The position numbers were made by a program, and so were the translations under genes. Under the pieces are notes generated by a model, which was not told the DNA's origin, did no database searches, and saw only the letters and a program-made list of their open reading frames with translations. DNA of 64,000 nt from Tepidanaerobacteraceae bacterium (GTDB lineage Bacteria > Bacillota > Thermosediminibacteria > Thermosediminibacterales > Tepidanaerobacteraceae): contig JANLFP010000002.1 in the NCBI GenBank assembly GCA_024655905.1, positions 259,829 to 323,828 of the forward strand, given 5' to 3'. Below, piece by piece: positions 1 to 64,000 of the stretch (position 1 is its first letter; the number at the start of each line of letters is the position of its first letter).

Positions 1-335
1 AAGTGCGAGGCAGGGGGCTAATGGTAGGAATAGAATTTCAAACACTGGAAAAAGGATTTCTGAACAGGATAACAGGCGGAGCCGTGAGCAAATTTTATGA
101 GGAATTTGCAGGAGCCATGGTGGCAGGCGAACTTTTAAACAGCCACAGGATAATTACGGCTTACACACTAAACAACCCTAATGTGATTAGGATGGAACCT
201 CCTCTTATTATTGAGGAGCAAGATATAGACTTTATGCTTAATGCGCTGGAGGACGTATTATCCAAAAATCGAGGCCTGTTCAAACTCACCTTCAGTACCG
301 TAAAAACAGCGGCTGGCTCATTTCTTTCAAGATAG
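1..335 (+). CDS. Class III aminotransferase, C-terminal fragment
   Basis: This is the 3' end of a gene cut by the window edge; about 110 codons remain and the first visible in-frame codon is the GTG at 3. The opening motif VRGRGLMVGIEF is typical of the C-terminal small domain of PLP-dependent class III aminotransferases (acetylornithine, ornithine and putrescine aminotransferases). The later stretch around NNPNVIRMEPPLII matches the usual end of the family. The PLP lysine lies outside the window, so the substrate cannot be settled; a putrescine- or ornithine-type enzyme is the best guess. The gene ends 10 bases before the kinase-like gene at 346, so the two are probably cotranscribed. Confidence 0.8.
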   Translation, partial: VRGRGLMVGIEFQTLEKGFLNRITGGAVSKFYEEFAGAMVAGELLNSHRIITAYTLNNPNVIRMEPPLIIEEQDIDFMLNALEDVLSKNRGLFKLTFSTVKTAAGSFLSR

Positions 336-345
336 GTGAAAAAAC

Positions 346-2004
346 ATGGGGTTTTACACGCGGTACAGGAATATCCGGCGAGTTCGGGAGATTGCCAATG
401 TTTTAATAAAGAATGGATTTGGGCTTGTGATGGATAAAATCGGACTTTTTGAATATTTTCCTCTAAAGAAAAGGAAAACTTCGGCCCATTTCCATAAAGA
501 CCCTGTTGCAGTTAGAGTAAGGCATGTTCTGGAGGAACTCGGACCCACGTTTATAAAGCTCGGTCAGATGCTCAGCACTCGAAAGGATATTGTACCTGGC
601 GATATTTTGATAGAATTGGAAAAATTGCAAGATGAAGTAAAACCTTTCAGTACCGATGAAGCCAGGAGCATCGTATCGGAAGAACTGGCTAACCCTATTG
701 GGGAAATCTTTGACGCATTCTCCGAGGAACCTATAGCTTCGGCTTCCATCGGCCAGGTTTATAGGGCAAGACTTGTCACTGGAGAAGATGTAATAGTAAA
801 GGTTAAAAGACCGCATATAGAAGAAATGGTGGCTGAAGACCTGGACATAATATTGGATTTGGCGACGATTTTGGAACAACGATTTGAGTGGGCAAGGATG
901 TACGGCCTTGTGGAACTTGTGGAAGAATTTTCTAATTCCCTAATGAAGGAAATGGATTTTTCCAGAGAGGGCAGGAATGCCGAGCGCTTAAGGAAATGCT
1001 TTGAAGGTTCAAAAGAAGTGTACATCCCGCAGATTTTTTGGAAATATACCACCTCCAGGGTACTGACGCAGGAGTATATTTCCGGCATAAAAGTGACGGA
1101 TATAGAGGCACTGATACGTGCAAAAATAAACTCCGAAAAAGTCGCTGGAAATCTTGCAAGCTGCTATATAAAACAGATTGTCAGGTTCGGATTTTTTCAT
1201 GCAGACCCGCATCCGGGCAACATAATTGTATTAAATGACGGCAAAATTGGGTTGCTGGATTTCGGTATGGTTGGAACACTCAGGGAAGAATTGAAAAAGC
1301 TCGGCGTACGTTTAATGATAGCAGTGATCGACAAGGATTCGGAGAATATATGCAAAGTCCTGCTTGAAATGGGGATTGCAAGGAAAATGGTGAACCGGGA
1401 GGAATTGAAAAGCGATATTGAACACCTAATGTCTAGATATTACGATGTGCCTTTTAAAGAAATAAGCGTCGGGGATGTTATGACTCAAATGCTGGAAATG
1501 GCCCGTAAATATCAGATTAAAGTGCCCTCGGAACTGGCATTGCTTGCGAAGACTCTTATAACGCTGGAGGGAATTCTGGCCATGCTTGCACCGAACATGA
1601 GCATTGTTGAAATTGCAGAACCTTACGTTAAAGAAGCCATAAGGCGGAACTATTCAATAAAAGGGTTAACTGCGGAGCTTTACAATTCGCTCAATAAAAT
1701 CAGAGACTATGGCTTTGGTTTGCCGAGGCATTCTTTAAAAGTCCTGGAGATGATTGAACGGGGAGAAATACAACTGACATTAAAGCATGAGAAACTGGAT
1801 CGCTTGATAAGCCGCCTGGACATAATTAGCAACCGCCTTGCTTTTAGCATTATCGTTGCGAGCCTAATCATGGGGTCGTCATTGATGGCTGATCAAAGCC
1901 GCCGGCTATTTCTGAAAATGCCTGTAGCTGAACTGGGGTTTGTAATAGCTGGTTTCATGGGATTCTGGCTGCTTATTTCCATCATGAAGTCTGGCAGGTT
2001 TTAG
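346..2004 (+). CDS. ABC1/AarF/UbiB family atypical kinase-like membrane protein
   Basis: A 552-residue member of the ABC1 (UbiB/AarF/COQ8) family. The family signatures are in order: the KxGQ motif in FIKLGQMLSTR (about 69-80), the Ala-rich loop ASASIGQVYRA (about 131-141), the lysine strand VKVKRP (about 151-156), the catalytic-loop-like HADPHPGN (about 285-292) and the DFG-like LLDFGMVG (about 303-310). Two hydrophobic segments at the C terminus (about 505-550) probably anchor it in the membrane. The family supports isoprenoid lipid or quinone metabolism in other organisms, and the substrate here is unknown. No ubiquinone genes lie nearby. Its last 23 bases overlap the end of the convergent gene on the minus strand. 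Confidence 0.9.
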   Translation: MGFYTRYRNIRRVREIANVLIKNGFGLVMDKIGLFEYFPLKKRKTSAHFHKDPVAVRVRHVLEELGPTFIKLGQMLSTRKDIVPGDILIELEKLQDEVKPFSTDEARSIVSEELANPIGEIFDAFSEEPIASASIGQVYRARLVTGEDVIVKVKRPHIEEMVAEDLDIILDLATILEQRFEWARMYGLVELVEEFSNSLMKEMDFSREGRNAERLRKCFEGSKEVYIPQIFWKYTTSRVLTQEYISGIKVTDIEALIRAKINSEKVAGNLASCYIKQIVRFGFFHADPHPGNIIVLNDGKIGLLDFGMVGTLREELKKLGVRLMIAVIDKDSENICKVLLEMGIARKMVNREELKSDIEHLMSRYYDVPFKEISVGDVMTQMLEMARKYQIKVPSELALLAKTLITLEGILAMLAPNMSIVEIAEPYVKEAIRRNYSIKGLTAELYNSLNKIRDYGFGLPRHSLKVLEMIERGEIQLTLKHEKLDRLISRLDIISNRLAFSIIVASLIMGSSLMADQSRRLFLKMPVAELGFVIAGFMGFWLLISIMKSGRF

Positions 2005-2710
2005 ACGCACAGTCTTCATGCAGGTATATTATGTTCTGCCTGTTGCTGAAAAATTTCAAGATTCTGATGGGGCTTTTAGTCCTTATTTTTTTGCCGCATT
2101 TTAAGCAGTAATAACCCGGCACATCCATGATACCGAAATCGGCTTCAACCGGCAAATCCCCGTACTTTTTCCAGCTTTTCCAACCGGTTTTGCACAAACT
2201 CTTTCTCGCATCATAATCGGCATAGACCCACCGAAGGAGTTTATGGAAATGGAAGGGGTATTTCGTAAATAATACATAGTTTTCAGGAAGGCCCAGGGAT
2301 ACAGCATAATCGGCAAAGGTTTTCTCAACTTTATCCTGAAGGACTCCCTGGATTTTGACATTTTTCCAAATGAAATCATTCTGGGCAAAATAATTTCTGA
2401 GAGCATCAAAGATATAGCCCTGACATACTTCTATGGGTTCGTCAGTAGGAATGGAATATTTCAGAAAAAAGTTTGATACTATGTTAATTACCTGTTGCTG
2501 ATAAAGTTTTTTTTTAAAATTTTCCGGATTGAAGAATTCTAAAGGAATGAAATCAAAGTCAATTATTCTTCCTTTGTCGAAATAAAGGCCTATGCAGGTA
2601 CCGCCAATAAGGCTACCGCTGCCGGCATCATCTATCTGAACCAAATCAAACCATCTCGCTTTATTAACCTGTATGCTATTGTGGATAAAAGTATTATGGA
2701 TAAAAAGCAT
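1982..2710 (-). CDS. Hypothetical protein with C-terminal Cys/His cluster
   Basis: A 242-residue protein I do not recognise. The reading frame stays open upstream into the tRNA-Pro gene, but codons above 2710 overlap a terminator and the tRNA, so the ATG at 2710 is chosen as start; its ribosome site is weak (AAAG about 10 bases upstream). The C-terminal 45 residues hold CLKCG and, further on, HEDC, a pattern suited to one zinc ion. The rest is rich in aromatic residues with no signal peptide or membrane segment. The gene follows tRNA-Pro and its terminator, and its 3' end overlaps the convergent kinase-like gene by 23 bases. Expression may depend on read-through from the tRNA promoter. Confidence 0.6.
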   Translation of the reverse strand: MLFIHNTFIHNSIQVNKARWFDLVQIDDAGSGSLIGGTCIGLYFDKGRIIDFDFIPLEFFNPENFKKKLYQQQVINIVSNFFLKYSIPTDEPIEVCQGYIFDALRNYFAQNDFIWKNVKIQGVLQDKVEKTFADYAVSLGLPENYVLFTKYPFHFHKLLRWVYADYDARKSLCKTGWKSWKKYGDLPVEADFGIMDVPGYYCLKCGKKIRTKSPIRILKFFSNRQNIIYLHEDCASKTCQTS

Positions 2711-2730
2711 GAAATTTTTCTTTAAATTAT

Positions 2731-2761
2731 AAAAAACCACATCCGTGCCCAGTGGTTTTTT
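2731..2761 (-). terminator. Rho-independent terminator of tRNA-Pro(CGG), possibly bidirectional
   Basis: The 10-base arms AAAAAACCAC (2731-2740) and GTGGTTTTTT (2752-2761) are perfectly complementary around an 11-base loop, with a U-rich tail on the minus strand. It begins 24 bases past the tRNA 3' end. The A-rich flank makes it potentially functional in both directions. It lies just upstream of the start of the hypothetical gene. Confidence 0.75.
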
Positions 2762-2784
2762 GTGGTTATATATCAAATAAAAAA

Positions 2785-2861
2785 TGGTCGGGGCGGCGGG
2801 ATTTGAACCCACGACCTTTCGGACCCGAACCGAACGCGCTACCAAACTGCGCTACGCCCCG
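2785..2861 (-). tRNA. tRNA-Pro(CGG)
   Basis: A complete 77-base cloverleaf with encoded CCA (2785-2787). The acceptor CGGGGCG pairs with CGCCCCG, the D-arm is GCGC/GCGC, the anticodon stem TTCGG/CCGAA closes a loop TTCGGGT with anticodon CGG, and the T-arm GTGGG/CCCGC encloses TTCAAAT. G37 follows the anticodon, as expected for proline tRNAs. It reads codon CCG. A second proline tRNA (anticodon GGG) lies at 47677. Confidence 0.96.
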
Positions 2862-2870
2862 ACGGATGTT

Positions 2871-2899
2871 ATTATACTACAAATATAGATTTTTTTCAA
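2871..2899 (-). promoter_or_regulatory. Sigma-A promoter of tRNA-Pro(CGG)
   Basis: Read on the minus strand, TTGAAA (2894-2899) and TATAAT (2871-2876) are separated by exactly 17 bases. Transcription would start around 2864, only a few bases before the mature tRNA 5' end at 2861. Confidence 0.75.
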
Positions 2900-2987
2900 A
2901 TGCTTTTTTTCTATTTTTGGTGATTATATAAAATATCGAATGCCGATGCTGAAAATCGCTGCTGTCGGCAGGCTTTTCGTATAGGCT

Positions 2988-3016
2988 TTGCGGATCAACT
3001 GCATACAGACTATAAT
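2988..3016 (+). promoter_or_regulatory. Candidate sigma-A promoter upstream of ymfF
   Basis: A perfect TATAAT (3011-3016) lies 17 bases after a weak -35 TTGCGG (2988-2993). This gives a leader of about 105 bases before the TTG start of ymfF at 3128. A short inverted repeat, TGCCGA/TCGGCA (2941-2946 and 2965-2970), lies upstream of it. The remainder of the 2862-3127 gap shows nothing else. Confidence 0.5.
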
Positions 3017-3127
3017 GAAGGGAATTATAAAACAAAGGGATCAGCAAAGCAGGAATTTTAAAGAAAAAGTGGAAATTATAATAAATGCAATACGTCAATG
3101 CAAGACATCATCAAGGAGGTTAAAAAT

Positions 3128-4396
3128 TTGAAAGATATTTTTACTCACCGGACATTGAAAAATGGTATAAATCTTTTTATTCATTCAACCGACAAATTCA
3201 AAACTAATACTTTTTGTATTTTTATTCATCAAAATTTAAAAAAAGAAACCGCAACCATGACCGCTCTTTTACCGTTTGTATTAAAGCGAGGCACTCAAAA
3301 TTTCCCCACTTCGAGACATATAAGTCTTTATTTGGAAAATCTTTACGGTGCTGATATGGGCGGTGATATATTAAAAAGGGGGGAAAGGCAGATATTGCAA
3401 TTCTTTCTGGAAACGGTAAACCCCAAATATATACGAGGCAAAGATATAATGGATGACAGTCTCAATGTCTTTAAAGAACTCGTATTGAATCCAGTTTTGG
3501 AAGACGGGGGTTTTAAGGAAGCGTATGTAGAACAGGAAAAAGATGTGCTGAAAAGATCAATAGAATCGCTATACAATGACAAATTCAATTACGCTATTGA
3601 ACGATGCTTTCAAGAGATGTGCAAAGACGAGGCCTTCAGCATTTATAAGTACGGAAATGTTGAAGACCTCGAAAAAATAGATAAAAGCAATTTGTACAGC
3701 TATTACCTCGAGTGCATTTATAAGTGCCCCATGGACTTTTTTGTACTGGGAGATGTGGATGAAGATGATGTTGCATGCAGAATCGAGAAACTTTTTGATT
3801 TCCATCGGCATGCGGAGAAAACCGTTAATTCAACTTGTTTTAAAAAGGAAATAACAAAAGAAAAAATAGTTGAAGAAAACCAGGATGTCAATCAGGGCAA
3901 ATTGTCAATGGGCTTCCGCACCAATACCAGATACGGCGACGATGATTATTACGCTCTTATGGTGTATAACGGCATCCTTGGAGGGGGACCTCATTCCAAA
4001 CTGTTCCAGAATGTCAGAGAAAAAGCCGGTCTTGCTTATTATGCCTTTTCGAAGCTTGAAAAAAACAAGGGCCTTATGTTGATAGGCTGCGGCATAGACT
4101 TTTCAAATTTTGACAGAGCTGTAGGAATTATTAAAGAACAGCTTGAAGACATTAAAGCCGGAAAGATTTCCAACTATGAATTCGACAGCACCGTAAAGAG
4201 CATTATTAGTTCGCTAAAAGAGACCGCAGACAGCCCCTCCATGATTATCAGCCTATATCTTGACGGTATTATCAACGGTGTAAGAGAATCTACCGAAGAT
4301 ATGATTAAAAAAATACAGAGCGTGTCAAAAGATGACGTCCGAAAAGTGGCGCAAAAAATCGAACTCGACACCATATTTTTCCTCAATAAAAAGTGA
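3128..4396 (+). CDS. ymfF: M16-family protein YmfF, non-catalytic partner
   Basis: A 422-residue M16 (insulinase/pitrilysin-like) protein of the YmfF type. The M16 zinc motif HxxEH is absent, as expected for the inactive half of a YmfF/YmfH pair. The later region GGGPHSKLFQNVREKAGLAY (about 285-305) is the substrate-binding domain signature of M16 proteins. The start is taken as the TTG at 3128 because AAGGAGG (3113-3119) precedes it at ideal distance; an ATG at 3098 has no ribosome site. In Bacillus subtilis ymfF and ymfH are needed for 5-aminopentanol modification of elongation factor P. The next gene, ymfH, follows after 39 bases. Confidence 0.87.
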   Translation: MKDIFTHRTLKNGINLFIHSTDKFKTNTFCIFIHQNLKKETATMTALLPFVLKRGTQNFPTSRHISLYLENLYGADMGGDILKRGERQILQFFLETVNPKYIRGKDIMDDSLNVFKELVLNPVLEDGGFKEAYVEQEKDVLKRSIESLYNDKFNYAIERCFQEMCKDEAFSIYKYGNVEDLEKIDKSNLYSYYLECIYKCPMDFFVLGDVDEDDVACRIEKLFDFHRHAEKTVNSTCFKKEITKEKIVEENQDVNQGKLSMGFRTNTRYGDDDYYALMVYNGILGGGPHSKLFQNVREKAGLAYYAFSKLEKNKGLMLIGCGIDFSNFDRAVGIIKEQLEDIKAGKISNYEFDSTVKSIISSLKETADSPSMIISLYLDGIINGVRESTEDMIKKIQSVSKDDVRKVAQKIELDTIFFLNKK

Positions 4397-4435
4397 TTGT
4401 GACAATAAAAAGGCAGATCGAAAGGTGGAAGATAA

Positions 4436-5707
4436 ATGGATGCTTTTTTAGGAGAGAGACTATATTCTCATAAATATAATAATGGGCTGACTGCTTTTGT
4501 TCTTCCCAAGAAGAATTTCAACAAAGTCTTTGCGATGTATTCCACACGTTATGGTTCCATAGACAGCGAATTTATTGTACCAGGCACCGGTGAGCATCTC
4601 AAAGTTCCCGAAGGCATAGCGCATTTTCTGGAACATAAGATGTTTGAAATGGAATACGGCAACGTCTTCGATAAATTTGCGGAATTGGGCGCTTCATCCA
4701 ATGCTTTTACAAATTATACCAATACTACTTACCTTTTTTCAGCAACTTCATTCTTTGAGCAGAATATCAATTTATTGATGGAATTTGTTGAAACGCCATA
4801 TTTTACCAGTGAAAGTGTGGAAAAAGAGAAAGGCATTATAACGCAAGAGCTCAGAATGTATGAAGACGAGCCGGAATGGCAGGTGCTTCTAAACCTTTTG
4901 AGGTGCCTCTACCACAATCACCCAGTCAGGATTGACATAGGGGGTACCGTGGATTCCATTCAAAAAATCGATGTGGATACCCTTTATAAATGCTATAATA
5001 CCTTTTATCATCCCAGCAACATGATATTGTTCGTTACGGGGTGCATAGAACCGGAGAAGGTTTTCAACCTGGTTGAAAAACAGGAGGCCAAGAAAAACAT
5101 GGGCGTTCAGCCGCCCATTAAGAGGATTTATCCGGAAGAGCCGGGATTTATCAATACTTCGGCTTCCGCTATAAGGCTCGATGTGTCTGAACCGATGTTT
5201 TTAATGGGATTTAAAGATACGGATGTGGGCTATGACGGATACGAGTTGCTGAAAAAGGAATTGAGCATAGGGATATTAATGGAAGTGCTTTTCGGGAAAA
5301 GTTCAGAGATGTATGAAAGATTATATGAAAAAGGGCTGATAGACGACAGGTTTAGTTTCAGTTACGAGGGCCAGAAAGATTATGGTTTTTGTACCATCGG
5401 CGGCGAAACTAGGGAACCGGAAAGGCTTCACGAAGAAATTCTTAACAGCATTTCAAAAAGCAGAGATAAAGGGATTTCGGAAGAAGATTTTAAAAGGGTA
5501 AAGAAAAAATTTTTGGGGGATTTTATTCAGGGGTTCAATTCGGTGGAATTCATCGCAACCTCGTTTGTGTCATATTATCATAAGAACATCGATATTTTCG
5601 ATTATTTAAAAGCCCTTGAAGATGTCAAGCTAGAAGACGTTATGAGAAGACTGGATTCTTTTTTTGACTTTTCAAGACATGCTGTATCCATCGTAATGCC
5701 CAAATAG
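4436..5707 (+). CDS. ymfH: M16-family zinc peptidase YmfH
   Basis: A 423-residue M16 peptidase and the catalytic partner of the preceding YmfF. The zinc motif HFLEH is at residues 63-67, and a conserved glutamate about 70-75 residues later (E138 or E143) supplies the third ligand. The second M16 domain follows with the LYEKGLIDDRFSFSY block. The start ATG is preceded by AAAGGTGG. In Bacillus subtilis this pair acts in elongation factor P modification; whether it acts as a peptidase in that process is not settled. No efp gene is visible here. A terminator follows immediately. Confidence 0.88.
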   Translation: MDAFLGERLYSHKYNNGLTAFVLPKKNFNKVFAMYSTRYGSIDSEFIVPGTGEHLKVPEGIAHFLEHKMFEMEYGNVFDKFAELGASSNAFTNYTNTTYLFSATSFFEQNINLLMEFVETPYFTSESVEKEKGIITQELRMYEDEPEWQVLLNLLRCLYHNHPVRIDIGGTVDSIQKIDVDTLYKCYNTFYHPSNMILFVTGCIEPEKVFNLVEKQEAKKNMGVQPPIKRIYPEEPGFINTSASAIRLDVSEPMFLMGFKDTDVGYDGYELLKKELSIGILMEVLFGKSSEMYERLYEKGLIDDRFSFSYEGQKDYGFCTIGGETREPERLHEEILNSISKSRDKGISEEDFKRVKKKFLGDFIQGFNSVEFIATSFVSYYHKNIDIFDYLKALEDVKLEDVMRRLDSFFDFSRHAVSIVMPK

Positions 5708-5722
5708 CAAAAACTATATTTC

Positions 5723-5757
5723 AAAAGATGGATTTTAAAAACCCATCTTTTTTTTTA
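5723..5757 (+). terminator. Rho-independent terminator after ymfH
   Basis: The arms AAAAGATGG and CCATCTTTT (5723-5731 and 5743-5751) are followed by a run of T. It separates the M16 pair from the division/cell wall cluster. Confidence 0.8.
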
Positions 5758-5805
5758 TTTTTTTTCTGCAGCAGGAAGGATTTTTAAAATATTCCTAGAA
5801 TAGAT

Positions 5806-5832
5806 AAAGTGGATGAAAGTGGAGGAAAGTGG
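5806..5832 (+). promoter_or_regulatory. MraZ box: three AAAGTGG repeats with 10-bp period
   Basis: AAAGTGG occurs at 5806-5812, 5816-5822 and 5826-5832, exactly one helical turn apart, 33 bases before mraZ. Known MraZ operators are short tandem repeats containing AAAGTG or GTGGG spaced by 10 bases, so this is the expected autoregulatory site of the dcw cluster. No convincing -35/-10 pair could be assigned around it. Confidence 0.75.
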
Positions 5833-5864
5833 AATAATAGAATACCTGAGTGGAGTGAAATGAT

Positions 5865-6293
5865 ATGTTCATGGGGCAGTTCCAGCATGCACTGGACCCA
5901 AAAGGAAGATTGACTATTCCGGCCCGATTCAGAGAATTGTTGGGGGATACTTTTATTCTTACAAAGGGTTTGGATCGCTGCCTGTTTGTATATCCTAAAG
6001 ATGAATGGGCGGTGCTGGAACAGAAGCTCAAATCCCTTCCTTTCACTCAGAAGGATGCCAGGGCGTTTATCCGGTTTTTCTTTTCGGGAGCGGTGGAGAT
6101 TGAAATGGATAAACAGGGCAGGATACTGGTCCCTCCGCAGCTGAGAGACTATGCCGGGATTGACAGGGATATCATAATAATCGGTGTTTCAAATAGGGCT
6201 GAAATCTGGAGCGTGGAGGAATGGGAAGTTTACAGCAGACAGGCTTCAGCGTCATATGAAGAAATAGCGGAAAAATTGGATTTAGGCTTATAG
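5865..6293 (+). CDS. mraZ: Transcriptional regulator MraZ
   Basis: A 142-residue MraZ with two SpoVT/AbrB-like DNA-binding domains. The first carries [15 protein letters not shown] (about 11-25) and the second [18 protein letters not shown] (about 81-98). It forms ring-shaped oligomers that bind tandem repeats upstream of its own gene and regulate the division/cell wall operon. It is the first gene of the cluster and sits 33 bases downstream of three AAAGTGG boxes. GGAG lies 9 bases before the ATG. The start [11 protein letters not shown] is the usual MraZ N terminus. Confidence 0.96.
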
Positions 6294-6305
6294 CATGGAT
6301 GGTAG

Positions 6306-7259
6306 ATGAAAATGGACTATAAATACCACAGGCCTGTACTTCTGAATGAAACGATAGATTTGCTTTCCGTAATGCCGGGGGGCGTTTATGTGGATGCAAC
6401 TCTTGGTGGTGGCGGGCATTTCAAGGAAATCCTGGCGAGGGCCCGGGGAGACGGCATATTTATTGGCATAGATCGGGATGAAGACGCCATCTCCAATGCG
6501 AGGAGCCTTTTTTCGAAACATTTTAATGCGAAAATAGAATTGGTACATGATAATTTTAAAAATATTAAACGAATACTCAGAAACTTAAATATTGAGGGTG
6601 TAAACGGCATAGTATTTGATTTGGGGGTCTCATCTTTTCAATTGGACGAAGGGTCGCGCGGTTTTTCCTACATTAAGGATGCTCCCCTTGATATGCGGAT
6701 GGATAAAAGAACGGGGCTAACTGCAGAACAAGTGGTAAATGAGATGGATAGGGCGACACTTAAAAGGATATTCGAAGATTACGGTGAAGAAGCCTGGGCG
6801 GGCAGAATAGCTGATTTTATATGCGAAAGAAGGAAAAAAGACAGAATCACAACAACGGGCCGGCTGGTAGAAATTATCAAGGATGCTATCCCGGCACGTG
6901 CCCGCAGGCAGGGACCCCATCCGGCCAAAAGAGTATTTCAGGCTTTGAGGATTTATGTAAACGATGAACTGGAAATTCTGGAGTCAAGTTTAAAAGACGC
7001 CGTTGATGTTTTAACCCCCGGGGGAAGGATCTGTGTCATAACATTCCATTCCCTGGAAGATAGAATCGTAAAAAAAACGTTGAAGTACTTGTCCGTGGGC
7101 TGCATATGTCCCAAAGATGCCCCTTTCTGCATCTGCGGGCACAAGAAAACCGTTAAGATATTAACAAACAAGCCCGTGCTTCCCGCACCCGAGGAAGTAG
7201 AGGAAAATCCCCGCTCCAGAAGCGCAAAGCTGAGGGCGGCGGAAAAGCTTGGGTTCTAA
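6306..7259 (+). CDS. rsmH: 16S rRNA m4C1402 methyltransferase RsmH
   Basis: A 317-residue RsmH (MraW), which methylates N4 of C1402 in the ribosomal decoding centre. The SAM-binding motif [11 protein letters not shown] is at about 28-38. Other family marks are [42 protein letters not shown] and [12 protein letters not shown]. The C-terminal [13 protein letters not shown] and [14 protein letters not shown] are also typical. The start could be the ATG at 6306 or 6312; neither has a strong ribosome site, consistent with coupling to mraZ, which ends 12 bases upstream. Confidence 0.96.
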
Positions 7260-7280
7260 ATTGTCGAAGGAGTGAATAAA

Positions 7281-7643
7281 GTGGTAGTAGCTGAAAGAGT
7301 TGAAAGACGAGAATGGTACAGAAATAGATACCAGCATAATTACAATATTCCGGAAAGCCGCAGCAAAACACATTCCTATAAAAAAGGGCGGTTGATTCTG
7401 GCCCTAGGAATTATAGCAATTATTGCGATAATAATTCTTTCGCGGTATTCAATGATAACAGAGAGCCAGTACAGAATAGGCAAGATGAAGACTGAACTCG
7501 CAGATTTGAACGCTCAGAATGAAAGGCTGCGGGTCGAAGCTGCGAGCCTGAGTTCTGTAGCAAGAATTGAAGATATAGCCAGGAACAAATTAAATATGAA
7601 AGCACCGGAAAGCAGACAAATAATTTATCTGAATACAAACTAG
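7281..7643 (+). CDS. ftsL: Cell division protein FtsL-like
   Basis: A small bitopic protein of 120 residues: a basic cytoplasmic N terminus of about 37 residues, one membrane segment (about 38-59), then an extracytoplasmic coiled coil with regular leucines (about 65-100). This architecture, and the position between rsmH and the transpeptidase gene, identify FtsL, which forms a complex with DivIB/FtsQ and DivIC in the divisome. The GTG at 7281 is chosen because AAGGAG (7267-7272) sits 8 bases upstream; another in-frame GTG at 7272 overlaps that site. Sequence conservation in the family is low, so the assignment rests on topology and location. Confidence 0.85.
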   Translation: MVVAERVERREWYRNRYQHNYNIPESRSKTHSYKKGRLILALGIIAIIAIIILSRYSMITESQYRIGKMKTELADLNAQNERLRVEAASLSSVARIEDIARNKLNMKAPESRQIIYLNTN

Positions 7644-7685
7644 CTATATAGTTGTTCAAAAATAGTTTTTTGCGGGTGATTGAAA

Positions 7686-9758
7686 ATGGTTCCTTTATCA
7701 CAGATTAAAAGGAGATTGGTGGTGCTCCTTTTATTTTCATTAGTCGCCAGTTTTGCTATGATGGGGAGGGTTTTTTGGATACAGCTGGTTCGGAGCGATG
7801 AACTTAAGGCGCGCGCTCAGGATCAATGGACCAGCGACGTGCCCGTTGAACCGCAGAGAGGAACCATTCTGGACAGAAACAATAATCCGCTTGCCATAAG
7901 CGCCACGGTAGATACCGTGATGGCAAGTCCACCGGATATTGCTGATGTTGAAAAGACCGCCGCACTTCTTTCTTCGGCACTTGATATGAAAAAAGATGAA
8001 CTTGTGCGCCTCATATCCGAATCAAAAACAAAAAAGCGGGCCGCGATTTATATAAAACGCAAGATAACCGATGAAGAGTCCGAAAAAGTGCGTAAATTGA
8101 ATCTGAAAGGCATTTATTTCACAAAAGAAAATAAGCGTTTTTACCCCGAGAGAAATCTGGCATCCCATATCCTTGGATTCACCGGCATCGACAGTCAGGG
8201 GCTCGATGGGGTTGAGCTTATATACGACAAGTATTTAAAAGGTGTTCCGGGCAGAATAGTAGCTGAAACCGACGCATTGAGCCGCAAGCTGCCTTTCGGC
8301 GATGAACAGTACATCCCGCCTGAGGATGGGTATAATTTGCAGCTTACCATCGACAAGGTCATACAACATATAGCGGAAAGAGAACTTGAAAAAGCCATTG
8401 CCGAGCACAATGCAAAAAAGGGCACCATCATTGTAATGGATCCCAGAACCGGTGAGATATTGGCATTGGCGAATAAGCCCGATTATGACCCGAACGATTA
8501 TAAGAATTATGCCCCAAAATCATGGCGGAATCCAGCGGTTTCCGATGTTTATGAACCCGGCTCAACATTTAAGATAGTTACTGCTTCGGCAGGCCTTGAA
8601 GAAGACGTGGTGCATCCGGATGACAAGTTTTATTGTCCAGGTTATGCCATCGTATCCGGAATTCGTATAGGATGCTGGCTGCATGGTGGCCATGGAAGCG
8701 AGACCTTTATCCAGGGTGTGGAAAATTCATGCAACCCTGTCTTCATAGAAGTTGCTCAAAAGTTAGGCAAGGAAAGATTTGTAAAGTATATAAAAGGGTT
8801 CGGGTTCGGCCAGACTACCGGCGTCGATCTGCCGGGTGAAGCTTCAGGCTTATTTGACCCTTCCAAAATGGGGCCAGTTGAACTCGCAACCATATCTTTC
8901 GGGCAGGGCATTTCGGTAACGCCGATTCAGCTTATAACCGCACTGTCAACTATTGCCAATGATGGAAAAATGGTGCAGCCCCATGTAGCAAAAGCCATAA
9001 TGGATAAAAATGGAAAAGTTATCCATGAGTTCGGCGTTACACCGGTGAGACAGGTCATATCGTATGAAACTGCCCAGGAAATGAAAAAGATATTGGAAAG
9101 CGTTGTGACAAACGGCACTGGTGGAAGGGGAAAAATAGAAGGATTTAGAGTAGCGGGGAAGACCGGTACTGCAGAAAAATACGCTGCAGGCAAATATGTG
9201 GCTTCTTTTGAGGGGTTTGTCCCTGCCGATAACCCGAGACTGGCCGCACTGGTGATAATAGATGAGCCGTCCGGCGGCATCATCTATGGAGGGCAAATCG
9301 CCGGGCCGGTATTTCAGAAAGTGGCAAGTGATGCTATGAATTACCTGGGAATAAAACCGGAAATCCCTCAAAAGCTGGAAAATTCATCGGTTAAAGTGCC
9401 GGACCTGCGGAATCTTTTCGTGGAAGATGCCAAAAAGATATTGCAGAAGGAAGGCCTTGCCGTGCGAGTAGAAGGAGAAGGATATGTAGTTTCAAGCCAG
9501 GTGCCCGTTCCGGGCACTGAGGTGGATAAAAATACCACCGTTATTTTAAAAGTAACAAATTCAAGGACGAATAAGGACCCGGTGGCAATACCAGATGTCA
9601 GCGGCAGAACGGTGAAAGAATCTACGGATATATTGAACGCCGTTGGGCTTAATATAGATATAGTGGGAAGCGGTTTTGCGGAAAAACAGAATCCTCCTCC
9701 CGGAACAGAGGTTGGCATCGGCTCCACCGTGATAGTTGAGTTCGGTAGAAAGCCGTAA
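7686..9758 (+). CDS. Class B penicillin-binding protein with two PASTA domains (FtsI/SpoVD type)
   Basis: A 690-residue monofunctional transpeptidase. It has an N-terminal membrane anchor (about 10-30), a dimerisation domain opening with QRGTILDRNNNPLA, and the transpeptidase domain with STFK (S293), SCN (about 348) and KTG (about 492). Two PASTA repeats follow (about 560-690). It crosslinks septal peptidoglycan as the partner of FtsW. Bacilli carry pbpB and spoVD in tandem at this point; only one copy is present here, so it may serve vegetative septa, spore cortex or both. The ATG at 7686 is preferred over the TTG at 7680 because GGGTG (7674-7678) is better spaced. Confidence 0.92.
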   Translation: MVPLSQIKRRLVVLLLFSLVASFAMMGRVFWIQLVRSDELKARAQDQWTSDVPVEPQRGTILDRNNNPLAISATVDTVMASPPDIADVEKTAALLSSALDMKKDELVRLISESKTKKRAAIYIKRKITDEESEKVRKLNLKGIYFTKENKRFYPERNLASHILGFTGIDSQGLDGVELIYDKYLKGVPGRIVAETDALSRKLPFGDEQYIPPEDGYNLQLTIDKVIQHIAERELEKAIAEHNAKKGTIIVMDPRTGEILALANKPDYDPNDYKNYAPKSWRNPAVSDVYEPGSTFKIVTASAGLEEDVVHPDDKFYCPGYAIVSGIRIGCWLHGGHGSETFIQGVENSCNPVFIEVAQKLGKERFVKYIKGFGFGQTTGVDLPGEASGLFDPSKMGPVELATISFGQGISVTPIQLITALSTIANDGKMVQPHVAKAIMDKNGKVIHEFGVTPVRQVISYETAQEMKKILESVVTNGTGGRGKIEGFRVAGKTGTAEKYAAGKYVASFEGFVPADNPRLAALVIIDEPSGGIIYGGQIAGPVFQKVASDAMNYLGIKPEIPQKLENSSVKVPDLRNLFVEDAKKILQKEGLAVRVEGEGYVVSSQVPVPGTEVDKNTTVILKVTNSRTNKDPVAIPDVSGRTVKESTDILNAVGLNIDIVGSGFAEKQNPPPGTEVGIGSTVIVEFGRKP

Positions 9759-9813
9759 TCGAATAAATGCAACGCTTTTGGAGGATAATATTTTAAAAAG
9801 AAAGGGATTAAAT

Positions 9814-11271
9814 ATGATAATAAAAGAACTCATTGAAAAAATATCGGATATCATATGTGTAAAGGGACCGATGGATATAGATATTTCCGGTGTGGCTTAT
9901 GATTCCAGGAAGGTTTCAAAAGGGAATATTTTTGTGGCCATCAAGGGATTCAATTTAGATGGTCACAGTTTTATTCCGCACGCTATTTCAAAAGGTGCAG
10001 TGGCGGTCATCGGTGAACTGGACATGGATATACCGGAAATAACATATATAAGGGTAGCGGATAGCAGGAGGGTTCTGGCCCAAATCTGCGCCAAGTACTA
10101 CGGATACCCGGCCCAAAAGCTCGGAATAATTGGAGTGACAGGGACAAACGGCAAAACCACTACTACATATCTGATAAAGGCTTTGCTGGAACGGGCGGGA
10201 TATAAAACGGGCGTTATAGGCACTATAGGAAATTTGATAGGCGATAAATTCATTCATGCGGATCGGACCACTCCGGAGTCGCTGGAACTAAACATTCTTT
10301 TTCGAGAGATGTTACGGGAAGATGTAAAATATGTGGCTATGGAAGTATCATCCCATTCATTGAAGCTTTCAAGGGTTGAAGGCATCAATTTTGAAGTGGG
10401 GGTATTCACTAATCTCACTCAGGACCATTTGGATTTTCATAAAACTTTTGAAGATTATTATGAAACAAAGAAAAAACTTTTTGATTTATCGAAAAAGGCA
10501 GTTGTAAATGTTGATGATGAGAGTGGGAAAAAAATACTGAAGAGTGTAAAAATCCCGGCCCTTTCTTACGGAATCGAAAATATCGCCGATATAAGAGCAA
10601 GAAATGTAAAGGTTTCTGCCGAAGGAGTATTTTATCAGGCTGATATCGGTGGTAGAAACTTTTTTGTATCATACCGCGTCCCGGGGAGATTCAGCGTTTA
10701 TAACTCTCTGGCAGCCATCGGAACGGGCCTTTTGCTGGGGATTACCCCTGAACTTTTAATAAACGCGCTGGAAAGTGTAAAAGGTGTTCCGGGAAGATTT
10801 GAAACAGTAAATATGGGACAGGATTTTACTGTCATAGTCGATTATTCACATACGCCCGATGGTCTTGAAAATGTGCTGAGAACCATAAAGAGTTTTGCCT
10901 CAGGCAGAATCATAACGGTTTTTGGATGCGGCGGAGACAGGGACCATACAAAAAGACCCATGATGGGAGGAATCGCTTCAAAACTTTCCGATTATTGCAT
11001 ATTGACTTCCGACAACCCGAGAAGCGAGGATCCGGAAGCCATAATATGGGAAATAGAAAAAGGCATTTTCAATAATAATTATGAAAAGATAATAAACAGG
11101 AAGGAAGCAATAGCAAGGGCTATAGATATGGCCAAAAAAGACGATGTGATCCTGATTGCCGGAAAAGGCCATGAAGACTATCAGGTATTGAAAGACAGGA
11201 CTATACATTTTGATGATAGGGAAGTGGCTGTTGAATTTTTGATAAAAAAGCTGAATGAGAATAGTTTGTAA
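9814..11271 (+). CDS. murE: UDP-MurNAc-L-Ala-D-Glu: meso-diaminopimelate ligase MurE
   Basis: A 485-residue Mur ligase that adds the third amino acid of the stem peptide in the cytoplasm. The ATP loop GTNGKTT is at about 110-116. The substrate-selecting motif DNPR (about 400-403) is the diaminopimelate type rather than the lysine type, so the wall is predicted to be meso-DAP crosslinked. The start is the ATG at 9814, preceded by AAAGGGA; the frame stays open upstream into the end of the preceding gene without a ribosome site. The murF gene that normally follows is absent; mraY comes next. Confidence 0.96.
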   Translation: MIIKELIEKISDIICVKGPMDIDISGVAYDSRKVSKGNIFVAIKGFNLDGHSFIPHAISKGAVAVIGELDMDIPEITYIRVADSRRVLAQICAKYYGYPAQKLGIIGVTGTNGKTTTTYLIKALLERAGYKTGVIGTIGNLIGDKFIHADRTTPESLELNILFREMLREDVKYVAMEVSSHSLKLSRVEGINFEVGVFTNLTQDHLDFHKTFEDYYETKKKLFDLSKKAVVNVDDESGKKILKSVKIPALSYGIENIADIRARNVKVSAEGVFYQADIGGRNFFVSYRVPGRFSVYNSLAAIGTGLLLGITPELLINALESVKGVPGRFETVNMGQDFTVIVDYSHTPDGLENVLRTIKSFASGRIITVFGCGGDRDHTKRPMMGGIASKLSDYCILTSDNPRSEDPEAIIWEIEKGIFNNNYEKIINRKEAIARAIDMAKKDDVILIAGKGHEDYQVLKDRTIHFDDREVAVEFLIKKLNENSL

Positions 11272-11331
11272 ACTGAAGAACAACATTCAAAGATTGGAAT
11301 ATTGATTTGATTAAACATAAGGACAATAAAC

Positions 11332-11341
11332 TTGCTATAAT
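11332..11341 (+). promoter_or_regulatory. Candidate extended -10 promoter before mraY
   Basis: TGCTATAAT (11333-11341) is an extended -10 element in the 98-base gap between murE and mraY. No good -35 is present at the right distance. It would allow the downstream mraY-murA genes to be transcribed independently of mraZ-murE. Confidence 0.4.
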
Positions 11342-11369
11342 GTGATGCAGGTAATATGGGGGTTTTAAA

Positions 11370-12332
11370 TTGAAAACAGAGATTTATGCGGCTTTTGCCA
11401 GTTTTTTGATGGTGGCGGTTTTGGGAATATCCACCATTCCAATGCTGACGAGATTGAAGTTCGGCCAGACCGTGAGGGTTGATGGTCCGAAAAGGCATCT
11501 TAAAAAAATGGGCACTCCCACAATGGGAGGAATAATGTTCATACCCGTTATAGCTGTTTCGACTCTGGCGTTTTCGGACAGGTCTCATGCTGTTTTGATG
11601 GCAATTTTCTCGATGATTGCGTTTTCGCTGATAGGTTTCATTGATGACTTCATAAAAATTAAAAAAAGAAGATCTCTCGGGCTCCGGGCTAATCATAAGT
11701 TGCTCCTGCAGTTGCTCATATCTGCTGCTCTTGCATATTTTGCAGCCGGTATTTATCCTAGAACCACCGCAGTTTTAGTGCCGGGCTTTTCAAAAGGCAT
11801 AGATTTGGGCATGATGTATCTGCCCTTTACAATGTTTGTTATTCTCGGGACCGTCAACAGCGTTAACCTGACTGATGGGCTTGATGGGCTTGTGTCAGGT
11901 GTTACAACAGTTGTTAGTTTTTTTTATACCTTAATTTCAATCCTTCAGAACAATTTCAGCCTTGCGGTGTTTGGAGCAGCCATAAGCGGAAGTTGTCTCG
12001 GATTTCTGGTATATAACCGCCATCCGGCCAAGGTCTTTATGGGGGATACTGGCTCGCTTGGATTGGGGGGAGCTCTTGCGGCAATGGCGGTGCTTACCGG
12101 GACTCAGATTTATCTGGCAATATTTGGCGTAATATTTGTAATAGAGACGTTTTCTGTTATTATACAGGTGGTGTTTTTTAAGTTGACGGGCAAAAGGATT
12201 TTCAGGATGAGCCCCATTCATCACCACTTTGAACTTCTGGGCTGGAGCGAAAATAAAGTGGTTTTGACATTTTGGGCTTTTACTCTTATCGCCGGAATTT
12301 TGGGAATGGCCCTTTTTAATTTGTCAGATTAA
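11370..12332 (+). CDS. mraY: Phospho-N-acetylmuramoyl-pentapeptide transferase MraY
   Basis: A 320-residue polytopic membrane enzyme that transfers phospho-MurNAc-pentapeptide to undecaprenyl phosphate, forming lipid I. Diagnostic motifs are GTPTMGGIMFI (about 48-58), the DDF in LIGFIDDFIKIKKR (about 88-101), NSVNLTDGLDGL (about 165-176), FMGDTGSLGLGG and SPIHHHFELLGW (the HHH motif). About ten membrane segments are visible. The start is a TTG at 11370 with a GGGGG site 8 bases upstream. It precedes murD by 29 bases. Confidence 0.96.
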   Translation: MKTEIYAAFASFLMVAVLGISTIPMLTRLKFGQTVRVDGPKRHLKKMGTPTMGGIMFIPVIAVSTLAFSDRSHAVLMAIFSMIAFSLIGFIDDFIKIKKRRSLGLRANHKLLLQLLISAALAYFAAGIYPRTTAVLVPGFSKGIDLGMMYLPFTMFVILGTVNSVNLTDGLDGLVSGVTTVVSFFYTLISILQNNFSLAVFGAAISGSCLGFLVYNRHPAKVFMGDTGSLGLGGALAAMAVLTGTQIYLAIFGVIFVIETFSVIIQVVFFKLTGKRIFRMSPIHHHFELLGWSENKVVLTFWAFTLIAGILGMALFNLSD

Positions 12333-12361
12333 ATATAAGCTATTGGAAGGGGATTACATGC

Positions 12362-13726
12362 ATGGATGTAAGGGGTAAGAACATTCTTATTATCGGCCTT
12401 GCTCGCAGCGGTATTGCTGCTGCTGTGGAATTGAAAAAGATGGGCGCAAAGGTTACAGGAAGCGATATTAAACCCCGGGAAGCACTGAAAGACATAGAGC
12501 ATCTGAAATCAATGGGAATAAATCTGGTATGCGGCGGTCATCCTCTTAGTTTGCTTAAAGACTGCGATCTTGTTGTAGTAAGCCCTGGAGTTCCCAGCGA
12601 CCTTCCCATCCTCGAAGAAGCCCGTAAGAGGGATATCCTGGTTATAAGCGAGCTGGAACTTGGCTACCTTTTTGCAAAAGCGCCGATAATCGCTGTAACG
12701 GGGACAAATGGAAAAACAACAACTACCACTCTTATAGGAGAAATTCTGAAAAATGATGCGAGAAACATTTCTGTAGCAGGAAATATAGGTATTCCGCTGA
12801 TACGGGAGATTGAAGAAAACACTATGAAGGATTATCTGGTAGTGGAGGTCAGCAGTTTCCAGTTGGAAAATATTTTGCATTTTAAACCTAAAATAAGCGT
12901 AATATTAAATATCACTGAAGATCATATCAATCGACATAAAACTTTCGAAAACTACATCGAAGCGAAGGCAAGGATACTGGAAAACCAGGATGAAAAAGAT
13001 TATGCTGTTTTAAATTATGATGACCCGATTGTTTTTTCTCTGGCAAAAAGAGCTAAGAGCAGAGTGGTGTTTTTCAGCAGAAGGCAGGAACTGGAGAAGG
13101 GAATTTATGTTAAAAACAACGTTATAGTAATAAAAGAAAACGGGAATATGTATCCGATTTTAAAAATCGGAGAATTGGGAATAAAGGGTTTCCATAACCT
13201 GGAGAATGCCCTTGCAGCCATAAGCGTCGCATGGATTGTCAGGGTCAATCTGAATAATTTGGCTGAAACTTTAAAGGACTTCCGGGGTGTGGAGCATAGG
13301 CTCGAATATGTTGATACCATCGATGGGGTCAAATACATAAACGACTCAAAAGGAACAAATCCCGACGCTGCGCAAAAAGCCGTGGAAGCCATGGAAGAGC
13401 CTATAATCCTAATAGCAGGCGGTTACGATAAGAAAAACGATTTTACAAGTTTTGTAAAGTCCTTTAATGGGAAAGTGAGAAAACTTATTCTTATAGGAGC
13501 CACTGCCGAGACAATAGAAAAAACCGCCAGAGAAAATGGCTTTTTCAACACGCAAAGGGCGGGGTCCATGCAGGAAGCTGTCGAACTCGCCAGCAAATCA
13601 GCGCATCCCGGTGATGTTGTGCTTCTATCTCCTGCTTGCGCCAGCTGGGATATGTTTGAAAATTTTGAGGAGCGGGGTCGGATATTCAAAGAAGCTGTCC
13701 ACTCTTTGAAGCTCAAAGAGAGGTGA
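12362..13726 (+). CDS. murD: UDP-N-acetylmuramoyl-L-alanine: D-glutamate ligase MurD
   Basis: A 454-residue Mur ligase that adds D-glutamate to UDP-MurNAc-L-Ala. It has an N-terminal Rossmann-like domain (IIGLARSGIAAA), the ATP loop GTNGKTTTT (about 119-127), the central-domain motifs EVSSFQLE and NITEDHINRH, and the C-terminal YINDSKGTNPDA and LSPACASWDMFENFEERG. AAGGGG lies upstream of the ATG at 12362; an overlapping ATG at 12358 is out of frame. Seven bases separate it from ftsW. Confidence 0.96.
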   Translation: MDVRGKNILIIGLARSGIAAAVELKKMGAKVTGSDIKPREALKDIEHLKSMGINLVCGGHPLSLLKDCDLVVVSPGVPSDLPILEEARKRDILVISELELGYLFAKAPIIAVTGTNGKTTTTTLIGEILKNDARNISVAGNIGIPLIREIEENTMKDYLVVEVSSFQLENILHFKPKISVILNITEDHINRHKTFENYIEAKARILENQDEKDYAVLNYDDPIVFSLAKRAKSRVVFFSRRQELEKGIYVKNNVIVIKENGNMYPILKIGELGIKGFHNLENALAAISVAWIVRVNLNNLAETLKDFRGVEHRLEYVDTIDGVKYINDSKGTNPDAAQKAVEAMEEPIILIAGGYDKKNDFTSFVKSFNGKVRKLILIGATAETIEKTARENGFFNTQRAGSMQEAVELASKSAHPGDVVLLSPACASWDMFENFEERGRIFKEAVHSLKLKER

Positions 13727-13733
13727 TTTTAGA

Positions 13734-14834
13734 ATGAAAAATCAAAAGCCGCCGGATTTTGCCATCCTGTTTTCCGCGATGGCGCTTTTATGCTTAGGCA
13801 TAATTATGGTCTTCAGTTCCAGCAGCGTATGGGCTTACTATCTGCATAAGGATAGCCTGTATTTTTTGAAGCGTCAGATGGCCTGGGCGGCTCTTGGCTT
13901 TTTGGCCATGATATTTTTCATGAATTACGATTACTGGAATATTAAGAAGTATGAAAAAGCAATTATTATTTTTATGTTTTTGCTGCTGCTGGCGGTGCTT
14001 GTACCCGGAGTTGGCATGGAACTAAACGGGGCCAGAAGGTGGATAGGAGTGGGCTCCCTTACCGTTCAACCTTCGGAGCTGGCAAAACTCGGCATGGTGA
14101 TATATCTTGCAGAAGGCCTAGAAAGGAAACAGGATAAAATAAAATATTTTTTTAATGGAATATTGCCATTCTTGATCGTCACGGGAATTGTATGCGGCCT
14201 GATAGTTCTGGAGAAACATTTGAGTGCAACGGTGCTGGTAGGCATGAACACATTTGTCATGCTCTTTGCGGCCGGGGCCAGCATTTTTCAACTTTTTTCT
14301 CTGGGAACCGCAGGAATTCTTGCAGTAATCTATTTGATATTCAAGGAAAGTTACCGAATGAGCAGGTTTGTCTCCTTTTTAAATCCGTGGCAGGATACTC
14401 AGCGTGCGGGTTATCATATAGTACAGTCGCTTTATGCTCTGGGCTCGGGGGGCCTAATAGGAGTAGGACTTGGTCACAGCCGCCAAAAATTTTTTTATCT
14501 GCCTGAACCTCAAACAGATTTTATTTTTGCTATAATAGGAGAAGAATTGGGATTTTTGGGCTCAAGTTTCGTAATTTTGCTTTTCATGTTTTTTATCTGG
14601 CGCGGATACAGGACGGCTTTGGCGGCTCCGGACCTTTTCGGGAAATTCCTTGCCACCGGACTAACAACGCTTGTCGCTCTTCAGTTTTTAATCAACATTG
14701 CTGTTGTTACAGCGTCAATGCCAGTTACCGGTATGCCGCTGCCGTTTATAAGTTACGGCGGGTCGTCGCTGGTTATAACCATGTCGCAGGTGGGTATTTT
14801 GCTAAATATATCCAGATACACGGAGGCAAAATGA
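13734..14834 (+). CDS. ftsW: SEDS-family lipid II polymerase FtsW (or SpoVE)
   Basis: A 366-residue SEDS glycosyltransferase with about ten membrane segments. It carries GARRWIGVGSLTVQPSELAK (about 101-120), which includes the usual ARRW..QPSE signature, and PLPFISYGGSSL near the C terminus. It polymerises lipid II at the septum together with the class B PBP encoded at 7686. Bacilli have an additional spoVE in this place. Since only one SEDS gene is present, the FtsW and SpoVE roles cannot be separated here. A strong site (GAGGTGA) precedes the ATG. Confidence 0.93.
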   Translation: MKNQKPPDFAILFSAMALLCLGIIMVFSSSSVWAYYLHKDSLYFLKRQMAWAALGFLAMIFFMNYDYWNIKKYEKAIIIFMFLLLLAVLVPGVGMELNGARRWIGVGSLTVQPSELAKLGMVIYLAEGLERKQDKIKYFFNGILPFLIVTGIVCGLIVLEKHLSATVLVGMNTFVMLFAAGASIFQLFSLGTAGILAVIYLIFKESYRMSRFVSFLNPWQDTQRAGYHIVQSLYALGSGGLIGVGLGHSRQKFFYLPEPQTDFIFAIIGEELGFLGSSFVILLFMFFIWRGYRTALAAPDLFGKFLATGLTTLVALQFLINIAVVTASMPVTGMPLPFISYGGSSLVITMSQVGILLNISRYTEAK

Positions 14835-14835
14835 A

Positions 14836-15951
14836 ATGCAAAAAAAAAGTTTTGTTTTGGCCGGCGGGGGCACAGGTGGGCATATATACCCTGCTATTGC
14901 CATAGCATCCGGCCTAAAGCGCGATTTCCCAGATGCGGAAATTATTTTTGTGGGAACTGAAAGGGGCCTTGAAAAAGATTTGGTGCCTAAAGCCGGATTC
15001 AATTTGAAAAAAATCAGGATTAAGGGCTTTGACCGCAAACTTTCAATGGATACCCTTTCTTCAATAAAGGAGCTGTTTCTGGGCAGCCTTGATTCAATGA
15101 GGATATTAGCGCAAATCAAGCCGGACCTCGTTATCGGGACCGGGGGATATGTGGCCGGGCCCGTAATATTTTTTGCATCAATGATGGGAATCCCCACAAT
15201 TATACATGAACAAAATGTTAAGCCGGGATTTACCAATCGATTTCTTTCCAAATTTGCGGATAAAATCGTTATCAGTTTTGAAGATTCAAAGAAATATTTT
15301 CCCCAAAACAAGGTTATACTGGCGGGAAATCCGGTGAGGGCGGAGATAGCCATGGGAAATCGGGAAGAAGCATTGAAGGAGTACCGTTTGAGATCGGACG
15401 CGCCGGTAGTGCTTTGTTTTGGAGGAAGTCAGGGAGCCGCACGTCTGAATGAGGCAATGATTCAAGTAATAGAAGAGGCGGTTCGAAATAGAAAGTTTCA
15501 GGTGATTCTTGTCACAGGCCAGAAACATTATGATAAGTATAACCAATTGCTGGAAAATAAAGGAATAGATGCGAGTGTTTCGGGGTATATTAAATTAAAA
15601 CCATACATTTATGATATGAAGAATGCATATGCTGCGTCTGATCTGGTGATTGCCCGAGCCGGAGCCATCAGCATATCAGAAATTACTCTGTGCGGGAAAC
15701 CTTCCATTTTGATACCGTATCCAAAGGCGGCTGATCGTCATCAGGATTTTAATGCGCATTTTTTAGAAAAGAATAAAGCTGCAGTTGTTATCGCCGATAA
15801 AGATTTGACTGGAAGACGGCTGCTTGAAGCCATAGAGAGCATTATTCTTGACAAAAAAAGACTTTCCGCCATGGCAGAGGCCAGCAGGAAACTTGCAAAA
15901 CCTCATGCCCTTGAAATTATACTCGATGAAATGAAAAAACTGATGTCATAA
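14836..15951 (+). CDS. murG: Lipid II-forming N-acetylglucosaminyltransferase MurG
   Basis: A 371-residue GT28 enzyme that adds GlcNAc to lipid I on the inner membrane face. The glycine-rich loops GGGTGGHIYPA (about 10-20) and GTGGYVAGP (about 99-107), the HEQN motif and the C-terminal nucleotide-sugar block FGGSQGAARLNEA are all present. The ATG begins one base after the ftsW stop, suggesting translational coupling. A gap of 130 bases follows before murC. Confidence 0.96.
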   Translation: MQKKSFVLAGGGTGGHIYPAIAIASGLKRDFPDAEIIFVGTERGLEKDLVPKAGFNLKKIRIKGFDRKLSMDTLSSIKELFLGSLDSMRILAQIKPDLVIGTGGYVAGPVIFFASMMGIPTIIHEQNVKPGFTNRFLSKFADKIVISFEDSKKYFPQNKVILAGNPVRAEIAMGNREEALKEYRLRSDAPVVLCFGGSQGAARLNEAMIQVIEEAVRNRKFQVILVTGQKHYDKYNQLLENKGIDASVSGYIKLKPYIYDMKNAYAASDLVIARAGAISISEITLCGKPSILIPYPKAADRHQDFNAHFLEKNKAAVVIADKDLTGRRLLEAIESIILDKKRLSAMAEASRKLAKPHALEIILDEMKKLMS

Positions 15952-16081
15952 ACAGTTTACTTGAAGTTTTTCATATGTTAATATGATTTTGTACAAGCAA
16001 GACGAGAGTAACAATCATTTCTTACTTTGCATATCATAATATATACCACATTTATCGGTCTTATGGAAGGAGAGAAACAGT

Positions 16082-17470
16082 TTGCTTGGCAATTGCAATC
16101 GAATTCACTTTATCGGAATAGGCGGAACCGGTATGAGCGGTATCGCGAAAATCCTTATAAATATGGGGTATGAGGTGTCCGGATCGGATCTTAAAGAATC
16201 GGAGGCCCTCAACCGCCTGAGAGATACGGGAGCGAAAGTGCATATAGGTCATCGCGCTGCCAATGTTATGGGAGCGGATCTGGTTGTGCTTTCATCAGCT
16301 ATTCCGGTTACCAACCCGGAATATATCGAAGCTATCGAATCAAAAATTCCCGTGGTTCACAGAGCGGACATACTGAGTCTGCTAATGGCCCCAAAAAAAG
16401 GCATAGCCATATCGGGAGCACATGGGAAAACCACCACCACTTCAATGATATCTTTAATTCTGGAAAGGAGCAAATTGGATCCGACAGTGATAATCGGCGG
16501 AGAGCTGAATGATATTGGAGGAAATGCCACACTTGGGACAGGGGATTTTTTGGTCGCCGAAGCCGATGAAAGTGACGGCTCTTTTTTGAAACTCAATCCG
16601 TTTATAGCCGTAGTGACAAATATTGAAAACGACCATCTCGACTATTACAAAAACATGGAAAACATGAAAACGGCCTTTAAAAGATTTGTTGCAAACATCA
16701 AGGATGGGGGATTTGCCGTTCTCGGGATTGATAATGCAAATGTGAGGAATATAATCAAAGATATAGACAGGGAATATTATACTTATGGTATAAATTCTGC
16801 GGCTGACTATATGCCGAAAAATATAATAATGGACGGGCTCAACACATTTTTTGATGTTTATTTCAGAGAAAATTTATTGGGTAAAGTAGAACTTCGGGTA
16901 CCCGGTATGCATAATATATCTAATGCAACGGCGGCAGTAGCAGTGGCTGATAGGCTGGGCCTTAATTTTGAAGAAATAGCGGGGGCTTTAAAGACTTTCA
17001 GAGGGGTGCAGCGACGATTTCAAATAATTGGAGATGAAAACAATATAAAAGTCATCGACGATTACGGGCACCATCCCACAGAAATTAAAGCAACATTAAA
17101 AGCGGCTAAATTGTGCAGCCCAAGAAAGATTTATGCCATTTTTCAACCTCATAGATATACAAGGACAAAAATACTGGCAGATGAATTTGGCCAGGCATTT
17201 TTCGATGCCGATGAAGTGATAGTTACCAGGATTTACAGTGCGGGAGAAAATCCCATACCTGGTGTTTCATCAGAGCTCATAGTCGATGCAATAAAAAGTA
17301 GCGGCATACCGGTCACCTATGTAGACGAAAAGCGGGATATACCGGGAATGATTATCAATAAACTGTTGCCAGGAGACTTTGTTCTGACTATAGGAGCGGG
17401 AGATATTTATACCGTAGCCTTCAGCATTGCCGATCAACTGAGAAACATTGTCAAGGGAGGGAAACGGTAA
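16082..17470 (+). CDS. murC: UDP-N-acetylmuramate: L-alanine ligase MurC
   Basis: A 462-residue Mur ligase that adds the first residue (L-Ala) of the stem peptide. N-terminal HFIGIGGTGMSGIA (about 9-22) binds UDP, GAHGKTTTT (about 113-121) is the ATP loop, and AEADESDGSFL, NIENDHLDYY and DDYGHHPTEIKAT are MurC signatures. The TTG start at 16082 has AAGGAGAG about 8 bases upstream. It is followed by murA after 20 bases; a murB gene, often placed here, is missing. Confidence 0.96.
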   Translation: MLGNCNRIHFIGIGGTGMSGIAKILINMGYEVSGSDLKESEALNRLRDTGAKVHIGHRAANVMGADLVVLSSAIPVTNPEYIEAIESKIPVVHRADILSLLMAPKKGIAISGAHGKTTTTSMISLILERSKLDPTVIIGGELNDIGGNATLGTGDFLVAEADESDGSFLKLNPFIAVVTNIENDHLDYYKNMENMKTAFKRFVANIKDGGFAVLGIDNANVRNIIKDIDREYYTYGINSAADYMPKNIIMDGLNTFFDVYFRENLLGKVELRVPGMHNISNATAAVAVADRLGLNFEEIAGALKTFRGVQRRFQIIGDENNIKVIDDYGHHPTEIKATLKAAKLCSPRKIYAIFQPHRYTRTKILADEFGQAFFDADEVIVTRIYSAGENPIPGVSSELIVDAIKSSGIPVTYVDEKRDIPGMIINKLLPGDFVLTIGAGDIYTVAFSIADQLRNIVKGGKR

Positions 17471-17490
17471 ATTTCGGAGGTGAAATGTAA

Positions 17491-18753
17491 GTGGGGGCTT
17501 ATATCATCACCGGTGGCAGAAGTCTTTGCGGTGAAATCAGTGTTCAGGGTTCCAAAAACTCAAGTCTTCCCATTCTTGCTTCAACATTATTAAATGCGGG
17601 CAAAAACGCTATTAAAGATGTACCGGATTTAAGAGATATAAAGGTAATGACCGATATTTTGAATAATCTGGGGGCTAAAGCAACAAAAAAGGGGAATCTG
17701 TTGGAAGTGGATTCGAGCGGGGTAGATAATTGGGAAGTGCCCGAAGACATGATGAGAGAAATGCGATCTTCCATAGTTTTGATGGGAGCCCTGCTCGGCA
17801 GGTTTAAAAAAGTAAGGGTATCTTATCCGGGAGGATGCGAGATAGGACCGAGGCCTATTGACCTTCATTTAAAAGGGCTTGCTCTTATGGGCGTTGTTTT
17901 AAAAGAAAAACACGGTTTTATCTATGCCGAAGCACCGGTTTTAAAGGGAGCGGATATACATCTAGATTTTCCAAGCGTGGGAGCCACTGAAAATTTAATG
18001 ATGGCTGGAGTACTTGCCGAAGGAAAGACAATAATTAGAAACGCTGCCAAAGAACCGGAAATCGTAGATTTGCAAAACTTTTTAAATAGAATGGGCGCTC
18101 AAATTAAAGGAGCCGGAACCGATACAATAAAAATTAACGGATGCGCATCCTGCGAATTAAAAGCAGTGGATGATTATACCGTGATACCTGACCGCATTGC
18201 GGCAGGCACCTATCTGGTGGCTGCAGCCATTACAAGAGGTCAGGTCACATTGAAAAATGTGGTTAGGGAACATATGGAACCGATTTTGGCCAAATTGCGG
18301 GAAATGGGATGCAAGCTGGAATGCGGCGAAGATTATATTTATTTAAAGGCAGATACCGATTTAAAGTCGCTAGATAGTCTGAGGACTCTGCCATACCCGG
18401 GTTTTCCTACGGATATGCAGGCTCCTATGATGGCTCTTCTTTCAACTGCAGAAGGTACTTCCATATTGACTGAAACCGTATTTGAAAACCGGTTTAAACA
18501 CGCAGAAGAATTGAGAAGGATGGGAGCAAATATCACAATAAACGGAAATACCGCAATTATTAAAGGTGTCCGAAAGCTGACGGGCGCTATGGTCGAAGCT
18601 AAAGACCTCAGAGCGGGGGCAGCATTGGTTGTGGCGGCTCTGGCGGCGGAAGGAAAGACTACGGTAATAGGTTCAGGACATGTGGAAAGAGGATATGAAA
18701 AACTGGAAGAAAACCTCCTCTCCATAGGGGCGGAAATTGTCAAAAAAGATTAA
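17491..18753 (+). CDS. murA: UDP-N-acetylglucosamine 1-carboxyvinyltransferase MurA
   Basis: A 420-residue enolpyruvyl transferase that starts peptidoglycan precursor synthesis by adding enolpyruvate from PEP to UDP-GlcNAc. The fosfomycin-reactive cysteine is conserved in PGGCEIGPRPIDLHL (C at about 117). Further marks are QGSKNSSLPILA near the N terminus, VGATENLMMAG, and GFPTDMQAPMMALL. The GTG start has GGAGGTGA upstream. It lies between murC and ftsQ in the dcw cluster. Confidence 0.96.
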   Translation: MGAYIITGGRSLCGEISVQGSKNSSLPILASTLLNAGKNAIKDVPDLRDIKVMTDILNNLGAKATKKGNLLEVDSSGVDNWEVPEDMMREMRSSIVLMGALLGRFKKVRVSYPGGCEIGPRPIDLHLKGLALMGVVLKEKHGFIYAEAPVLKGADIHLDFPSVGATENLMMAGVLAEGKTIIRNAAKEPEIVDLQNFLNRMGAQIKGAGTDTIKINGCASCELKAVDDYTVIPDRIAAGTYLVAAAITRGQVTLKNVVREHMEPILAKLREMGCKLECGEDYIYLKADTDLKSLDSLRTLPYPGFPTDMQAPMMALLSTAEGTSILTETVFENRFKHAEELRRMGANITINGNTAIIKGVRKLTGAMVEAKDLRAGAALVVAALAAEGKTTVIGSGHVERGYEKLEENLLSIGAEIVKKD

Positions 18754-18817
18754 AATAATATAATAATAATAAATTGCAAATTAATTTTTTTGTCAAATAA
18801 AAGGACAAGTGATATAA

Positions 18818-19615
18818 ATGCCGGAAGTGTTAATGAAAAAAAATATATACAGATATAGAAGAAAAAGGAAGATTAACATAAAAAGACTATTGTTGTTGAT
18901 TGTATTTTTATGTATAATAGCAGTGATGCCGACAATGACGAGTTCATTGTTCGCCGTGAAAAATATCCAGGTAATGGGGAATAAAAATATTTCTGCAGGT
19001 GAAATCATTAAAGCTGCCGATTTTTTTTATGATAAGAATTTGTTGACGATAAAAGAAAAGGATGTGAAAAAAGCCATATCTGAATCCATCCCGGTGAAGG
19101 AGGTTCATTTGACTTATAAGCTTCCCAATACTCTTGTAATAAGCGTAAAAGAAAGAGAAGTTGCAGCGGCACTGCCGTATTTGAGCGGTTTCATATTAAT
19201 AGATGCAGACGGTGTAGTAGTAAAAATGCTGTCTAAACTTGATTCCATTATTGTTCCGGTGGTGACCGGATTCGAAATAACCCACGCGTCTGTAGCCGGT
19301 AGGCCAGCAATTCGAAATAATGAAGATTCTTTTAGAAAACTTTTGGAATTGATTTCAGCAATTTCTCCATTATCTTCGGAACTGTCCGAAATACATGTGG
19401 ATAAAGGCAATGCCAATGATACAGTATTTTACTTATATACTCTTGACGGCTATCAGATTTTTCTTGGAAGCTTTGAGGCAAGAAAGATTCAAGTTATGAA
19501 GCAGATACTGGATGATTTGAGAAAGAACGGCAGGGGAAAGGGAGAAATAAATATAAGCGGTGAAACCCCGGTTTTCAAACCTTTTTCCGTGGATGGAGGA
19601 GAGGATAAACCATGA
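18818..19615 (+). CDS. ftsQ: Cell division protein FtsQ/DivIB
   Basis: A 265-residue bitopic protein with a very basic cytoplasmic tail (about 1-25), one membrane segment (about 26-45), a POTRA domain beginning at VKNIQVMGNKNISAGEI, and the FtsQ beta domain. It scaffolds the divisome with FtsL and DivIC at the outer face of the membrane. GGACAAGTGA precedes the ATG. Its stop overlaps the next gene by four bases (ATGA). Confidence 0.9.
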   Translation: MPEVLMKKNIYRYRRKRKINIKRLLLLIVFLCIIAVMPTMTSSLFAVKNIQVMGNKNISAGEIIKAADFFYDKNLLTIKEKDVKKAISESIPVKEVHLTYKLPNTLVISVKEREVAAALPYLSGFILIDADGVVVKMLSKLDSIIVPVVTGFEITHASVAGRPAIRNNEDSFRKLLELISAISPLSSELSEIHVDKGNANDTVFYLYTLDGYQIFLGSFEARKIQVMKQILDDLRKNGRGKGEINISGETPVFKPFSVDGGEDKP

Positions 19616-20346
19616 AAAATTCTTTTCAGGCACATTTTTTAATCGCTACGGTATGCTTTATACTTGGAATGATGCTTGTGGCGCAGTTCAGGAGCGTTCA
19701 AATAAATGGAGGAGCCGTTACTTCTCTGCAGAGAGCTCAGGAATTGACAACGGAACTGAAAAATGTAATTGATGAGCGCGAGCTTTTAAAAAAAGAAGTA
19801 GCGGATTTGCGAGGGCGTCTGACTGAATATGAAAATTCGGCTTCAAAGGTTAGCGGCTTGACGGATGCAATGAAAAAAGAACTGGAAAAAGCCCGCATGA
19901 CAGCAGGCCTTTTGGCGGGAAACGGCCCCGGAGTAGTAATAATCCTGGATGACAGCAATATACCAAAACAACCAGGTGAGGACCCGAATCTGTTTCTGAT
20001 ACATGACGAAGACCTTTTGAAAGTAGTAAATGAATTGTTTGCTGCTGGTGCCGAAGCGGTATCGATAAACGGTCAGAGGATAATCGCCAATAGCGAGATA
20101 AGATGCGTGGGACCTACAATAATTGTAAATTCAGTCCGTCTGGCGCCTCCTTTTGTCGTTGAAGCCATAGGCGACCCCGATACCCTGGAAAGTTCTATGA
20201 GGATGAGGGGTGGGGTTATAGAATCCCTTCAAGTTTTCGGCATACAGGTGAGCATAAAAAAACAGGACAATATAGATATGCCGGCTTATAACGGTCCCAT
20301 ACAATTCAAATACTTTCAACCTCTGAAAGCTGGTGAAAAGCAATGA
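19612..20346 (+). CDS. DUF881 family protein (YlxW/YlxX-like)
   Basis: A 244-residue protein with one N-terminal membrane segment (about 8-26), a coiled coil (about 40-85), then the DUF881 domain containing GPGVVIILDDS and the block around GAEAVSINGQRI. The family sits in division/sporulation clusters of many Gram-positive bacteria between ftsQ and ftsZ, and its biochemical role is unknown. Four-base overlaps with ftsQ upstream and the DUF1290 gene downstream indicate translational coupling. Confidence 0.9.
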   Translation: MKNSFQAHFLIATVCFILGMMLVAQFRSVQINGGAVTSLQRAQELTTELKNVIDERELLKKEVADLRGRLTEYENSASKVSGLTDAMKKELEKARMTAGLLAGNGPGVVIILDDSNIPKQPGEDPNLFLIHDEDLLKVVNELFAAGAEAVSINGQRIIANSEIRCVGPTIIVNSVRLAPPFVVEAIGDPDTLESSMRMRGGVIESLQVFGIQVSIKKQDNIDMPAYNGPIQFKYFQPLKAGEKQ

Positions 20347-20690
20347 TATATCCTTTAATCGGATTTTTGCTAGGCATTATAGTGGGCATATATGCCCCCA
20401 TAAATATCCCTGTGATATATGCGCCATACATGTCAATAGCAGTGCTGGCTGCCATGGATTCGGTCTTCGGTGGTATACGAGCAGTTGAAGAGAATAACTT
20501 CAATATGAATATTTTTATTACCGGTTTTTTCAGCAATACCCTTTTAGCAGGTTTTTTGGCGTATTTTGGCGATAGGATGGGGCTCCCCATATACATGGCC
20601 GCCATATTCGCATTTGGAGTACGCATATTTCAAAATCTGGCTATCATTCGAAGGCTAATCGTGCAACGCATTTTTCAAAAAAATAATTAG
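20343..20690 (+). CDS. Small basic membrane protein, DUF1290 (Sbp)
   Basis: A 115-residue protein with three to four membrane segments, of the small basic protein family (DUF1290). It has a GIYAPINIPVIYAPYMSIAV block followed by LAAMDSVFGGIRA, the most conserved part of the family. It is coupled to the preceding DUF881 gene by an ATGA overlap. The two families commonly occur together beside ftsA/ftsZ, and the function is unknown. Confidence 0.9.
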   Translation: MIYPLIGFLLGIIVGIYAPINIPVIYAPYMSIAVLAAMDSVFGGIRAVEENNFNMNIFITGFFSNTLLAGFLAYFGDRMGLPIYMAAIFAFGVRIFQNLAIIRRLIVQRIFQKNN

Positions 20691-20764
20691 AAAATAAAAG
20701 GGAATTTTATTTAAATGTTGAATTAATAAATTTAAGAACCTGCCCATAGGGGGGAGGTGCAGTT

Positions 20765-21982
20765 TTGGCGAAAAGCAACATTGTGTCGAGCCTGGATATT
20801 GGAACGTCAAAGGTTTGTTGTATGATTGGGGAAATAACCCGTGCCGGCGAGCTGGACATAATGGGCTACGGCATTGCCGAATCATCTGGGATAAAGAAGG
20901 GTAACGTCGTCAACGTAGATGCGGTAGTCCAGAGCGTATCAAAAGCAGTTGAACAGGCAGGTCAAATGGCGGGCTATAAAATAAGCCGGGCTGTAATAGG
21001 GCTGTCCGGCAGCAATATATCATTGTTGAACAACAGGGGGGTTGTCGCTATTCCAAGAAACGCCCGTGAAATAACGCCGCAGGATGTTGAGAGGGTTTTG
21101 CAGGCGGCAAAGATCGTGGCTATCCCTTATGATAAGGAGATGATAGATGTCATCCCGAGAGAATTTGTGGTAGACGGATGTGATGGAATAAAGGATCCCG
21201 TGGGGATGGTCGGGACAAGGCTGGAAGTTTCCGCATGCATCATTACCGGTCTTTTAACGGCGATACAAAACATCGCAAGATGCGTTCAGAAAGCCGGAAT
21301 CGAAATTGAAGGCATGGTTTTAAAACCTTTAGCTGCCGCGGAAATGCTCCTGACCGAGGATGAAATGGACATGGGTGCCGTGATGCTGGATGTCGGGGCG
21401 CAGGTGACCGAAGTTGCTATATTTCAGGAGGGATGCATTGCTGCATATGAATTGATTCCCCTTGGTGGTGATCATATTACAAACGATATTGCCATAGGGT
21501 TGAGATTGCCTTATTCCAGAGCTGAAGATATCAAGAGAAGATATGCCTGTGCAAAACCTGCTCTGGCTTCCGACAAAGCGGAAATTGAAATACAGAGCAT
21601 AGGGGACACCGTTATCAAAAGGATATCGCCCAGAGATTTAACTGCAATAGTGGAGCCAAGAATACAAGAGATACTTTTGTTTGTGTCAAACTGTTTGAAA
21701 AATTTAAATTTGAAATCCATGCTGCCTGCTGGAGTTGTATTAACGGGTGGCGGTTTAGTACATATAAAGGGGTCGGTAGAACTTGCGCAGGAGATTTTGG
21801 GCCTTCCGGTGAGGTTGGGTATAATAGACTCTTATGACAGAGAACAGACTTTTACCGTAGCCCTGGGTCTTTTGTATTATGGCCTAAGGCGAGGACTCAT
21901 TAATGGAAATGTAGCGATGAGACAAAATGCTGCAAGCAGTTTTTTTGAAAGAGCAAAACGCATTTTAAAAGAATATTTTTAG
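20765..21982 (+). CDS. ftsA: Cell division ATPase FtsA
   Basis: A 405-residue actin-like protein that tethers FtsZ to the membrane. The phosphate-1 motif [15 protein letters not shown] is at about 8-22, the 1C subdomain and [13 protein letters not shown] (phosphate 2) follow, and GGGLVHIKG is the adenosine-site motif. The C-terminal amphipathic helix is in [13 protein letters not shown]. The start is a TTG with a very strong GGGGGGAGGTG site. That site can form a hairpin with an upstream ACCTGCCC (see findings). ftsZ follows after 25 bases. Confidence 0.95.
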
Positions 21983-22007
21983 CAAAATAAGGAGGTTTCC
22001 AAATAAT

Positions 22008-23060
22008 ATGCTGGATTTTGAGGTGGAGCTGGAGCAATTCGCCAATATAAAAGTAATCGGAATCGGCGGAGGGGGAAATAATGCCATCAACCGCATGATA
22101 GATTCGGGACTGAAAGGGGTAGAATTTATTTCGGTCAATACCGACGCCCAGGCTCTGTATCTGTCGAAAGCGGACAAAAAAATACAGATAGGAGAAAAAT
22201 TAACTAAAGGCCTAGGTGCAGGGGCCAATCCGGAAATCGGCAGGAAGGCTGCGGAGGAAAGCAAAAACGAAATTGAAGAGGTTTTGAAGGGAGCCGATAT
22301 GATTTTTGTTACAGCCGGTATGGGAGGCGGAACCGGAACGGGAGCTGCTCCTGTGATTGCCGAGATATCAAAGAATCTTGGAATCCTGACGGTCGGGGTT
22401 GTCACAAAGCCATTTGCCTTTGAAGGAAAGAAGCGTATGGCCAATGCAGAGATGGGAATTGCCAATATAAAAAATAGTGTTGATACTTTAATAACCATTC
22501 CTAACGACAGATTGCTGTCCATCGCTGAAAAAAAGACTTCCATGATCGATGCTTTCAGAATGGCTGATGATGTTTTAAGGCAGGGCGTTCAGGGAATTTC
22601 GGATTTAATAGCGGTGCCGGGCCTTATAAATCTAGATTTTGCCGATGTAAGAACCATTATGATGGGGACTGGACTGGCGCATATGGGCATAGGAAAAGGG
22701 ACCGGCGACAACAGAGCGGTGGAGGCTGCAAAACAGGCTATTTCGAGTCCGCTGCTGGAAACTTCTATAGAAGGAGCCAAGGGAGTGCTTTTAAACATTA
22801 CAGGGGGATCAAACCTAGGCCTCCTGGAGGTTAACGAAGCAGCGGAGCTAATCTCATCAGCCGCGGATCCTGAAGCCAATATAATTTTTGGAGCGGTTAT
22901 AGATGAGAAATTGCAGGATGAAATCAGGATTACGGTTATTGCGACGGGATTCGAACAGTTTAAAGAAAAATCCCCAGAAATGGAAGAATTTGAAGTAGGT
23001 CCTTTTACAGACGAAGATTTGGATATTCCGGCATTTCTGCGTAGAAATCGCAAAAGATAA
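22008..23060 (+). CDS. ftsZ: Cell division GTPase FtsZ
   Basis: A 350-residue tubulin homologue that polymerises into the division ring. The nucleotide loop is [16 protein letters not shown] (about 16-31) and the tubulin signature is [14 protein letters not shown] (about 104-117). The synergy loop NLDFADV and the C-terminal peptide DIPAFLRR, which binds FtsA and SepF, are intact. The linker before the tail is short. A strong terminator follows at once and closes the dcw cluster. Confidence 0.97.
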
Positions 23061-23087
23061 AAGCGCAAATTCAGCGCTTTTTTTTTT
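23059..23087 (+). terminator. Rho-independent terminator after ftsZ
   Basis: AAAAGCGC and GCGCTTTT arms around a 7-base loop are followed by ten T. It overlaps the last codon of ftsZ and separates the division genes from the sporulation sigma genes. Confidence 0.88.
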
Positions 23088-23200
23088 ATATTGATTCATG
23101 ATGTGACATATTTTTAGAAAGAGTAATGTTAAAATATATCATAAAAGACAAGAAATATGAATATAGATTTTTTATAGATGTAATTCTTTGGAGGGCTTAT

Positions 23201-24121
23201 ATGGTTGTATATTTTGATGTGGTGCTGCTTATAAATCTGCTGATGAATTTTTTAATTTTGACATTTGTGGCAATGGTATTAAAGCTCAGAGTTAATCTTG
23301 CGAAGATTCTATCAGGAGCAATAGCGGGATGCTTGTTTTTGCTACATGTAATCATACCGAATCTTGCGATTCTTCAAGGTCTGACTTTTAAGCTAATTCT
23401 TTCGGCAGCAATGATATTATTGAGTTTTAGCCCAAGGAGTCTTAAGGATTTTATAAAAATACTTGGTTTTTTTTATCTTATTTCTTTCATGGTAGGCGGA
23501 GGAGCCTTTGCACTTTTTTATTTTTATAATTTTCAATACATAAATTCTGGTGTTTACGGCAATATGCTTTTAATAAATAATATTTCTGTACCCTGGTGGA
23601 TATTACTCGTTTCTGCTTTAATTTTATTGATATTTTTTAAATATTTCTGGCCTCTTTTATACCGCATGCTGTCGAAAGATAATCTTCTTGTACCGATAAA
23701 TGTTGAATTTGACAATAAAAAACTTGAAATTCCTGCACTTATAGATACCGGAAACGATTTGCGCGATCCGGTATCAAATTATCCTGTGGTCATAGTGGAA
23801 TTCAATGCGGTAAAGACCCTCTTTGGCAGGGAATTGCAATCCTTGTTGATATACGGGACTGAAGCGGACTTTACAAATATGACTGAACTGATTTCTAATT
23901 CAAAATGGGCTACAAGATTTCGATTGATTCCTTTTGAGAGCATAGGAAGAAGCAAAGGCCTGATGATTGGGTTTAAGCCCGATATGATAACTGTAAATTT
24001 AAATAATAAGATTTTGGAAGTTCGGGATGCCATTCTCGGCATTTACCAGAGGTCTCTTTCGCCCGATGGGACTTACAGAGCTCTGTTAAATCGCGATGTT
24101 TTAAATGTTTTAAATGAATAA
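23201..24121 (+). CDS. spoIIGA: Sigma-E processing peptidase SpoIIGA
   Basis: A 306-residue membrane aspartic protease: about five N-terminal membrane segments (1-150), then a cytoplasmic retroviral-type protease domain with the catalytic motif LIDTGNDL (D182, near the D183 of Bacillus subtilis). It cleaves pro-sigma-E in the mother cell after a forespore signal. The ATG at 23201 is chosen because TTTGGAGGG lies just upstream; the frame is open further up to 23126 without a ribosome site. The end runs near sigE, whose SD site lies beyond the stop. No clear Spo0A box was found upstream. Confidence 0.94.
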
Positions 24122-24143
24122 AAAATATACTGGAGGGAAAAGC

Positions 24144-24869
24144 ATGCTAAAACTAAAAAAAATAAATGTTAAATTAATTATTGTCGGAGTGCTTAAGCAT
24201 CTTGGAATATACGGCAAGTCCATGATTTATTACATTGGCGGGACTGAAGCTCTGCCACCTCCCCTTAGCGGGGAAGAGGAGGTTGTACTGCTCAACAAAC
24301 TGGTTATGGGCGACATGGGAGTAAAAAGCATTTTAATCGAGCGGAATTTGCGGCTTGTGGTTTATATAGCAAAAAAATTCGAAAACACCGGTGTGGGTAT
24401 GGAAGATCTTGTCTCCATCGGGACTATCGGGCTGATAAAAGCAATAAACACCTTTGATCCTAATAAAAAAATAAAACTTGCGACTTATGCTTCAAAATGC
24501 ATTGAGAATGAGATTTTGATGTATCTTAGGAGAAACAACAAAACGAGAATTGAAGTTTCTTTCGACGAACCTCTCAATATCGACTGGGATGGCAATGAAC
24601 TCCTGCTGTCGGATATTTTGGGAACGGACAACGATATGATATATAAGTGCATAGAGGAAGAAGTGGATAGGGAGCTGCTGGATACGGCTATAAAGCGGCT
24701 TTCAAAGCGCGAAAGATGCATAATCAAGCTTCGCTTCGGTTTGAATGACGGTGTGGAAAAAACCCAGAAAGAAGTCGCTGATATGCTGGGGATATCGCAA
24801 TCTTACATATCTCGATTGGAAAAGAGAATAATAAAGAGATTGAAAAAAGAAATGGTCAGAATGATGTAA
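24144..24869 (+). CDS. sigE: Sporulation sigma factor E (pro-sigma-E)
   Basis: A 241-residue sigma-70 family factor that drives early mother-cell transcription. The N terminus keeps the amphipathic pro-sequence (about residues 1-30) and the conserved cleavage context [13 protein letters not shown] that SpoIIGA processes. Region 2 contains [19 protein letters not shown] and the helix-turn-helix of region 4 is [33 protein letters not shown] precedes the ATG. It is the second gene of the spoIIG operon and is followed 78 bases later by sigG. Confidence 0.96.
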
Positions 24870-24883
24870 TAAAATAGAAACAT

Positions 24884-24913
24884 GTATAAAAACCTCCCGC
24901 GCTGGCAAGACTT
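24884..24913 (+). promoter_or_regulatory. Candidate sigma-F promoter of sigG
   Basis: GTATA (24884-24888) and GGCAAGACTT (24904-24913) are 15 bases apart and resemble the sigma-F consensus GYWTA and GGnnAnAnTR, with the final -10 position mismatched. sigG is a known sigma-F target. Transcription would begin near 24920, downstream of the left arm of the hairpin described separately. Confidence 0.45.
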
Positions 24914-24946
24914 TAAATGATATCTTAAGGAAGACAGGGGGAGGTT
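24891..24946 (+). promoter_or_regulatory. SD-sequestering inverted repeat in the sigE-sigG intergenic region
   Basis: AACCTCCC (24891-24898) is the perfect complement of GGGAGGTT (24939-24946), which is the Shine-Dalgarno sequence of sigG. A smaller helix, CTTTAA/TTAAGG (24911-24916 and 24925-24930), fits in the loop. Only an mRNA reading through from spoIIGA-sigE contains both arms. Confidence 0.7.
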
Positions 24947-24947
24947 A

Positions 24948-25721
24948 ATGATTTTAAACAAAGTTGAAATATGCGGAGTCAATACTTCAAAACTCCCGGT
25001 GCTTTCCAGTAGCAAAATGAAGGAATTGTTTCTACTTGTTAAAAAGGGCGACAAGGAAGCTAGGGAAAAGCTGATAAACGGCAATTTGCGCTTGGTCCTG
25101 AGTGTGATACAGAGATTCAACAATAGAGGCGAATATGTCGACGATCTTTTTCAGGTGGGATGCATTGGCCTGATGAAGGCTATCGACAACTTCGATTTGA
25201 GTCAAAATGTAAAGTTTTCCACCTATGCGGTTCCGATGATAATAGGGGAGATAAGGCGCTATCTGCGAGACAACAACCCTATCAGGGTGAGCCGGTCACT
25301 TAGGGATGTGGCATACAAAGCTTTACAGGTAAGGGATGTTCTGGTGAATAAGAATTCGCGGGAACCATCTATCAATGAAATTGCTTCGGAAATGAATGTT
25401 CCCCGCGAGGAGATAGTATTTGCCCTTGATGCCATTCAAGAGCCAATTTCTCTCTTTGAACCCATATATCATGACGGTGGGGATCCTATTTTTGTAATGG
25501 ATCAGATAAAAGATGAAAAAAATCAGGATGAAAGCTGGCTTCAGGGCATATCAATCAAAGAAGCAATGCAGAAATTGAATGAGAGAGAAAAACGCATTTT
25601 AAATCTGAGGTTTTTTGAAGGGAAGACCCAGATGGAAGTGGCTCAGGAAATAGGCATATCTCAGGCACAGGTTTCCAGACTTGAAAAAGCGGCTTTAAAG
25701 CATATGAGGAAATACATTTGA
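24948..25721 (+). CDS. sigG: Sporulation sigma factor G
   Basis: A 257-residue forespore sigma factor. The sigma-G specific N terminus KVEICGVNTSKLPVL is present, followed by region 2 (VDDLFQVGCIGLMKAIDNFD), region 3 and the region 4 helix-turn-helix MEVAQEIGISQAQVSRLEK. It directs late forespore genes and follows sigE, as in Bacillus. The ATG has an excellent GGGGGAGG site that can be blocked by an upstream arm in read-through mRNA. A candidate sigma-F promoter is in the intergenic region. Confidence 0.96.
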   Translation: MILNKVEICGVNTSKLPVLSSSKMKELFLLVKKGDKEAREKLINGNLRLVLSVIQRFNNRGEYVDDLFQVGCIGLMKAIDNFDLSQNVKFSTYAVPMIIGEIRRYLRDNNPIRVSRSLRDVAYKALQVRDVLVNKNSREPSINEIASEMNVPREEIVFALDAIQEPISLFEPIYHDGGDPIFVMDQIKDEKNQDESWLQGISIKEAMQKLNEREKRILNLRFFEGKTQMEVAQEIGISQAQVSRLEKAALKHMRKYI

Positions 25722-25735
25722 AGGGGTGAAATATC

Positions 25736-25900
25736 ATGCTTAAACTCTTTACGAGATGTATACCGATAATAATTGCATTTTTTGTTATATTCGGTTTTTA
25801 TGTTGCGCCGAGAAGCGTGGTGGCGTACAACACAAAAAATCTTATAGCAGTTAGCCGAACGGTACAAGAAGACATTTTGAAGGTTGCCGAGCAAAAATGA
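25736..25900 (+). CDS. 54-residue putative membrane peptide downstream of sigG
   Basis: A small gene of 54 codons, starting at an ATG with AAGGGGTGA upstream and 14 bases after the sigG stop. It has a short basic N terminus, one hydrophobic segment (about 9-24) and a polar tail of about 30 residues, so it is probably a single-span membrane peptide or a secreted peptide. A strong terminator overlaps its stop codon, which supports it being the last gene of the sigG unit. I do not recognise the family; forespore expression is inferred from its position. Confidence 0.6.
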   Translation: MLKLFTRCIPIIIAFFVIFGFYVAPRSVVAYNTKNLIAVSRTVQEDILKVAEQK

Positions 25901-25924
25901 AGGCCTAATCCGGCCTTTTTTTTT
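25900..25924 (+). terminator. Rho-independent terminator after the sigG unit
   Basis: AAGGCC and GGCCTT arms with a six-base loop and a run of nine T. It begins at the stop codon of the 54-residue peptide gene. Confidence 0.85.
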
Positions 25925-26069
25925 GCACTTTTTTTGGTCAACCCGAATATAATTATGATAGCAACTTTTCAACAGATATTTGATTGAACCGCTTTCTTGA
26001 CATAAATGGGCCTAGAGCAGAGTGCGGTTATTCTAAATTAAAAAAATATAGTAAAGGGGGCTAGTTATC

Positions 26070-26330
26070 GTGATAAAGACATCGGATTTGCGGCAGCGGG
26101 AAGTAATCAATGTGTCCGACGGCAAAAAATTGGGTTTTGTGAGCGATCTTGACATAGATCTGGAGGAAGGCAGAATAAGATCCATAATTATACCTGCACA
26201 GGGCAAGTTTTTCAGCTTTTTTGCGAGAACAGGGGATTACGTTATTCCATGGGAACAGATAAAAAAAATAGGATCAGACGTGATTTTAGTTGAATTGAAA
26301 GATTTTATAAGTCCCAAAAAAGGCGAATAG
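26070..26330 (+). CDS. YlmC/YmxH family PRC-barrel sporulation protein
   Basis: An 86-residue protein of the YlmC/YmxH family, a single PRC-barrel domain. The motifs are REVINVSDGKKLGFVSDLDI near the start and TGDYVIPWEQIKKIGSDVIL near the end. It occurs mainly in spore formers and is often found downstream of sigG, as here; its molecular role is not known. The GTG start is preceded by AAAGGGGG. It has its own transcription unit between two gaps. Confidence 0.9.
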   Translation: MIKTSDLRQREVINVSDGKKLGFVSDLDIDLEEGRIRSIIIPAQGKFFSFFARTGDYVIPWEQIKKIGSDVILVELKDFISPKKGE

Positions 26331-26363
26331 AAAAATAATTTAGCTATATAAATAATTAGAAAA

Positions 26364-26397
26364 ATATGCAGTGATATGCATCGCGCAAATGTGCATT
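26364..26397. repeat. Clustered ATATGCA/GTGCAT motifs upstream of nrdR
   Basis: ATATGCA occurs twice at a 10-base spacing (26364-26370 and 26374-26380) and a related GTGCATT follows about 11 bases later. They are about 100 bases upstream of nrdR. They could be an operator but do not resemble the NrdR box, so the meaning is uncertain. Confidence 0.25.
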
Positions 26398-26486
26398 GAG
26401 CAAATTAAGTAATATTTTTGCCTTCACATTCATTATGTCTTTCAATTTATGCTGAAAAACATTATAATATATATGGGGGTGATATT

Positions 26487-26951
26487 ACGAAGTGCCCTTT
26501 TTGCGGTTATCTTGATAGCAAAGTTATGGATTCAAGGCCTACGGACGAGGGAAGTATTATTAGAAGGCGCAGAGAATGCCCCTCATGCAAAAAAAGATTC
26601 ACCACATATGAAAGAGTGGACGAACTTCCCATCATGGTTATAAAGAAGAACGGAAACAGGGAAGTCTTCGACCCACACAAGATCATTAACGGTCTTTTGA
26701 AAGCTTGTGAAAAACGCCCGGTCGCAATGGACGTTTTGCAAAATATAGCCAATGATGTGGAAAAGGAATTGAAAAACGCGATGGAACAGGAAGTGGAGAG
26801 TTGTAAAATAGGTGAAATGGTCATGAGGAGGCTCAAGAATGTGGATGAAGTTGCTTATGTCCGGTTTGCATCGGTATATCGGCAGTTCAAGGATATCAAC
26901 TCTTATATAGAAGAAATTGAGAGGCTGCAAAAGCAAAATAAAAAAGAATGA
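26487..26951 (+). CDS. nrdR: Ribonucleotide reductase repressor NrdR, non-canonical start
   Basis: A 154-residue repressor of ribonucleotide reductase genes: an N-terminal zinc ribbon KCPFCG (about 2-7) with [15 protein letters not shown] (about 31-45), then an ATP-cone domain from [14 protein letters not shown] onward. The family starts MKCPxCG, and the matching codon here is ACG at 26487, placed seven bases after GGGGG (26475-26479). No ATG, GTG or TTG lies in frame between this point and a TTG at 26418 that lacks a ribosome site and would add 23 residues. ATT at 26484 is another possibility. Either the gene uses a rare start or the sequence has a base change. Confidence 0.88.
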
Positions 26952-26974
26952 AACCCATGGAGGTATACATATAG

Positions 26975-28690
26975 ATGCCCTGGGAAAAGGTAAAAAGATT
27001 TAAAGAGCTCGTCAAAGATGAAATATCGCTTGTGCCAAGAAAGAACATCAATTCTGTTCCCAACAATGTCGCACTGGTCTTTCCAAACTCTTACAGCCTG
27101 GGTATGTCCAACCTGGGATTTCATTCAATATTCTATCAGATAAATTCCAGGGATGATTCCCTATGCCACAGAGCATTTGCTTCACTGGCAGATAAGGTTT
27201 CTCTGGAAGCCAGGGCTTTTGAATCATATCAGCCTTTGGGTGTTTACGATATATTAGCATTTTCCATTTCATTCGAACTGGATTATATAAATATCCTTAA
27301 AATTCTTGACAGAGCCGGATTGCCGCTGATGTCAAAGGACAGGGAAAAGCCACTTGTGATTGCTGGTGGTCCGGCAGTGACGTTCAATCCCGAGCCACTT
27401 GCCATATTTTTTGACGCCTTTGTCATAGGCGAGGGAGAGGAAGTAATCCATGAGATAATCGAGACTTATGCAAAATATAAAAACAAGACAAAGAAGGAAA
27501 TGCTGGAAGCTCTTTCTACAATCGAGGGTGTTTATGTACCTTCTTTTTACGAAATAAAGTATGACAATCTCGGAAGGATAGTTGAATTTCAGACAAAAAA
27601 CGGTATTCCTCCCAGTGTTAGGAAAAGATGGATAAAAAGGCTCGACGATGTTAAAACCGAATCTGTCGTGCTTACTACAAACACCGAATTTCGCGACATG
27701 TTCCTTGTTGAAGTTTCCAGAGGGTGTGGAAGGAATTGCAGGTTCTGCATGGCGGGATATTGCTACAGAATCCCTAGAGCCAGGTCTCTCGAACGTATTT
27801 TTGAAAGGGCGGAGTTCGGCTCAAAATACAAAGAAAAAATAGGCCTCGTTGGAGCGGCGGTATCCGATTATCCGTATATCGATGAGCTTTCTAAAAAATT
27901 TATTGAGAATAAAATAAAATTTTCTGTTTCTTCATTGAGAGCCGACACTTTGAGGGAGCCTTTGATGGATGGGCTTGCCAGAAGCGGGCACAGGACGTTG
28001 ACCATAGCTCCAGAAGCCGGTTCGCAGCGTTTGAGAGATGTTATCAACAAGGGCATCAATGAAGAGCATGTTCGGAATTCCATTAGCTTGGCGCATAAAG
28101 CCGGCATCAACAATATCAAACTCTATTACATAATAGGTCTTCCAACAGAAACGGACAGCGATATTAGAGAAATGATTAGTTTTCTGATCGACATTAAAGA
28201 ATCAATGAAAGATAAGGAAGGCAAATCGGGCGATTTGTCGGTTAGCGTAAATCCTTTTATTCCGAAGCCGTGGACTCCGTTTCAATGGTTCGGAATGGAA
28301 TCCATCGACGCTTTAAATAAGAAAATACACAGGCTTCAAGGATATTTGAAAAGTGCAGGCATAAGGCTAAACTTTGAGAGCCCCAGGCTTTCCGAGATAC
28401 AGTCAGCCCTTTCCAGGGGCGACAGGATGACCGGGCTCTTGCTGCATGAAGCGTATAAGCATGGAGGCAAGATTTCATCTTATAAAATGGCGGTAATTGA
28501 TGGGAGGAATATTGAATATTATGCTCACAGACATTTTGATTTGCAAGATGCGCTTCCATGGCATCATATAGACATTGGACTGAAAAAAGAATATTTTATA
28601 AATGAATTTAAGCGGGCTCTTAAAGGAGAGATCGGCAGTACTTGCACCGGTGAAACATGTGAAACATGCCGGATATGCAAAAAGGACTAG
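26975..28690 (+). CDS. B12-binding-domain radical SAM protein (TIGR03960-like)
   Basis: A 571-residue radical SAM protein. The N terminus (about 1-200) resembles a cobalamin-binding fold (NNVALVFPNSYSLGMSNLGF), and the cluster motif CGRNCRFC (CxxxCxxC) is at about 250-260. The partner block LTIAPEAGSQRLRDVINKG is typical of the TIGR03960 family. The tail carries four cysteines in CTGETCETCRIC, suited to an extra metal site. The substrate is unknown. The family is usually followed by a DUF2344 gene, rng and ribosomal protein genes; here pgeF follows instead. GGAGGT precedes the ATG. Confidence 0.85.
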   Translation: MPWEKVKRFKELVKDEISLVPRKNINSVPNNVALVFPNSYSLGMSNLGFHSIFYQINSRDDSLCHRAFASLADKVSLEARAFESYQPLGVYDILAFSISFELDYINILKILDRAGLPLMSKDREKPLVIAGGPAVTFNPEPLAIFFDAFVIGEGEEVIHEIIETYAKYKNKTKKEMLEALSTIEGVYVPSFYEIKYDNLGRIVEFQTKNGIPPSVRKRWIKRLDDVKTESVVLTTNTEFRDMFLVEVSRGCGRNCRFCMAGYCYRIPRARSLERIFERAEFGSKYKEKIGLVGAAVSDYPYIDELSKKFIENKIKFSVSSLRADTLREPLMDGLARSGHRTLTIAPEAGSQRLRDVINKGINEEHVRNSISLAHKAGINNIKLYYIIGLPTETDSDIREMISFLIDIKESMKDKEGKSGDLSVSVNPFIPKPWTPFQWFGMESIDALNKKIHRLQGYLKSAGIRLNFESPRLSEIQSALSRGDRMTGLLLHEAYKHGGKISSYKMAVIDGRNIEYYAHRHFDLQDALPWHHIDIGLKKEYFINEFKRALKGEIGSTCTGETCETCRICKKD

Positions 28691-28703
28691 GGGGCAGTCA
28701 GTT

Positions 28704-29516
28704 TTGGATTTTGAAATGAGACAAAAAGAGGTTTTAAAATATCTCGTCATTCCATCATTTGAGAAGACAGGTCTTGTAAGACACGGTTTTTCGACTCGAA
28801 TAGGAGGAGTTAGCGATAAACCGTATGATTATTTGAACCTGGGGCTAAAAAAAGCGGACAATTTAGAAAATGTTTTGGAGAATTATCGCATTATGTGTGA
28901 TGCCATAGACATAGATTTATACAGCCTGGTCTTGTCAGATCAGGTTCACGGCGACGAAATTTATGAAGCCGGAGTGGTGGACAGGGGGAAAGGCATTTGG
29001 AAAGCGAGTGATATTTTTCGCAAAGATGCTTTGATAACAAAACAAAAAAAAGTAGCGTTGGTGACTTTTTATGCGGATTGTGTACCGTTGTTTTTCCTGG
29101 ATGTTGAAACGCCTGCCATAGCCTTGGCCCATGCGGGATGGAGGGGAACCGTGAAAAAGATTGGTCAGAAGACTGTAGCATGGATGATGAAAAATTATGG
29201 TTCTGATCCGGGGAATATCCTGGTAGGCATAGGGCCATGCATTAAAAAATGTTGTTATGAAGTGGATGAGCCGGTGGCAAGCGAATTTAAAAAGGCGTTT
29301 GCCTACTTTGAAGAGCTAATGGTAGATAAAGGCGAGGGGCATTTTATGCTGGATCTGGTTATGGCTAACAGCCGTCAGCTCGAGGAAATAGGTATCAAAC
29401 CTCAGAATATGACCATAAGCCATTACTGCACTTGCTGCAGCAATGATATATTTTTTTCCTACAGGGCTGATGGTGGTAAAACCGGAAGCATGGCGGCTTT
29501 TATAGAACTAGTGTGA
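28704..29516 (+). CDS. pgeF: Peptidoglycan editing factor PgeF (YfiH/YlmD)
   Basis: A 270-residue multicopper-oxidase-like (DUF152) protein. The zinc-site motifs are ADCVPLFF, HAGWRGT and GPCIKKCCYEV, and YCTCCSNDIFFSYR is near the end. In other bacteria the family removes wrongly built muropeptide precursors or acts on nucleosides. The TTG at 28704 is chosen over an ATG at 28716 because GGGGG (28690-28694) is correctly placed. In Bacillus the gene sits next to ylmE and sepF; in this genome those genes are 20 kb away. Confidence 0.88.
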   Translation: MDFEMRQKEVLKYLVIPSFEKTGLVRHGFSTRIGGVSDKPYDYLNLGLKKADNLENVLENYRIMCDAIDIDLYSLVLSDQVHGDEIYEAGVVDRGKGIWKASDIFRKDALITKQKKVALVTFYADCVPLFFLDVETPAIALAHAGWRGTVKKIGQKTVAWMMKNYGSDPGNILVGIGPCIKKCCYEVDEPVASEFKKAFAYFEELMVDKGEGHFMLDLVMANSRQLEEIGIKPQNMTISHYCTCCSNDIFFSYRADGGKTGSMAAFIELV

Positions 29517-29539
29517 TATTCGCCAACTGGATGTTGGGT

Positions 29540-29606
29540 GCCGGATTAAGTTGGAATTTGCTGCTTTTGCATTCCTTCAATCCGACATCTGACTTCCGGC
29601 TTTTTT
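29540..29606 (+). terminator. Terminator-like hairpin after pgeF
   Basis: The outer arms GCCGG (29540-29544) and CCGGC (29596-29600) are followed by six T. Inner pairings such as GGAAT/ATTCC (29553-29557 and 29571-29575) make a long imperfect stem. It lies between pgeF and the Pho regulator genes. Confidence 0.6.
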
Positions 29607-29663
29607 AAAATTTGCCTTGAGCCGTTGAATTGAGTGTTAGATTGCGACAATGGAGGATGATTT

Positions 29664-30362
29664 ATGGCGAAAGAAAAAATACTTGTTGTTGACGATGAGC
29701 CGCATATAGTGGAACTGGTAAGGTTTAACTTGGAAGCCGGAGGATTTAAAGTCTTCGAAGCCGTTGACGGTCAAAAGGCGATAGAACTTGCCCAGTCGGA
29801 AAAACCCGATTTGATTTTGCTGGATTTAATGCTTCCAGGAATTGATGGTTTGGAAGTTTGCAGGATACTGCGTCAGCAGAAGCCAACCCAGGATATACCT
29901 ATAATAATGCTAACTGCAAAGAGCGAAGAGATAGACAAAGTACTTGGGCTTGAAATGGGAGCCGATGATTATATTACAAAACCATTCAGCCCGAGAGAGT
30001 TGACAGCCAGGGTAAAGGCGGTGCTGCGAAGGTCATCTAGTTCCGAGAAAAACGAAAATAGCATCAAAATAGGGAATCTGTTTATGGATATAGAAAAGCA
30101 TGAAGTACTGGTGGCCGGAGAAAAGCAGGAATTTACACCGAAAGAGTTTGACCTGCTGAAGCTGCTGGCATCTAATCCCGGCAAGGTTTTCTCCAGAGAA
30201 TACCTCCTCGAAAACATATGGGGATATGATTACCTGGGGGATACCAGGACGGTAGATGTCCATATAAGGCATCTTCGGCAAAAAATAGAAAGGGATTCGG
30301 AAAAGCCGGTTTATATAGAAACTGTCAGAGGCATCGGTTACAAGTTCAATAAGCCGGAGTGA
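29664..30362 (+). CDS. OmpR/PhoB-family response regulator (phosphate control)
   Basis: A 232-residue response regulator with a receiver domain (VDDE at about 9-12, phosphorylated D54 in LLDLMLP, and the lysine in TKPF) and a winged-helix effector domain ending in DVHIRHLRQKIE and ETVRGIGYKF. Its pairing with a PhoR-type kinase and with pstB-phoU points to control of phosphate uptake, so PhoB/PhoP is the likely identity. TGGAGGATG precedes the ATG. Its stop overlaps the next ATG (TGATG). I found no clear Pho box upstream. Confidence 0.92.
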   Translation: MAKEKILVVDDEPHIVELVRFNLEAGGFKVFEAVDGQKAIELAQSEKPDLILLDLMLPGIDGLEVCRILRQQKPTQDIPIIMLTAKSEEIDKVLGLEMGADDYITKPFSPRELTARVKAVLRRSSSSEKNENSIKIGNLFMDIEKHEVLVAGEKQEFTPKEFDLLKLLASNPGKVFSREYLLENIWGYDYLGDTRTVDVHIRHLRQKIERDSEKPVYIETVRGIGYKFNKPE

Positions 30363-31783
30363 TGTTTTTGCAAAAAAAGCTATTAAAAACACTCATATTA
30401 TTGACAATTATTTCGGTGGGTATAACAGCCATTTTTCTTTTTATAGGCCTAAAAGATTATTGTTTTAAAAGCGTCAGGGCTTATATTTCATATAATGTAA
30501 TATTTTTTAAAATGTTACGGTCCCTGATGACTGCGGCTTTATTCAGCGGGGTATTAGCACTATTTTTATGGGGCAGGATTTCTGAACGGATCTTTTTCCC
30601 GCTGAAAGAGATGATACGTGTGACAAAGGCATACGCAAATGGCAACTTTGCAGAATCCATTCATGTCAACTATCCTGACGAGCTGGGAGATTTGGGAGAA
30701 ACCATCAATTTTATGGCATCAAGGCTGCAAAAATCAATGCATGAACTGGATGAAAGAGCTACAAGAATGGAATCCATTCTCAGAGGAATGGTTGACGGAA
30801 TCCTGGCTGTTGACAATGCAGGCAGAATTATGCTGGTAAATCCGGTAGCGGAGAAAATGTTTAACATAAGAGCTCCGGATGTGACAGGCAGATATTTGAT
30901 TGAAGTAATAAGAAATTATGAGCTCAATGAATTCATAAAAGCATCGTTAAAAAGAGGCATCGTTTCTTTCAAGGAATTGATATTTCTTCCCGACGAACAG
31001 ATTTTGAGAGTGCATGTAAGCCCTATTGAGGATTTTTCGGGAAAGACGCTGGGCATCGTGGCGGTTATAAGAGATATCACCGAGCTTCGCAGGCTGGAAA
31101 AAGTACGTTCCGATTTTGTTGCCAATGTTTCCCATGAGCTCAGGACTCCTCTTACTTCCATAAAAGGCTTTGTAGAAACTCTGCTGGACGGAGCTTATAA
31201 GGATCCGAATCTTTCCAAAAGGTTCTTGAGTATCATAGATTTTGAGACAGGTAGACTTAACCGCCTCATAAACGACCTTCTTGACCTGTCGCAGCTGGAG
31301 ACCAATCAAATAAAACTCCAAATAGAAACGGTTAAATTGCCTGAATTTGTGGACGAAATCATAGCAATTTTTGACGCGCGTCTTGGAGAAAAAAGTTTAA
31401 GTTTTTCCACATATATTCCCGATGACCTACCCGGCGTAAAAGCAGACCCAGATTGGTTGCGGCAGGTATTCATAAATCTGGTGGACAATGCAGTTAAATA
31501 TACTCCGCCTAGGGGAAAGATTTGGATTGAAGCAGAAGAAAAAGGAGATTTTGTAGAAATACGCGTTTGCGATACCGGCATTGGCATTCCGGGCCAGGAC
31601 ATATCCAGGATTTTTGAAAGATTTTACCGGGTAGATAAAGCCAGATCACGGCAGTTAGGTGGAACGGGCCTTGGCCTTTCCATAGTAAAGCATATTATAA
31701 AATCCCTTGGAGGAGAAATAAAAGTGGAGAGCAAAGTGGGGAAAGGAAGCAAGTTTATCTTTTTATTAAAAAAAGCGGATTAA
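30362..31783 (+). CDS. phoR: Sensor histidine kinase PhoR
   Basis: A 473-residue kinase with two membrane segments (about 8-30 and 53-71), a HAMP linker (about 72-125), a PAS domain (about 135-240), HisKA with SHELRTPL (H258) and an HATPase domain with NLVDNAVKYTP, DTGIGIPG and GGTGLGLSIVKHI. The extracytoplasmic loop is only about 20 residues, so it probably senses phosphate through PstB/PhoU rather than directly. The ATG at 30362 overlaps the regulator stop by one base; a GTG one codon upstream is an alternative. The order phoB-phoR-pstB-phoU supports the phosphate role. Confidence 0.9.
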   Translation: MFLQKKLLKTLILLTIISVGITAIFLFIGLKDYCFKSVRAYISYNVIFFKMLRSLMTAALFSGVLALFLWGRISERIFFPLKEMIRVTKAYANGNFAESIHVNYPDELGDLGETINFMASRLQKSMHELDERATRMESILRGMVDGILAVDNAGRIMLVNPVAEKMFNIRAPDVTGRYLIEVIRNYELNEFIKASLKRGIVSFKELIFLPDEQILRVHVSPIEDFSGKTLGIVAVIRDITELRRLEKVRSDFVANVSHELRTPLTSIKGFVETLLDGAYKDPNLSKRFLSIIDFETGRLNRLINDLLDLSQLETNQIKLQIETVKLPEFVDEIIAIFDARLGEKSLSFSTYIPDDLPGVKADPDWLRQVFINLVDNAVKYTPPRGKIWIEAEEKGDFVEIRVCDTGIGIPGQDISRIFERFYRVDKARSRQLGGTGLGLSIVKHIIKSLGGEIKVESKVGKGSKFIFLLKKAD

Positions 31784-31855
31784 CAATAATTTAATATTGA
31801 TATAAAATGAAATAAACATTAAAAATATATTGTTTAACATGCGGGGTGAGTTAAA

Positions 31856-32611
31856 ATAGAAAACAAGATTTATACTGAGGGTTTAAACCTGTATTACGGT
31901 AAATTTCAAGCTTTGAAGAATATTTCAATGCAGATAAAACAAAATAAAGTTACTGCTTTGATAGGCCCTTCAGGTTGCGGCAAATCAACCTTTTTGAGAA
32001 CCCTTAACCGAATGAACGACTTGATTGAGGACGCGCACATCGAAGGGAAAATTTTACTGGATAACAAGAATATATACGACAAAGATGTGGATGTGGTAGA
32101 CTTAAGGAAACGCGTTGGAATGGTCTTCCAAAAACCAAACCCCTTCCCGATGACCATATATGACAATATCGCATACGGCCCAAGAATACACGGGAACAGG
32201 GATAAAAAGAAGCTGGATGAAATCGTAGAAAGAAGCCTTATAGGAGCGGCTTTATGGGATGAGGTGAAGGACCGGTTGAGACATTCCGCTCTGGGACTTT
32301 CGGGAGGCCAGCAACAGAGATTGTGCATTGCGCGCGTGCTGGCGGTAGAGCCTGAAGTCGTTTTGATGGATGAGCCGTGTTCCGCTCTGGACCCCATTTC
32401 TACCATGAAAATTGAGGAATTGATCGAACAGTTAAAACAAAATTATACAATAATTATAGTTACCCATAATATGCAGCAAGCAGGCAGAATATCGGATTAC
32501 ACGGCATTTTTTCTAAACGGAGAAGTAATTGAATTCGGGATGACTGAAGATTTGTTTTATAATCCAAAGCACAAGAAAACAGAGGAATATATAACCGGTC
32601 GTTTCGGTTGA
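31856..32611 (+). CDS. pstB: Phosphate ABC transporter ATPase PstB, non-canonical start
   Basis: The ATPase of the Pst phosphate importer, 251 residues if started at ATA 31856. Walker A is GPSGCGKST (about 37-45), the ABC signature is LSGGQQQRL, and Walker B is [12 protein letters not shown]. The first strands ([15 protein letters not shown]) lie upstream of the first canonical start, TTG 31913, and are clearly coding. The frame is closed by TGA at 31847, and only ATA (or GTT 31850) remains. GGGG (31843-31846) is 9 bases before ATA. The genes for PstS, PstC and PstA are not beside it. Confidence 0.93.
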
Positions 32612-32639
32612 TATTTTAACATGGAAAGGAGGCAAAAAC

Positions 32640-33302
32640 ATGATTTCAGCAAGGCCTTCGTTTGACAGGGAACTGCAGGAACTCCAGCAGGATATACTGC
32701 GCATGGGAAGCATGGTGGAACAGCAAATATACAACGCTGTGGAATCGCTTGTGAAAAAGGACGAAAAACTGGCTAACAAAGTGATAGAAGATGATGACAT
32801 AGTGGATGAAATGGAACACCAGATTGAAGATAAGTGTATCAAATTAATTGCGAGGCAGCATCCCTTAGCAAAAGATTTGAGAGTGATTTTTACAGGGGTA
32901 AAAATTGCGACGGACCTTGAAAGGATGTCCGATAACTCCATCGATATTGCCAGAACGACAATAAGATTGCTGGGTCAGCAGTATATAAAGCCATTGATAG
33001 ATATTCCCCGCATGGCTTATTTGACCAGGGAAATGGTCAGGACAGCCCTGGATGCCTATATTAACCAGGATGTGGAGGCAGCCCAAAAGGTATGTGAGGC
33101 AGATGATGAGATCGATCATTTGTATTCGCAGATTTTCAGAGAACTTCTGGTTATTATGATGGAAGATCCCAAAACTATTTCTCACGCCACACAGCTGCTG
33201 TTTGTAGGAAGGTATCTCGAGCGCATTGCCGATCACGCCACGAACCTGGGTGAATGGATTATTTACCTGGTAACCGGCGAGAAAAAGGAGCTTAATAACT
33301 GA
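32640..33302 (+). CDS. phoU: Phosphate signalling protein PhoU
   Basis: A 220-residue PhoU made of two three-helix repeats. The acidic metal-binding motifs are DDDIVDEMEHQIED (about 51-64) and its counterpart EADDEIDHLYSQIFRE (about 153-168). PhoU links the Pst transporter to PhoR and damps the phosphate response. AAAGGAGG precedes the ATG. It ends the pho unit; tandem hairpins and a terminator follow. Confidence 0.95.
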   Translation: MISARPSFDRELQELQQDILRMGSMVEQQIYNAVESLVKKDEKLANKVIEDDDIVDEMEHQIEDKCIKLIARQHPLAKDLRVIFTGVKIATDLERMSDNSIDIARTTIRLLGQQYIKPLIDIPRMAYLTREMVRTALDAYINQDVEAAQKVCEADDEIDHLYSQIFRELLVIMMEDPKTISHATQLLFVGRYLERIADHATNLGEWIIYLVTGEKKELNN

Positions 33303-33327
33303 GGCGAGCATATAACGTTATTTCCCT

Positions 33328-33343
33328 GCCGGAGATAGCCGGC
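33328..33343 (+). other. Short hairpin after phoU
   Basis: GCCGG and CCGGC arms around the loop AGATAG. It stands just upstream of the terminator at 33352 and has no T run of its own. It may stabilise the 3' end of the phoU message. Confidence 0.5.
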
Positions 33344-33351
33344 ATCCGGGT

Positions 33352-33373
33352 GGCCGCAAAGCGGCCGTTTTTT
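33352..33373 (+). terminator. Rho-independent terminator after phoU
   Basis: GGCCGC and GCGGCC arms with an AAA loop, then G and six T. Confidence 0.88.
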
Positions 33374-33483
33374 ATTTTGCAGGTAACGATAAGCCGTTGA
33401 CCGAATGAGATATCATTCCAAAGGAGAAGGAATTCTGGAATAAATTAAAAAAGCCTAGGGAAACATAAGGATAGAAATTTAGG

Positions 33484-33498
33484 ATGGAAATTTTCCAT
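33484..33498. repeat. 15-base palindrome upstream of the DUF1614 gene
   Basis: ATGGAAA and TTTCCAT flank a central T, 17 bases before the GTG start at 33516. It could be an operator or a small mRNA hairpin; nothing else supports a function. Confidence 0.35.
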
Positions 33499-33515
33499 TA
33501 AAGCGAGGTGTTATT

Positions 33516-34229
33516 GTGCCCATTGGAGTTATTCTTTTGCTGGTTATAGCAGTCCTTATTTATTTTGGCCTTTTGCAGAGGGTTTTAGACAGAATGCATA
33601 TGTCTGATAAACTGGCACTGGCTTTTGTAGGCGCCATGATTCTTGGCACTTTTCTACCAGCCATCCCCTTGGGCAAGGGGCTTTCTATAAATCTCGGTGG
33701 AGGCGTGGTGCCAATAATAATAGCGATATATCTAATTTCCACATCCAGTACAGGGCAGGAAAGAATGAGGGCTATTGTCGCATCAATCGTGACGGGAGTG
33801 GCGATATACGCTGCAGGCAGGCTGCTTCCAGCCGAACCGGGCACAATGTTCATCGATCCGATGATAGCTTTTTCCGCATTGGCTGGAATAGTGGCTTACC
33901 TTCTTGGCCGTTCCCGAAGGGGGGCATTTACAGCGGGGATTTTGGGAATCGTAATCAGCGATTTCATTTATGCTATGGGTATAACCACAAGGCCTATCGG
34001 TACTGTCATAGGTGGAGCTGGGGTTTTTGATGCGGAAATAATTGCCGGAGTAATAGCGGTGGTGCTGTGCGAAATCGTGGGAGAAACCAGGGAAAGACTT
34101 CAAGGGGGTACGGCAGCCAAAGCCGACAGCAAATCCCCTGAGAATCCGGAAATGGCAAGTATGCTGGCAGAGAGTGATACTGAATCATCAAAAGAGGGTG
34201 AACAGGAAAATGAAAAAAACCATGAATAA
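33516..34229 (+). CDS. DUF1614 family membrane protein
   Basis: A 237-residue protein with about seven membrane segments and a charged, Glu/Ser-rich tail (about 195-237). The blocks LGTFLPAIPLGKGLSINLGG and the following VVPIIIAIYLI are characteristic of DUF1614. No function is known; the family is common in spore-forming Clostridia. GCGAGGTG precedes the GTG start. The gene overlaps the start of spoIIP by 20 bases, so the two are coupled. Confidence 0.82.
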   Translation: MPIGVILLLVIAVLIYFGLLQRVLDRMHMSDKLALAFVGAMILGTFLPAIPLGKGLSINLGGGVVPIIIAIYLISTSSTGQERMRAIVASIVTGVAIYAAGRLLPAEPGTMFIDPMIAFSALAGIVAYLLGRSRRGAFTAGILGIVISDFIYAMGITTRPIGTVIGGAGVFDAEIIAGVIAVVLCEIVGETRERLQGGTAAKADSKSPENPEMASMLAESDTESSKEGEQENEKNHE

Positions 34230-35415
34230 AACAATTGCCTTTTTTGCACTCTTTGTTGCCTTGTTTTGCTTTTGCTCCGAAGCAGTTGCAGAAGAAGAAA
34301 AACAAGATGGCTATTATACAGCATATGAGGAAGGTACTGATAAAAAAATTTTTGCCACCAGCATGATAGTAAATGTTGGAGATCAGTATCTGGATGAAGA
34401 CAATAATTTTTATGAGATTATAAAGGTTTCAGGGGATAAGGCATTTGCAAGGTTTTTGCGCAAGGTGGATATAGCAAAATCTTTGGATTTTCCTGAAGCG
34501 AAGGCCATGGCGTCTGACGTTCAAGGGGACTATGGTGTTCTAAAAACTGCAGAATTAAAAAAAGAGAAGGTCATAGCGATATATCATACCCATAGCGATG
34601 AATCTTATATACCTACGGACGGCAAATCCAGCATTCCGTATAAAGGCGGAATATTCAAGGTTGGCGATTCATTGACGGCGGCGCTCGAAAGAAAGGGTAT
34701 AAAGGTTATTCATTCCATGAAGCCGCATGATCCTCATGATTCCATGGCTTATCAAAGGTCGCGGCGTACCGCAATGGATCTCTTAAAGCAAGGTCCCGAT
34801 GCGCTCGTGGATGTTCACAGGGATGCTGTTCCTGCTGAAGAATACCAGGGGGACATTAATGGAAAACAACTTGCCAAAGTCAGGCTGGTAGTTGGCCGAC
34901 AAAACCCTCAGATGAGCACCATCAATAATTTTGCATGGCAATTGAAGGCCTCTGCGGATAAAAAATACCCCGGGCTTGTAAAAGGGATATTTTACGGAAA
35001 AGGAGGGTATAATCAGGATTTATATCCTCATTCAATGCTGATTGAAGCAGGAACATATACAAATTCGCGGTATAATGCTGAAGACGGGATTGATTTTATG
35101 GCTGATGTAATAGCCGATACAATTTACGGTGCTGATTATCAGAAAAAAGCCGGCCCCGGGGGCAGTGCCACGACACAAATTCCTGGTGAAGGCGGTGGAG
35201 CTGCTAAAGCAATAGGATGGATTGCCGGCATTACAATTGCAGGAATTGGAGTTTTCATGCTCATAAGCACAGGTGGCTGGAAAGAACTTTCAACCAAGGT
35301 GGGGCGTTTTGCAGGCTCAGAATTTGCCAATTTCCTGGGAAATATAAAAAAAATAGGCTCAAGAAGGCAAAAAAAACCCGATGAAAATAATAAAGAAAAT
35401 GATAAAAATGAATGA
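34210..35415 (+). CDS. spoIIP: Stage II sporulation protein SpoIIP
   Basis: A 401-residue secreted or membrane-anchored peptidoglycan hydrolase acting in engulfment. It has a signal peptide ending near SEAVA (about 27-31), the catalytic HTH motif in IAIYHTHSDESY (about 119-130), a second conserved block ALVDVHRDAVP (about 198-208), and a C-terminal membrane segment (about 335-355) followed by a basic Lys/Asn-rich tail. In Bacillus, SpoIIP works with SpoIID and SpoIIM and cleaves both peptide and glycan bonds. A C-terminal anchor after the enzyme domain is unlike the N-terminal anchor of Bacillus SpoIIP. GAGGGTG lies 9 bases before the ATG at 34210. Confidence 0.87.
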   Translation: MKKTMNKTIAFFALFVALFCFCSEAVAEEEKQDGYYTAYEEGTDKKIFATSMIVNVGDQYLDEDNNFYEIIKVSGDKAFARFLRKVDIAKSLDFPEAKAMASDVQGDYGVLKTAELKKEKVIAIYHTHSDESYIPTDGKSSIPYKGGIFKVGDSLTAALERKGIKVIHSMKPHDPHDSMAYQRSRRTAMDLLKQGPDALVDVHRDAVPAEEYQGDINGKQLAKVRLVVGRQNPQMSTINNFAWQLKASADKKYPGLVKGIFYGKGGYNQDLYPHSMLIEAGTYTNSRYNAEDGIDFMADVIADTIYGADYQKKAGPGGSATTQIPGEGGGAAKAIGWIAGITIAGIGVFMLISTGGWKELSTKVGRFAGSEFANFLGNIKKIGSRRQKKPDENNKENDKNE

Positions 35416-35424
35416 GGGATCTTT

Positions 35425-36318
35425 ATGTCAAAATACCTGGCGGTGGTTGCCGTAGGGATAATAATGGGAGTAACAGCCAGATTGCATATGCTGCGTGTGG
35501 ATTATAGACAGTATCCGAGTTACCCCCAAGGTTATTTGATACACCTATCGCTGGGATTAATAGCAGCCTTTCTGGGCGCAGTTGCCGTTCCTGCTCTCAT
35601 TTCGAAGGAATATACTGCCGTAACTTTTCTGGCACTGGCTGCTCAGCAATTTCGGGAAATACGGGACATGGAGCGTAAAAGTCTCGAGAATATAGAAGAT
35701 ACTGAACTGGTGCCCAGAGGTTCGGCTTATATTGAAGATATTGCAAAGGCTTTTGAATCGAGAAATTATCTTGCCATTTTAACCGCTCTTTTTTCCAGCC
35801 TGGTTTTACAGCTTTCAGACAACATTCCTGCAGCTATTTTGACCGGAATCGCAGCTATTATCGTTTTAAGTATGATGACCAGGAGAAAGAAAATAAAGGA
35901 TATTGCAGTAATCAGACCCGCGAAAATAAGATTTGAAAATTCCCTGTTGTGCGTGGAAAACATCATGGTTATGAATGTGGGATATCCGGATTCCCGAAAA
36001 ATAATAGAAGAACAGGGTCTTGCCGTGATGATAGAACCGAAAGATGACAATGCCAGGGCAACCCTTTCCAGCATTGGGCAGAGACAGGCCATAGTGCATG
36101 ATGCCGCATCATTGCTGGGCGTCAAGAGGGATGTTACGGACGTAGACTTTATGCCGCTGGCAAGGCTTGACATTGAAACGGGCCGGGTGGGCGTCATAAT
36201 AGTGCCCATGGAAAGGGATATTGAAAGTCTGATAGAAGCGGTAAAAAGGGTTCCTGTTCTGGAAAGCTCCAGGCGGAAGCCGTTGGAGTCCTTTGCAGGG
36301 AAACAGGCTGAAGATTAG
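35425..36318 (+). CDS. YIEGIA-family membrane protein
   Basis: A 297-residue protein with about five membrane segments in the first half (about 4-20, 40-70 and 115-150) and a cytoplasmic C-terminal domain. The family name motif appears as AYIEDIAKAFESRNYLAI (about 104-121), with aspartate where the usual motif has glycine. The function is unknown; the family is found in spore formers. It begins 9 bases after spoIIP and is followed directly by a 64-residue companion gene, the usual arrangement. Confidence 0.8.
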   Translation: MSKYLAVVAVGIIMGVTARLHMLRVDYRQYPSYPQGYLIHLSLGLIAAFLGAVAVPALISKEYTAVTFLALAAQQFREIRDMERKSLENIEDTELVPRGSAYIEDIAKAFESRNYLAILTALFSSLVLQLSDNIPAAILTGIAAIIVLSMMTRRKKIKDIAVIRPAKIRFENSLLCVENIMVMNVGYPDSRKIIEEQGLAVMIEPKDDNARATLSSIGQRQAIVHDAASLLGVKRDVTDVDFMPLARLDIETGRVGVIIVPMERDIESLIEAVKRVPVLESSRRKPLESFAGKQAED

Positions 36319-36327
36319 GTGATAAAA

Positions 36328-36522
36328 ATGGATAATATAGGAATTAAAGAAGCAATTCTGGCTGTCATTACTTTAAATGAACACCAACCAGCCTCGGGAG
36401 TGCCCGTTTTTTACGCTAAAGATGAAAGAGAGCGGGACAAGATAGCTTTGTATCTTTCAAAGATACTTTCGGCCATGGTACACGACCTTGAAAATGGTAC
36501 TTATATTATAGTTAGGCATTAA
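36328..36522 (+). CDS. Small companion protein of the YIEGIA gene
   Basis: A 64-residue soluble protein, starting at the ATG at 36328 (AGGTGAT just upstream, overlapping the YIEGIA stop); a GTG at 36319 would add three residues. The sequence has an ATLN-like N-terminal strand and ends GTYIIVRH. Small proteins of this kind accompany YIEGIA genes and are annotated in databases as a capping subunit, a label I recall but cannot verify. It has no signal peptide or membrane segment. Confidence 0.65.
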   Translation: MDNIGIKEAILAVITLNEHQPASGVPVFYAKDERERDKIALYLSKILSAMVHDLENGTYIIVRH

Positions 36523-36595
36523 AAACCATTATTATATTTTGAATATTGCACTGGCAGACTAAGAAAAAGTCCCAAATTTAATGGAGGAATCTTTT

Positions 36596-37075
36596 TTGAA
36601 AGTTATATATTCCTGCTACTGGGGCAGCTACCTTGCAGCGGTGGCTGCTTCGCTGCATCTAGGAATTATTAACGATGCAGAATTATCCATGGAAAAGATG
36701 TTAAACCTGCCTATGTTTGGAAAAATAAAAAATGAAGATTTCGGCGAAATGAAATTCATAGGTTTTGATGGCCGAAACAGGGGAGTTTTTATCATCGGGG
36801 CGAAAAGGTCGGGCCGCATAATTGAAAGGGCGCTCAACGGTTTTGCACAGATATACGGCATGGAGAAAAAAACGGTGAAATTTATTGATTTGACCGTTTA
36901 TAATAATTTTTATATCGGAACCGGTGTATTTTTGATTCGAATGTTGGGATTGAGAAGGATGGGAATGAAAATACTTTTCTGCGGAATTAAAAAAAGTTTT
37001 GCAAAAATTAAAGAACTGGTGGGCAAAATTATGAATGAACCGGATTATTTTCAGGAGAACGTGGAATTATTATGA
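36596..37075 (+). CDS. DUF3189 family protein, first copy
   Basis: A 159-residue DUF3189 protein. The N-terminal loop MKVIYSCYWGSYLAAVAASL resembles a nucleotide-binding loop. The rest alternates beta strands and helices, with a strongly basic C-terminal third (RRMGMKILFCGIKKSFAK). The start is the TTG at 36596, because GGAGG (36583-36587) lies 8 bases upstream; the ATG at 36581 is part of the ribosome site. The family is restricted mainly to spore formers and has no known activity. It is coupled to the second copy by a four-base overlap. Confidence 0.82.
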   Translation: MKVIYSCYWGSYLAAVAASLHLGIINDAELSMEKMLNLPMFGKIKNEDFGEMKFIGFDGRNRGVFIIGAKRSGRIIERALNGFAQIYGMEKKTVKFIDLTVYNNFYIGTGVFLIRMLGLRRMGMKILFCGIKKSFAKIKELVGKIMNEPDYFQENVELL

Positions 37076-37545
37076 AGATATTTTATTATTGCTATGGCAG
37101 TGCCCACTCATCTGTGGTGGCGGCATCTATTCATCTGGGCATGCTGCCGTCTGATAGGCTTCCATCTGCAAAAGAAATTGAAATGCTGCCGCATTTTGAT
37201 AAAACCGATTCCTGTGAAATAGGAACTCCTTTTTTCATGGGTATTGATGAATATGAAACTGAAATATTTATAACAGGAATGACAAATGAGAGACATCTGG
37301 TTAAAAAAGCCATATACAGTTTCTTAAGACATTCCGGGATAGATGAAAGCGATCTAATGATGGTGGATGCTCTGAAATATGTAAACTTAAAAACCCGCCT
37401 AGGAGGTTTTCTTTCCCGGAGGATGGGTCTTGTGGCGTTGGGAAGACCTTTGACAATAAAAGGTATACTTGAAAAATATGCGGATTTTTTAGCGCTGGTG
37501 AAGGAAACAAAGCATAAAGAGCTGATGGGTTTAAATAAAACTTGA
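37072..37545 (+). CDS. DUF3189 family protein, second copy
   Basis: A 157-residue paralog of the preceding gene, with the more typical loop YYCYGSAHSSVVAASIHLG (about 5-23). It shares the LP.F.K and FI.G blocks with copy one but is clearly diverged, so the duplication is old. The ATGA overlap with copy one indicates translation in a fixed ratio, which fits a heterodimer. The function is unknown. Confidence 0.85.
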   Translation: MKIFYYCYGSAHSSVVAASIHLGMLPSDRLPSAKEIEMLPHFDKTDSCEIGTPFFMGIDEYETEIFITGMTNERHLVKKAIYSFLRHSGIDESDLMMVDALKYVNLKTRLGGFLSRRMGLVALGRPLTIKGILEKYADFLALVKETKHKELMGLNKT

Positions 37546-37570
37546 CTTGATTTGATTTTTCGGCAATAAT
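37542..37570 (+). promoter_or_regulatory. Candidate sigma-A promoter of the DUF512 gene
   Basis: TTGACT (37542-37547) and AATAAT (37565-37570) are 17 bases apart, each one base from consensus. The -35 overlaps the stop codon of the second DUF3189 gene. It would drive DUF512-der-plsY-gpsA as a separate, vegetative unit. Confidence 0.55.
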
Positions 37571-37611
37571 ATTAGTAACAGGTAATATAAGCAACTATAA
37601 AGAGGTAAAAA

Positions 37612-38928
37612 ATGAAAAAAAAAGCAATTATAAAAGCCGTGGCGAAAGGCGGCATCGCTGACAGAATAGGCCTTTTTCCCGGAGATGAAATAGTAAGCGT
37701 TAACGGGCAGGGCTTTAATGATTTCTTGGAATATAAATTTTTGATGACCGATGAGAGAGTTGAGTTGAAAGTTAAAGACAGAAACGGAAGAATCAAGAGC
37801 TTCACTATTTTTAAAAGTTTCGACGAAAACCTGGGAGTGGATTTTGAAAATCCTTTGATGGACGAAATTAAAAGGTGTAAAAACAAGTGCATATTCTGCT
37901 TTGTAGATCAGATGCCTTCGGGGCTTCGCAATTCTCTCTATGTAAAAGATGACGATTATCGTCTTTCAGCGGCATTCGGAACCTTTGTAACCCTCACAAA
38001 TCTATCTCAACCGGAGCTGGAAAGAATAGTTAAATTGGGATTAAGCCCCATATATGTGTCGGTGCACGCCACCGATGGCAAAGTGAGAAATTTCATGATG
38101 AAAAACCCGCATTCCGGAAACATTTTAAACATCCTCAAGTTTTTGATTTCGCACAAAATATACACCCACTGCCAGATCGTTTTATGTCCAGGAATAAATG
38201 ATGGCATGGTGCTGAAACAAACAATAATAGATTTGTTAGACATGTGGCCTTATGTACTTTCTATAGCTGTGGTGCCGGTAGGCATAACAAAATTTAGGGA
38301 TAATCTTTATCCTTTAAGAGTTTTTACAAAAAGTGAAGCAGAAAGGGTCATTGATTTTATAGAAGACGTTCAGAACCGAAACCTGATAAAATACGGGTCG
38401 AGATTGGCATTTGCAGCGGATGAGTTTTATTGTATAGCTAAAAAACGGGTTCCTGATTATGAAAATTATGAGGATTTCTATCAGCTTGAAAACGGAGTGG
38501 GCATGATAGCATTGTTAAAAAATCAAGTTGAGAAGCATATCAAAAAACTACCCCGCAATCTGGGCCAAAAAAGGAAGGTTATCCTGGCGACTGGCGTTTC
38601 TGCACACGAGCATTTAAGACAGATTCTTAATCCATTAAAAAAAATCCATGGGCTTGAACTTGAGATACATCCCGTTATTAATAATTTTTTCGGTCCCTCC
38701 GTGACGGTGGCTGGATTGATAACAGGAAAAGACATGATGGAGCAGCTGCGGAAAAAAGAACCGGCTGATGCAATTTTGATACCCGATGTCATGCTCAATG
38801 AGGGAAAATTTCTTGATGATTTGAAAGTGGAGGATGTCGAAAATTATGTTGGAAAAAAAATCGAGGTAGTCAGCGTTGACGGCAGGAGTTTATTAAATGC
38901 AATAATTGGTAATAATTGGAGGATATAA
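37612..38928 (+). CDS. DUF512 family protein with PDZ-like and radical-SAM-like regions
   Basis: A 438-residue protein of the DUF512 family. A PDZ-like N terminus (IADRIGLFPGDEIVSVNGQ, about 15-33) is followed by a radical-SAM-like cysteine motif CKNKCIFCFVDQMP (about 90-103) and the C-terminal DUF512 domain. It is widely conserved next to der in Clostridia, and its reaction is unknown. AGAGGT precedes the ATG. der begins one base after its stop, so it belongs to the der-plsY-gpsA unit. Confidence 0.88.
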   Translation: MKKKAIIKAVAKGGIADRIGLFPGDEIVSVNGQGFNDFLEYKFLMTDERVELKVKDRNGRIKSFTIFKSFDENLGVDFENPLMDEIKRCKNKCIFCFVDQMPSGLRNSLYVKDDDYRLSAAFGTFVTLTNLSQPELERIVKLGLSPIYVSVHATDGKVRNFMMKNPHSGNILNILKFLISHKIYTHCQIVLCPGINDGMVLKQTIIDLLDMWPYVLSIAVVPVGITKFRDNLYPLRVFTKSEAERVIDFIEDVQNRNLIKYGSRLAFAADEFYCIAKKRVPDYENYEDFYQLENGVGMIALLKNQVEKHIKKLPRNLGQKRKVILATGVSAHEHLRQILNPLKKIHGLELEIHPVINNFFGPSVTVAGLITGKDMMEQLRKKEPADAILIPDVMLNEGKFLDDLKVEDVENYVGKKIEVVSVDGRSLLNAIIGNNWRI

Positions 38929-38929
38929 A

Positions 38930-40252
38930 ATGAGTTTTACGGTTGCAATAGTTGGACGCCCAAATGTTGGAAAATCAACTCTTTTCAACAGGTTGATGGG
39001 AAAGAGGATTTCGATTGTTGACGATAAACCCGGAGTCACCAGGGACAGGATTTACGGTCAGATGGAATGGAATGGCAAAAAATTCACAATTATTGACACT
39101 GGAGGAATTGACCCTGCCTCCAGCGAATTTATTTTCAGCCAGATGAAGCGCCAGGTGGAATTTGCGATCGATGCAGCCGACCTTATTGTTTTTCTGGTGG
39201 ACGGAAAAGAAGGCCTAACTCATGCGGATAAGGACGTGGCGGATATATTGAGGAAAAGCGGAAAACCTGTTCTGCTGGTGGTTAATAAAGTGGATAATTT
39301 TAAAAATGCGCCTGAAAATTATGAATTCTACGAGTTGGGCTTTGGAGAGCCTGTAAATATATCCGCATCTCACGGCCTTGCAGTGGGCGACCTTCTAGAC
39401 AGGTTGGCGGAGAATATTGATGATATGCAGGAAGTGCATGAAGACGAGGATATAATCAAAGTTGCTGTGGTGGGAAGGCCCAATGTGGGCAAATCATCCT
39501 TGGTCAATGCTATACTTGGCGAAGAGAGAGTAATAGTGAGCAATATGCCAGGTACAACTCGTGACGCTATCGACACCTATTTCGAAGTGGACGGCAAGAA
39601 AATGGTTTTTATCGATACTGCAGGGATGAGAAAAAAGAGCAGGGTGAAGGAAGATATTGAATTTTACAGCAATGTGAGGGCGCTGGGAGCTATTGACAGG
39701 TCAAATGTGGTGTTGATGGTGCTTGATGCCGTTCAGGATATATCTGAACAGGATAAAAGGATAGCGGGAATAGCCCATGAAGCGGGAAAGGCCATTATTT
39801 TAATTGTGAATAAATGGGACCTAGTTGAAAAAGATGAACATACGATGAACAAATTCAGAGAAAAGATAAAAAAAGAGTTTGCTTTCATACAATACGCACC
39901 CGCTCTATTTGTTTCGGCAAAGACACGGCAAAGGGTATACCGCATAATTGAACTTATAAATTTCGTTATGGACCAATATACTTTCAGAGTTAAGACTTCC
40001 ATGTTGAATGAACTGGTGCGGGATGCTACGGCTATTGTAGAGCCTCCCAGCATCAAGGGGAAAAAGTTGAAAATATATTACGCGGTTCAAACTGGAATAA
40101 AACCGCCGACATTCGTTTTCTTTTTAAACGATATTAAACTATTTCATTTTTCATATGCGAGGTATCTTGAAAACAAGTTGAGAGAAACATTCGGCCTGGA
40201 AGGCACTCCCATAATAATAAAAGTTAAGGAGAAAGGAGAAAAAAGCCAGTGA
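38930..40252 (+). CDS. der: Ribosome-assembly GTPase Der (EngA)
   Basis: A 440-residue protein with two consecutive Era-like GTPase domains, a feature unique to Der. The P-loops are GRPNVGKST (about 9-17) and GRPNVGKSS (about 183-191), with DTGG and DTAG switch motifs, and a C-terminal KH-like domain follows. It is needed for 50S subunit maturation. The ATG at 38930 follows GGAGGATATAAA; upstream in-frame codons overlap the previous gene. The end overlaps plsY by four bases. Confidence 0.96.
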   Translation: MSFTVAIVGRPNVGKSTLFNRLMGKRISIVDDKPGVTRDRIYGQMEWNGKKFTIIDTGGIDPASSEFIFSQMKRQVEFAIDAADLIVFLVDGKEGLTHADKDVADILRKSGKPVLLVVNKVDNFKNAPENYEFYELGFGEPVNISASHGLAVGDLLDRLAENIDDMQEVHEDEDIIKVAVVGRPNVGKSSLVNAILGEERVIVSNMPGTTRDAIDTYFEVDGKKMVFIDTAGMRKKSRVKEDIEFYSNVRALGAIDRSNVVLMVLDAVQDISEQDKRIAGIAHEAGKAIILIVNKWDLVEKDEHTMNKFREKIKKEFAFIQYAPALFVSAKTRQRVYRIIELINFVMDQYTFRVKTSMLNELVRDATAIVEPPSIKGKKLKIYYAVQTGIKPPTFVFFLNDIKLFHFSYARYLENKLRETFGLEGTPIIIKVKEKGEKSQ

Positions 40253-40845
40253 AAATATTGGTAATTGTTTTGAGTTATTTTATAGGTTCCATATCCACCG
40301 CATATATCCTTGTAAAACTCATGAAAGGCATTGATATTAGGACGGTCGGAAGCAAGAATGCGGGCGCCACTAATGTCCAGAGGGTTCTGGGAACGGGCCC
40401 TGCTCTTCTGGTTTTTTGCTTTGATGCGTTAAAAGGGATACTGGCTGTAATGATAGGAAGGATTACGGGAGATCCAACCGTCGCACTCTGGTGCGGGATT
40501 GCAGCAGTGGTTGGGCATAATTGGCCTCTTTTTTTTGGACTGCGGGGAGGTAAGGGAACTGCAACAACTCTGGGAGTATTGTGGGCTGTCATGCCAAATA
40601 TTGCATCGATTATTACGGTTGTGGGTATTGCAGCCATTGCCATTACCCGATATGTTTCTCTTGGATCCGTTTTGGGGGCGCCGCTTCTTCTTATTTTAAC
40701 AATCATTACGGGCAAATCCTGGAATTATATTATTTTTTCATTCATATTAATGTCAATGACTCTATACAGGCACAGGGAAAACATCATGAGATTGCTGGAA
40801 GGTAGAGAATCCCGCCTGGGGCAAAAGTTAAAAAGGGTAAAGTAA
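40249..40845 (+). CDS. plsY: Acyl-phosphate: glycerol-3-phosphate acyltransferase PlsY
   Basis: A 198-residue membrane enzyme that makes lysophosphatidate from acyl phosphate and glycerol-3-phosphate. The motifs are YFIGSISTAYI (about 9-19), GSKNAGATNVQRVLG (about 34-48) and GHNWPLFFGLRGGKGTAT (about 88-105). It starts at a GTG with AAAGGAG inside der and precedes gpsA, which supplies its substrate. This pairing is standard. Confidence 0.95.
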   Translation: MKILVIVLSYFIGSISTAYILVKLMKGIDIRTVGSKNAGATNVQRVLGTGPALLVFCFDALKGILAVMIGRITGDPTVALWCGIAAVVGHNWPLFFGLRGGKGTATTLGVLWAVMPNIASIITVVGIAAIAITRYVSLGSVLGAPLLLILTIITGKSWNYIIFSFILMSMTLYRHRENIMRLLEGRESRLGQKLKRVK

Positions 40846-40860
40846 TGGAGGTAATTAAAA

Positions 40861-41895
40861 ATGAAGGTGGCGGTAGTAGGCGCGGGAGGCTGGGGGACTA
40901 CTCTCGCAAATATGCTTGCTCAAAATGGCATCGCAGTATCATTATGGTCGAGAAGACCCGAATTGGCAGAAGAAATAAAAATTTGCAGGGAAAACAAGGC
41001 TTATCTTCCGGGAATAAAAATATCTAATAATATATTTATCTCTTCGGATATAGAGCGGGTGGTGCATGATTCCGAGTTTGTAGTGATGGCTGTTCCTTCT
41101 CATTCTATGGGAGAGATTGCAAGACGGATAGCAAGGCACTTGAAAGATGATGCTATTATTATTAGCGCTGCAAAAGGTCTGGAGACCGATTCCTTCCGCA
41201 GGATGTCTGAGGTGCTGGAACAAGAACTGCCTTCAAAGTTTTCTAAAAATATCGCTGTTCTTTCCGGTCCGAGTCATGCCGAGGAAGTTTCAAAAGAGCT
41301 TCCCACAGCGGTGGTGGCAGCATCTGCTGTAAGGCAGGTGGCGGAACTTGTCCAGGATATTTTTATGAATAATTATTTCAGAGTTTATACAAATCCGGAT
41401 GTGGTAGGTGTAGAAATAGGCGGTGCGCTGAAAAATGTTATAGCCATATGTTCTGGAATTTCCGATGGCTTGGGCTTTGGGGATAATACCCGCTCGGCCC
41501 TCATGACCAGAGGCATTGTGGAAATAACAAGGCTGGGCATTCGTCTGGGGGCAATGCCTGCCACTTTTGGAGGTTTGTCGGGGATAGGCGACCTTATAGT
41601 CACATGCAGCAGTTTATACAGCAGGAACAGAAGAGCGGGGATTGAAATCGGCCGTGGCAAAACTGTAAAGCAGGTTGCGGAATCGACAAAAATGGTTATT
41701 GAGGGTATAAATACTACTAAAGCAGCATTTTTACTGGCAAAAAAACTCAACATAGAAATGCCCATAACAGAACAGGCTTATGCTGTGCTTTTCCAGAATA
41801 AGAACCCTCTGGATGCTGTAACCACGCTGATGAACAGGCGCGGCAAACATGAAATTGAAGATATAATTTTTATTGAAAAACCTTCACAATGTTAA
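40861..41895 (+). CDS. gpsA: NAD(P)-dependent glycerol-3-phosphate dehydrogenase GpsA
   Basis: A 344-residue cytosolic enzyme that reduces dihydroxyacetone phosphate to glycerol-3-phosphate for phospholipids. The dinucleotide loop VVGAGGWGTTLA is at about 4-15, with GPSHAEEV, GALKNVIAICSGI and the catalytic lysine in the same block, and NTRSALMTRG. ATGGAGG precedes the ATG. A terminator follows within four bases of the stop and ends the der operon. Confidence 0.96.
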   Translation: MKVAVVGAGGWGTTLANMLAQNGIAVSLWSRRPELAEEIKICRENKAYLPGIKISNNIFISSDIERVVHDSEFVVMAVPSHSMGEIARRIARHLKDDAIIISAAKGLETDSFRRMSEVLEQELPSKFSKNIAVLSGPSHAEEVSKELPTAVVAASAVRQVAELVQDIFMNNYFRVYTNPDVVGVEIGGALKNVIAICSGISDGLGFGDNTRSALMTRGIVEITRLGIRLGAMPATFGGLSGIGDLIVTCSSLYSRNRRAGIEIGRGKTVKQVAESTKMVIEGINTTKAAFLLAKKLNIEMPITEQAYAVLFQNKNPLDAVTTLMNRRGKHEIEDIIFIEKPSQC

Positions 41896-41927
41896 AAAAC
41901 GCGGATTTCCACGTTTTTTCTTTTTTT
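41894..41927 (+). terminator. Rho-independent terminator after gpsA
   Basis: The stem AAAAAACG..GG with CC..CGTTTTTT (41894-41918) is followed by a second T run at 41921-41927. It overlaps the gpsA stop codon. Confidence 0.8.
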
Positions 41928-41929
41928 AA

Positions 41930-41958
41930 GTAATATTCATGGGACCATGTCATATATA
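41930..41958 (+). promoter_or_regulatory. Candidate sigma-E promoter of spoIVA
   Basis: GTAATATT (41930-41937) and CATATATA (41951-41958), 13 bases apart, resemble the sigma-E -35 and -10 (CATACAnT). spoIVA is a classical sigma-E gene. Transcription would begin near 41965, giving a leader of about 80 bases. Confidence 0.45.
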
Positions 41959-41984
41959 TATACTGAACATTAAAGTGAACTACC

Positions 41985-42039
41985 CCTCCTCTTTAAAAGT
42001 TAAAAAATATTGGAAGGGGGGGAGGAAAAAAGAAGGAGG
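41985..42039 (+). promoter_or_regulatory. spoIVA leader: pyrimidine tract with two alternative purine partners
   Basis: CCTCCTCTTT (41985-41994) can pair with AAAGAAGGAGG (42029-42039), which contains the spoIVA Shine-Dalgarno site, with one bulged A. It can also pair with GGGGGGAGG (42017-42025), using G-U pairs. The two pairings exclude each other, so the leader could adopt open and closed states. Confidence 0.5.
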
Positions 42040-42046
42040 GAAGACA

Positions 42047-43525
42047 ATGGAAAAGTTTGATCTGTTCAAAGATATCGCCGAACGGACCGGAGGGGATATT
42101 TATATAGGCGTGGTAGGGCCTGTGAGGGCGGGTAAGTCGACTTTTGTAAAAAAGTTTATGGAATTGATGGTAATCCCCAATATTGCCAACCCTAACGACA
42201 GGACCAGAGCAAAAGACGAACTTCCGCAGGCCGGTGCGGGAAAAACAATAACTACGGCAGAGCCCAAGTTTATACCTAGCGAAGCCGTAGAGATAACCTT
42301 TAAAGAAAACATAAGGTTTCGGGTAAGACTGGTGGATAATGTTGGTTTTACCGTGAGAGGTGCTCTGGGATATGAAGATGAAAATGGTCCTCGAATGGTT
42401 TCGACTCCCTGGTTCGAAAAAGAAATACCATTCCAGCAGGCAGCAGAAATCGGCACCAGGAAAGTTATAGAAGAGCACTCTACCATCGGCCTTGTTATAA
42501 CAACTGATGGCACTATAACGGAGATTCCGCGCGAAAATTATGTCCACGCGGAAGAAAGAGTAGTGGAAGAATTAAAAGCTATCGGCAAACCCTTTGTTAT
42601 AATTTTGAACACCTCAAGGCCCATGGACGATAGGACTATGGACCTTAAGGAAATTCTGGAGTCAAAATATGATGTGCCGGTTATGCCGATGAATTGCCAG
42701 GATTTAACAAGCGAAGACATCTATGCAATTCTGGAAGAAGTGCTATACGAATTCCCTCTAAGGGAAATTAACATACGCCTTCCGAAATGGATTGAAGCGA
42801 TGGAAAAGGAACACTGGCTGAGAAAGCAGTTTGAAGAATCGATTACGACTACAATTAAAGATGTGCGCAGGCTAAGGGATATGGAGAAGACGCTGTCAGC
42901 ATTCAATACTTTTGATTTTATCGACAGCGTCAGACTGAAGGAGATGAATCTGGGTCTAGGCATAGCGGATATAGAAATGGAAGCCCGCAAAGATCTTTTC
43001 TATAAAGTTTTAAGCGAAACAGCCGGCATTAATATATCTGGAGACCATCAATTGATTAAACTGGTGAAAGAACTCACGGTGGCCAAAAAGGCATATGATA
43101 AAGTTTCAAAAGCCCTTGATGATGTTCAAAAAGTGGGTTATGGAATAGTACCTCCTCAACTTGATGAATTGACTCTTGAGGAGCCGGAAATTATTAGACA
43201 AGGAGCAAGATTCGGAGTAAAATTAAAGGCGGTAGCTCCTTCGATACACATGATAAGAGCCGATATCAGGGCTGAAGTATCTCCTATAATCGGCACTGAG
43301 AAACAGAGCGAGGATTTGATTAATTATATTATGAATGAGTTTGAGAATAATCCTTCCAAAATATGGGAGACAAACATCTTCGGGAAATCGTTGAATGACC
43401 TTGTAAGGGAAGGCATTCAAAACAAATTGTTCAGCATGCCTGAATCTGCCCAGTCTAAGCTGCAGGAAACCCTGCAGAGAATAGTAAACGAGGGAAGCGG
43501 CGGTCTGATATGCATAATACTGTGA
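42047..43525 (+). CDS. spoIVA: Stage IV sporulation protein A, coat basement ATPase
   Basis: A 492-residue SpoIVA, the same length as the Bacillus subtilis protein. It is a TRAFAC-class protein that hydrolyses ATP and polymerises on the outer forespore membrane to anchor the coat. Walker A is GPVRAGKST (about 24-32), followed by DNVGFTVRGALGY and the NTSRPMDD block. The middle domain and the conserved C-terminal region (GGLICIIL at the end) are complete. The ATG at 42047 follows AAGGAGGG; the frame is open further up to 41939, but that part is leader. It is monocistronic, with a candidate sigma-E promoter. Confidence 0.96.
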   Translation: MEKFDLFKDIAERTGGDIYIGVVGPVRAGKSTFVKKFMELMVIPNIANPNDRTRAKDELPQAGAGKTITTAEPKFIPSEAVEITFKENIRFRVRLVDNVGFTVRGALGYEDENGPRMVSTPWFEKEIPFQQAAEIGTRKVIEEHSTIGLVITTDGTITEIPRENYVHAEERVVEELKAIGKPFVIILNTSRPMDDRTMDLKEILESKYDVPVMPMNCQDLTSEDIYAILEEVLYEFPLREINIRLPKWIEAMEKEHWLRKQFEESITTTIKDVRRLRDMEKTLSAFNTFDFIDSVRLKEMNLGLGIADIEMEARKDLFYKVLSETAGINISGDHQLIKLVKELTVAKKAYDKVSKALDDVQKVGYGIVPPQLDELTLEEPEIIRQGARFGVKLKAVAPSIHMIRADIRAEVSPIIGTEKQSEDLINYIMNEFENNPSKIWETNIFGKSLNDLVREGIQNKLFSMPESAQSKLQETLQRIVNEGSGGLICIIL

Positions 43526-43661
43526 GAGAAATGGCTCAAAGCTGGATTTTATGAATTTACAATTCATAAATTGATTTGATTTGATTCAGATCTCTGCACT
43601 CTGATAAGTTAAGAATAGCTTCGGGGGAGTTATCCTTATCCGAAACAAGCTCGCTTCATGG

Positions 43662-43702
43662 CAAGACTCATATCATGAAAATGGCAGTCTTGTTTTTTTT
43701 TT
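43662..43702 (+). terminator. Rho-independent terminator between spoIVA and the threonine genes
   Basis: CAAGACT (43662-43668) and AGTCTTG (43686-43692) are perfect arms around a 17-base loop, followed by ten T. It lies 137 bases after spoIVA. The rest of the 43526-43661 stretch shows no gene or RNA motif; a T-box was looked for and not found. Confidence 0.8.
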
Positions 43703-43718
43703 GCTCTTATGTTATAAT
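43690..43718 (+). promoter_or_regulatory. Sigma-A promoter of the ACT-hom-thrC-thrB operon
   Basis: TTGTTT (43690-43695) and TATAAT (43713-43718) are 17 bases apart. The -35 overlaps the right arm of the preceding terminator. Transcription would start near 43725, 50 bases before the first gene. Confidence 0.65.
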
Positions 43719-43774
43719 GTCTCCCGTAAAAAAATTATTGTTTTCATAATGTGAACATTTTGGGGAGGATAGAA

Positions 43775-44218
43775 ATGACCGAAAAAAGTGGATTTTATAT
43801 TATTAAGGATGAAATTCTTCCCGATATTGTACGAAAGACTGTAAAGGCTAAAGAGCTTCTCAAAAGCGGCAAAGTCCGCACTGTGAATGAAGCTACGGAA
43901 AAGGTAGGCATGAGCAGAAGTGCTTTTTATAAATACAAGGATTTCATTTTCCCTTTTTATGAAGCCAGCCTTGGGAAAATAATAACTATTTCGCTGGTTC
44001 TAGAACATCAGCCAGGGGTTTTGTCGAGGATTCTTGATGAAATAGCCAGAGCCCGCGGAAATATTCTGACTATAAACCAGAATATTCCGATACAGGGTCT
44101 TGCAAACGTTACCATCTCATTTGAAACAGGCGACCTGATTAAAAATATCGAGGAACTGATAGAAGAAATACAAAGCAAAAGCGGCGTACAAAAGGTTGAT
44201 ATAATAGCAGGAGAATAA
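43775..44218 (+). CDS. ACT domain protein (PheB-like)
   Basis: A 147-residue protein with an N-terminal helix-turn-helix-like part (VNEATEKVGMSRSAFYKYKD, about 42-61) and a C-terminal ACT domain (about 70-145, EHQPGVLSRILDEIA). It belongs to the family annotated as ACT domain protein PheB. It precedes hom, so it may sense an amino acid of the aspartate family and act on the pathway. The ATG at 43775 follows GGGGAGGAT. Confidence 0.85.
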   Translation: MTEKSGFYIIKDEILPDIVRKTVKAKELLKSGKVRTVNEATEKVGMSRSAFYKYKDFIFPFYEASLGKIITISLVLEHQPGVLSRILDEIARARGNILTINQNIPIQGLANVTISFETGDLIKNIEELIEEIQSKSGVQKVDIIAGE

Positions 44219-44242
44219 TAAAAATATTGGGGGAGGATTATT

Positions 44243-45514
44243 GTGATACAAATCGGGCTTTTAGGCTTCGGTACGGTGGGTTCTGGTGTGGTGGAATTGA
44301 TACAAAAAAACCAGAGCACCATAGCAAAAAGGCTGGGGGAAAATTTAGAAATAAAGAAGATTCTGGTAAGAAATTTAAATAAAAAGAGACTGTTTTCATC
44401 TGAGGAAAAAATCACCGATGATCCGGCGAAGATATTGGGCGATAATGAGATTTCCATAATAGTGGAATTGATTGGAGGGGATGAGCCTGCTCTTACATAT
44501 ATACGCGAGGCTCTCTTGGCGGGCAAACATGTGGTTACAGCCAACAAAGAAGTAATTTCAAAGCACGGAAAGGAACTCCTCGACCTTGCGCAAAAGCAGG
44601 GCGTAAACCTTTTTTTTGAAGCCAGCGTTGGTGGAGGAATTCCCATAATTCGACCAATGAAACAATGTCTGGCTGCCAATGAAGTAATAAAGATAATGGG
44701 GATATTGAACGGTACTACCAATTATATACTGACGCAGATGACAGAAAAAAACAAAAGCTTTGAGGAAGCACTGTGGGAAGCCCAGAAAGAAGGCTATGCC
44801 GAAAGCGACCCGGCGGCTGATATCAATGGTTCTGATGCTGCTAGAAAACTGGCAATTCTATCGTCCATTGCATTCAACTCACGCATTACTCCCGATCAGG
44901 TCTACACAGAAGGCATAGATTCCGTAAATTTGATAGATATAAACTATGCTAAAGAGCTGGGTTACCGAATAAAACTGGTGGCGATTGGCAAAAGGCACGG
45001 GAACGAAGTTGAAGTTTCGGTAACTCCGATACTTTTAAAAGAAAAGCATCCTCTAGCCAGTGTTAGCGACGCTTTTAATGCAATACTTGTCGAAGGAAAC
45101 GCTGTGGGTAGGGTTATGTTCTACGGCCAGGGGGCAGGCAAGATGCCGACAGCAAGCGCAGTAGTTGCTGACATAATGGATGCTGTCAGAACAAGGAGTG
45201 GAAACAGGATTTACTGTACCTGTTACGATGAGTTGAATATAATGAATCCCGGGCATTCAATCTCAAGGTTTTATCTGAGACTGAGAGTTACGGACAAGCC
45301 CGGCGTACTTTCTAAAATTTCAGGAGCCATGGGAGAAAACCAAATTAGCTTATCCCAGGTTTTTCAGAAAAATACAATGGACCATACGGCGGAAATAGTC
45401 ATGGTCACATATGAAGTGCCTTTTGAAAATCTTCAAAACGCACTTGAAGAAATAAAAGCATACAGGCAGGTTGAAGAAATATCAAGTGTAATTAGAGTAG
45501 AGGAGGAATCTTGA
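44243..45514 (+). CDS. hom: Homoserine dehydrogenase
   Basis: A 423-residue enzyme reducing aspartate semialdehyde to homoserine. It has an N-terminal Rossmann loop GLLGFGTVGSGVVE (about 5-18), TANKEVISKHG with the conserved lysine, the GILNGTTNYILT block, and EAQKEGYAESDPAADINGSD (the catalytic region, about 174-193). A C-terminal ACT domain (about 350-423) suggests feedback control by threonine. It starts with GTG after GGGGGAGG and is followed immediately by thrC. Confidence 0.96.
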   Translation: MIQIGLLGFGTVGSGVVELIQKNQSTIAKRLGENLEIKKILVRNLNKKRLFSSEEKITDDPAKILGDNEISIIVELIGGDEPALTYIREALLAGKHVVTANKEVISKHGKELLDLAQKQGVNLFFEASVGGGIPIIRPMKQCLAANEVIKIMGILNGTTNYILTQMTEKNKSFEEALWEAQKEGYAESDPAADINGSDAARKLAILSSIAFNSRITPDQVYTEGIDSVNLIDINYAKELGYRIKLVAIGKRHGNEVEVSVTPILLKEKHPLASVSDAFNAILVEGNAVGRVMFYGQGAGKMPTASAVVADIMDAVRTRSGNRIYCTCYDELNIMNPGHSISRFYLRLRVTDKPGVLSKISGAMGENQISLSQVFQKNTMDHTAEIVMVTYEVPFENLQNALEEIKAYRQVEEISSVIRVEEES

Positions 45515-46570
45515 ATGACAAGAACTGGTGTTATAGAAAGATATTTTTCGCACCTTCCGGTAAGAGATCCGAAGAACATAATTACCCTCTATGAAGGAGA
45601 TACTCCGCTTTTAAGGGCGAATAATCTTGAAAATTACCTTGGTACTGGCGCGCATATTTACCTCAAATATGAAGGGATGAATCCCACGGGTTCTTTTAAG
45701 GATAGGGGAATGACTGTGGCTGTTTCAAAAGCGGTCGAAGACGGAGCCGATGCGGTTATTTGCGCATCCACCGGCAATACTTCGGCTTCCGCTGCAGCAT
45801 ATGCGGCGAAAGCTTCTTTGAAATGCGTCGTATTGATTCCGGATGGAGCCATTGCCATGGGGAAATTGGCACAGGCTGTAGCATACGGTGCAAAGGTTAT
45901 TGCCGTAAAAGGGAATTTTGATACAGCTTTAAAAATGGTGAGACAATTAGCGCAAAAACATCCAATCACCCTGGTGAATTCAATAAATCCTTACAGGATA
46001 GAAGGGCAGAAAACTGCGGCATTTGAAATCTGCGACCAATTGTCAGAGGCTCCGGATTATCTGGCCATTCCTGTGGGCAATGCAGGAAACATCACGGCTT
46101 ACTGGAAGGGCTTTAAGGAATACCATGCTCTCAAAAAATCTACCAGGCTTCCCAAAATGATAGGATTTCAGGCTGCCGGCGCGGCACCGATAGTGGAAAA
46201 CCGTGTCATTGAAAACCCTTCCACAATCGCTACGGCCATACGCATTGGGAATCCGGCCAGTTGGGAATTTGCAGTGGAGGCTGCTGCCGAATCCGGTGGG
46301 AAAATAGATAAAGTCACAGATGAAGAAATTCTTGAAGCATATTCCATACTTGCAAAAAAGGAAGGAATTTTTGCAGAACCGGCATCTGCAGCTTCAGTTG
46401 CGGGAGTCATAAAATATTGCAAACTGAATGGCTTCAGAGAAGGGGAAAAAATAGTCTGCGTATTAACAGGCCATGGTCTCAAAGACCCGAATACAGCCAT
46501 ACAAAACGGTGTTACACCGGAGACTGTAGATGCTGAAATAAAAGCGCTCGAAAAAAAGATTTTCGGGTGA
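45515..46570 (+). CDS. thrC: Threonine synthase
   Basis: A 351-residue PLP-dependent enzyme that converts phosphohomoserine to threonine. The PLP lysine is in [13 protein letters not shown] (about 54-66), the serine/threonine loop is [15 protein letters not shown], and PVGNAGN binds the phosphate of PLP. It belongs to the shorter class typical of Firmicutes and plants without a regulatory N terminus. Its ATG directly follows the hom stop, and GAGGAGGAA is inside hom. Confidence 0.96.
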
Positions 46571-46581
46571 GAGGTGAGATT

Positions 46582-47472
46582 ATGGTTCGTGTAAGGGTTC
46601 CAGCCACTACTGCTAATATCGGGCCAGGCTTTGATTGTCTCGGAGCGGCTCTGGGCCTTTATAATTATATAGAAATGGAATTCTGGGACAAGCCCGAGAT
46701 TGAGGTTATGGGTGAAGGCCGGAATGAAATAATAAGAGATGAAACAAACCTTGTTTATCTAGCTGCTGAGAAGGTCTTATCAGAAGCGGGGTTAAAAAAA
46801 CCGCTGAGAATAAAGCTTGAAAACAATATTCCACTGGCCCGGGGGCTGGGAAGCAGCGCAGCCTGCATAGCTGGGGGGATGCTCGCTGCCAATGAGCTAA
46901 TTTGCAGACATTTTTCTACTGACAGAATTATCGATATGGCGACCGGGATGGAGGGTCATCCCGACAATGTTGTGCCAGCACTGGTGGGAGGGTTTTCGAT
47001 TTGCATGCTGCATGAAGGGAAGGTGATTTACAGGAATCTTCCCATTCCAGAAAACCTGAGATTTATTGCAGCAATACCGCGTTTTCAGCTTGAAACCGTG
47101 AGAGCCAGAAAAGTGTTACCGAAAGAGATACCTTTATCCGATGCCGTATTCAATCTCAGCCGCACTGCTTTAATGGTATCAGCATTTTGCAGTGGCAATT
47201 TTGAGGATTTTGCGGTTTTTTGCCAGGATAAACTGCATCAACCGTATAGAAGCACGCTTATTCCGGGTCTGGAAAAGATGATAGAAACAGTGGCGCGGCA
47301 GGGTGCTCTCGGTTGTTTCTTAAGCGGAGCAGGCCCTACAGTCATATGCATTTCTAATGAAGATAAAGCTGATTTTTTCGGAAAAATCATGGTAAAAACA
47401 TTTTCAGATGAGGGAGTTGAATCAGAATACAAAATTCTGATGCCCGACCAGAAAGGCACGTGTTTATTATAA
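46582..47472 (+). CDS. thrB: Homoserine kinase
   Basis: A 296-residue GHMP-superfamily kinase that phosphorylates homoserine. The motifs are VPATTANIGPGFDCLG (about 6-21), the ATP loop PLARGLGSSAACIAGG (about 85-100) and GCFLSGAGPTVI near the end. The ATG at 46582 is preceded by GAGGTGAGATT; upstream in-frame GTG lies inside the thrC end. hom, thrC and thrB together complete the route from aspartate semialdehyde to threonine. Confidence 0.96.
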   Translation: MVRVRVPATTANIGPGFDCLGAALGLYNYIEMEFWDKPEIEVMGEGRNEIIRDETNLVYLAAEKVLSEAGLKKPLRIKLENNIPLARGLGSSAACIAGGMLAANELICRHFSTDRIIDMATGMEGHPDNVVPALVGGFSICMLHEGKVIYRNLPIPENLRFIAAIPRFQLETVRARKVLPKEIPLSDAVFNLSRTALMVSAFCSGNFEDFAVFCQDKLHQPYRSTLIPGLEKMIETVARQGALGCFLSGAGPTVICISNEDKADFFGKIMVKTFSDEGVESEYKILMPDQKGTCLL

Positions 47473-47626
47473 AAATATCGGCAAAAAAAATTGTTTCATA
47501 GGATGGAGTCGCCCTAAATTAAAAAGGAATTGAAAAATAACCTCCATTCTGTAGAGTCAGCTCCAACCTGAACTAACGTTTTGTTAAGTTGATATTATTA
47601 AAACGCAAAAAAAATCTATTAAGGAC

Positions 47627-47655
47627 TTGCAAATAATTGATATATCCATTATAAT
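47627..47655 (+). promoter_or_regulatory. Sigma-A promoter of tRNA-Pro(GGG)
   Basis: TTGCAA (47627-47632) and TATAAT (47650-47655) are separated by 17 bases, with the start expected near 47662. The 47473-47626 stretch upstream shows only weak inverted repeats and no gene. Confidence 0.75.
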
Positions 47656-47676
47656 AAAAAAAGAATTGAAATCTGT

Positions 47677-47753
47677 CTGGGTGTGGCGCAGTTTGGTAGC
47701 GCGCTAGAATGGGGTTCTAGAGGCCGGGGGTTCAAGTCCCCCCACTCAGACCA
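47677..47753 (+). tRNA. tRNA-Pro(GGG)
   Basis: A 77-base cloverleaf with encoded CCA (47751-47753). The acceptor CTGGGTG pairs with CACTCAG (one G-U), the D-arm is GCGC/GCGC, the anticodon stem CTAGA/TCTAG closes loop ATGGGGT with anticodon GGG, and the T-arm GGGGG/CCCCC encloses TTCAAGT. It reads CCC and CCU codons. It has its own promoter and terminator. Confidence 0.96.
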
Positions 47754-47766
47754 TAAAAAGCTAATA

Positions 47767-47795
47767 AAAATGCCGTTTGATCGGCATTTTTTTTT
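47767..47795 (+). terminator. Rho-independent terminator after tRNA-Pro(GGG)
   Basis: AAAATGCCG and CGGCATTTT arms around TTTGAT, followed by a T run. Confidence 0.88.
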
Positions 47796-47885
47796 ACTCA
47801 AACAATTTACATAAAAATTGTTCGGAAAAAGAGGATTATTCCTTTTTTTGGAGAAAATATAATTAAACTCTAAAAGGTGGAAAAC

Positions 47886-49091
47886 ATGCAACCTCCTATA
47901 AACAGAAAGGTAGTATTTTTAAAACAAAAAAAAACCGGTTCTTTCAAATTAATTTGGATCTGTGGGGCAGCAGCGATTCTTATATTGATTTATTTGCTTT
48001 TCGAGCATTATTATATCAAGACCTATACGGTTAGGCAGGGAACTATTCATAAAAATATTTCCGCCGAAGCGATTATTGTAAAAAAGGAAACAGTGATCAA
48101 TTCACCGGCTGACGGCAAGCTTCAAATCATGGTGAAACCTGGTGAAAGGGTAAGAGTAGGAACGCCGTTATTCATGGTTATAACAGATCCTGAACAAAAA
48201 GAAAATTATGAGAAACACATAGCGGATTTGCAGAAAAACATTAAAGACATGCAGGATTCACTCAACTCTTCCGTATCATTGAATGTTTTAAACAAATCAA
48301 TCGATGACGTGACAAAAAAATTGAAGGATGCTGTAGCAAATGGACAATTTGATAGAACAAAGGCATTAAAAAATGAACTTGCAAAGCTGACGGATGAAAA
48401 GCAGAAGAAACTACAATCAGGTAAAACAAGCATAAAAAGCCTGGAAGAAAGCGTCAATGAACTAAAAAAGAAATTGAGTTCAATAGAATTGCTGGTAAAT
48501 GCGCCCGAAGCAGGGATTGTAAGTTTTAATATTGACGGTATGGAAGAAATATTGACTCCTGATAATGTAAAAACCATATCCGTTCATCAATTACTAACAA
48601 TTGACAACCCGTCAATGACTCAGGAAATACCGGAAACAGCGGGCATTAACAGACCGGTTTTAAAAATAGTGGACAATTTTGCGTGGTATCTTGCATCAGA
48701 TATTAGAAATTCTGGGTTAAAAGTGGGAAAAAATTACGATATTGCTATAAAACAATCGAATATGAATGAGAAAATAACGGCAAAACTGGTGGATATTCAT
48801 GATAGCAACTCTGTAGGCGTGTTTTTGGTTGAAAAAGACACGCCGGAAATGACAAAGTTCAGAAAGGTAAATTTGGAAATAGCAACCGACACTGTTTCGG
48901 GCAATATGATTCCGGTATCGGGGATAGTTAATATGGACGGAGAAGAAGGGGTTTATCTTATGGAAGGAGGAAGCAGGGTTTTCCGCTCGGTGAAAGTAAT
49001 TTCAAGCGATGAATCCTATGCAATAGTGGAAGGTTTGAAGTTGGGAGATAAAATATTATTGGGTGAGAAGGGTTCTATATGGAAACATTAG
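47886..49091 (+). CDS. HlyD/membrane-fusion-like adaptor protein
   Basis: A 401-residue protein with one N-terminal membrane segment (about 19-37), a split biotinyl-lipoyl (barrel-sandwich) domain (about 45-100 and 205-230), a long coiled coil between the halves (about 100-200) and a beta-barrel domain. This is the HlyD family architecture. No ABC transporter or outer membrane is at hand, so its partner is unknown. It lies directly upstream of ylmE and overlaps it by 13 bases, so it belongs to the ylmE-sepF-divIVA unit, an arrangement seen in Clostridia. The ATG at 47886 follows AAAGGTGG. Confidence 0.82.
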   Translation: MQPPINRKVVFLKQKKTGSFKLIWICGAAAILILIYLLFEHYYIKTYTVRQGTIHKNISAEAIIVKKETVINSPADGKLQIMVKPGERVRVGTPLFMVITDPEQKENYEKHIADLQKNIKDMQDSLNSSVSLNVLNKSIDDVTKKLKDAVANGQFDRTKALKNELAKLTDEKQKKLQSGKTSIKSLEESVNELKKKLSSIELLVNAPEAGIVSFNIDGMEEILTPDNVKTISVHQLLTIDNPSMTQEIPETAGINRPVLKIVDNFAWYLASDIRNSGLKVGKNYDIAIKQSNMNEKITAKLVDIHDSNSVGVFLVEKDTPEMTKFRKVNLEIATDTVSGNMIPVSGIVNMDGEEGVYLMEGGSRVFRSVKVISSDESYAIVEGLKLGDKILLGEKGSIWKH

Positions 49092-49768
49092 AAAAGAACA
49101 TAGAAGTGTTAAAATCGAAGATATGCGAAGCGGCTATAAAATCAGGGAGATCTCCGGATGAAATCCATATTGTGGCGGTTACAAAAACCGTTTTGCCGGA
49201 AATCATCCAAAAAGCCGTCAATTGCGGAGTGACTTTATTGGGAGAAAACAGGGTTCAGGAAGCCGCAAAAAAAGTTAATCTGATAAAAGGCGATGTAAAA
49301 TGGCATCTGATAGGGCACCTTCAAAAAAATAAAGTAAAACCTGCTGTAAAGCTTTTTTCTATGATACAATCTTTGGATAGCGTGGAGCTGGCCGAAGAAA
49401 TAGATAAAAGGGCTTGCGAAATGCAAAAGATTATGGAGGTTTTGATACAGATAAATATAGGGAGGGAGGAGTCCAAGTTTGGAATAGATGTTGAAGACGC
49501 TGTTGAATTTGCAAATAGGATTGCACGGTTTTCTCATATAAAGATTCGAGGTTTGATGGCCATAGCGCCGTTTAAAGAAAACACCGAAGAATTAAGACCT
49601 TATTTTAGGAAAATGAATGATGTTTTTATGAAAATAAAGATGCTTAGCTTAAAAAATGTAGATATGAGTATATTATCAATGGGAATGACAAACGATTTTC
49701 AAATTGCCATCGAAGAAGGAGCCAACATGATAAGAATTGGCACCGGAATATTTGGCAAAAGAAAGTAA
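49079..49768 (+). CDS. YggS/YlmE family PLP-binding protein
   Basis: A 229-residue PLP homeostasis protein with an alanine racemase-like TIM barrel but no racemase partner domain. The PLP lysine is in IVAVTKTV (about 30-37). Further marks are LLGENRVQEA, WHLIGHLQKNK, SMGMTNDFQIAIEEGA and MIRIGTGIFG. The orthologue in Bacillus is ylmE, in the sepF operon. The ATG overlaps the HlyD-like gene. Confidence 0.94.
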   Translation: METLEKNIEVLKSKICEAAIKSGRSPDEIHIVAVTKTVLPEIIQKAVNCGVTLLGENRVQEAAKKVNLIKGDVKWHLIGHLQKNKVKPAVKLFSMIQSLDSVELAEEIDKRACEMQKIMEVLIQINIGREESKFGIDVEDAVEFANRIARFSHIKIRGLMAIAPFKENTEELRPYFRKMNDVFMKIKMLSLKNVDMSILSMGMTNDFQIAIEEGANMIRIGTGIFGKRK

Positions 49769-49802
49769 TAAAACAAAATTTTACCGGAAAAGAGGACAAG
49801 AC

Positions 49803-50234
49803 ATGGCTGGGAAAAATATCTTTAACAGAATTTTATATTTTTTGGGCATAGAAGATGAATATCCGGTCCATGCAGACGATATTGAGGATTATCAGCCTTA
49901 TTCAGCTCGCAATGATATAAAACAAAAAGGCAGGGTAATTAATATTCATCAATCGTCAAAAAATAAAATGGTGATATATAAACCAACTTCTTTTGACGAA
50001 GTGAGGGAAATATCGGATGAAGTCAAGAGCAGGCGGGCTGTAATTGTTAACATGGAAAAACTCGACAAAGAAAACGCCAAGCGCGTGCTGGATTTTATGA
50101 GCGGAAGCATTTATGCGCTCAACGGAACGGTCAAAAAAATTGGGCCGGGTATCTTTATATTTGCTCCTGACAATGTAGATGTATCCGGAACTGCGGTGGA
50201 AGAAAATCTGGAAAAATCTTTTTCACTAAAATAA
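49803..50234 (+). CDS. sepF: Cell division protein SepF
   Basis: A 143-residue SepF. It has an N-terminal amphipathic helix (NIFNRILYFLG, about 4-14) for membrane binding, a linker, then the compact domain that polymerises and binds FtsZ (KPTSFDEVREISDEVKSRRA to GTVKKIGPGIFIFAPDNV). It helps FtsA anchor the Z ring and shapes the septum. The ATG at 49803 follows GAGGACAAGAC, and in-frame codons upstream overlap ylmE. Confidence 0.94.
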   Translation: MAGKNIFNRILYFLGIEDEYPVHADDIEDYQPYSARNDIKQKGRVINIHQSSKNKMVIYKPTSFDEVREISDEVKSRRAVIVNMEKLDKENAKRVLDFMSGSIYALNGTVKKIGPGIFIFAPDNVDVSGTAVEENLEKSFSLK

Positions 50235-50256
50235 GTCATTCGCAGAGGTGGTTTTT

Positions 50257-50538
50257 TTGGTGTTGATTAAAGCCGTGGATCTATTTTTTCAGTTTATATA
50301 TTTAATGGTGGTAGCAAGGGTTTTTTTATCCTGGGTGCCTTCCGCTGCCAATTCTGGCATCGGCAGGTTTATTTTCCAGGTAACTGAACCTATTCTTGAA
50401 CCCTTCAGAGTGTTATTTTCAAGATTCATTTCAAAAGGACCCGGATTGTATCTGGATTTCTCTCCAGTTGCCGCGCTTTTTGTGTTGGAGATTGTGCGGC
50501 GTCTTTTATTGAATTTTCTTATAAGAATGTCATTTTAG
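50257..50538 (+). CDS. YggT family membrane protein (YlmG)
   Basis: A 93-residue membrane protein with two segments (about 3-27 and 65-85) and the family motif RVFLSWVP, later TEPILEPFR. The start is the TTG at 50257 or the next codon GTG at 50260, preceded by AGAGGTG. The YggT/YlmG family affects membrane or nucleoid organisation in other bacteria and sits between sepF and divIVA in Gram-positive genomes. In Bacillus, ylmH follows; here divIVA comes next. Confidence 0.9.
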   Translation: MVLIKAVDLFFQFIYLMVVARVFLSWVPSAANSGIGRFIFQVTEPILEPFRVLFSRFISKGPGLYLDFSPVAALFVLEIVRRLLLNFLIRMSF

Positions 50539-50551
50539 GGAGATGAGCATA

Positions 50552-51256
50552 ATGGCGCTGGCGCCCATTGAAATTCAGAAAAAAGAGTTTAGACGTTCTT
50601 TTAGAGGATATAACGAGGAAGAAGTCAAGAACTTTCTTGAAAAAATTTCGTCGGATTATGAGAAAATATACAAACAAAATCAGGATTTAAAAGAAGAAAT
50701 AACTTCCCTGCAGGAAAAAATACAGCAATATCGGGATATGGAATCCACGTTGAAAAACGCTGTGATATTGGCTCAAAAAACTGCCGAAGATACCAGGAGA
50801 AATGCCTTGAAAGAAAAAGAAATAATCCTTAGGGAAGCCCTTGTTAAAGCTGAAAAAATAATCAACAGGGCGGAGCAAAGATTTGTAGCCTTGAACGGAC
50901 GTTATGATGAACTTAAAATGCAATTTAATTTATTTAAAACAAGATTTACTAATTTTTTACAATCGCAGATTGAAATCGTTAACTCATGTGAATTAAATGA
51001 TATTGATGAAAACCGGTATATATTCGATTCAACAGAAATGGTAGCTGCAGGGAGTGATGAAGTAAAAAAAGAGCATGAATCAGATTCGATGCATGCAAAT
51101 GATTTGGATGTATCGGATGCCTTGAATTCAAGTGATGAGGCTTGTGCCGAAACTGTAGATTTTAGTGAGGATAATCAGAGCAAGTATGATGCATCATCCG
51201 GGGGCGAAGTGCAGGAAAATGCCTCAAAGGATGAAGAACCGGAGCAAAAGGAGTAA
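50552..51256 (+). CDS. divIVA: Cell pole and septum protein DivIVA
   Basis: A 234-residue DivIVA. The N-terminal membrane-binding domain carries PIEIQKKEFRRSFRGYNEEE (about 4-23), a long coiled coil runs to about 130, and the last 70 residues are very acidic and low in complexity. It marks curved membrane at poles and septa and, in spore formers, helps chromosome anchoring. The extended acidic tail is longer than in Bacillus DivIVA (164 residues). The ATG at 50552 follows GGGAGATGA. Confidence 0.92.
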   Translation: MALAPIEIQKKEFRRSFRGYNEEEVKNFLEKISSDYEKIYKQNQDLKEEITSLQEKIQQYRDMESTLKNAVILAQKTAEDTRRNALKEKEIILREALVKAEKIINRAEQRFVALNGRYDELKMQFNLFKTRFTNFLQSQIEIVNSCELNDIDENRYIFDSTEMVAAGSDEVKKEHESDSMHANDLDVSDALNSSDEACAETVDFSEDNQSKYDASSGGEVQENASKDEEPEQKE

Positions 51257-51260
51257 AAAA

Positions 51261-51512
51261 ATGTCAGGAGAGAAGAGAATTTCGGTCATCGGCATCATTG
51301 TGACGAATCGTGAGGAATCGGCGGAGAAAGTAAATGAAATATTATCAACATATGGACAATATATAATAGGTCGCATGGGAATTCCTTACCGTGAAAGGGG
51401 TATTTCGGTTATGGCACTTATTGTTGATGCTTCCACCGACGAACTGGGAGCACTTACAGGCCGGTTGGGAAATATACCCGGCGTTAAGGTGAAATCAGCA
51501 GTAACTGTATGA
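51261..51512 (+). CDS. TM1266-type iron-only hydrogenase system regulator
   Basis: An 83-residue ACT-like protein of the TM1266 family, annotated as a putative regulator of iron-only hydrogenase systems. The blocks are SVIGIIVTNREESAEKVNEI (about 7-26), GRMGIPYRERGISVMALIVD and IPGVKVKSAVTV at the end. No hydrogenase gene is in the window. GGAG lies 6 bases before the ATG at 51261, four bases after the divIVA stop. Its function in this setting is unknown. Confidence 0.82.
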   Translation: MSGEKRISVIGIIVTNREESAEKVNEILSTYGQYIIGRMGIPYRERGISVMALIVDASTDELGALTGRLGNIPGVKVKSAVTV

Positions 51513-51586
51513 CATGGATACAATATAAAAGTACCGGAGAGAATAAATATGGGCCTGTGTTTTGGAACTGTTTTCAGGAGGATGGC

Positions 51587-51880
51587 ATGAGCAAAGATAA
51601 ATTGATGCAGGATCTGTGCAATAAAATAGATGACCTGTCTGTACAGATAGAAAAATTAAATCTCAGTGAATACATCGAGCTCTTTCGCAATCCCCGGAGG
51701 TTGTTATATGTTAATTTTTTGAGCGGCGTTGCCCGCGGTTTCGGCATGGCTGTCGGATTCACCCTTCTTGGAGCTCTGGTCATATATATGCTGCAACGTC
51801 TGATGATATTAAGGCTTCCATATATAGGCGACTTTATCGCGGATATAATAAAAATAGTGCAAAAAGAACTGGCAAAATAA
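51587..51880 (+). CDS. DUF5665 family membrane protein
   Basis: A 97-residue protein with a short coiled N-terminal part (about 1-30) and one or two membrane segments (about 48-75), then the conserved tail LRLPYIGDFIADIIKIVQK typical of DUF5665. No function is known. The start is the ATG at 51587 after CAGGAGGATGG; the same frame is open upstream from 51509 but without a ribosome site. Confidence 0.78.
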   Translation: MSKDKLMQDLCNKIDDLSVQIEKLNLSEYIELFRNPRRLLYVNFLSGVARGFGMAVGFTLLGALVIYMLQRLMILRLPYIGDFIADIIKIVQKELAK

Positions 51881-51912
51881 TTAAATAAAGAAGCTGCACG
51901 GGAGGCATAACA

Positions 51913-52554
51913 TTGAAAAATATCCAGCATTTTAAAGCAAAACTTGAAGGGTTGAAGGCACAACTCGAAGATGAGATGAAGGTGCTGTTTAAAAGGGGTT
52001 CTGAGCCGTTGAAGGAATCTATAGGCGAACTTTCCGGCTATGATAACCATACGTCCGACCTTGGAGCTGAAACCTTTGAAAGAGAGAAAGATATCGGATT
52101 GAAGGATAACACAAAGATCCTTCTAACCAAGGTGAATCACGCCCTTAATAAAATCAGTGAAGGTTCTTACGGAATTTGTGAAAGATGTGGAAAATTTATT
52201 GATAAAGAAAGACTGGAAGCAATTCCGTATGCCACTCTTTGCCATGGATGCAAAGTAGAAGAAGAAAAATATGAGCTTCATCGCTCCAGACCTTTGGAAG
52301 AAGATGTTTTGAAGTTCCCGTTTGGGAGGAGCTTTCTTGATGACACTGACAGCACTGAGTACGACGGAGAAGATGCATGGCAGGATGTGGCGCGCTACGG
52401 TACATCCAATACACCTCAAGATGAACCAGGAGCAGTTGATTATACCGAAACCTATGCGGAAGGAAATGAAAAAAGAGGTATTTCGGATAGGGGAGATATG
52501 ATTATACATGAGGAAGACCCGGATGAGGACGACAAAAATGAGCTCGGGAATTGA
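51913..52554 (+). CDS. TraR/DksA-type zinc finger protein (YteA-like)
   Basis: A 213-residue protein of the YteA type: N-terminal coiled coil (about 1-60), then a C4 zinc finger CERCGKFI...CHGC (about 88-112), and a long acidic tail. YteA-like proteins are distant relatives of DksA that may bind RNA polymerase; the two acidic residues of DksA at the coiled-coil tip are not evident here. The start is a TTG with GGGAGG 8 bases upstream. A terminator overlaps its stop. Confidence 0.87.
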   Translation: MKNIQHFKAKLEGLKAQLEDEMKVLFKRGSEPLKESIGELSGYDNHTSDLGAETFEREKDIGLKDNTKILLTKVNHALNKISEGSYGICERCGKFIDKERLEAIPYATLCHGCKVEEEKYELHRSRPLEEDVLKFPFGRSFLDDTDSTEYDGEDAWQDVARYGTSNTPQDEPGAVDYTETYAEGNEKRGISDRGDMIIHEEDPDEDDKNELGN

Positions 52555-52582
52555 AAAAATGCCTTTAAAAGGCATTTTTTTT
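52555..52582 (+). terminator. Rho-independent terminator after the TraR/DksA gene
   Basis: AAAAATGCC and GGCATTTTT arms around TTTAAAA, with a T run. It ends the ylmE-sepF-divIVA region. Confidence 0.85.
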
Positions 52583-52594
52583 AAAGCGGCATTC

Positions 52595-52603
52595 TGGTAT
52601 AAT
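52595..52603 (+). promoter_or_regulatory. Extended -10 promoter upstream of lspA
   Basis: TGGTATAAT (52595-52603) is an extended -10 element. No good -35 is present. Transcription would start near 52610, 27 bases before lspA. Confidence 0.45.
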
Positions 52604-52636
52604 TTTTATGAAATATCGGCAAAAGAGGTGTGCACA

Positions 52637-53101
52637 TTGGATGTAATATTGTACGGATTCCTTGTCCTCGCAGCAGACCAAATATCAAAATACATTGTGC
52701 GGACGAATATGAATCCCTGTGAGTCGTTTCCAGTCATCAAAGGCATATTTCATATAACATATGTGCAAAACACAGGAGCCGCATTCAGCATCCTGAGAGG
52801 GAAAACGCTTTTTTTTACCATCGTTTCGCTGGCAATAATTTTTGCCATTATAATTTTTTCGAGAAAAGTGCCGCCGGAAAAAAGATTTTTGAGAGTGGTG
52901 ATGGCTCTGGTGCTGGGCGGGGCTGCGGGAAATCTGATAGACCGTTTCCGGTATGGGTATGTGATTGATTTTTTTGATTTCAGGATATGGCCGGTCTTCA
53001 ACATTGCTGATTCTGCAATTGTTGTGGGAGTTATTATTCTTGCATATCTGATAACTTTTGATCCGGAATTATCAGGGCAATTTGGGAAAGGCGGGAGGTG
53101 A
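52637..53101 (+). CDS. lspA: Lipoprotein signal peptidase LspA
   Basis: A 154-residue membrane aspartic protease that cleaves lipoprotein signal peptides. Four membrane segments are present. The catalytic aspartates are in GNLIDRF (about 95-101) and FNIADSA (about 118-124); NTGAAFSIL is also typical. The TTG at 52637 follows AAAAGAGGTG; the frame is open upstream but overlaps the previous gene and its terminator. Confidence 0.95.
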   Translation: MDVILYGFLVLAADQISKYIVRTNMNPCESFPVIKGIFHITYVQNTGAAFSILRGKTLFFTIVSLAIIFAIIIFSRKVPPEKRFLRVVMALVLGGAAGNLIDRFRYGYVIDFFDFRIWPVFNIADSAIVVGVIILAYLITFDPELSGQFGKGGR

Positions 53102-53105
53102 GAAC

Positions 53106-54026
53106 TTGGCAGAGGAGTTTCACTTTTCGGTCGATGCCGCAGATGAAAAAAAAAGGATTGATGTTTTCCTCGCTGAAAAAATAAGCAAATATTCCCGAAG
53201 CTATTTAAAAAAAATCATAGAAAAAGGATGGGTAAGGATAAATGGCAAGAATGTAAATCCAAATTACAGGATAAAGCCTTTGGACAATATAATCGTTTCA
53301 GTTTCTGCTCCGGAGAAGCCTTCTCTTGAGCCTGAAAACATACCTTTGAATATTATCTACGATGATGAGGATATTATTGTAATCGATAAACCTAGGGGTC
53401 TTGTGGTTCACCCTGCACCGGGGAATTATTCCGGAACTCTCGTAAATTCTCTGCTTTATCATGCTGATGGCCTTTCGGGCATAGGCGGGGTAATGCGGCC
53501 GGGTATAGTTCACCGACTAGACAAAGACACTTCCGGAGTCATGGTGGTGGCAAAAAACGATATGGCTCATACAGCCCTTGCAGGGCAGATTAAAAATAAA
53601 ACAATGAAAAAAATTTACCGGGCTCTGGTTTGGGGAGTTATTCAAGAAGATGAGGCTACCATAAATGCACCTATCGGGCGTCACCCGGTTAAGCGCAAGG
53701 AAATGACAGTTATTGCAGAAAATGCGAGGGAAGCGATTACTCATTTTTGGGTGCTGCAAAGGTTTTCTGGGTTTACATGGCTGGAAATAAGGCTGGAAAC
53801 CGGGAGAACACATCAAATAAGGGTTCATATGAAATACATAAATCATCCTGTGGTGGGCGACCCGGTATATTCCAGGCGGAAAAATCCATTTGCCATAAAA
53901 GGTCAGGCGCTTCATTCATATAAGCTCGGACTGCATCATCCGCGAACTGGGGAATATATGGAATTTACGGCGCCTGTACCAGAAGATATGGCGTCTATCC
54001 TTGAAATTTTGAAATCAAGGGAGTGA
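53106..54026 (+). CDS. RluA-family pseudouridine synthase (RluD-like)
   Basis: A 306-residue pseudouridine synthase with an N-terminal S4 RNA-binding domain (about 12-75) and the catalytic motif [16 protein letters not shown] (about 136-151, D in HRLDK). [13 protein letters not shown] is also diagnostic. The likely target is 23S rRNA helix 69 (U1911/1915/1917), by analogy with RluD. The TTG at 53106 follows GGGAGGTGAG. The pairing with lspA and pyrR is common in Firmicutes. Confidence 0.93.
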
Positions 54027-54031
54027 TATTA

Positions 54032-54568
54032 TTGGAGGAAAAAGCGCGCATAATGGATGAAACGGCAATAAATAGGGCCCTGATAAGAATAAGCCATGAG
54101 ATTGTCGAAAAAAATAAGGGAGTGCAGGATGTCGCTCTGGTGGGCATAAGGAGGAGGGGGGTGCCTCTTGCCAGAAGGATGGCTTCCTATATTTCAGGGA
54201 TAGAGGGAATCATAATTCCTGTTGGAATTCTGGATATAACCCTGTACAGAGATGACCTGTCAAATCTTTCATCGCAGCCGGTGGTACATAAGACCGAGAT
54301 ACCTTTTAATATCTCAGATAAAAAGGTTGTACTGGTAGACGATGTGATATATACGGGCAGAACTGCAAGGGCAGCGCTGGATGCTTTGGCTGATATTGGA
54401 AGGGCTAAAATGATACAGCTGGCGGTGCTGATTGACAGAGGGCACCGCGAACTGCCGATCAGACCCGATTATGTTGGAAAAAATGTGCCCACTTCCAGCG
54501 ATGAGGTTGTCAAGGTAAAACTGGAGGAAGTGGACGGCGAAAATTGCGTAGTAATTTTTAAGAAGTAA
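54032..54568 (+). CDS. pyrR: Pyrimidine operon attenuator / uracil phosphoribosyltransferase PyrR
   Basis: A 178-residue PyrR, which binds pyr mRNA in response to UMP and has weak phosphoribosyltransferase activity. The PRPP loop is [17 protein letters not shown] (about 99-115), and an RNA-binding basic patch is in [15 protein letters not shown]. The TTG at 54032 is chosen because AGGGAGTGAT lies just upstream; a GTG at 54023 is also open. No pyr genes follow, so it acts in trans. The end overlaps the convergent rqcH by 11 bases. Confidence 0.94.
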
Positions 54569-56327
54569 TTTTTAATCTGTCAACAATCTCTTTTTCAGGA
54601 GTAACATACAGTGTTTTATGATGGTCATATATGACAAAACCGGGTTTTGCGCCCGATGGCTTTCGTACGAATTTTTTTAATGTATAGTCTACCGGTACAT
54701 TGCTGCCGCTGCGGGCTTTGCTGTAATATGCTGCCAGAATGCCCGCTTCCATCAGTGTTGTTTCAGAGACGTTCTTCCCATTACAGTTTATCACCACATG
54801 AGAACCCGGGATATCTTTGGTATGCAGCCAGATATCCCCGGGTTTTGCTTTTTTCATTGTAAGGATATCATTCTGGAGGTTATTTTTGCCGACATAAATA
54901 ATATAACCCTCGGATGATTTAAATTTTAATGGACTGGAACTTTTTTTAATCATCCGGGTTTTTATGGCGAGGTTTTTAATATAGCCCTGACTTTCCATTT
55001 CATGACATATATCAATAACATCATCCATGGTTTCGCTGTTTTTTAAACTTATAAGAACATTTTCCAAATAATTTATTTCATTTAACGTTTCCTGCATTCT
55101 CTTTTCAGAGGAAATTTTTGCTGAATGCAGCTTTTTATACCTGTTAAAATAAATCTGAGCGTTGCGCGCGGGGGTATATTTCTTATTAAGTGGGATTGTA
55201 ACTTCCTCTCCCGAATTGTAAATGTTAGGAAGCCTCACCTCGCAGATTCCGTGCTCAATACGATGTATATTGGCGTACAGGATTTCCCCCCAGAGCCTGT
55301 ATTTTTCCATTTCTTCACTTTTTTCCATACTATCTTTCAAATGAGACAAGCTTTGATGAGCCTTATTCAGGTGTTTGGAAATCTCTGCATGAATATTTCT
55401 CTTAAGGTTTTCTAAATTTTCAGCCTCGCTTTTTCTGGCATAGAAAAAGTCAATAGCATTACTTACCCCTTGTATTTGAGCAGACAGTCTGCTTTTATGA
55501 AACATCGGGAAAACCCAGAAATCCACAGGGATGCCGGTACTCTCGTCTGAATATATCGCGGGTTTAAAGCTTAATGTTCTAATGTCTGTGGCGAGCTCCA
55601 ACATGACTTTTGTCATGGCGGTCAATTCATTTTTGGTGATATCGCAAATAATTTTGTTATCGGCTATATCGGCTCTGTATAAAATTTCCCGGGCAGTGGT
55701 TCCATTGACTCCGGAAATGTTTTCTACGAGCCATTTGCTGATGGTTTGAGATGAATTGTTTTTTATAAACGATTCAATTGTAGACATAATATTATTATGG
55801 TCAAAATTAAGCATATTGATTTTATTGCCTAAGGGCGGCAGCACATATTTTTCGCCGGGCAAGATCTGACGGACTCTGTTAACATCAGAAGTTATCCTTT
55901 TCAAACAATCGATAATATTGCCATCCGAATCCACAAGAATGATGTTGCTATGTTTGCCCATTATTTCAATGTATAGTTTTACTTCTATAGGCTGCATGAA
56001 TTCATTGCTGTTTTCTATGGTAATTTCCAGGAACCGCTCTAGGCTGAATTGCAATATTTTTTTTATTCTTCCTCCTGTGAGATGTTTTCTTAAAAGCATG
56101 CAAAACATGGGCGGAGCCGCAGGATTTTCAACTGTGCTCGTTGTAAGGTGCATTCTGCAATTCAAAGGATCAGCAGAAATCATTAACTTTGATTCATCCT
56201 TGCGGCCTCGCAAATGAAACAACACTTCATGCTTCGAGGGCTGATATATTTTTGTTATTTTGCTGCCGCAAGCCAAACTGTTAAGCTCGGAAACGACAGC
56301 GTGCATAGCGATTCCATCAAATGGCAT
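54558..56327 (-). CDS. rqcH: Ribosome quality control protein RqcH (NFACT/FpbA)
   Basis: A 589-residue Rqc2/NEMF homologue. It has an N-terminal NFACT-N domain ([15 protein letters not shown]), a long central coiled coil (about 280-450), and a C-terminal NFACT-R domain with [16 protein letters not shown] (about 500-515). In bacteria it binds obstructed 50S-peptidyl-tRNA and adds alanine tails for degradation. It is the Bacillus yloA orthologue. The ATG at 56327 follows GGAGGATTGGAA; upstream codons to 56369 lie in the leader. Confidence 0.93.
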
Positions 56328-56348
56328 TTCCAATCCTCCTGCTATCTC

Positions 56349-56386
56349 ATAATAATTGTTATTATGCAATTTGCAATTCGCAAATT
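56349..56386. repeat. Two tandem perfect inverted repeats in the rqcH leader
   Basis: ATAATAA-TTG-TTATTAT (56349-56365) and AATTTGC-AATTC-GCAAATT (56368-56386) lie side by side, 22 and 41 bases upstream of the rqcH start codon. They sit in the divergent region shared with the yicC side and could be operators or mRNA hairpins. Confidence 0.5.
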
Positions 56387-56461
56387 ACTAAAATTACTAT
56401 ATATATTAGTATATCATAAAGAGACCATAAATTAGAAATAACTGCAGAAAGACAAATTCAG

Positions 56462-56490
56462 TTGTTTAAAACTAAATTAGGTGGTATAAT
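56462..56490 (+). promoter_or_regulatory. Sigma-A promoter of the yicC-remA-gmk-rpoZ unit
   Basis: TTGTTT (56462-56467) and TATAAT (56485-56490), 17 bases apart; the -10 is extended by TGG (TGGTATAAT). The start would be near 56497, giving a leader of about 240 bases before yicC. This is the strongest promoter in the 56370-56736 gap. Confidence 0.75.
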
Positions 56491-56664
56491 AATTTTAACG
56501 ATTTTGGAAGAAAATGCGAGGGTGGTTTTGAAATATGAAGTTTACGTGAAAGGATTGTCTGGGAAACTTTTTTTAGTTGAAATATCAAATCTTTATCTTA
56601 AAGGCAAGCTTATATGTTGTTTGAATTCACTGTTTTTATTAAAGGGCGGATTTGATGAAACTTT

Positions 56665-56711
56665 ATGCAGCGGGCAACTCCCGCAGTGAGGTAACTTCTC
56701 GCCGCATGCAG
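56665..56711 (+). other. Structured leader element upstream of yicC
   Basis: Three helices can form together: TGCA/TGCA (56666-56669 with 56707-56710), GCGGG/CCCGC (56670-56674 with 56680-56684) and GTGAG/CTCGC (56686-56690 with 56698-56702). This gives a compact three-way junction 26 bases before the yicC start codon. It matches no riboswitch I know. The 56497-56660 part of the leader shows no clear gene or motif. Confidence 0.4.
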
Positions 56712-56736
56712 TAGTTATAGAGGAAAGGGGCTTATC

Positions 56737-57609
56737 ATGATAAGAAGCATGACCGGTTATGGCAGAGGAGAAAAAGCAGGGAAATTTTCGTGGATTATCG
56801 AGATAAGGTCTGTAAATCACAGGTTTTTGGAAATTTATGTAAAGCTGCCTAGAACCTGGCTCTTGCTGGAGGAGAAAATCAAAAGTTTTATTAAAGGGAA
56901 AATATCAAGGGGCAGGGTGGATGTATTCATAAATTTATCCTGCGAGAACCTTCCAGTAGATATAAAAATTGACAAATCTGTCGTTAAGAATTATTATAAT
57001 AAATTGATGGAAATAACTCAAGAAACTGGATTTGAAGGTCCTGTCACTCTTTCGCTTCTTTCCATGATGCCGGATATTTTTGCAATTAAAGAGGAACTGC
57101 CTCAAGAACAGGAATTGTGGGAAATGCTGGAGCCCGCTCTTGAATCGGCAATTCAAGATTTAATAAGAATGAGAGAGACGGAAGGAAATAACATCTGGAA
57201 AGATATTTTGAAAAGACTCGATGCCATAGACAAAAGGGTGGATTTCATCGGTGAAAGGGCCGATGCGGTGATTGAGGAATACCGCAGAAAATTATTTCAG
57301 AATGTGGAGCGGATTTTAAAAGATGTTACGCTGGAGTGCGATAAGATTGAATCAGAGGTGGTATTTTTTGCAGAAAGGTCAAATATAACAGAGGAGCTTA
57401 TACGTTTGAACAGTCATATTTCACAGATGAGACAACTCGAACATGAAGAGGAACCCATAGGCAAAAAAGCTGATTTTATTGCCCAGGAGATGTACCGTGA
57501 AGCAAATACAATAGCTGCAAAATCGTCAGATTATGAAATATCCAGGGAAGTAATCGAGATAAAGAGCGACTTGGAGAAAATAAGGGAACAGATACAGAAT
57601 ATAGAGTAA
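56737..57609 (+). CDS. YicC/YloC family endoribonuclease
   Basis: A 290-residue YicC-family protein. The N terminus MIRSMTGYGRGE and RSVNHRFLEIYVKLPR are diagnostic, and the C-terminal DUF1732 part carries ELIRLNSHISQ and GKKADFIAQEMYREANTIA. The family was recently recognised as RNases involved in small RNA turnover; the target here is unknown. AGAGGAAAGGGG precedes the ATG. remA follows after 18 bases. Confidence 0.93.
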   Translation: MIRSMTGYGRGEKAGKFSWIIEIRSVNHRFLEIYVKLPRTWLLLEEKIKSFIKGKISRGRVDVFINLSCENLPVDIKIDKSVVKNYYNKLMEITQETGFEGPVTLSLLSMMPDIFAIKEELPQEQELWEMLEPALESAIQDLIRMRETEGNNIWKDILKRLDAIDKRVDFIGERADAVIEEYRRKLFQNVERILKDVTLECDKIESEVVFFAERSNITEELIRLNSHISQMRQLEHEEEPIGKKADFIAQEMYREANTIAAKSSDYEISREVIEIKSDLEKIREQIQNIE

Positions 57610-57627
57610 ATATCAGGAGGGAATTTT

Positions 57628-57924
57628 GTGGAAATAAAGCTTGTGAATATAGGATTCGGGAACATTGTTTCTGCAAACCGCATAATCGCCATTGTTAGCC
57701 CGGAATCGGCCCCTATCAAACGCATTATACAGGAAGCCAGAGACAGGGGCATGCTTATCGATGCCACATATGGCAGGAGGACCCGTGCAGTTATCATTAC
57801 CGACAGCGATCACGTCATACTATCGGCAGTCCAGCCTGAGACTGTTGCACATAGGCTTGATGAAGCGGACCGCGATGAAATTGAAAGAGACGATGATGCT
57901 GTAGAGGAAATAACGGAGGAATAG
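57628..57924 (+). CDS. remA: Extracellular matrix regulator RemA (YlzA, DUF370)
   Basis: A 98-residue RemA/DUF370 protein. The conserved core [20 protein letters not shown] (about 4-23) and the block [20 protein letters not shown] are intact. In Bacillus, RemA is a DNA-binding activator of matrix genes. The tail beyond about residue 80 is acidic and longer than in B. subtilis (89 residues). It begins with GTG after CAGGAGGG and is followed by gmk. Confidence 0.94.
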
Positions 57925-57936
57925 GAAGGGTATCAC

Positions 57937-58557
57937 ATGGAACATCATGGTATGCTTATAGTTATTTCAGGGCCATCTGGTGCGGGTAAGGGAACATTGT
58001 GCGGTTTATTGCTCGAAAAAGATAAAAACCTTGCCCTGTCGGTGTCTGTTACGACAAGGCTTCCTCGGGATGGAGAGAAAGAGGGAGAGAACTACTTTTT
58101 TACCAGCGTTGAAGACTTTCAGGAAAAGATAAAAAATAATGAGTTTCTTGAATGGGCCAAAGTATACAACAATTATTACGGCACACCCCGGGAATTTGTG
58201 GAAAAATACCTGAAAGACGGCAGGGATGTAATTCTGGAAATAGACATTCAGGGAGCAGCCCAGATTAAGAAAAATTACCCCGATGCTGTCTTTATTTTTA
58301 TTCTTCCTCCTGATTTGGAAGAATTAAAAAATCGTATAATAAAAAGGGGCAGTGAAACTCTGGATTCCTTTAATCTCCGAATAAATTATGCTCGGGAAGA
58401 GTTGAGAGCGATTTTCATGTACGATTATGTGGTGGTCAACGACAATCTGGAGAATGCACTCTCAAAAATACAATCGATAGTTTCAGCCGAAAGGTGCAGG
58501 GTTTCTAGAAATAAAAGCTTGATTGAGTTTGTCAATAGGAGGGATAGATTAATATGA
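57937..58557 (+). CDS. gmk: Guanylate kinase
   Basis: A 206-residue enzyme converting GMP to GDP. The P-loop GPSGAGKGTL (about 11-20), the GMP-binding residues in SVTTRLPRDGEKEGENYFF, and DIQGAAQIKKNYPD are present. GGAAGGG precedes the ATG. It overlaps rpoZ by four bases (ATGA), as in many Firmicutes. Confidence 0.97.
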   Translation: MEHHGMLIVISGPSGAGKGTLCGLLLEKDKNLALSVSVTTRLPRDGEKEGENYFFTSVEDFQEKIKNNEFLEWAKVYNNYYGTPREFVEKYLKDGRDVILEIDIQGAAQIKKNYPDAVFIFILPPDLEELKNRIIKRGSETLDSFNLRINYAREELRAIFMYDYVVVNDNLENALSKIQSIVSAERCRVSRNKSLIEFVNRRDRLI

Positions 58558-58760
58558 TGTATCCGTCTATAGATTCACTCAGCAGCAAATATGACAGCAG
58601 ATATACGATTGCTGTAGCAGCGGCAAAAAGAGCTCGTCAACTGGTGGAAGGGGCTCAAAGATTGGTGGATGTTAAAACTACAAAACCTGTTTCGATAGCA
58701 TTGTATGAATTGGATGCGGAAAAAATTAAAATAGAAAAACCCAGAGCGGGAATCAAGTAA
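58554..58760 (+). CDS. rpoZ: RNA polymerase omega subunit
   Basis: A 68-residue omega subunit. The conserved YTIAVAAAKRARQL (about 17-30) and the following KPVSIALYEL block are present. It supports assembly of the beta' subunit. It overlaps gmk (ATGATG), and coaBC follows 12 bases later, the usual order. Confidence 0.94.
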   Translation: MMYPSIDSLSSKYDSRYTIAVAAAKRARQLVEGAQRLVDVKTTKPVSIALYELDAEKIKIEKPRAGIK

Positions 58761-58772
58761 TGAGGTGCTTTC

Positions 58773-59978
58773 ATGTTAAAGAATAAATTTGTGGTTTTAG
58801 GGGTTACTGGAAGCATAGCGGCGTATAAATCTGCAGATTTGGTTAGATTGTTAAAAAAACGGGGAGCACGAGTTCAGGTAATAATGACAAAATCTGCATG
58901 TAAATTTGTTAAACCATTAACATTTCAAGTCCTATCTCAGAATCCCGTCATTACGGATATGTTCCGCGAACCTTATCGCTGGGAAGTGGAGCATGTGGCG
59001 CTGGCAGACAGCGCGGATATAATATTGGTTGCGCCTGCTACTGCAAATATCATTGCAAAAATAGCCGCAGGCATCGCAGACGACATATTAACTGCCACGA
59101 TTCTGGCGACTAGGGCGAAAGTGGTTATCGCGCCCGCCATGAATGTCCACATGTATGAAAACCCTATCACTCAAAAGAATATTGAGTATTTAAAGGGATT
59201 GGGTATTAAAGTTCTGGAGCCGGAGGAGGGGCCTCTTGCATGCGGATACACCGGTCGTGGACGATTTCCGGCAGCGGAGGATATTATAAATATATTAGAA
59301 GAATTAGTAGGGAAGGCACAGGATTTGAAAGGCAGGACTTTCCTTATCACCGCAGGCCCCACCAGGGAGCCAATTGATCCCATCAGATACATATCAAATC
59401 ATTCATCCGGGAAGATGGGATATTCTCTGGCGCACAAGGCAATCATCAGGGGAGCTAGGGTTATACTTGTCTCTGGACCGACTAATATAACCCCTCCTGC
59501 CGGCCTTTATAAGTTCGTACCTGTAGAAACAGCCATCCAAATGGAAAAAGCCGTACTGGAAAATTTTAATCAGGCCGATGTTGTGATAAAAGCTGCAGCG
59601 GTAGCTGATTACAGGCCGAAAAAGTTTAATCCGGAAAAAATTAAAAAGAAAGATGATGAGATGATTGTTGAACTGGTAAAAAATCCTGATATACTCCAGG
59701 AATTAGGGAAAAAAAAACAAAACCAGGTATTGGTGGGGTTTGCTGCCGAGACAGACAAACCGGAAAAAAACGCTCTGGAAAAACTGAAAAGAAAAAACCT
59801 GGACTTTATTGTGTTGAATGATGTTACTCAAGAGGGAGCAGGTTTTGGTTCGGATACAAATATAGTTAAGATTATATATAAAGATGGGAGGAGTGAGGCT
59901 TTGCCCCGGATGTTAAAAGAGGATGTGGCTGATGACATCCTTGACAGGGTTTTGCCGTTTTTGACTGAAAACGGCTGA
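58773..59978 (+). CDS. coaBC: Bifunctional phosphopantothenoylcysteine decarboxylase/synthase CoaBC
   Basis: A 401-residue fusion for two steps of coenzyme A synthesis. The N-terminal FMN-dependent decarboxylase (CoaC) carries GVTGSIAAYKSADLVR (about 9-24), the substrate loop APAMNVHMYENP and the flap cysteine in LACGYTGRGR. The C-terminal synthase (CoaB, from about 187) has TAGPTREPIDPIRYISNHSS and KAAAVADYRP. GAGGTG precedes the ATG. priA follows after 31 bases. Confidence 0.96.
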   Translation: MLKNKFVVLGVTGSIAAYKSADLVRLLKKRGARVQVIMTKSACKFVKPLTFQVLSQNPVITDMFREPYRWEVEHVALADSADIILVAPATANIIAKIAAGIADDILTATILATRAKVVIAPAMNVHMYENPITQKNIEYLKGLGIKVLEPEEGPLACGYTGRGRFPAAEDIINILEELVGKAQDLKGRTFLITAGPTREPIDPIRYISNHSSGKMGYSLAHKAIIRGARVILVSGPTNITPPAGLYKFVPVETAIQMEKAVLENFNQADVVIKAAAVADYRPKKFNPEKIKKKDDEMIVELVKNPDILQELGKKKQNQVLVGFAAETDKPEKNALEKLKRKNLDFIVLNDVTQEGAGFGSDTNIVKIIYKDGRSEALPRMLKEDVADDILDRVLPFLTENG

Positions 59979-60009
59979 GAGAATCCTGTTTTTGAAAGGG
60001 GGAGAAGTT

Positions 60010-62199
60010 TTGAAGGTTTTTGCCCGAGTGGCAGTCGATGTCAGACATCCAGATGCTAGGAAGGAATACAGTTATTTAATACCCCAGGGTTTAACGGTAA
60101 GTGCCGGAGATTTGGTAAAAGTTCCTTTCAACAATTCCATAGTAAGCGGTATAGTTACAGGGCTAACCGACGGCAGTGAAATATCCACCAACGTCAAGGT
60201 GAAATCGATTTTAAACAAGGAACATATTACTCTGCCTTCTGATTTTATAATTTTTTGCAGTAAATTGGCTGCATATTACGGCGCGGCATTAATAGATTTT
60301 TTAAAACTCATGCTTCCGCCTGAGACAAGCCGAAAGCAGGAAATGCTGTACACCGCGGCGGTTGCCTGCCAAAGCTTGCCTGAAAGAGCTGTAAATCAAA
60401 AAAAAGTTCTTGAAGTGATCGTGAGTACAGGTGGAATATCGGCGCGTGAAATATCACAAAAAACAGGGCTATCAGCTTCTTCGGTGCAATCAGCGCTGAT
60501 GTCTCTTCTTAAAAAAAAATTGATTAATAAGAGTTACAGAATTGTGGAGCGAAAACCCGAAATAATCGATGTTTCTATGCATATTTCTCCCGCATATTTG
60601 ACTGAACAGCAGAAAAAAGCTTTAAAAAAAATTTTCAGCAATATGGAAAATGAAAAAAAAACAATACTGTTATATGGTGTTACAGGCAGCGGCAAAACAG
60701 AGATATATATAAAAACCATTGAAAAGGTTATTGAAAACGGCAAAAGAGCCATAATGCTGGTGCCTGAAATTTCTCTCACACCCCAGATGCTAAGCATCTT
60801 TCAGAAAAGATTTCCGGGAAAGGTTGCCGTAATTCACAGCAGGCTGTCTGTTGGCGAAAGATTTGACGAATGGCATAAGATATACAACGATCAGGCGGAT
60901 ATTGTCATAGGAGCCCGCTCGGCCATTTTTGCCCCGGTGAAAAACCTCGGACTCATAATAGTGGATGAAGAACATGAGCCATCATATAAGCAGGCAGAAC
61001 ATCCTTATTATGATGCCAGGACAGCGGCCATACTCAGGGCCCGTATTCAGAATGCGGCTCTTATTTTTGGCAGTGCCACCCCATCGGTCGAATCCTACTA
61101 CAAGGCATTCACCGGTGAATATTTACTTGTGAAAATGACGAAGAGGGCATCCGGCCTGCCGCTTCCCGAGCTGGAAGTGGTGGATATGAGGGAGGAGCTT
61201 AAAGACGGAAACCGCCATATAATCAGCCGCAAGCTTGAAGAGAGCATGAAACAGGCTTTGTCCGTAGGCCGGCAAGTCATTCTTTTTTTAAATCGACGGG
61301 GTCATTCCACCTTTGTGATATGCCGCGATTGCGGATTTGCATTGAGATGCCCACATTGTGATATATCGCTTACATACCATTTTGATGACAAAAGCGTAAA
61401 ATGCCATTATTGCGGGTATAATTTAAAAGCTCCCGATACTTGTCCTGCATGTGGAAGCAGCAACATACGGTTCTTCGGCACGGGAACAGAAAAGGTGGAG
61501 CAGGAGGTATACAGGCTTTTCCCCGGAGTGAAAGCTTTGCGCATAGACGCCGATGCTATTTCAAAAAAAGGGTCCTTGGAGCGCATATTGTCGAGCTTTG
61601 GCATGGGAAATGCACAGATTTTAATAGGTACTCAAATCGTGGCGAGAGGTTTGGATTTCCCAAAAGTATCTCTAGTGGGAGTGATAACTGCAGATACAGC
61701 TCTCAACATGCCGGATTTCAGAGCATCGGAGAGGACCTTTCAACTCATAACTCAGGTAGCGGGCAGAGCGGGAAGATCTGATTTTCCCGGGAAAGTCATC
61801 GTTCAAACGTACTGTCCCGAATCTTTTGCCATTAGAGCCGCCTGTGAAAAGAGTATAAGCAGTTTTTATCGTGAAGAATTGAATCATAGATATAAATCCA
61901 ATTATCCACCTTTTTGCCATCTATTGAATATAATGCTAAAGGGTTCAAAAAAAGAAATGCTGGAACAGCATGCCATCGAAATAAAAAAAATGTTGCAGAA
62001 AACCAATGAGCGTTTTTTGGAAATTTATGGTCCAGCACCGGCTCCCAGGACAAGGATAAAAGACAGTTATCGGTACCATATGCTTTTAAAAAGTAATAAA
62101 GCGGAAACATTAATTAGAGTGGAAAATTTATTAAAATCTATGAAAAGACAAAAAGAGATTAATATAGTTTGGGACATGGACCCACAGGATTTACTTTAG
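60010..62199 (+). CDS. priA: Primosomal replication restart helicase PriA
   Basis: A 729-residue PriA. The N-terminal DNA-binding domain is followed by the helicase domains with Walker [10 protein letters not shown] (about 223-231) and [10 protein letters not shown] (DEAH-like box). Eight cysteines arranged as four CxxC pairs (about 440-485, from CRDCG to CPACGS) form two zinc sites, and the C-terminal domain follows. It restarts stalled forks by loading DnaB. The TTG at 60010 follows AAAGGGGGAGAAG; an ATG at 59992 lacks a site. Confidence 0.96.
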
Positions 62200-62216
62200 A
62201 AGGGGAGAAAGGATTA

Positions 62217-62681
62217 ATGGCAATACGAAACATCCGTAAATATGGAGACGATATTTTGAGAAAAAAGGCCAAGGAAGTGACGGTGTTTGACGATAAACTT
62301 AAAACACTTCTTAATGACATGGCCGAGACCATGAAAGATGCTAAAGGTGTTGGTCTTGCTGCGCCTCAGATCGGCATACTGCGAAAAGTAGTAGTTATAG
62401 ATGTGGGCGAGGGCTTGATAGAACTCATTAATCCCGAGATAGTTTTCGAAGAGGGCGAAGCTGTAGAAGTTGAGGGCTGCTTGAGCATACCGGGAATTAA
62501 CGGCGAAGTCCCACGACCGCAAAAAGTTAAGGTTAAAGCTATGGATAGAAACGGCAAGATGTTCGAAATTGAAGGAGAAGATTTTTTGGCAAGGGCTTTG
62601 TGCCATGAGATAGATCATCTTAACGGCATACTGTTTGTGGATAAGGCAATAAAATTTGTAAAATCTGATAGCGAGGGATGA
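62217..62681 (+). CDS. def: Peptide deformylase
   Basis: A 154-residue metalloenzyme that removes the N-formyl group from new proteins. The three family motifs are [10 protein letters not shown] (about 46-55), EGCLSIPG (about 91-98, cysteine ligand) and HEIDHLNG (about 133-140, HExxH type). The ATG at 62217 follows AAGGGGAGAAAGG; upstream codons overlap priA. It is followed by fmt, which adds the formyl group. Confidence 0.96.
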
Positions 62682-62747
62682 TAGCTTGAAAAATAACTTT
62701 TCATTACTATTTGTGCCGCCAGCGGTAGCGGCGGAATGGAGGTTAAA

Positions 62748-63683
62748 ATGAATGTAGTTTTTATGGGCACGCCGGAATTTTCCATACCCTCGCTGAAAGC
62801 CCTTCTCGGCAGGACAAATGTATCTGCGGTCGTCACACAGCCTGACCGACCCGTAGGGAGAAAAAGAGTTGTAACGTTTCCGCCTGTTAAAAAGTTTGCT
62901 TTAAAACACGGACTAAGAGTATATCAGCCGGAAAAAGTTCGAGACGATCGGTTTATAGATGCTCTTATGTCATGCAAACCTGACTTGATTGTGGTGGCGG
63001 CTTATGGTCAGATACTTCCGAGGAAAGTTCTTGATATACCATCGATAGGATGTATAAATGTCCATGCCTCATTGTTGCCAAAATACAGGGGTGCTGCTCC
63101 AATACAATGGGCAATTATAAATGGAGAACAGATAACCGGTGTCACCACCATGTGGATGAATGAGGGGCTCGATACAGGAGATATTTTTCTGCAGGAGCAA
63201 ATTGAGATTAAAAAGCAATGGACTTCAGAAGACTTGTCAAGAGAATTGTCGCTTCTCGGCGGTAGAGTTTTGCAAAATACCATAGATATGATTGAATCGG
63301 GGAATATCATACGTGTGCCTCAGGAGCATTCAAATGCAACTTATGCCCCCATGCTGAAAAAGGATCAGGCCAAAATAGACTGGAACAAGAGAGCCACGGA
63401 TGTATTAAATCTCATCAGAGGCTTGTATCCCTGGCCTGGAGCATTTACATTGAGAAACGGCCGAGAAATCAAGATATGGAAAGCCGAAGTTTTCTCAAGA
63501 TTGGGGCACGTTTATCCGGGCAGATTTTATGGAATGATCCCTGGTGAAGGAATATTAATTGGATGCATGGATGGCTGTTTGCTGGTTAAAGAGCTTCAGG
63601 AATCCGGGAAAAAAAGAATGAGTGCCTTGGAATATATAGCAGGACATGCTATGAGCGAGGGAGATATGTTTGCAAATATATAA
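62748..63683 (+). CDS. fmt: Methionyl-tRNA formyltransferase
   Basis: A 312-residue enzyme that formylates initiator Met-tRNA. It has FMGTPEFSIPSL (about 5-16), the folate-binding motif INVHASLLPKYRGAAPIQWA (about 105-124, N and H catalytic), DTGDIFLQ, and a C-terminal OB-like domain. TGGAGG precedes the ATG at 62748. It overlaps the next gene by 14 bases. Confidence 0.96.
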   Translation: MNVVFMGTPEFSIPSLKALLGRTNVSAVVTQPDRPVGRKRVVTFPPVKKFALKHGLRVYQPEKVRDDRFIDALMSCKPDLIVVAAYGQILPRKVLDIPSIGCINVHASLLPKYRGAAPIQWAIINGEQITGVTTMWMNEGLDTGDIFLQEQIEIKKQWTSEDLSRELSLLGGRVLQNTIDMIESGNIIRVPQEHSNATYAPMLKKDQAKIDWNKRATDVLNLIRGLYPWPGAFTLRNGREIKIWKAEVFSRLGHVYPGRFYGMIPGEGILIGCMDGCLLVKELQESGKKRMSALEYIAGHAMSEGDMFANI

Positions 63684-64000
63684 ACCTGAAGAAGGAAATG
63701 TAAAAGTCAAAAAACGTATTTTTATAGGGCTTCTTACTGCTTGCATAGCCCTAATTGTTTTGGCGCTTGTTGCCGGCATGCTTATATATTTTAATAAATT
63801 CGGACAATGGTACAGATATATTTTGCTGGCGATAGTCGTTATTTCGGGCGTATTTATTCTTATAGCAAGCCTAGGCTTGGCGATTGTAGTAATGACTTTG
63901 TGGCACGTAAAGACTTTCTTCGGGCTACATTCTTTAATGAATGCATCGATAAACATTTTATTTCCGTTAGCACTATCACTGGGCAAAATGCTTCATATAC
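63670..64000 (+). CDS. DUF116 family protein, N-terminal part
   Basis: A gene cut by the right window edge, with about 110 codons visible. It starts at a TTG with GAGGGAG about 8 bases upstream, inside the fmt end. After about 16 polar residues come two to three membrane segments (about 17-40, 48-75 and 95-105), and the visible part stops at PLALSLGKMLHI, where DUF116 proteins begin their conserved cytoplasmic cysteine-rich domain. DUF116 genes commonly follow fmt in Clostridia. The reading frame has no stop before the edge, so it continues. Confidence 0.72.
   Translation, partial: MQIYKPEEGNVKVKKRIFIGLLTACIALIVLALVAGMLIYFNKFGQWYRYILLAIVVISGVFILIASLGLAIVVMTLWHVKTFFGLHSLMNASINILFPLALSLGKMLHI

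Follow-up and report, generated by a model that had tools for sequence, protein, structure and literature searches.

A second, C-terminally anchored SpoIIP paralogue in a conserved six-gene array of clostridial spore formers

The 64,000-nucleotide stretch of Tepidanaerobacteraceae DNA analysed here (the window), which comes from a heat-loving spore former, carries, at 33516-37545, a tight plus-strand array of genes for DUF1614/YphA, SpoIIP, YIEGIA, YIEGIA_cap (PF21835) and two DUF3189 proteins, and the SpoIIP of this array is a second, C-terminally anchored paralogue (hereafter SpoIIP2), unlike the gpr-linked canonical SpoIIP, the DMP component. The arrangement recurs among relatives far beyond chance. 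Judging from gene content and promoter motifs, we think that on balance the six genes probably form one forespore-expressed (sigma-F-type) operon for envelope or wall remodelling at engulfment.

The array and its proteins

The positions, overlaps and Pfam identities that a preliminary description gave for six packed genes hold (Table 1), with curated matches above cut-off for all six open reading frames. DUF1614 and spoIIP overlap by 20 nt, given a spoIIP start at ATG 34210, upstream of which lies an RBS-like AGAGGGTG; gaps of 9, 0 and 58 nt separate spoIIP from YIEGIA, YIEGIA from cap and cap from the first DUF3189 gene, and the two DUF3189 genes overlap by 4 nt. The array neighbours der-plsY-gpsA-spoIVA, placing both spoIVA and der nearby.

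Table 1. Features of the array and its flanks, in window coordinates
Feature	Position	Strand	Basis or remark
Intrinsic terminator-like hairpin, GGCCGC-AAA-GCGGCC and T run	33350..33379	+	Read from sequence; ends upstream pst/phoU operon
Sigma-F-type promoter	33438..33467	+	Motif match; class enriched 5' of DUF1614 in relatives
DUF1614/YphA-like integral membrane protein	33516..34229	+	PF07758, PF24124, TM scan
SpoIIP2	34210..35415	+	PF07454, catalytic residues, C-terminal TM, separate branch
YIEGIA membrane protein (B. subtilis YphB/SeaA family)	35425..36318	+	PF14045, structure model
YIEGIA_cap, 67 aa, soluble partner	36319..36522	+	PF21835, adjacency in relatives
DUF3189, degenerate copy	36581..37075	+	PF11385, loop sequence
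DUF3189, canonical copy	37072..37545	+	PF11385, AlphaFold model, conservation
Sigma-A-type promoter of DUF512-der unit	37542..37570	+	Sequence; enrichment in relatives; end of module

SpoIIP2 scores 213.6 bits against PF07454 (cut-off 24.4) and 188 against TIGR02867 (cut-off 123.15), and consists of a signal or TM segment (9-27), the amidase domain with its catalytic H, E, H and E intact, a C-terminal TM segment (334-352) and a 49-aa tail. In stop-to-stop ORF numbering, H179, E182, H254 and E330 are 100% invariant across the SpoIIP2 and canonical groups. The C-terminal helix is present in 126/126 SpoIIP2 sequences versus 0/39 canonical ones, and a single branch (SH-aLRT 99) splits the two groups, so that SpoIIP2 shows neither the N-terminus-only anchor nor the shared branch that mark canonical SpoIIP. 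The same genome encodes a canonical spoIIP behind gpr and retains spoIIM; the preliminary description, made from the window alone, could not see this second gene, and it recognised neither the C-terminally anchored paralogue nor the contrast between the DUF3189 copies described below.

The DUF1614 protein, with about 6-7 TM segments, exceeds the cut-offs of both PF07758 (41.5 bits) and YphA PF24124 (33.0 bits). YIEGIA (PF14045, 417.9 bits) consists of TM segments followed by a cytoplasmic alpha/beta domain (model pLDDT 84.9), and YIEGIA_cap (PF21835, 95.8 bits; 64 aa from ATG, 67 from GTG) lies in frame immediately 3' of its stop codon, so that both Pfam families are present and adjacent. A fold search with YIEGIA gave no match, the query model being an artificial YIEGIA-cap read-through fusion that is uninformative on binding. 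Sequence searches of the PDB with SpoIIP2, YIEGIA and DUF3189 returned no significant relatives, and a literature search for DUF1614 or DUF3189 by name, from whose coverage subscription papers were mostly absent, found nothing.

The two DUF3189 proteins match PF11385 with 134.9 bits (degenerate copy) and 190.5 bits (canonical copy, AlphaFold pLDDT 94.9). Conserved residues in the canonical copy are C7, G9, H12, S13, S14, H21, D43, S115, R116 and R125; in the degenerate copy SCYWGSYLA replaces the loop CYGSAHSS. The pair thus resembles an enzyme accompanied by a pseudoenzyme. In other genomes the two are sometimes fused; a two-domain fusion model was dropped because every single copy aligned to its first half. 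The CxGxxHSS loop may resemble those of cysteine phosphatases or PTS IIB proteins, for neither of which Pfam gives a match.

Promoters and distribution

Upstream of DUF1614 lies a sequence (GAATA at 33438-33442, 15 nt, then GGGAAACATA at 33458-33467) with two mismatches to the sigma-F consensus GYATA-N15-GGNRANAHTR. Sites with at most two mismatches precede DUF1614 in 92/118 loci versus about 17.5-20 expected, a class assigned by consensus matching and partly overlapped by the sigma-G consensus. Most lie 60-80 nt before the DUF1614 domain start, and nothing comparable was found 5' of SpoIIP2, YIEGIA, DUF512 or Der in the relatives' loci. Among controls, SpoIVA was preceded by sigma-E sites (19/30 versus 4.2 expected) with sigma-F at chance, and SpoIIR was weakly sigma-F; canonical spoIIP carried sigma-E-type sites (14/39 versus 5.0 expected), with sigma-F near chance. 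The downstream DUF512-der unit has a sigma-A-type promoter of its own (TTGACT, 17 nt, AATAAT), a class found in 88/120 cases among relatives versus 10.8 expected. Because the sigma-F-type promoter precedes DUF1614 and the sigma-A-type promoter precedes DUF512-der, the boundaries of the unit are those of the module. At the level of motifs, the module thus carries the promoter of a sigma-F regulon member, from which we infer forespore expression in this organism; B. subtilis yphB has been reported under sigma-F control (PMC12017682).

The six-gene order is kept in many clostridial spore formers, and Bacilli, sampled as a few named genomes, retain YIEGIA-cap-der. The Desulfotruncus arcticus and Thermosediminibacter type strains both have the module. 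In 136/136 loci cap lies directly 3' of YIEGIA in the same orientation, and in 122/126 DUF1614 stands beside SpoIIP2; loci were picked by the presence of YIEGIA or DUF3189, which inflates co-occurrence counts with those two families. In a 129-genome sample of the phylum, both of these families are restricted to spore formers as judged by SpoIVA, DUF3189 occurring in 90/114 SpoIVA-positive versus 0/15 SpoIVA-negative genomes and YIEGIA in 60/114 versus 1/15, the one SpoIVA-negative genome with YIEGIA being a 280-contig draft that possesses SpoIIP. The claim of a conserved sporulation-linked module is supported by these distributions and by the forespore-type promoter. DUF1614 is not confined to spore formers: it is also present in Sulfolobus acidocaldarius and Methanosarcina acetivorans and is treated as an archaeal family in one survey (PMC5898192). 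Alkaliphilus-like genomes keep YIEGIA-cap and have no SpoIIP2, some others keep SpoIIP2-DUF3189 and have no YIEGIA, and DUF3189 also occurs alone. This piecewise loss indicates that the six genes are not one obligate complex, and the lone DUF3189 genes in single-SpoIIP genomes rule out that DUF3189 strictly tracks a second SpoIIP.

A proposed role and its alternatives

In the reading we favour, SpoIIP2 would be an active peptidoglycan amidase/endopeptidase whose N-terminal signal directs its export and whose C-terminal helix keeps it in the forespore membrane, leaving a short cytoplasmic tail; so placed, it would approach the septal or intermembrane wall from the forespore and cut it there, with canonical SpoIIP acting for the most part from the mother cell. 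SpoIIP2 would have DUF1614 and YIEGIA as membrane partners, cap would bind YIEGIA at its cytoplasmic domain, and the two DUF3189 proteins may form a cytosolic active/pseudo-active heterodimer whose chemistry, if any, would feed or regulate the complex. Galperin et al. (2012; PMC3533761) noted that SpoIIB and SpoIVFA, the two known routes by which SpoIID/M/P could be positioned at the septum, are both missing from clostridia. We speculate, while considering it rather doubtful, that many clostridial spore formers possess a second engulfment wall-cutting machine that replaces these routes, in which a tail-anchored SpoIIP2, kept in place by DUF1614/YIEGIA-cap, acts from the forespore and is controlled by the DUF3189 enzyme/pseudoenzyme pair in the forespore cytosol. 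SpoIIP2 and its conserved partners are concrete, testable candidates for septum placement of SpoIID/M/P in clostridia, and the array points to a likely compartment and an operon setting for DUF1614/YphA, YIEGIA, cap and DUF3189, four families whose function is unassigned.

The operon may instead act later in the forespore, in forespore-side wall trimming or in spore membrane transport, dormancy or germination, leaving engulfment to canonical SpoIIP-SpoIID-SpoIIM. Retention of canonical spoIIP and spoIIM would suit such a role, as would the detection of YIEGIA proteins in the B. cereus spore membrane proteome (PMC8624511) and in B. pumilus spores (PMC12017682), but the promoter is sigma-F-type rather than clearly sigma-G-type, pointing to early forespore expression, and the SpoIIP2 amidase belongs to the engulfment family; we regard later action as unlikely, if deserving serious thought. 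Independent loss of the parts, the closeness of spoIVA and der, and solitary DUF3189 genes might all be expected if independent sporulation genes had merely stayed beside der-plsY-gpsA-spoIVA by operon inertia and shared no mechanism. We hold this to be distinctly improbable, given the module's own promoter class, the separate sigma-A promoter at its 3' boundary, the unbroken pairing of YIEGIA and cap in 136 loci, and the fusion of DUF3189 copies.

In the preliminary description, two P-loop-like DUF3189 proteins were pictured as driving the complex with nucleotides. DUF3189 does begin with a strand-loop-helix that resembles a phosphate-binding loop, and its top Foldseek matches are small GTPases, but these are non-significant (best E 0.14, probability <=0.23 and TM about <=0.35 among the matches listed, against solved NTPases). 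Walker A GxxxxGK[ST] is absent, loop 7-16 holds no lysine in 53/53 canonical copies, Pfam finds the DUF3189 family alone, and one copy lacks the site entirely. We therefore reject an NTPase identity for DUF3189, and since the family has neither the Walker lysine nor a significant fold match, a nucleotide-driven complex is unsupported and very improbable.

Comparison with known systems

The module had been called undescribed, but Makarova, Galperin and Koonin (2015; PMC5898192) reported a DUF1614(arCOG02159)-SpoIIP-YphB(YIEGIA) neighbourhood, with three genes in common, and proposed a complex that includes SpoIIP and remodels membranes; in Pfam, YIEGIA and cap are already linked. The relevant section of that paper says nothing of cap, of paired DUF3189 genes, of a promoter class, or of the SpoIIP being a second paralogue with a C-terminal anchor. 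What seems previously undescribed is the second, differently anchored SpoIIP, the pairing of DUF3189 proteins and the promoter of the neighbourhood.

SpoIIP2 shares its Pfam and TIGRFAM family and invariant catalytic residues with SpoIIP of the B. subtilis SpoIID-SpoIIM-SpoIIP machine, but differs from that engulfment protein in its separate branch, C-terminal TM segment, forespore-type promoter and neighbours. Bacillus anthracis likewise has two SpoIIP paralogues under different sigma factors, one sigma-F and one sigma-E (PMC3789822); two SpoIIP copies examined from multi-copy Bacilli (Metabacillus and Cohnella) have no C-terminal TM segment, and the module is absent from these genomes. The B. 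subtilis-type yphA-yphB(seaA)-small ORF-der cluster differs in having no SpoIIP2, DUF3189 or DUF512, but likewise presents the YIEGIA-cap-Der order with a YphA-like membrane gene upstream.

Locus boundaries and gene order in relatives

The six ORFs of the module lie where the preliminary description placed them and belong to the Pfam families it named; its "companion" gene matches PF21835, YIEGIA_cap (hereafter cap).

Features of the module and its surroundings (window positions)
Feature	Position	Remark
Terminator hairpin	33350-33379	After phoU, 5' of module start
Six-gene module	33516-37545	+ strand
Degenerate DUF3189	36581-37075	Site-poor copy
Canonical DUF3189	37072-37545	Conserved-site copy
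Sigma-A-type promoter for DUF512-der	37542-37570	Begins where module ends (37545)
spoIVA (ATPase domain)	42047-42757	~4.5 kb 3' of module

The spoIVA neighbourhood, der-plsY-...-spoIVA, is common to many relatives. By YIEGIA identity, the nearest named locus belongs to a Thermoanaerobacterales MAG (86%), followed by Thermosediminibacter litoriperuensis (73%) and a Tepidanaerobacteraceae MAG (71%). In two sets of 80 loci, one drawn from the phylum and one of named loci, we observed a recurrent one-strand order, with losses, of DUF1614-SpoIIP2-YIEGIA-cap-DUF3189(1-2)-DUF512-Der, in which cap directly follows YIEGIA in 136/136 loci and DUF1614 accompanies SpoIIP2 in 122/126; because loci were picked by YIEGIA or DUF3189, co-occurrence counts with either family are inflated. 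In Paenibacillus, Cohnella and Metabacillus the set is reduced to YIEGIA-cap-Der, preceded by a membrane gene of YphA size, Alkaliphilus-like genomes retain YIEGIA-cap-DUF512-Der, and SpoIIP2-DUF3189 occurs without YIEGIA in other genomes (most of loci L033-L052), a piecewise retention that argues for a set of separable parts over a single obligate complex.

Desulfotomaculum-like MAGs (L067, L134, L152) carry an extra SpoIIP2-type gene just upstream of DUF1614, giving tandem copies, and, outside the module, genomes G036, G075 and G108 each encode an additional YIEGIA that has diverged further. Two MAGs titled Acetobacteraceae and Desulfovibrio (L167, L174) contain this Firmicutes sporulation module, so their titles are probably wrong.

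The SpoIIP2 paralogue and the putative promoter of the module

Besides one spoIIM and the module's SpoIIP2, the genome encodes a canonical SpoIIP, located after gpr (identified by eye). In a quick tree of the amidase domain alone, one branch (SH-aLRT 99) separates 39 canonical SpoIIP from 36 SpoIIP2 (plus high-scoring extras, L215 and L219). A hydrophobic helix C-terminal to this domain is present in 126/126 SpoIIP2 versus 0/39 canonical copies, and is absent from two SpoIIP copies examined from multi-copy Bacilli; the tail beyond it has a median of 39 aa and a net positive charge in 94/126. Catalytic residues are invariant in both groups in our alignment, and this conservation supports the probable enzymatic competence of SpoIIP2. 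After the N-terminal helix of the window's protein, AVA-EE looks like a signal peptidase site, and AxA occupies this candidate position in 86/126 SpoIIP2.

We searched for sigma-F promoters with GYATA-N14/16-GGNRANAHTR, which we take to be the B. subtilis-type consensus, deriving expectations from dinucleotide shuffles. The motif precedes DUF1614 in 37/118 loci at one mismatch or fewer (1.6 expected) and in 92/118 at two or fewer (20.0 expected), clustering 60-80 nt ahead of the domain start; given near-copies among loci of both sets, promoter counts are not independent. No comparable excess was found 5' of SpoIIP2, YIEGIA, DUF512 or Der, YIEGIA showing a mild one at two mismatches. Sigma-A motifs precede DUF512 (88/120 versus 10.8 expected), and sigma-E-type motifs, without sigma-F, precede canonical spoIIP (14/39 versus 5.0), where read-through from gpr is possible. 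As controls, SpoIVA gave sigma-E (19/30 versus 4.2) and no sigma-F, and SpoIIR gave sigma-F weakly (4 versus 0.6 and 11 versus 5.9), perhaps because its start was crudely placed. In the window the match, GAATA-N15-GGGAAACATA, departs from the consensus at two positions and is unconvincing if taken alone; some stand-alone YIEGIA genes (L121, L128, L151) have a similar element. These motif statistics support the forespore as the operon's probable compartment of expression. According to PMC12017682 (citing Decatur and Losick 1996), B. subtilis yphB, of the YIEGIA family, is sigma-F controlled and non-essential.

Sporulation profile and the DUF3189 pair

Among 129 genomes of the phylum, 114 with the marker SpoIVA, DUF3189 occurs in 90/114 SpoIVA-positive versus 0/15 SpoIVA-negative genomes (Fisher p 1.7e-9) and YIEGIA in 60/114 versus 1/15 (Fisher p 6e-4), p values that are descriptive because the genomes are non-independent; the sole SpoIVA-negative genome with YIEGIA is a fragmented draft in which SpoIIP is also present. 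The earlier view that these families are largely limited to spore formers thus stands for DUF3189 and YIEGIA and fails for DUF1614, which has matches in Sulfolobus and Methanosarcina and is called an archaeal family in PMC5898192. YIEGIA-family proteins also appear in spore studies of B. cereus (PMC8624511) and B. pumilus (PMC12017682).

The predicted fold of the window's second DUF3189 copy, of high confidence (pLDDT 94.9), has no significant match among solved structures. In 53 canonical copies C7, G9, H12, S14, D43, G111, G112, S115, R116, G124 and R125 are 96-100% conserved. The 18 degenerate copies have lost most of them together while keeping the structural positions A18, G57 and D59; copies were sorted by loop motif, so loop differences are partly by construction, but losses at D43, G112, S115, R116 and R125 are not a product of this sorting. 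Canonical and degenerate halves are fused into one chain at L044, L049, L052, L055, L132 and L182. The plain reading is that the pair would comprise an active subunit and a pseudo-active partner, and the two arginines and glycine-rich loop suggest that its ligand may bear phosphate.

The degenerate copy comes first in the window and L113-L115, and the canonical one in most other lineages. Lone DUF3189 genes, divergently oriented, occupy another conserved neighbourhood (L239-L244, L247, L251, L253) with genes that, by names guessed from sequence, are YigZ-like, NUDIX, CoA-binding and TSUP-like, and a possible yunB-like sporulation gene nearby.

Proposed role and known systems

In our best-supported interpretation, the operon would be expressed in the forespore and would place a SpoIIP tethered to the membrane on that side of the septum, accompanied by membrane and cytosolic partners; we infer that these proteins may form a complex and may act in engulfment. 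The module, initially proposed as a candidate undescribed one, proves less novel, as its neighbourhood was in part published in 2015 (PMC5898192). B. anthracis offers a likeness, since two spoIIP genes under different sigma factors are already known there (PMC3789822).
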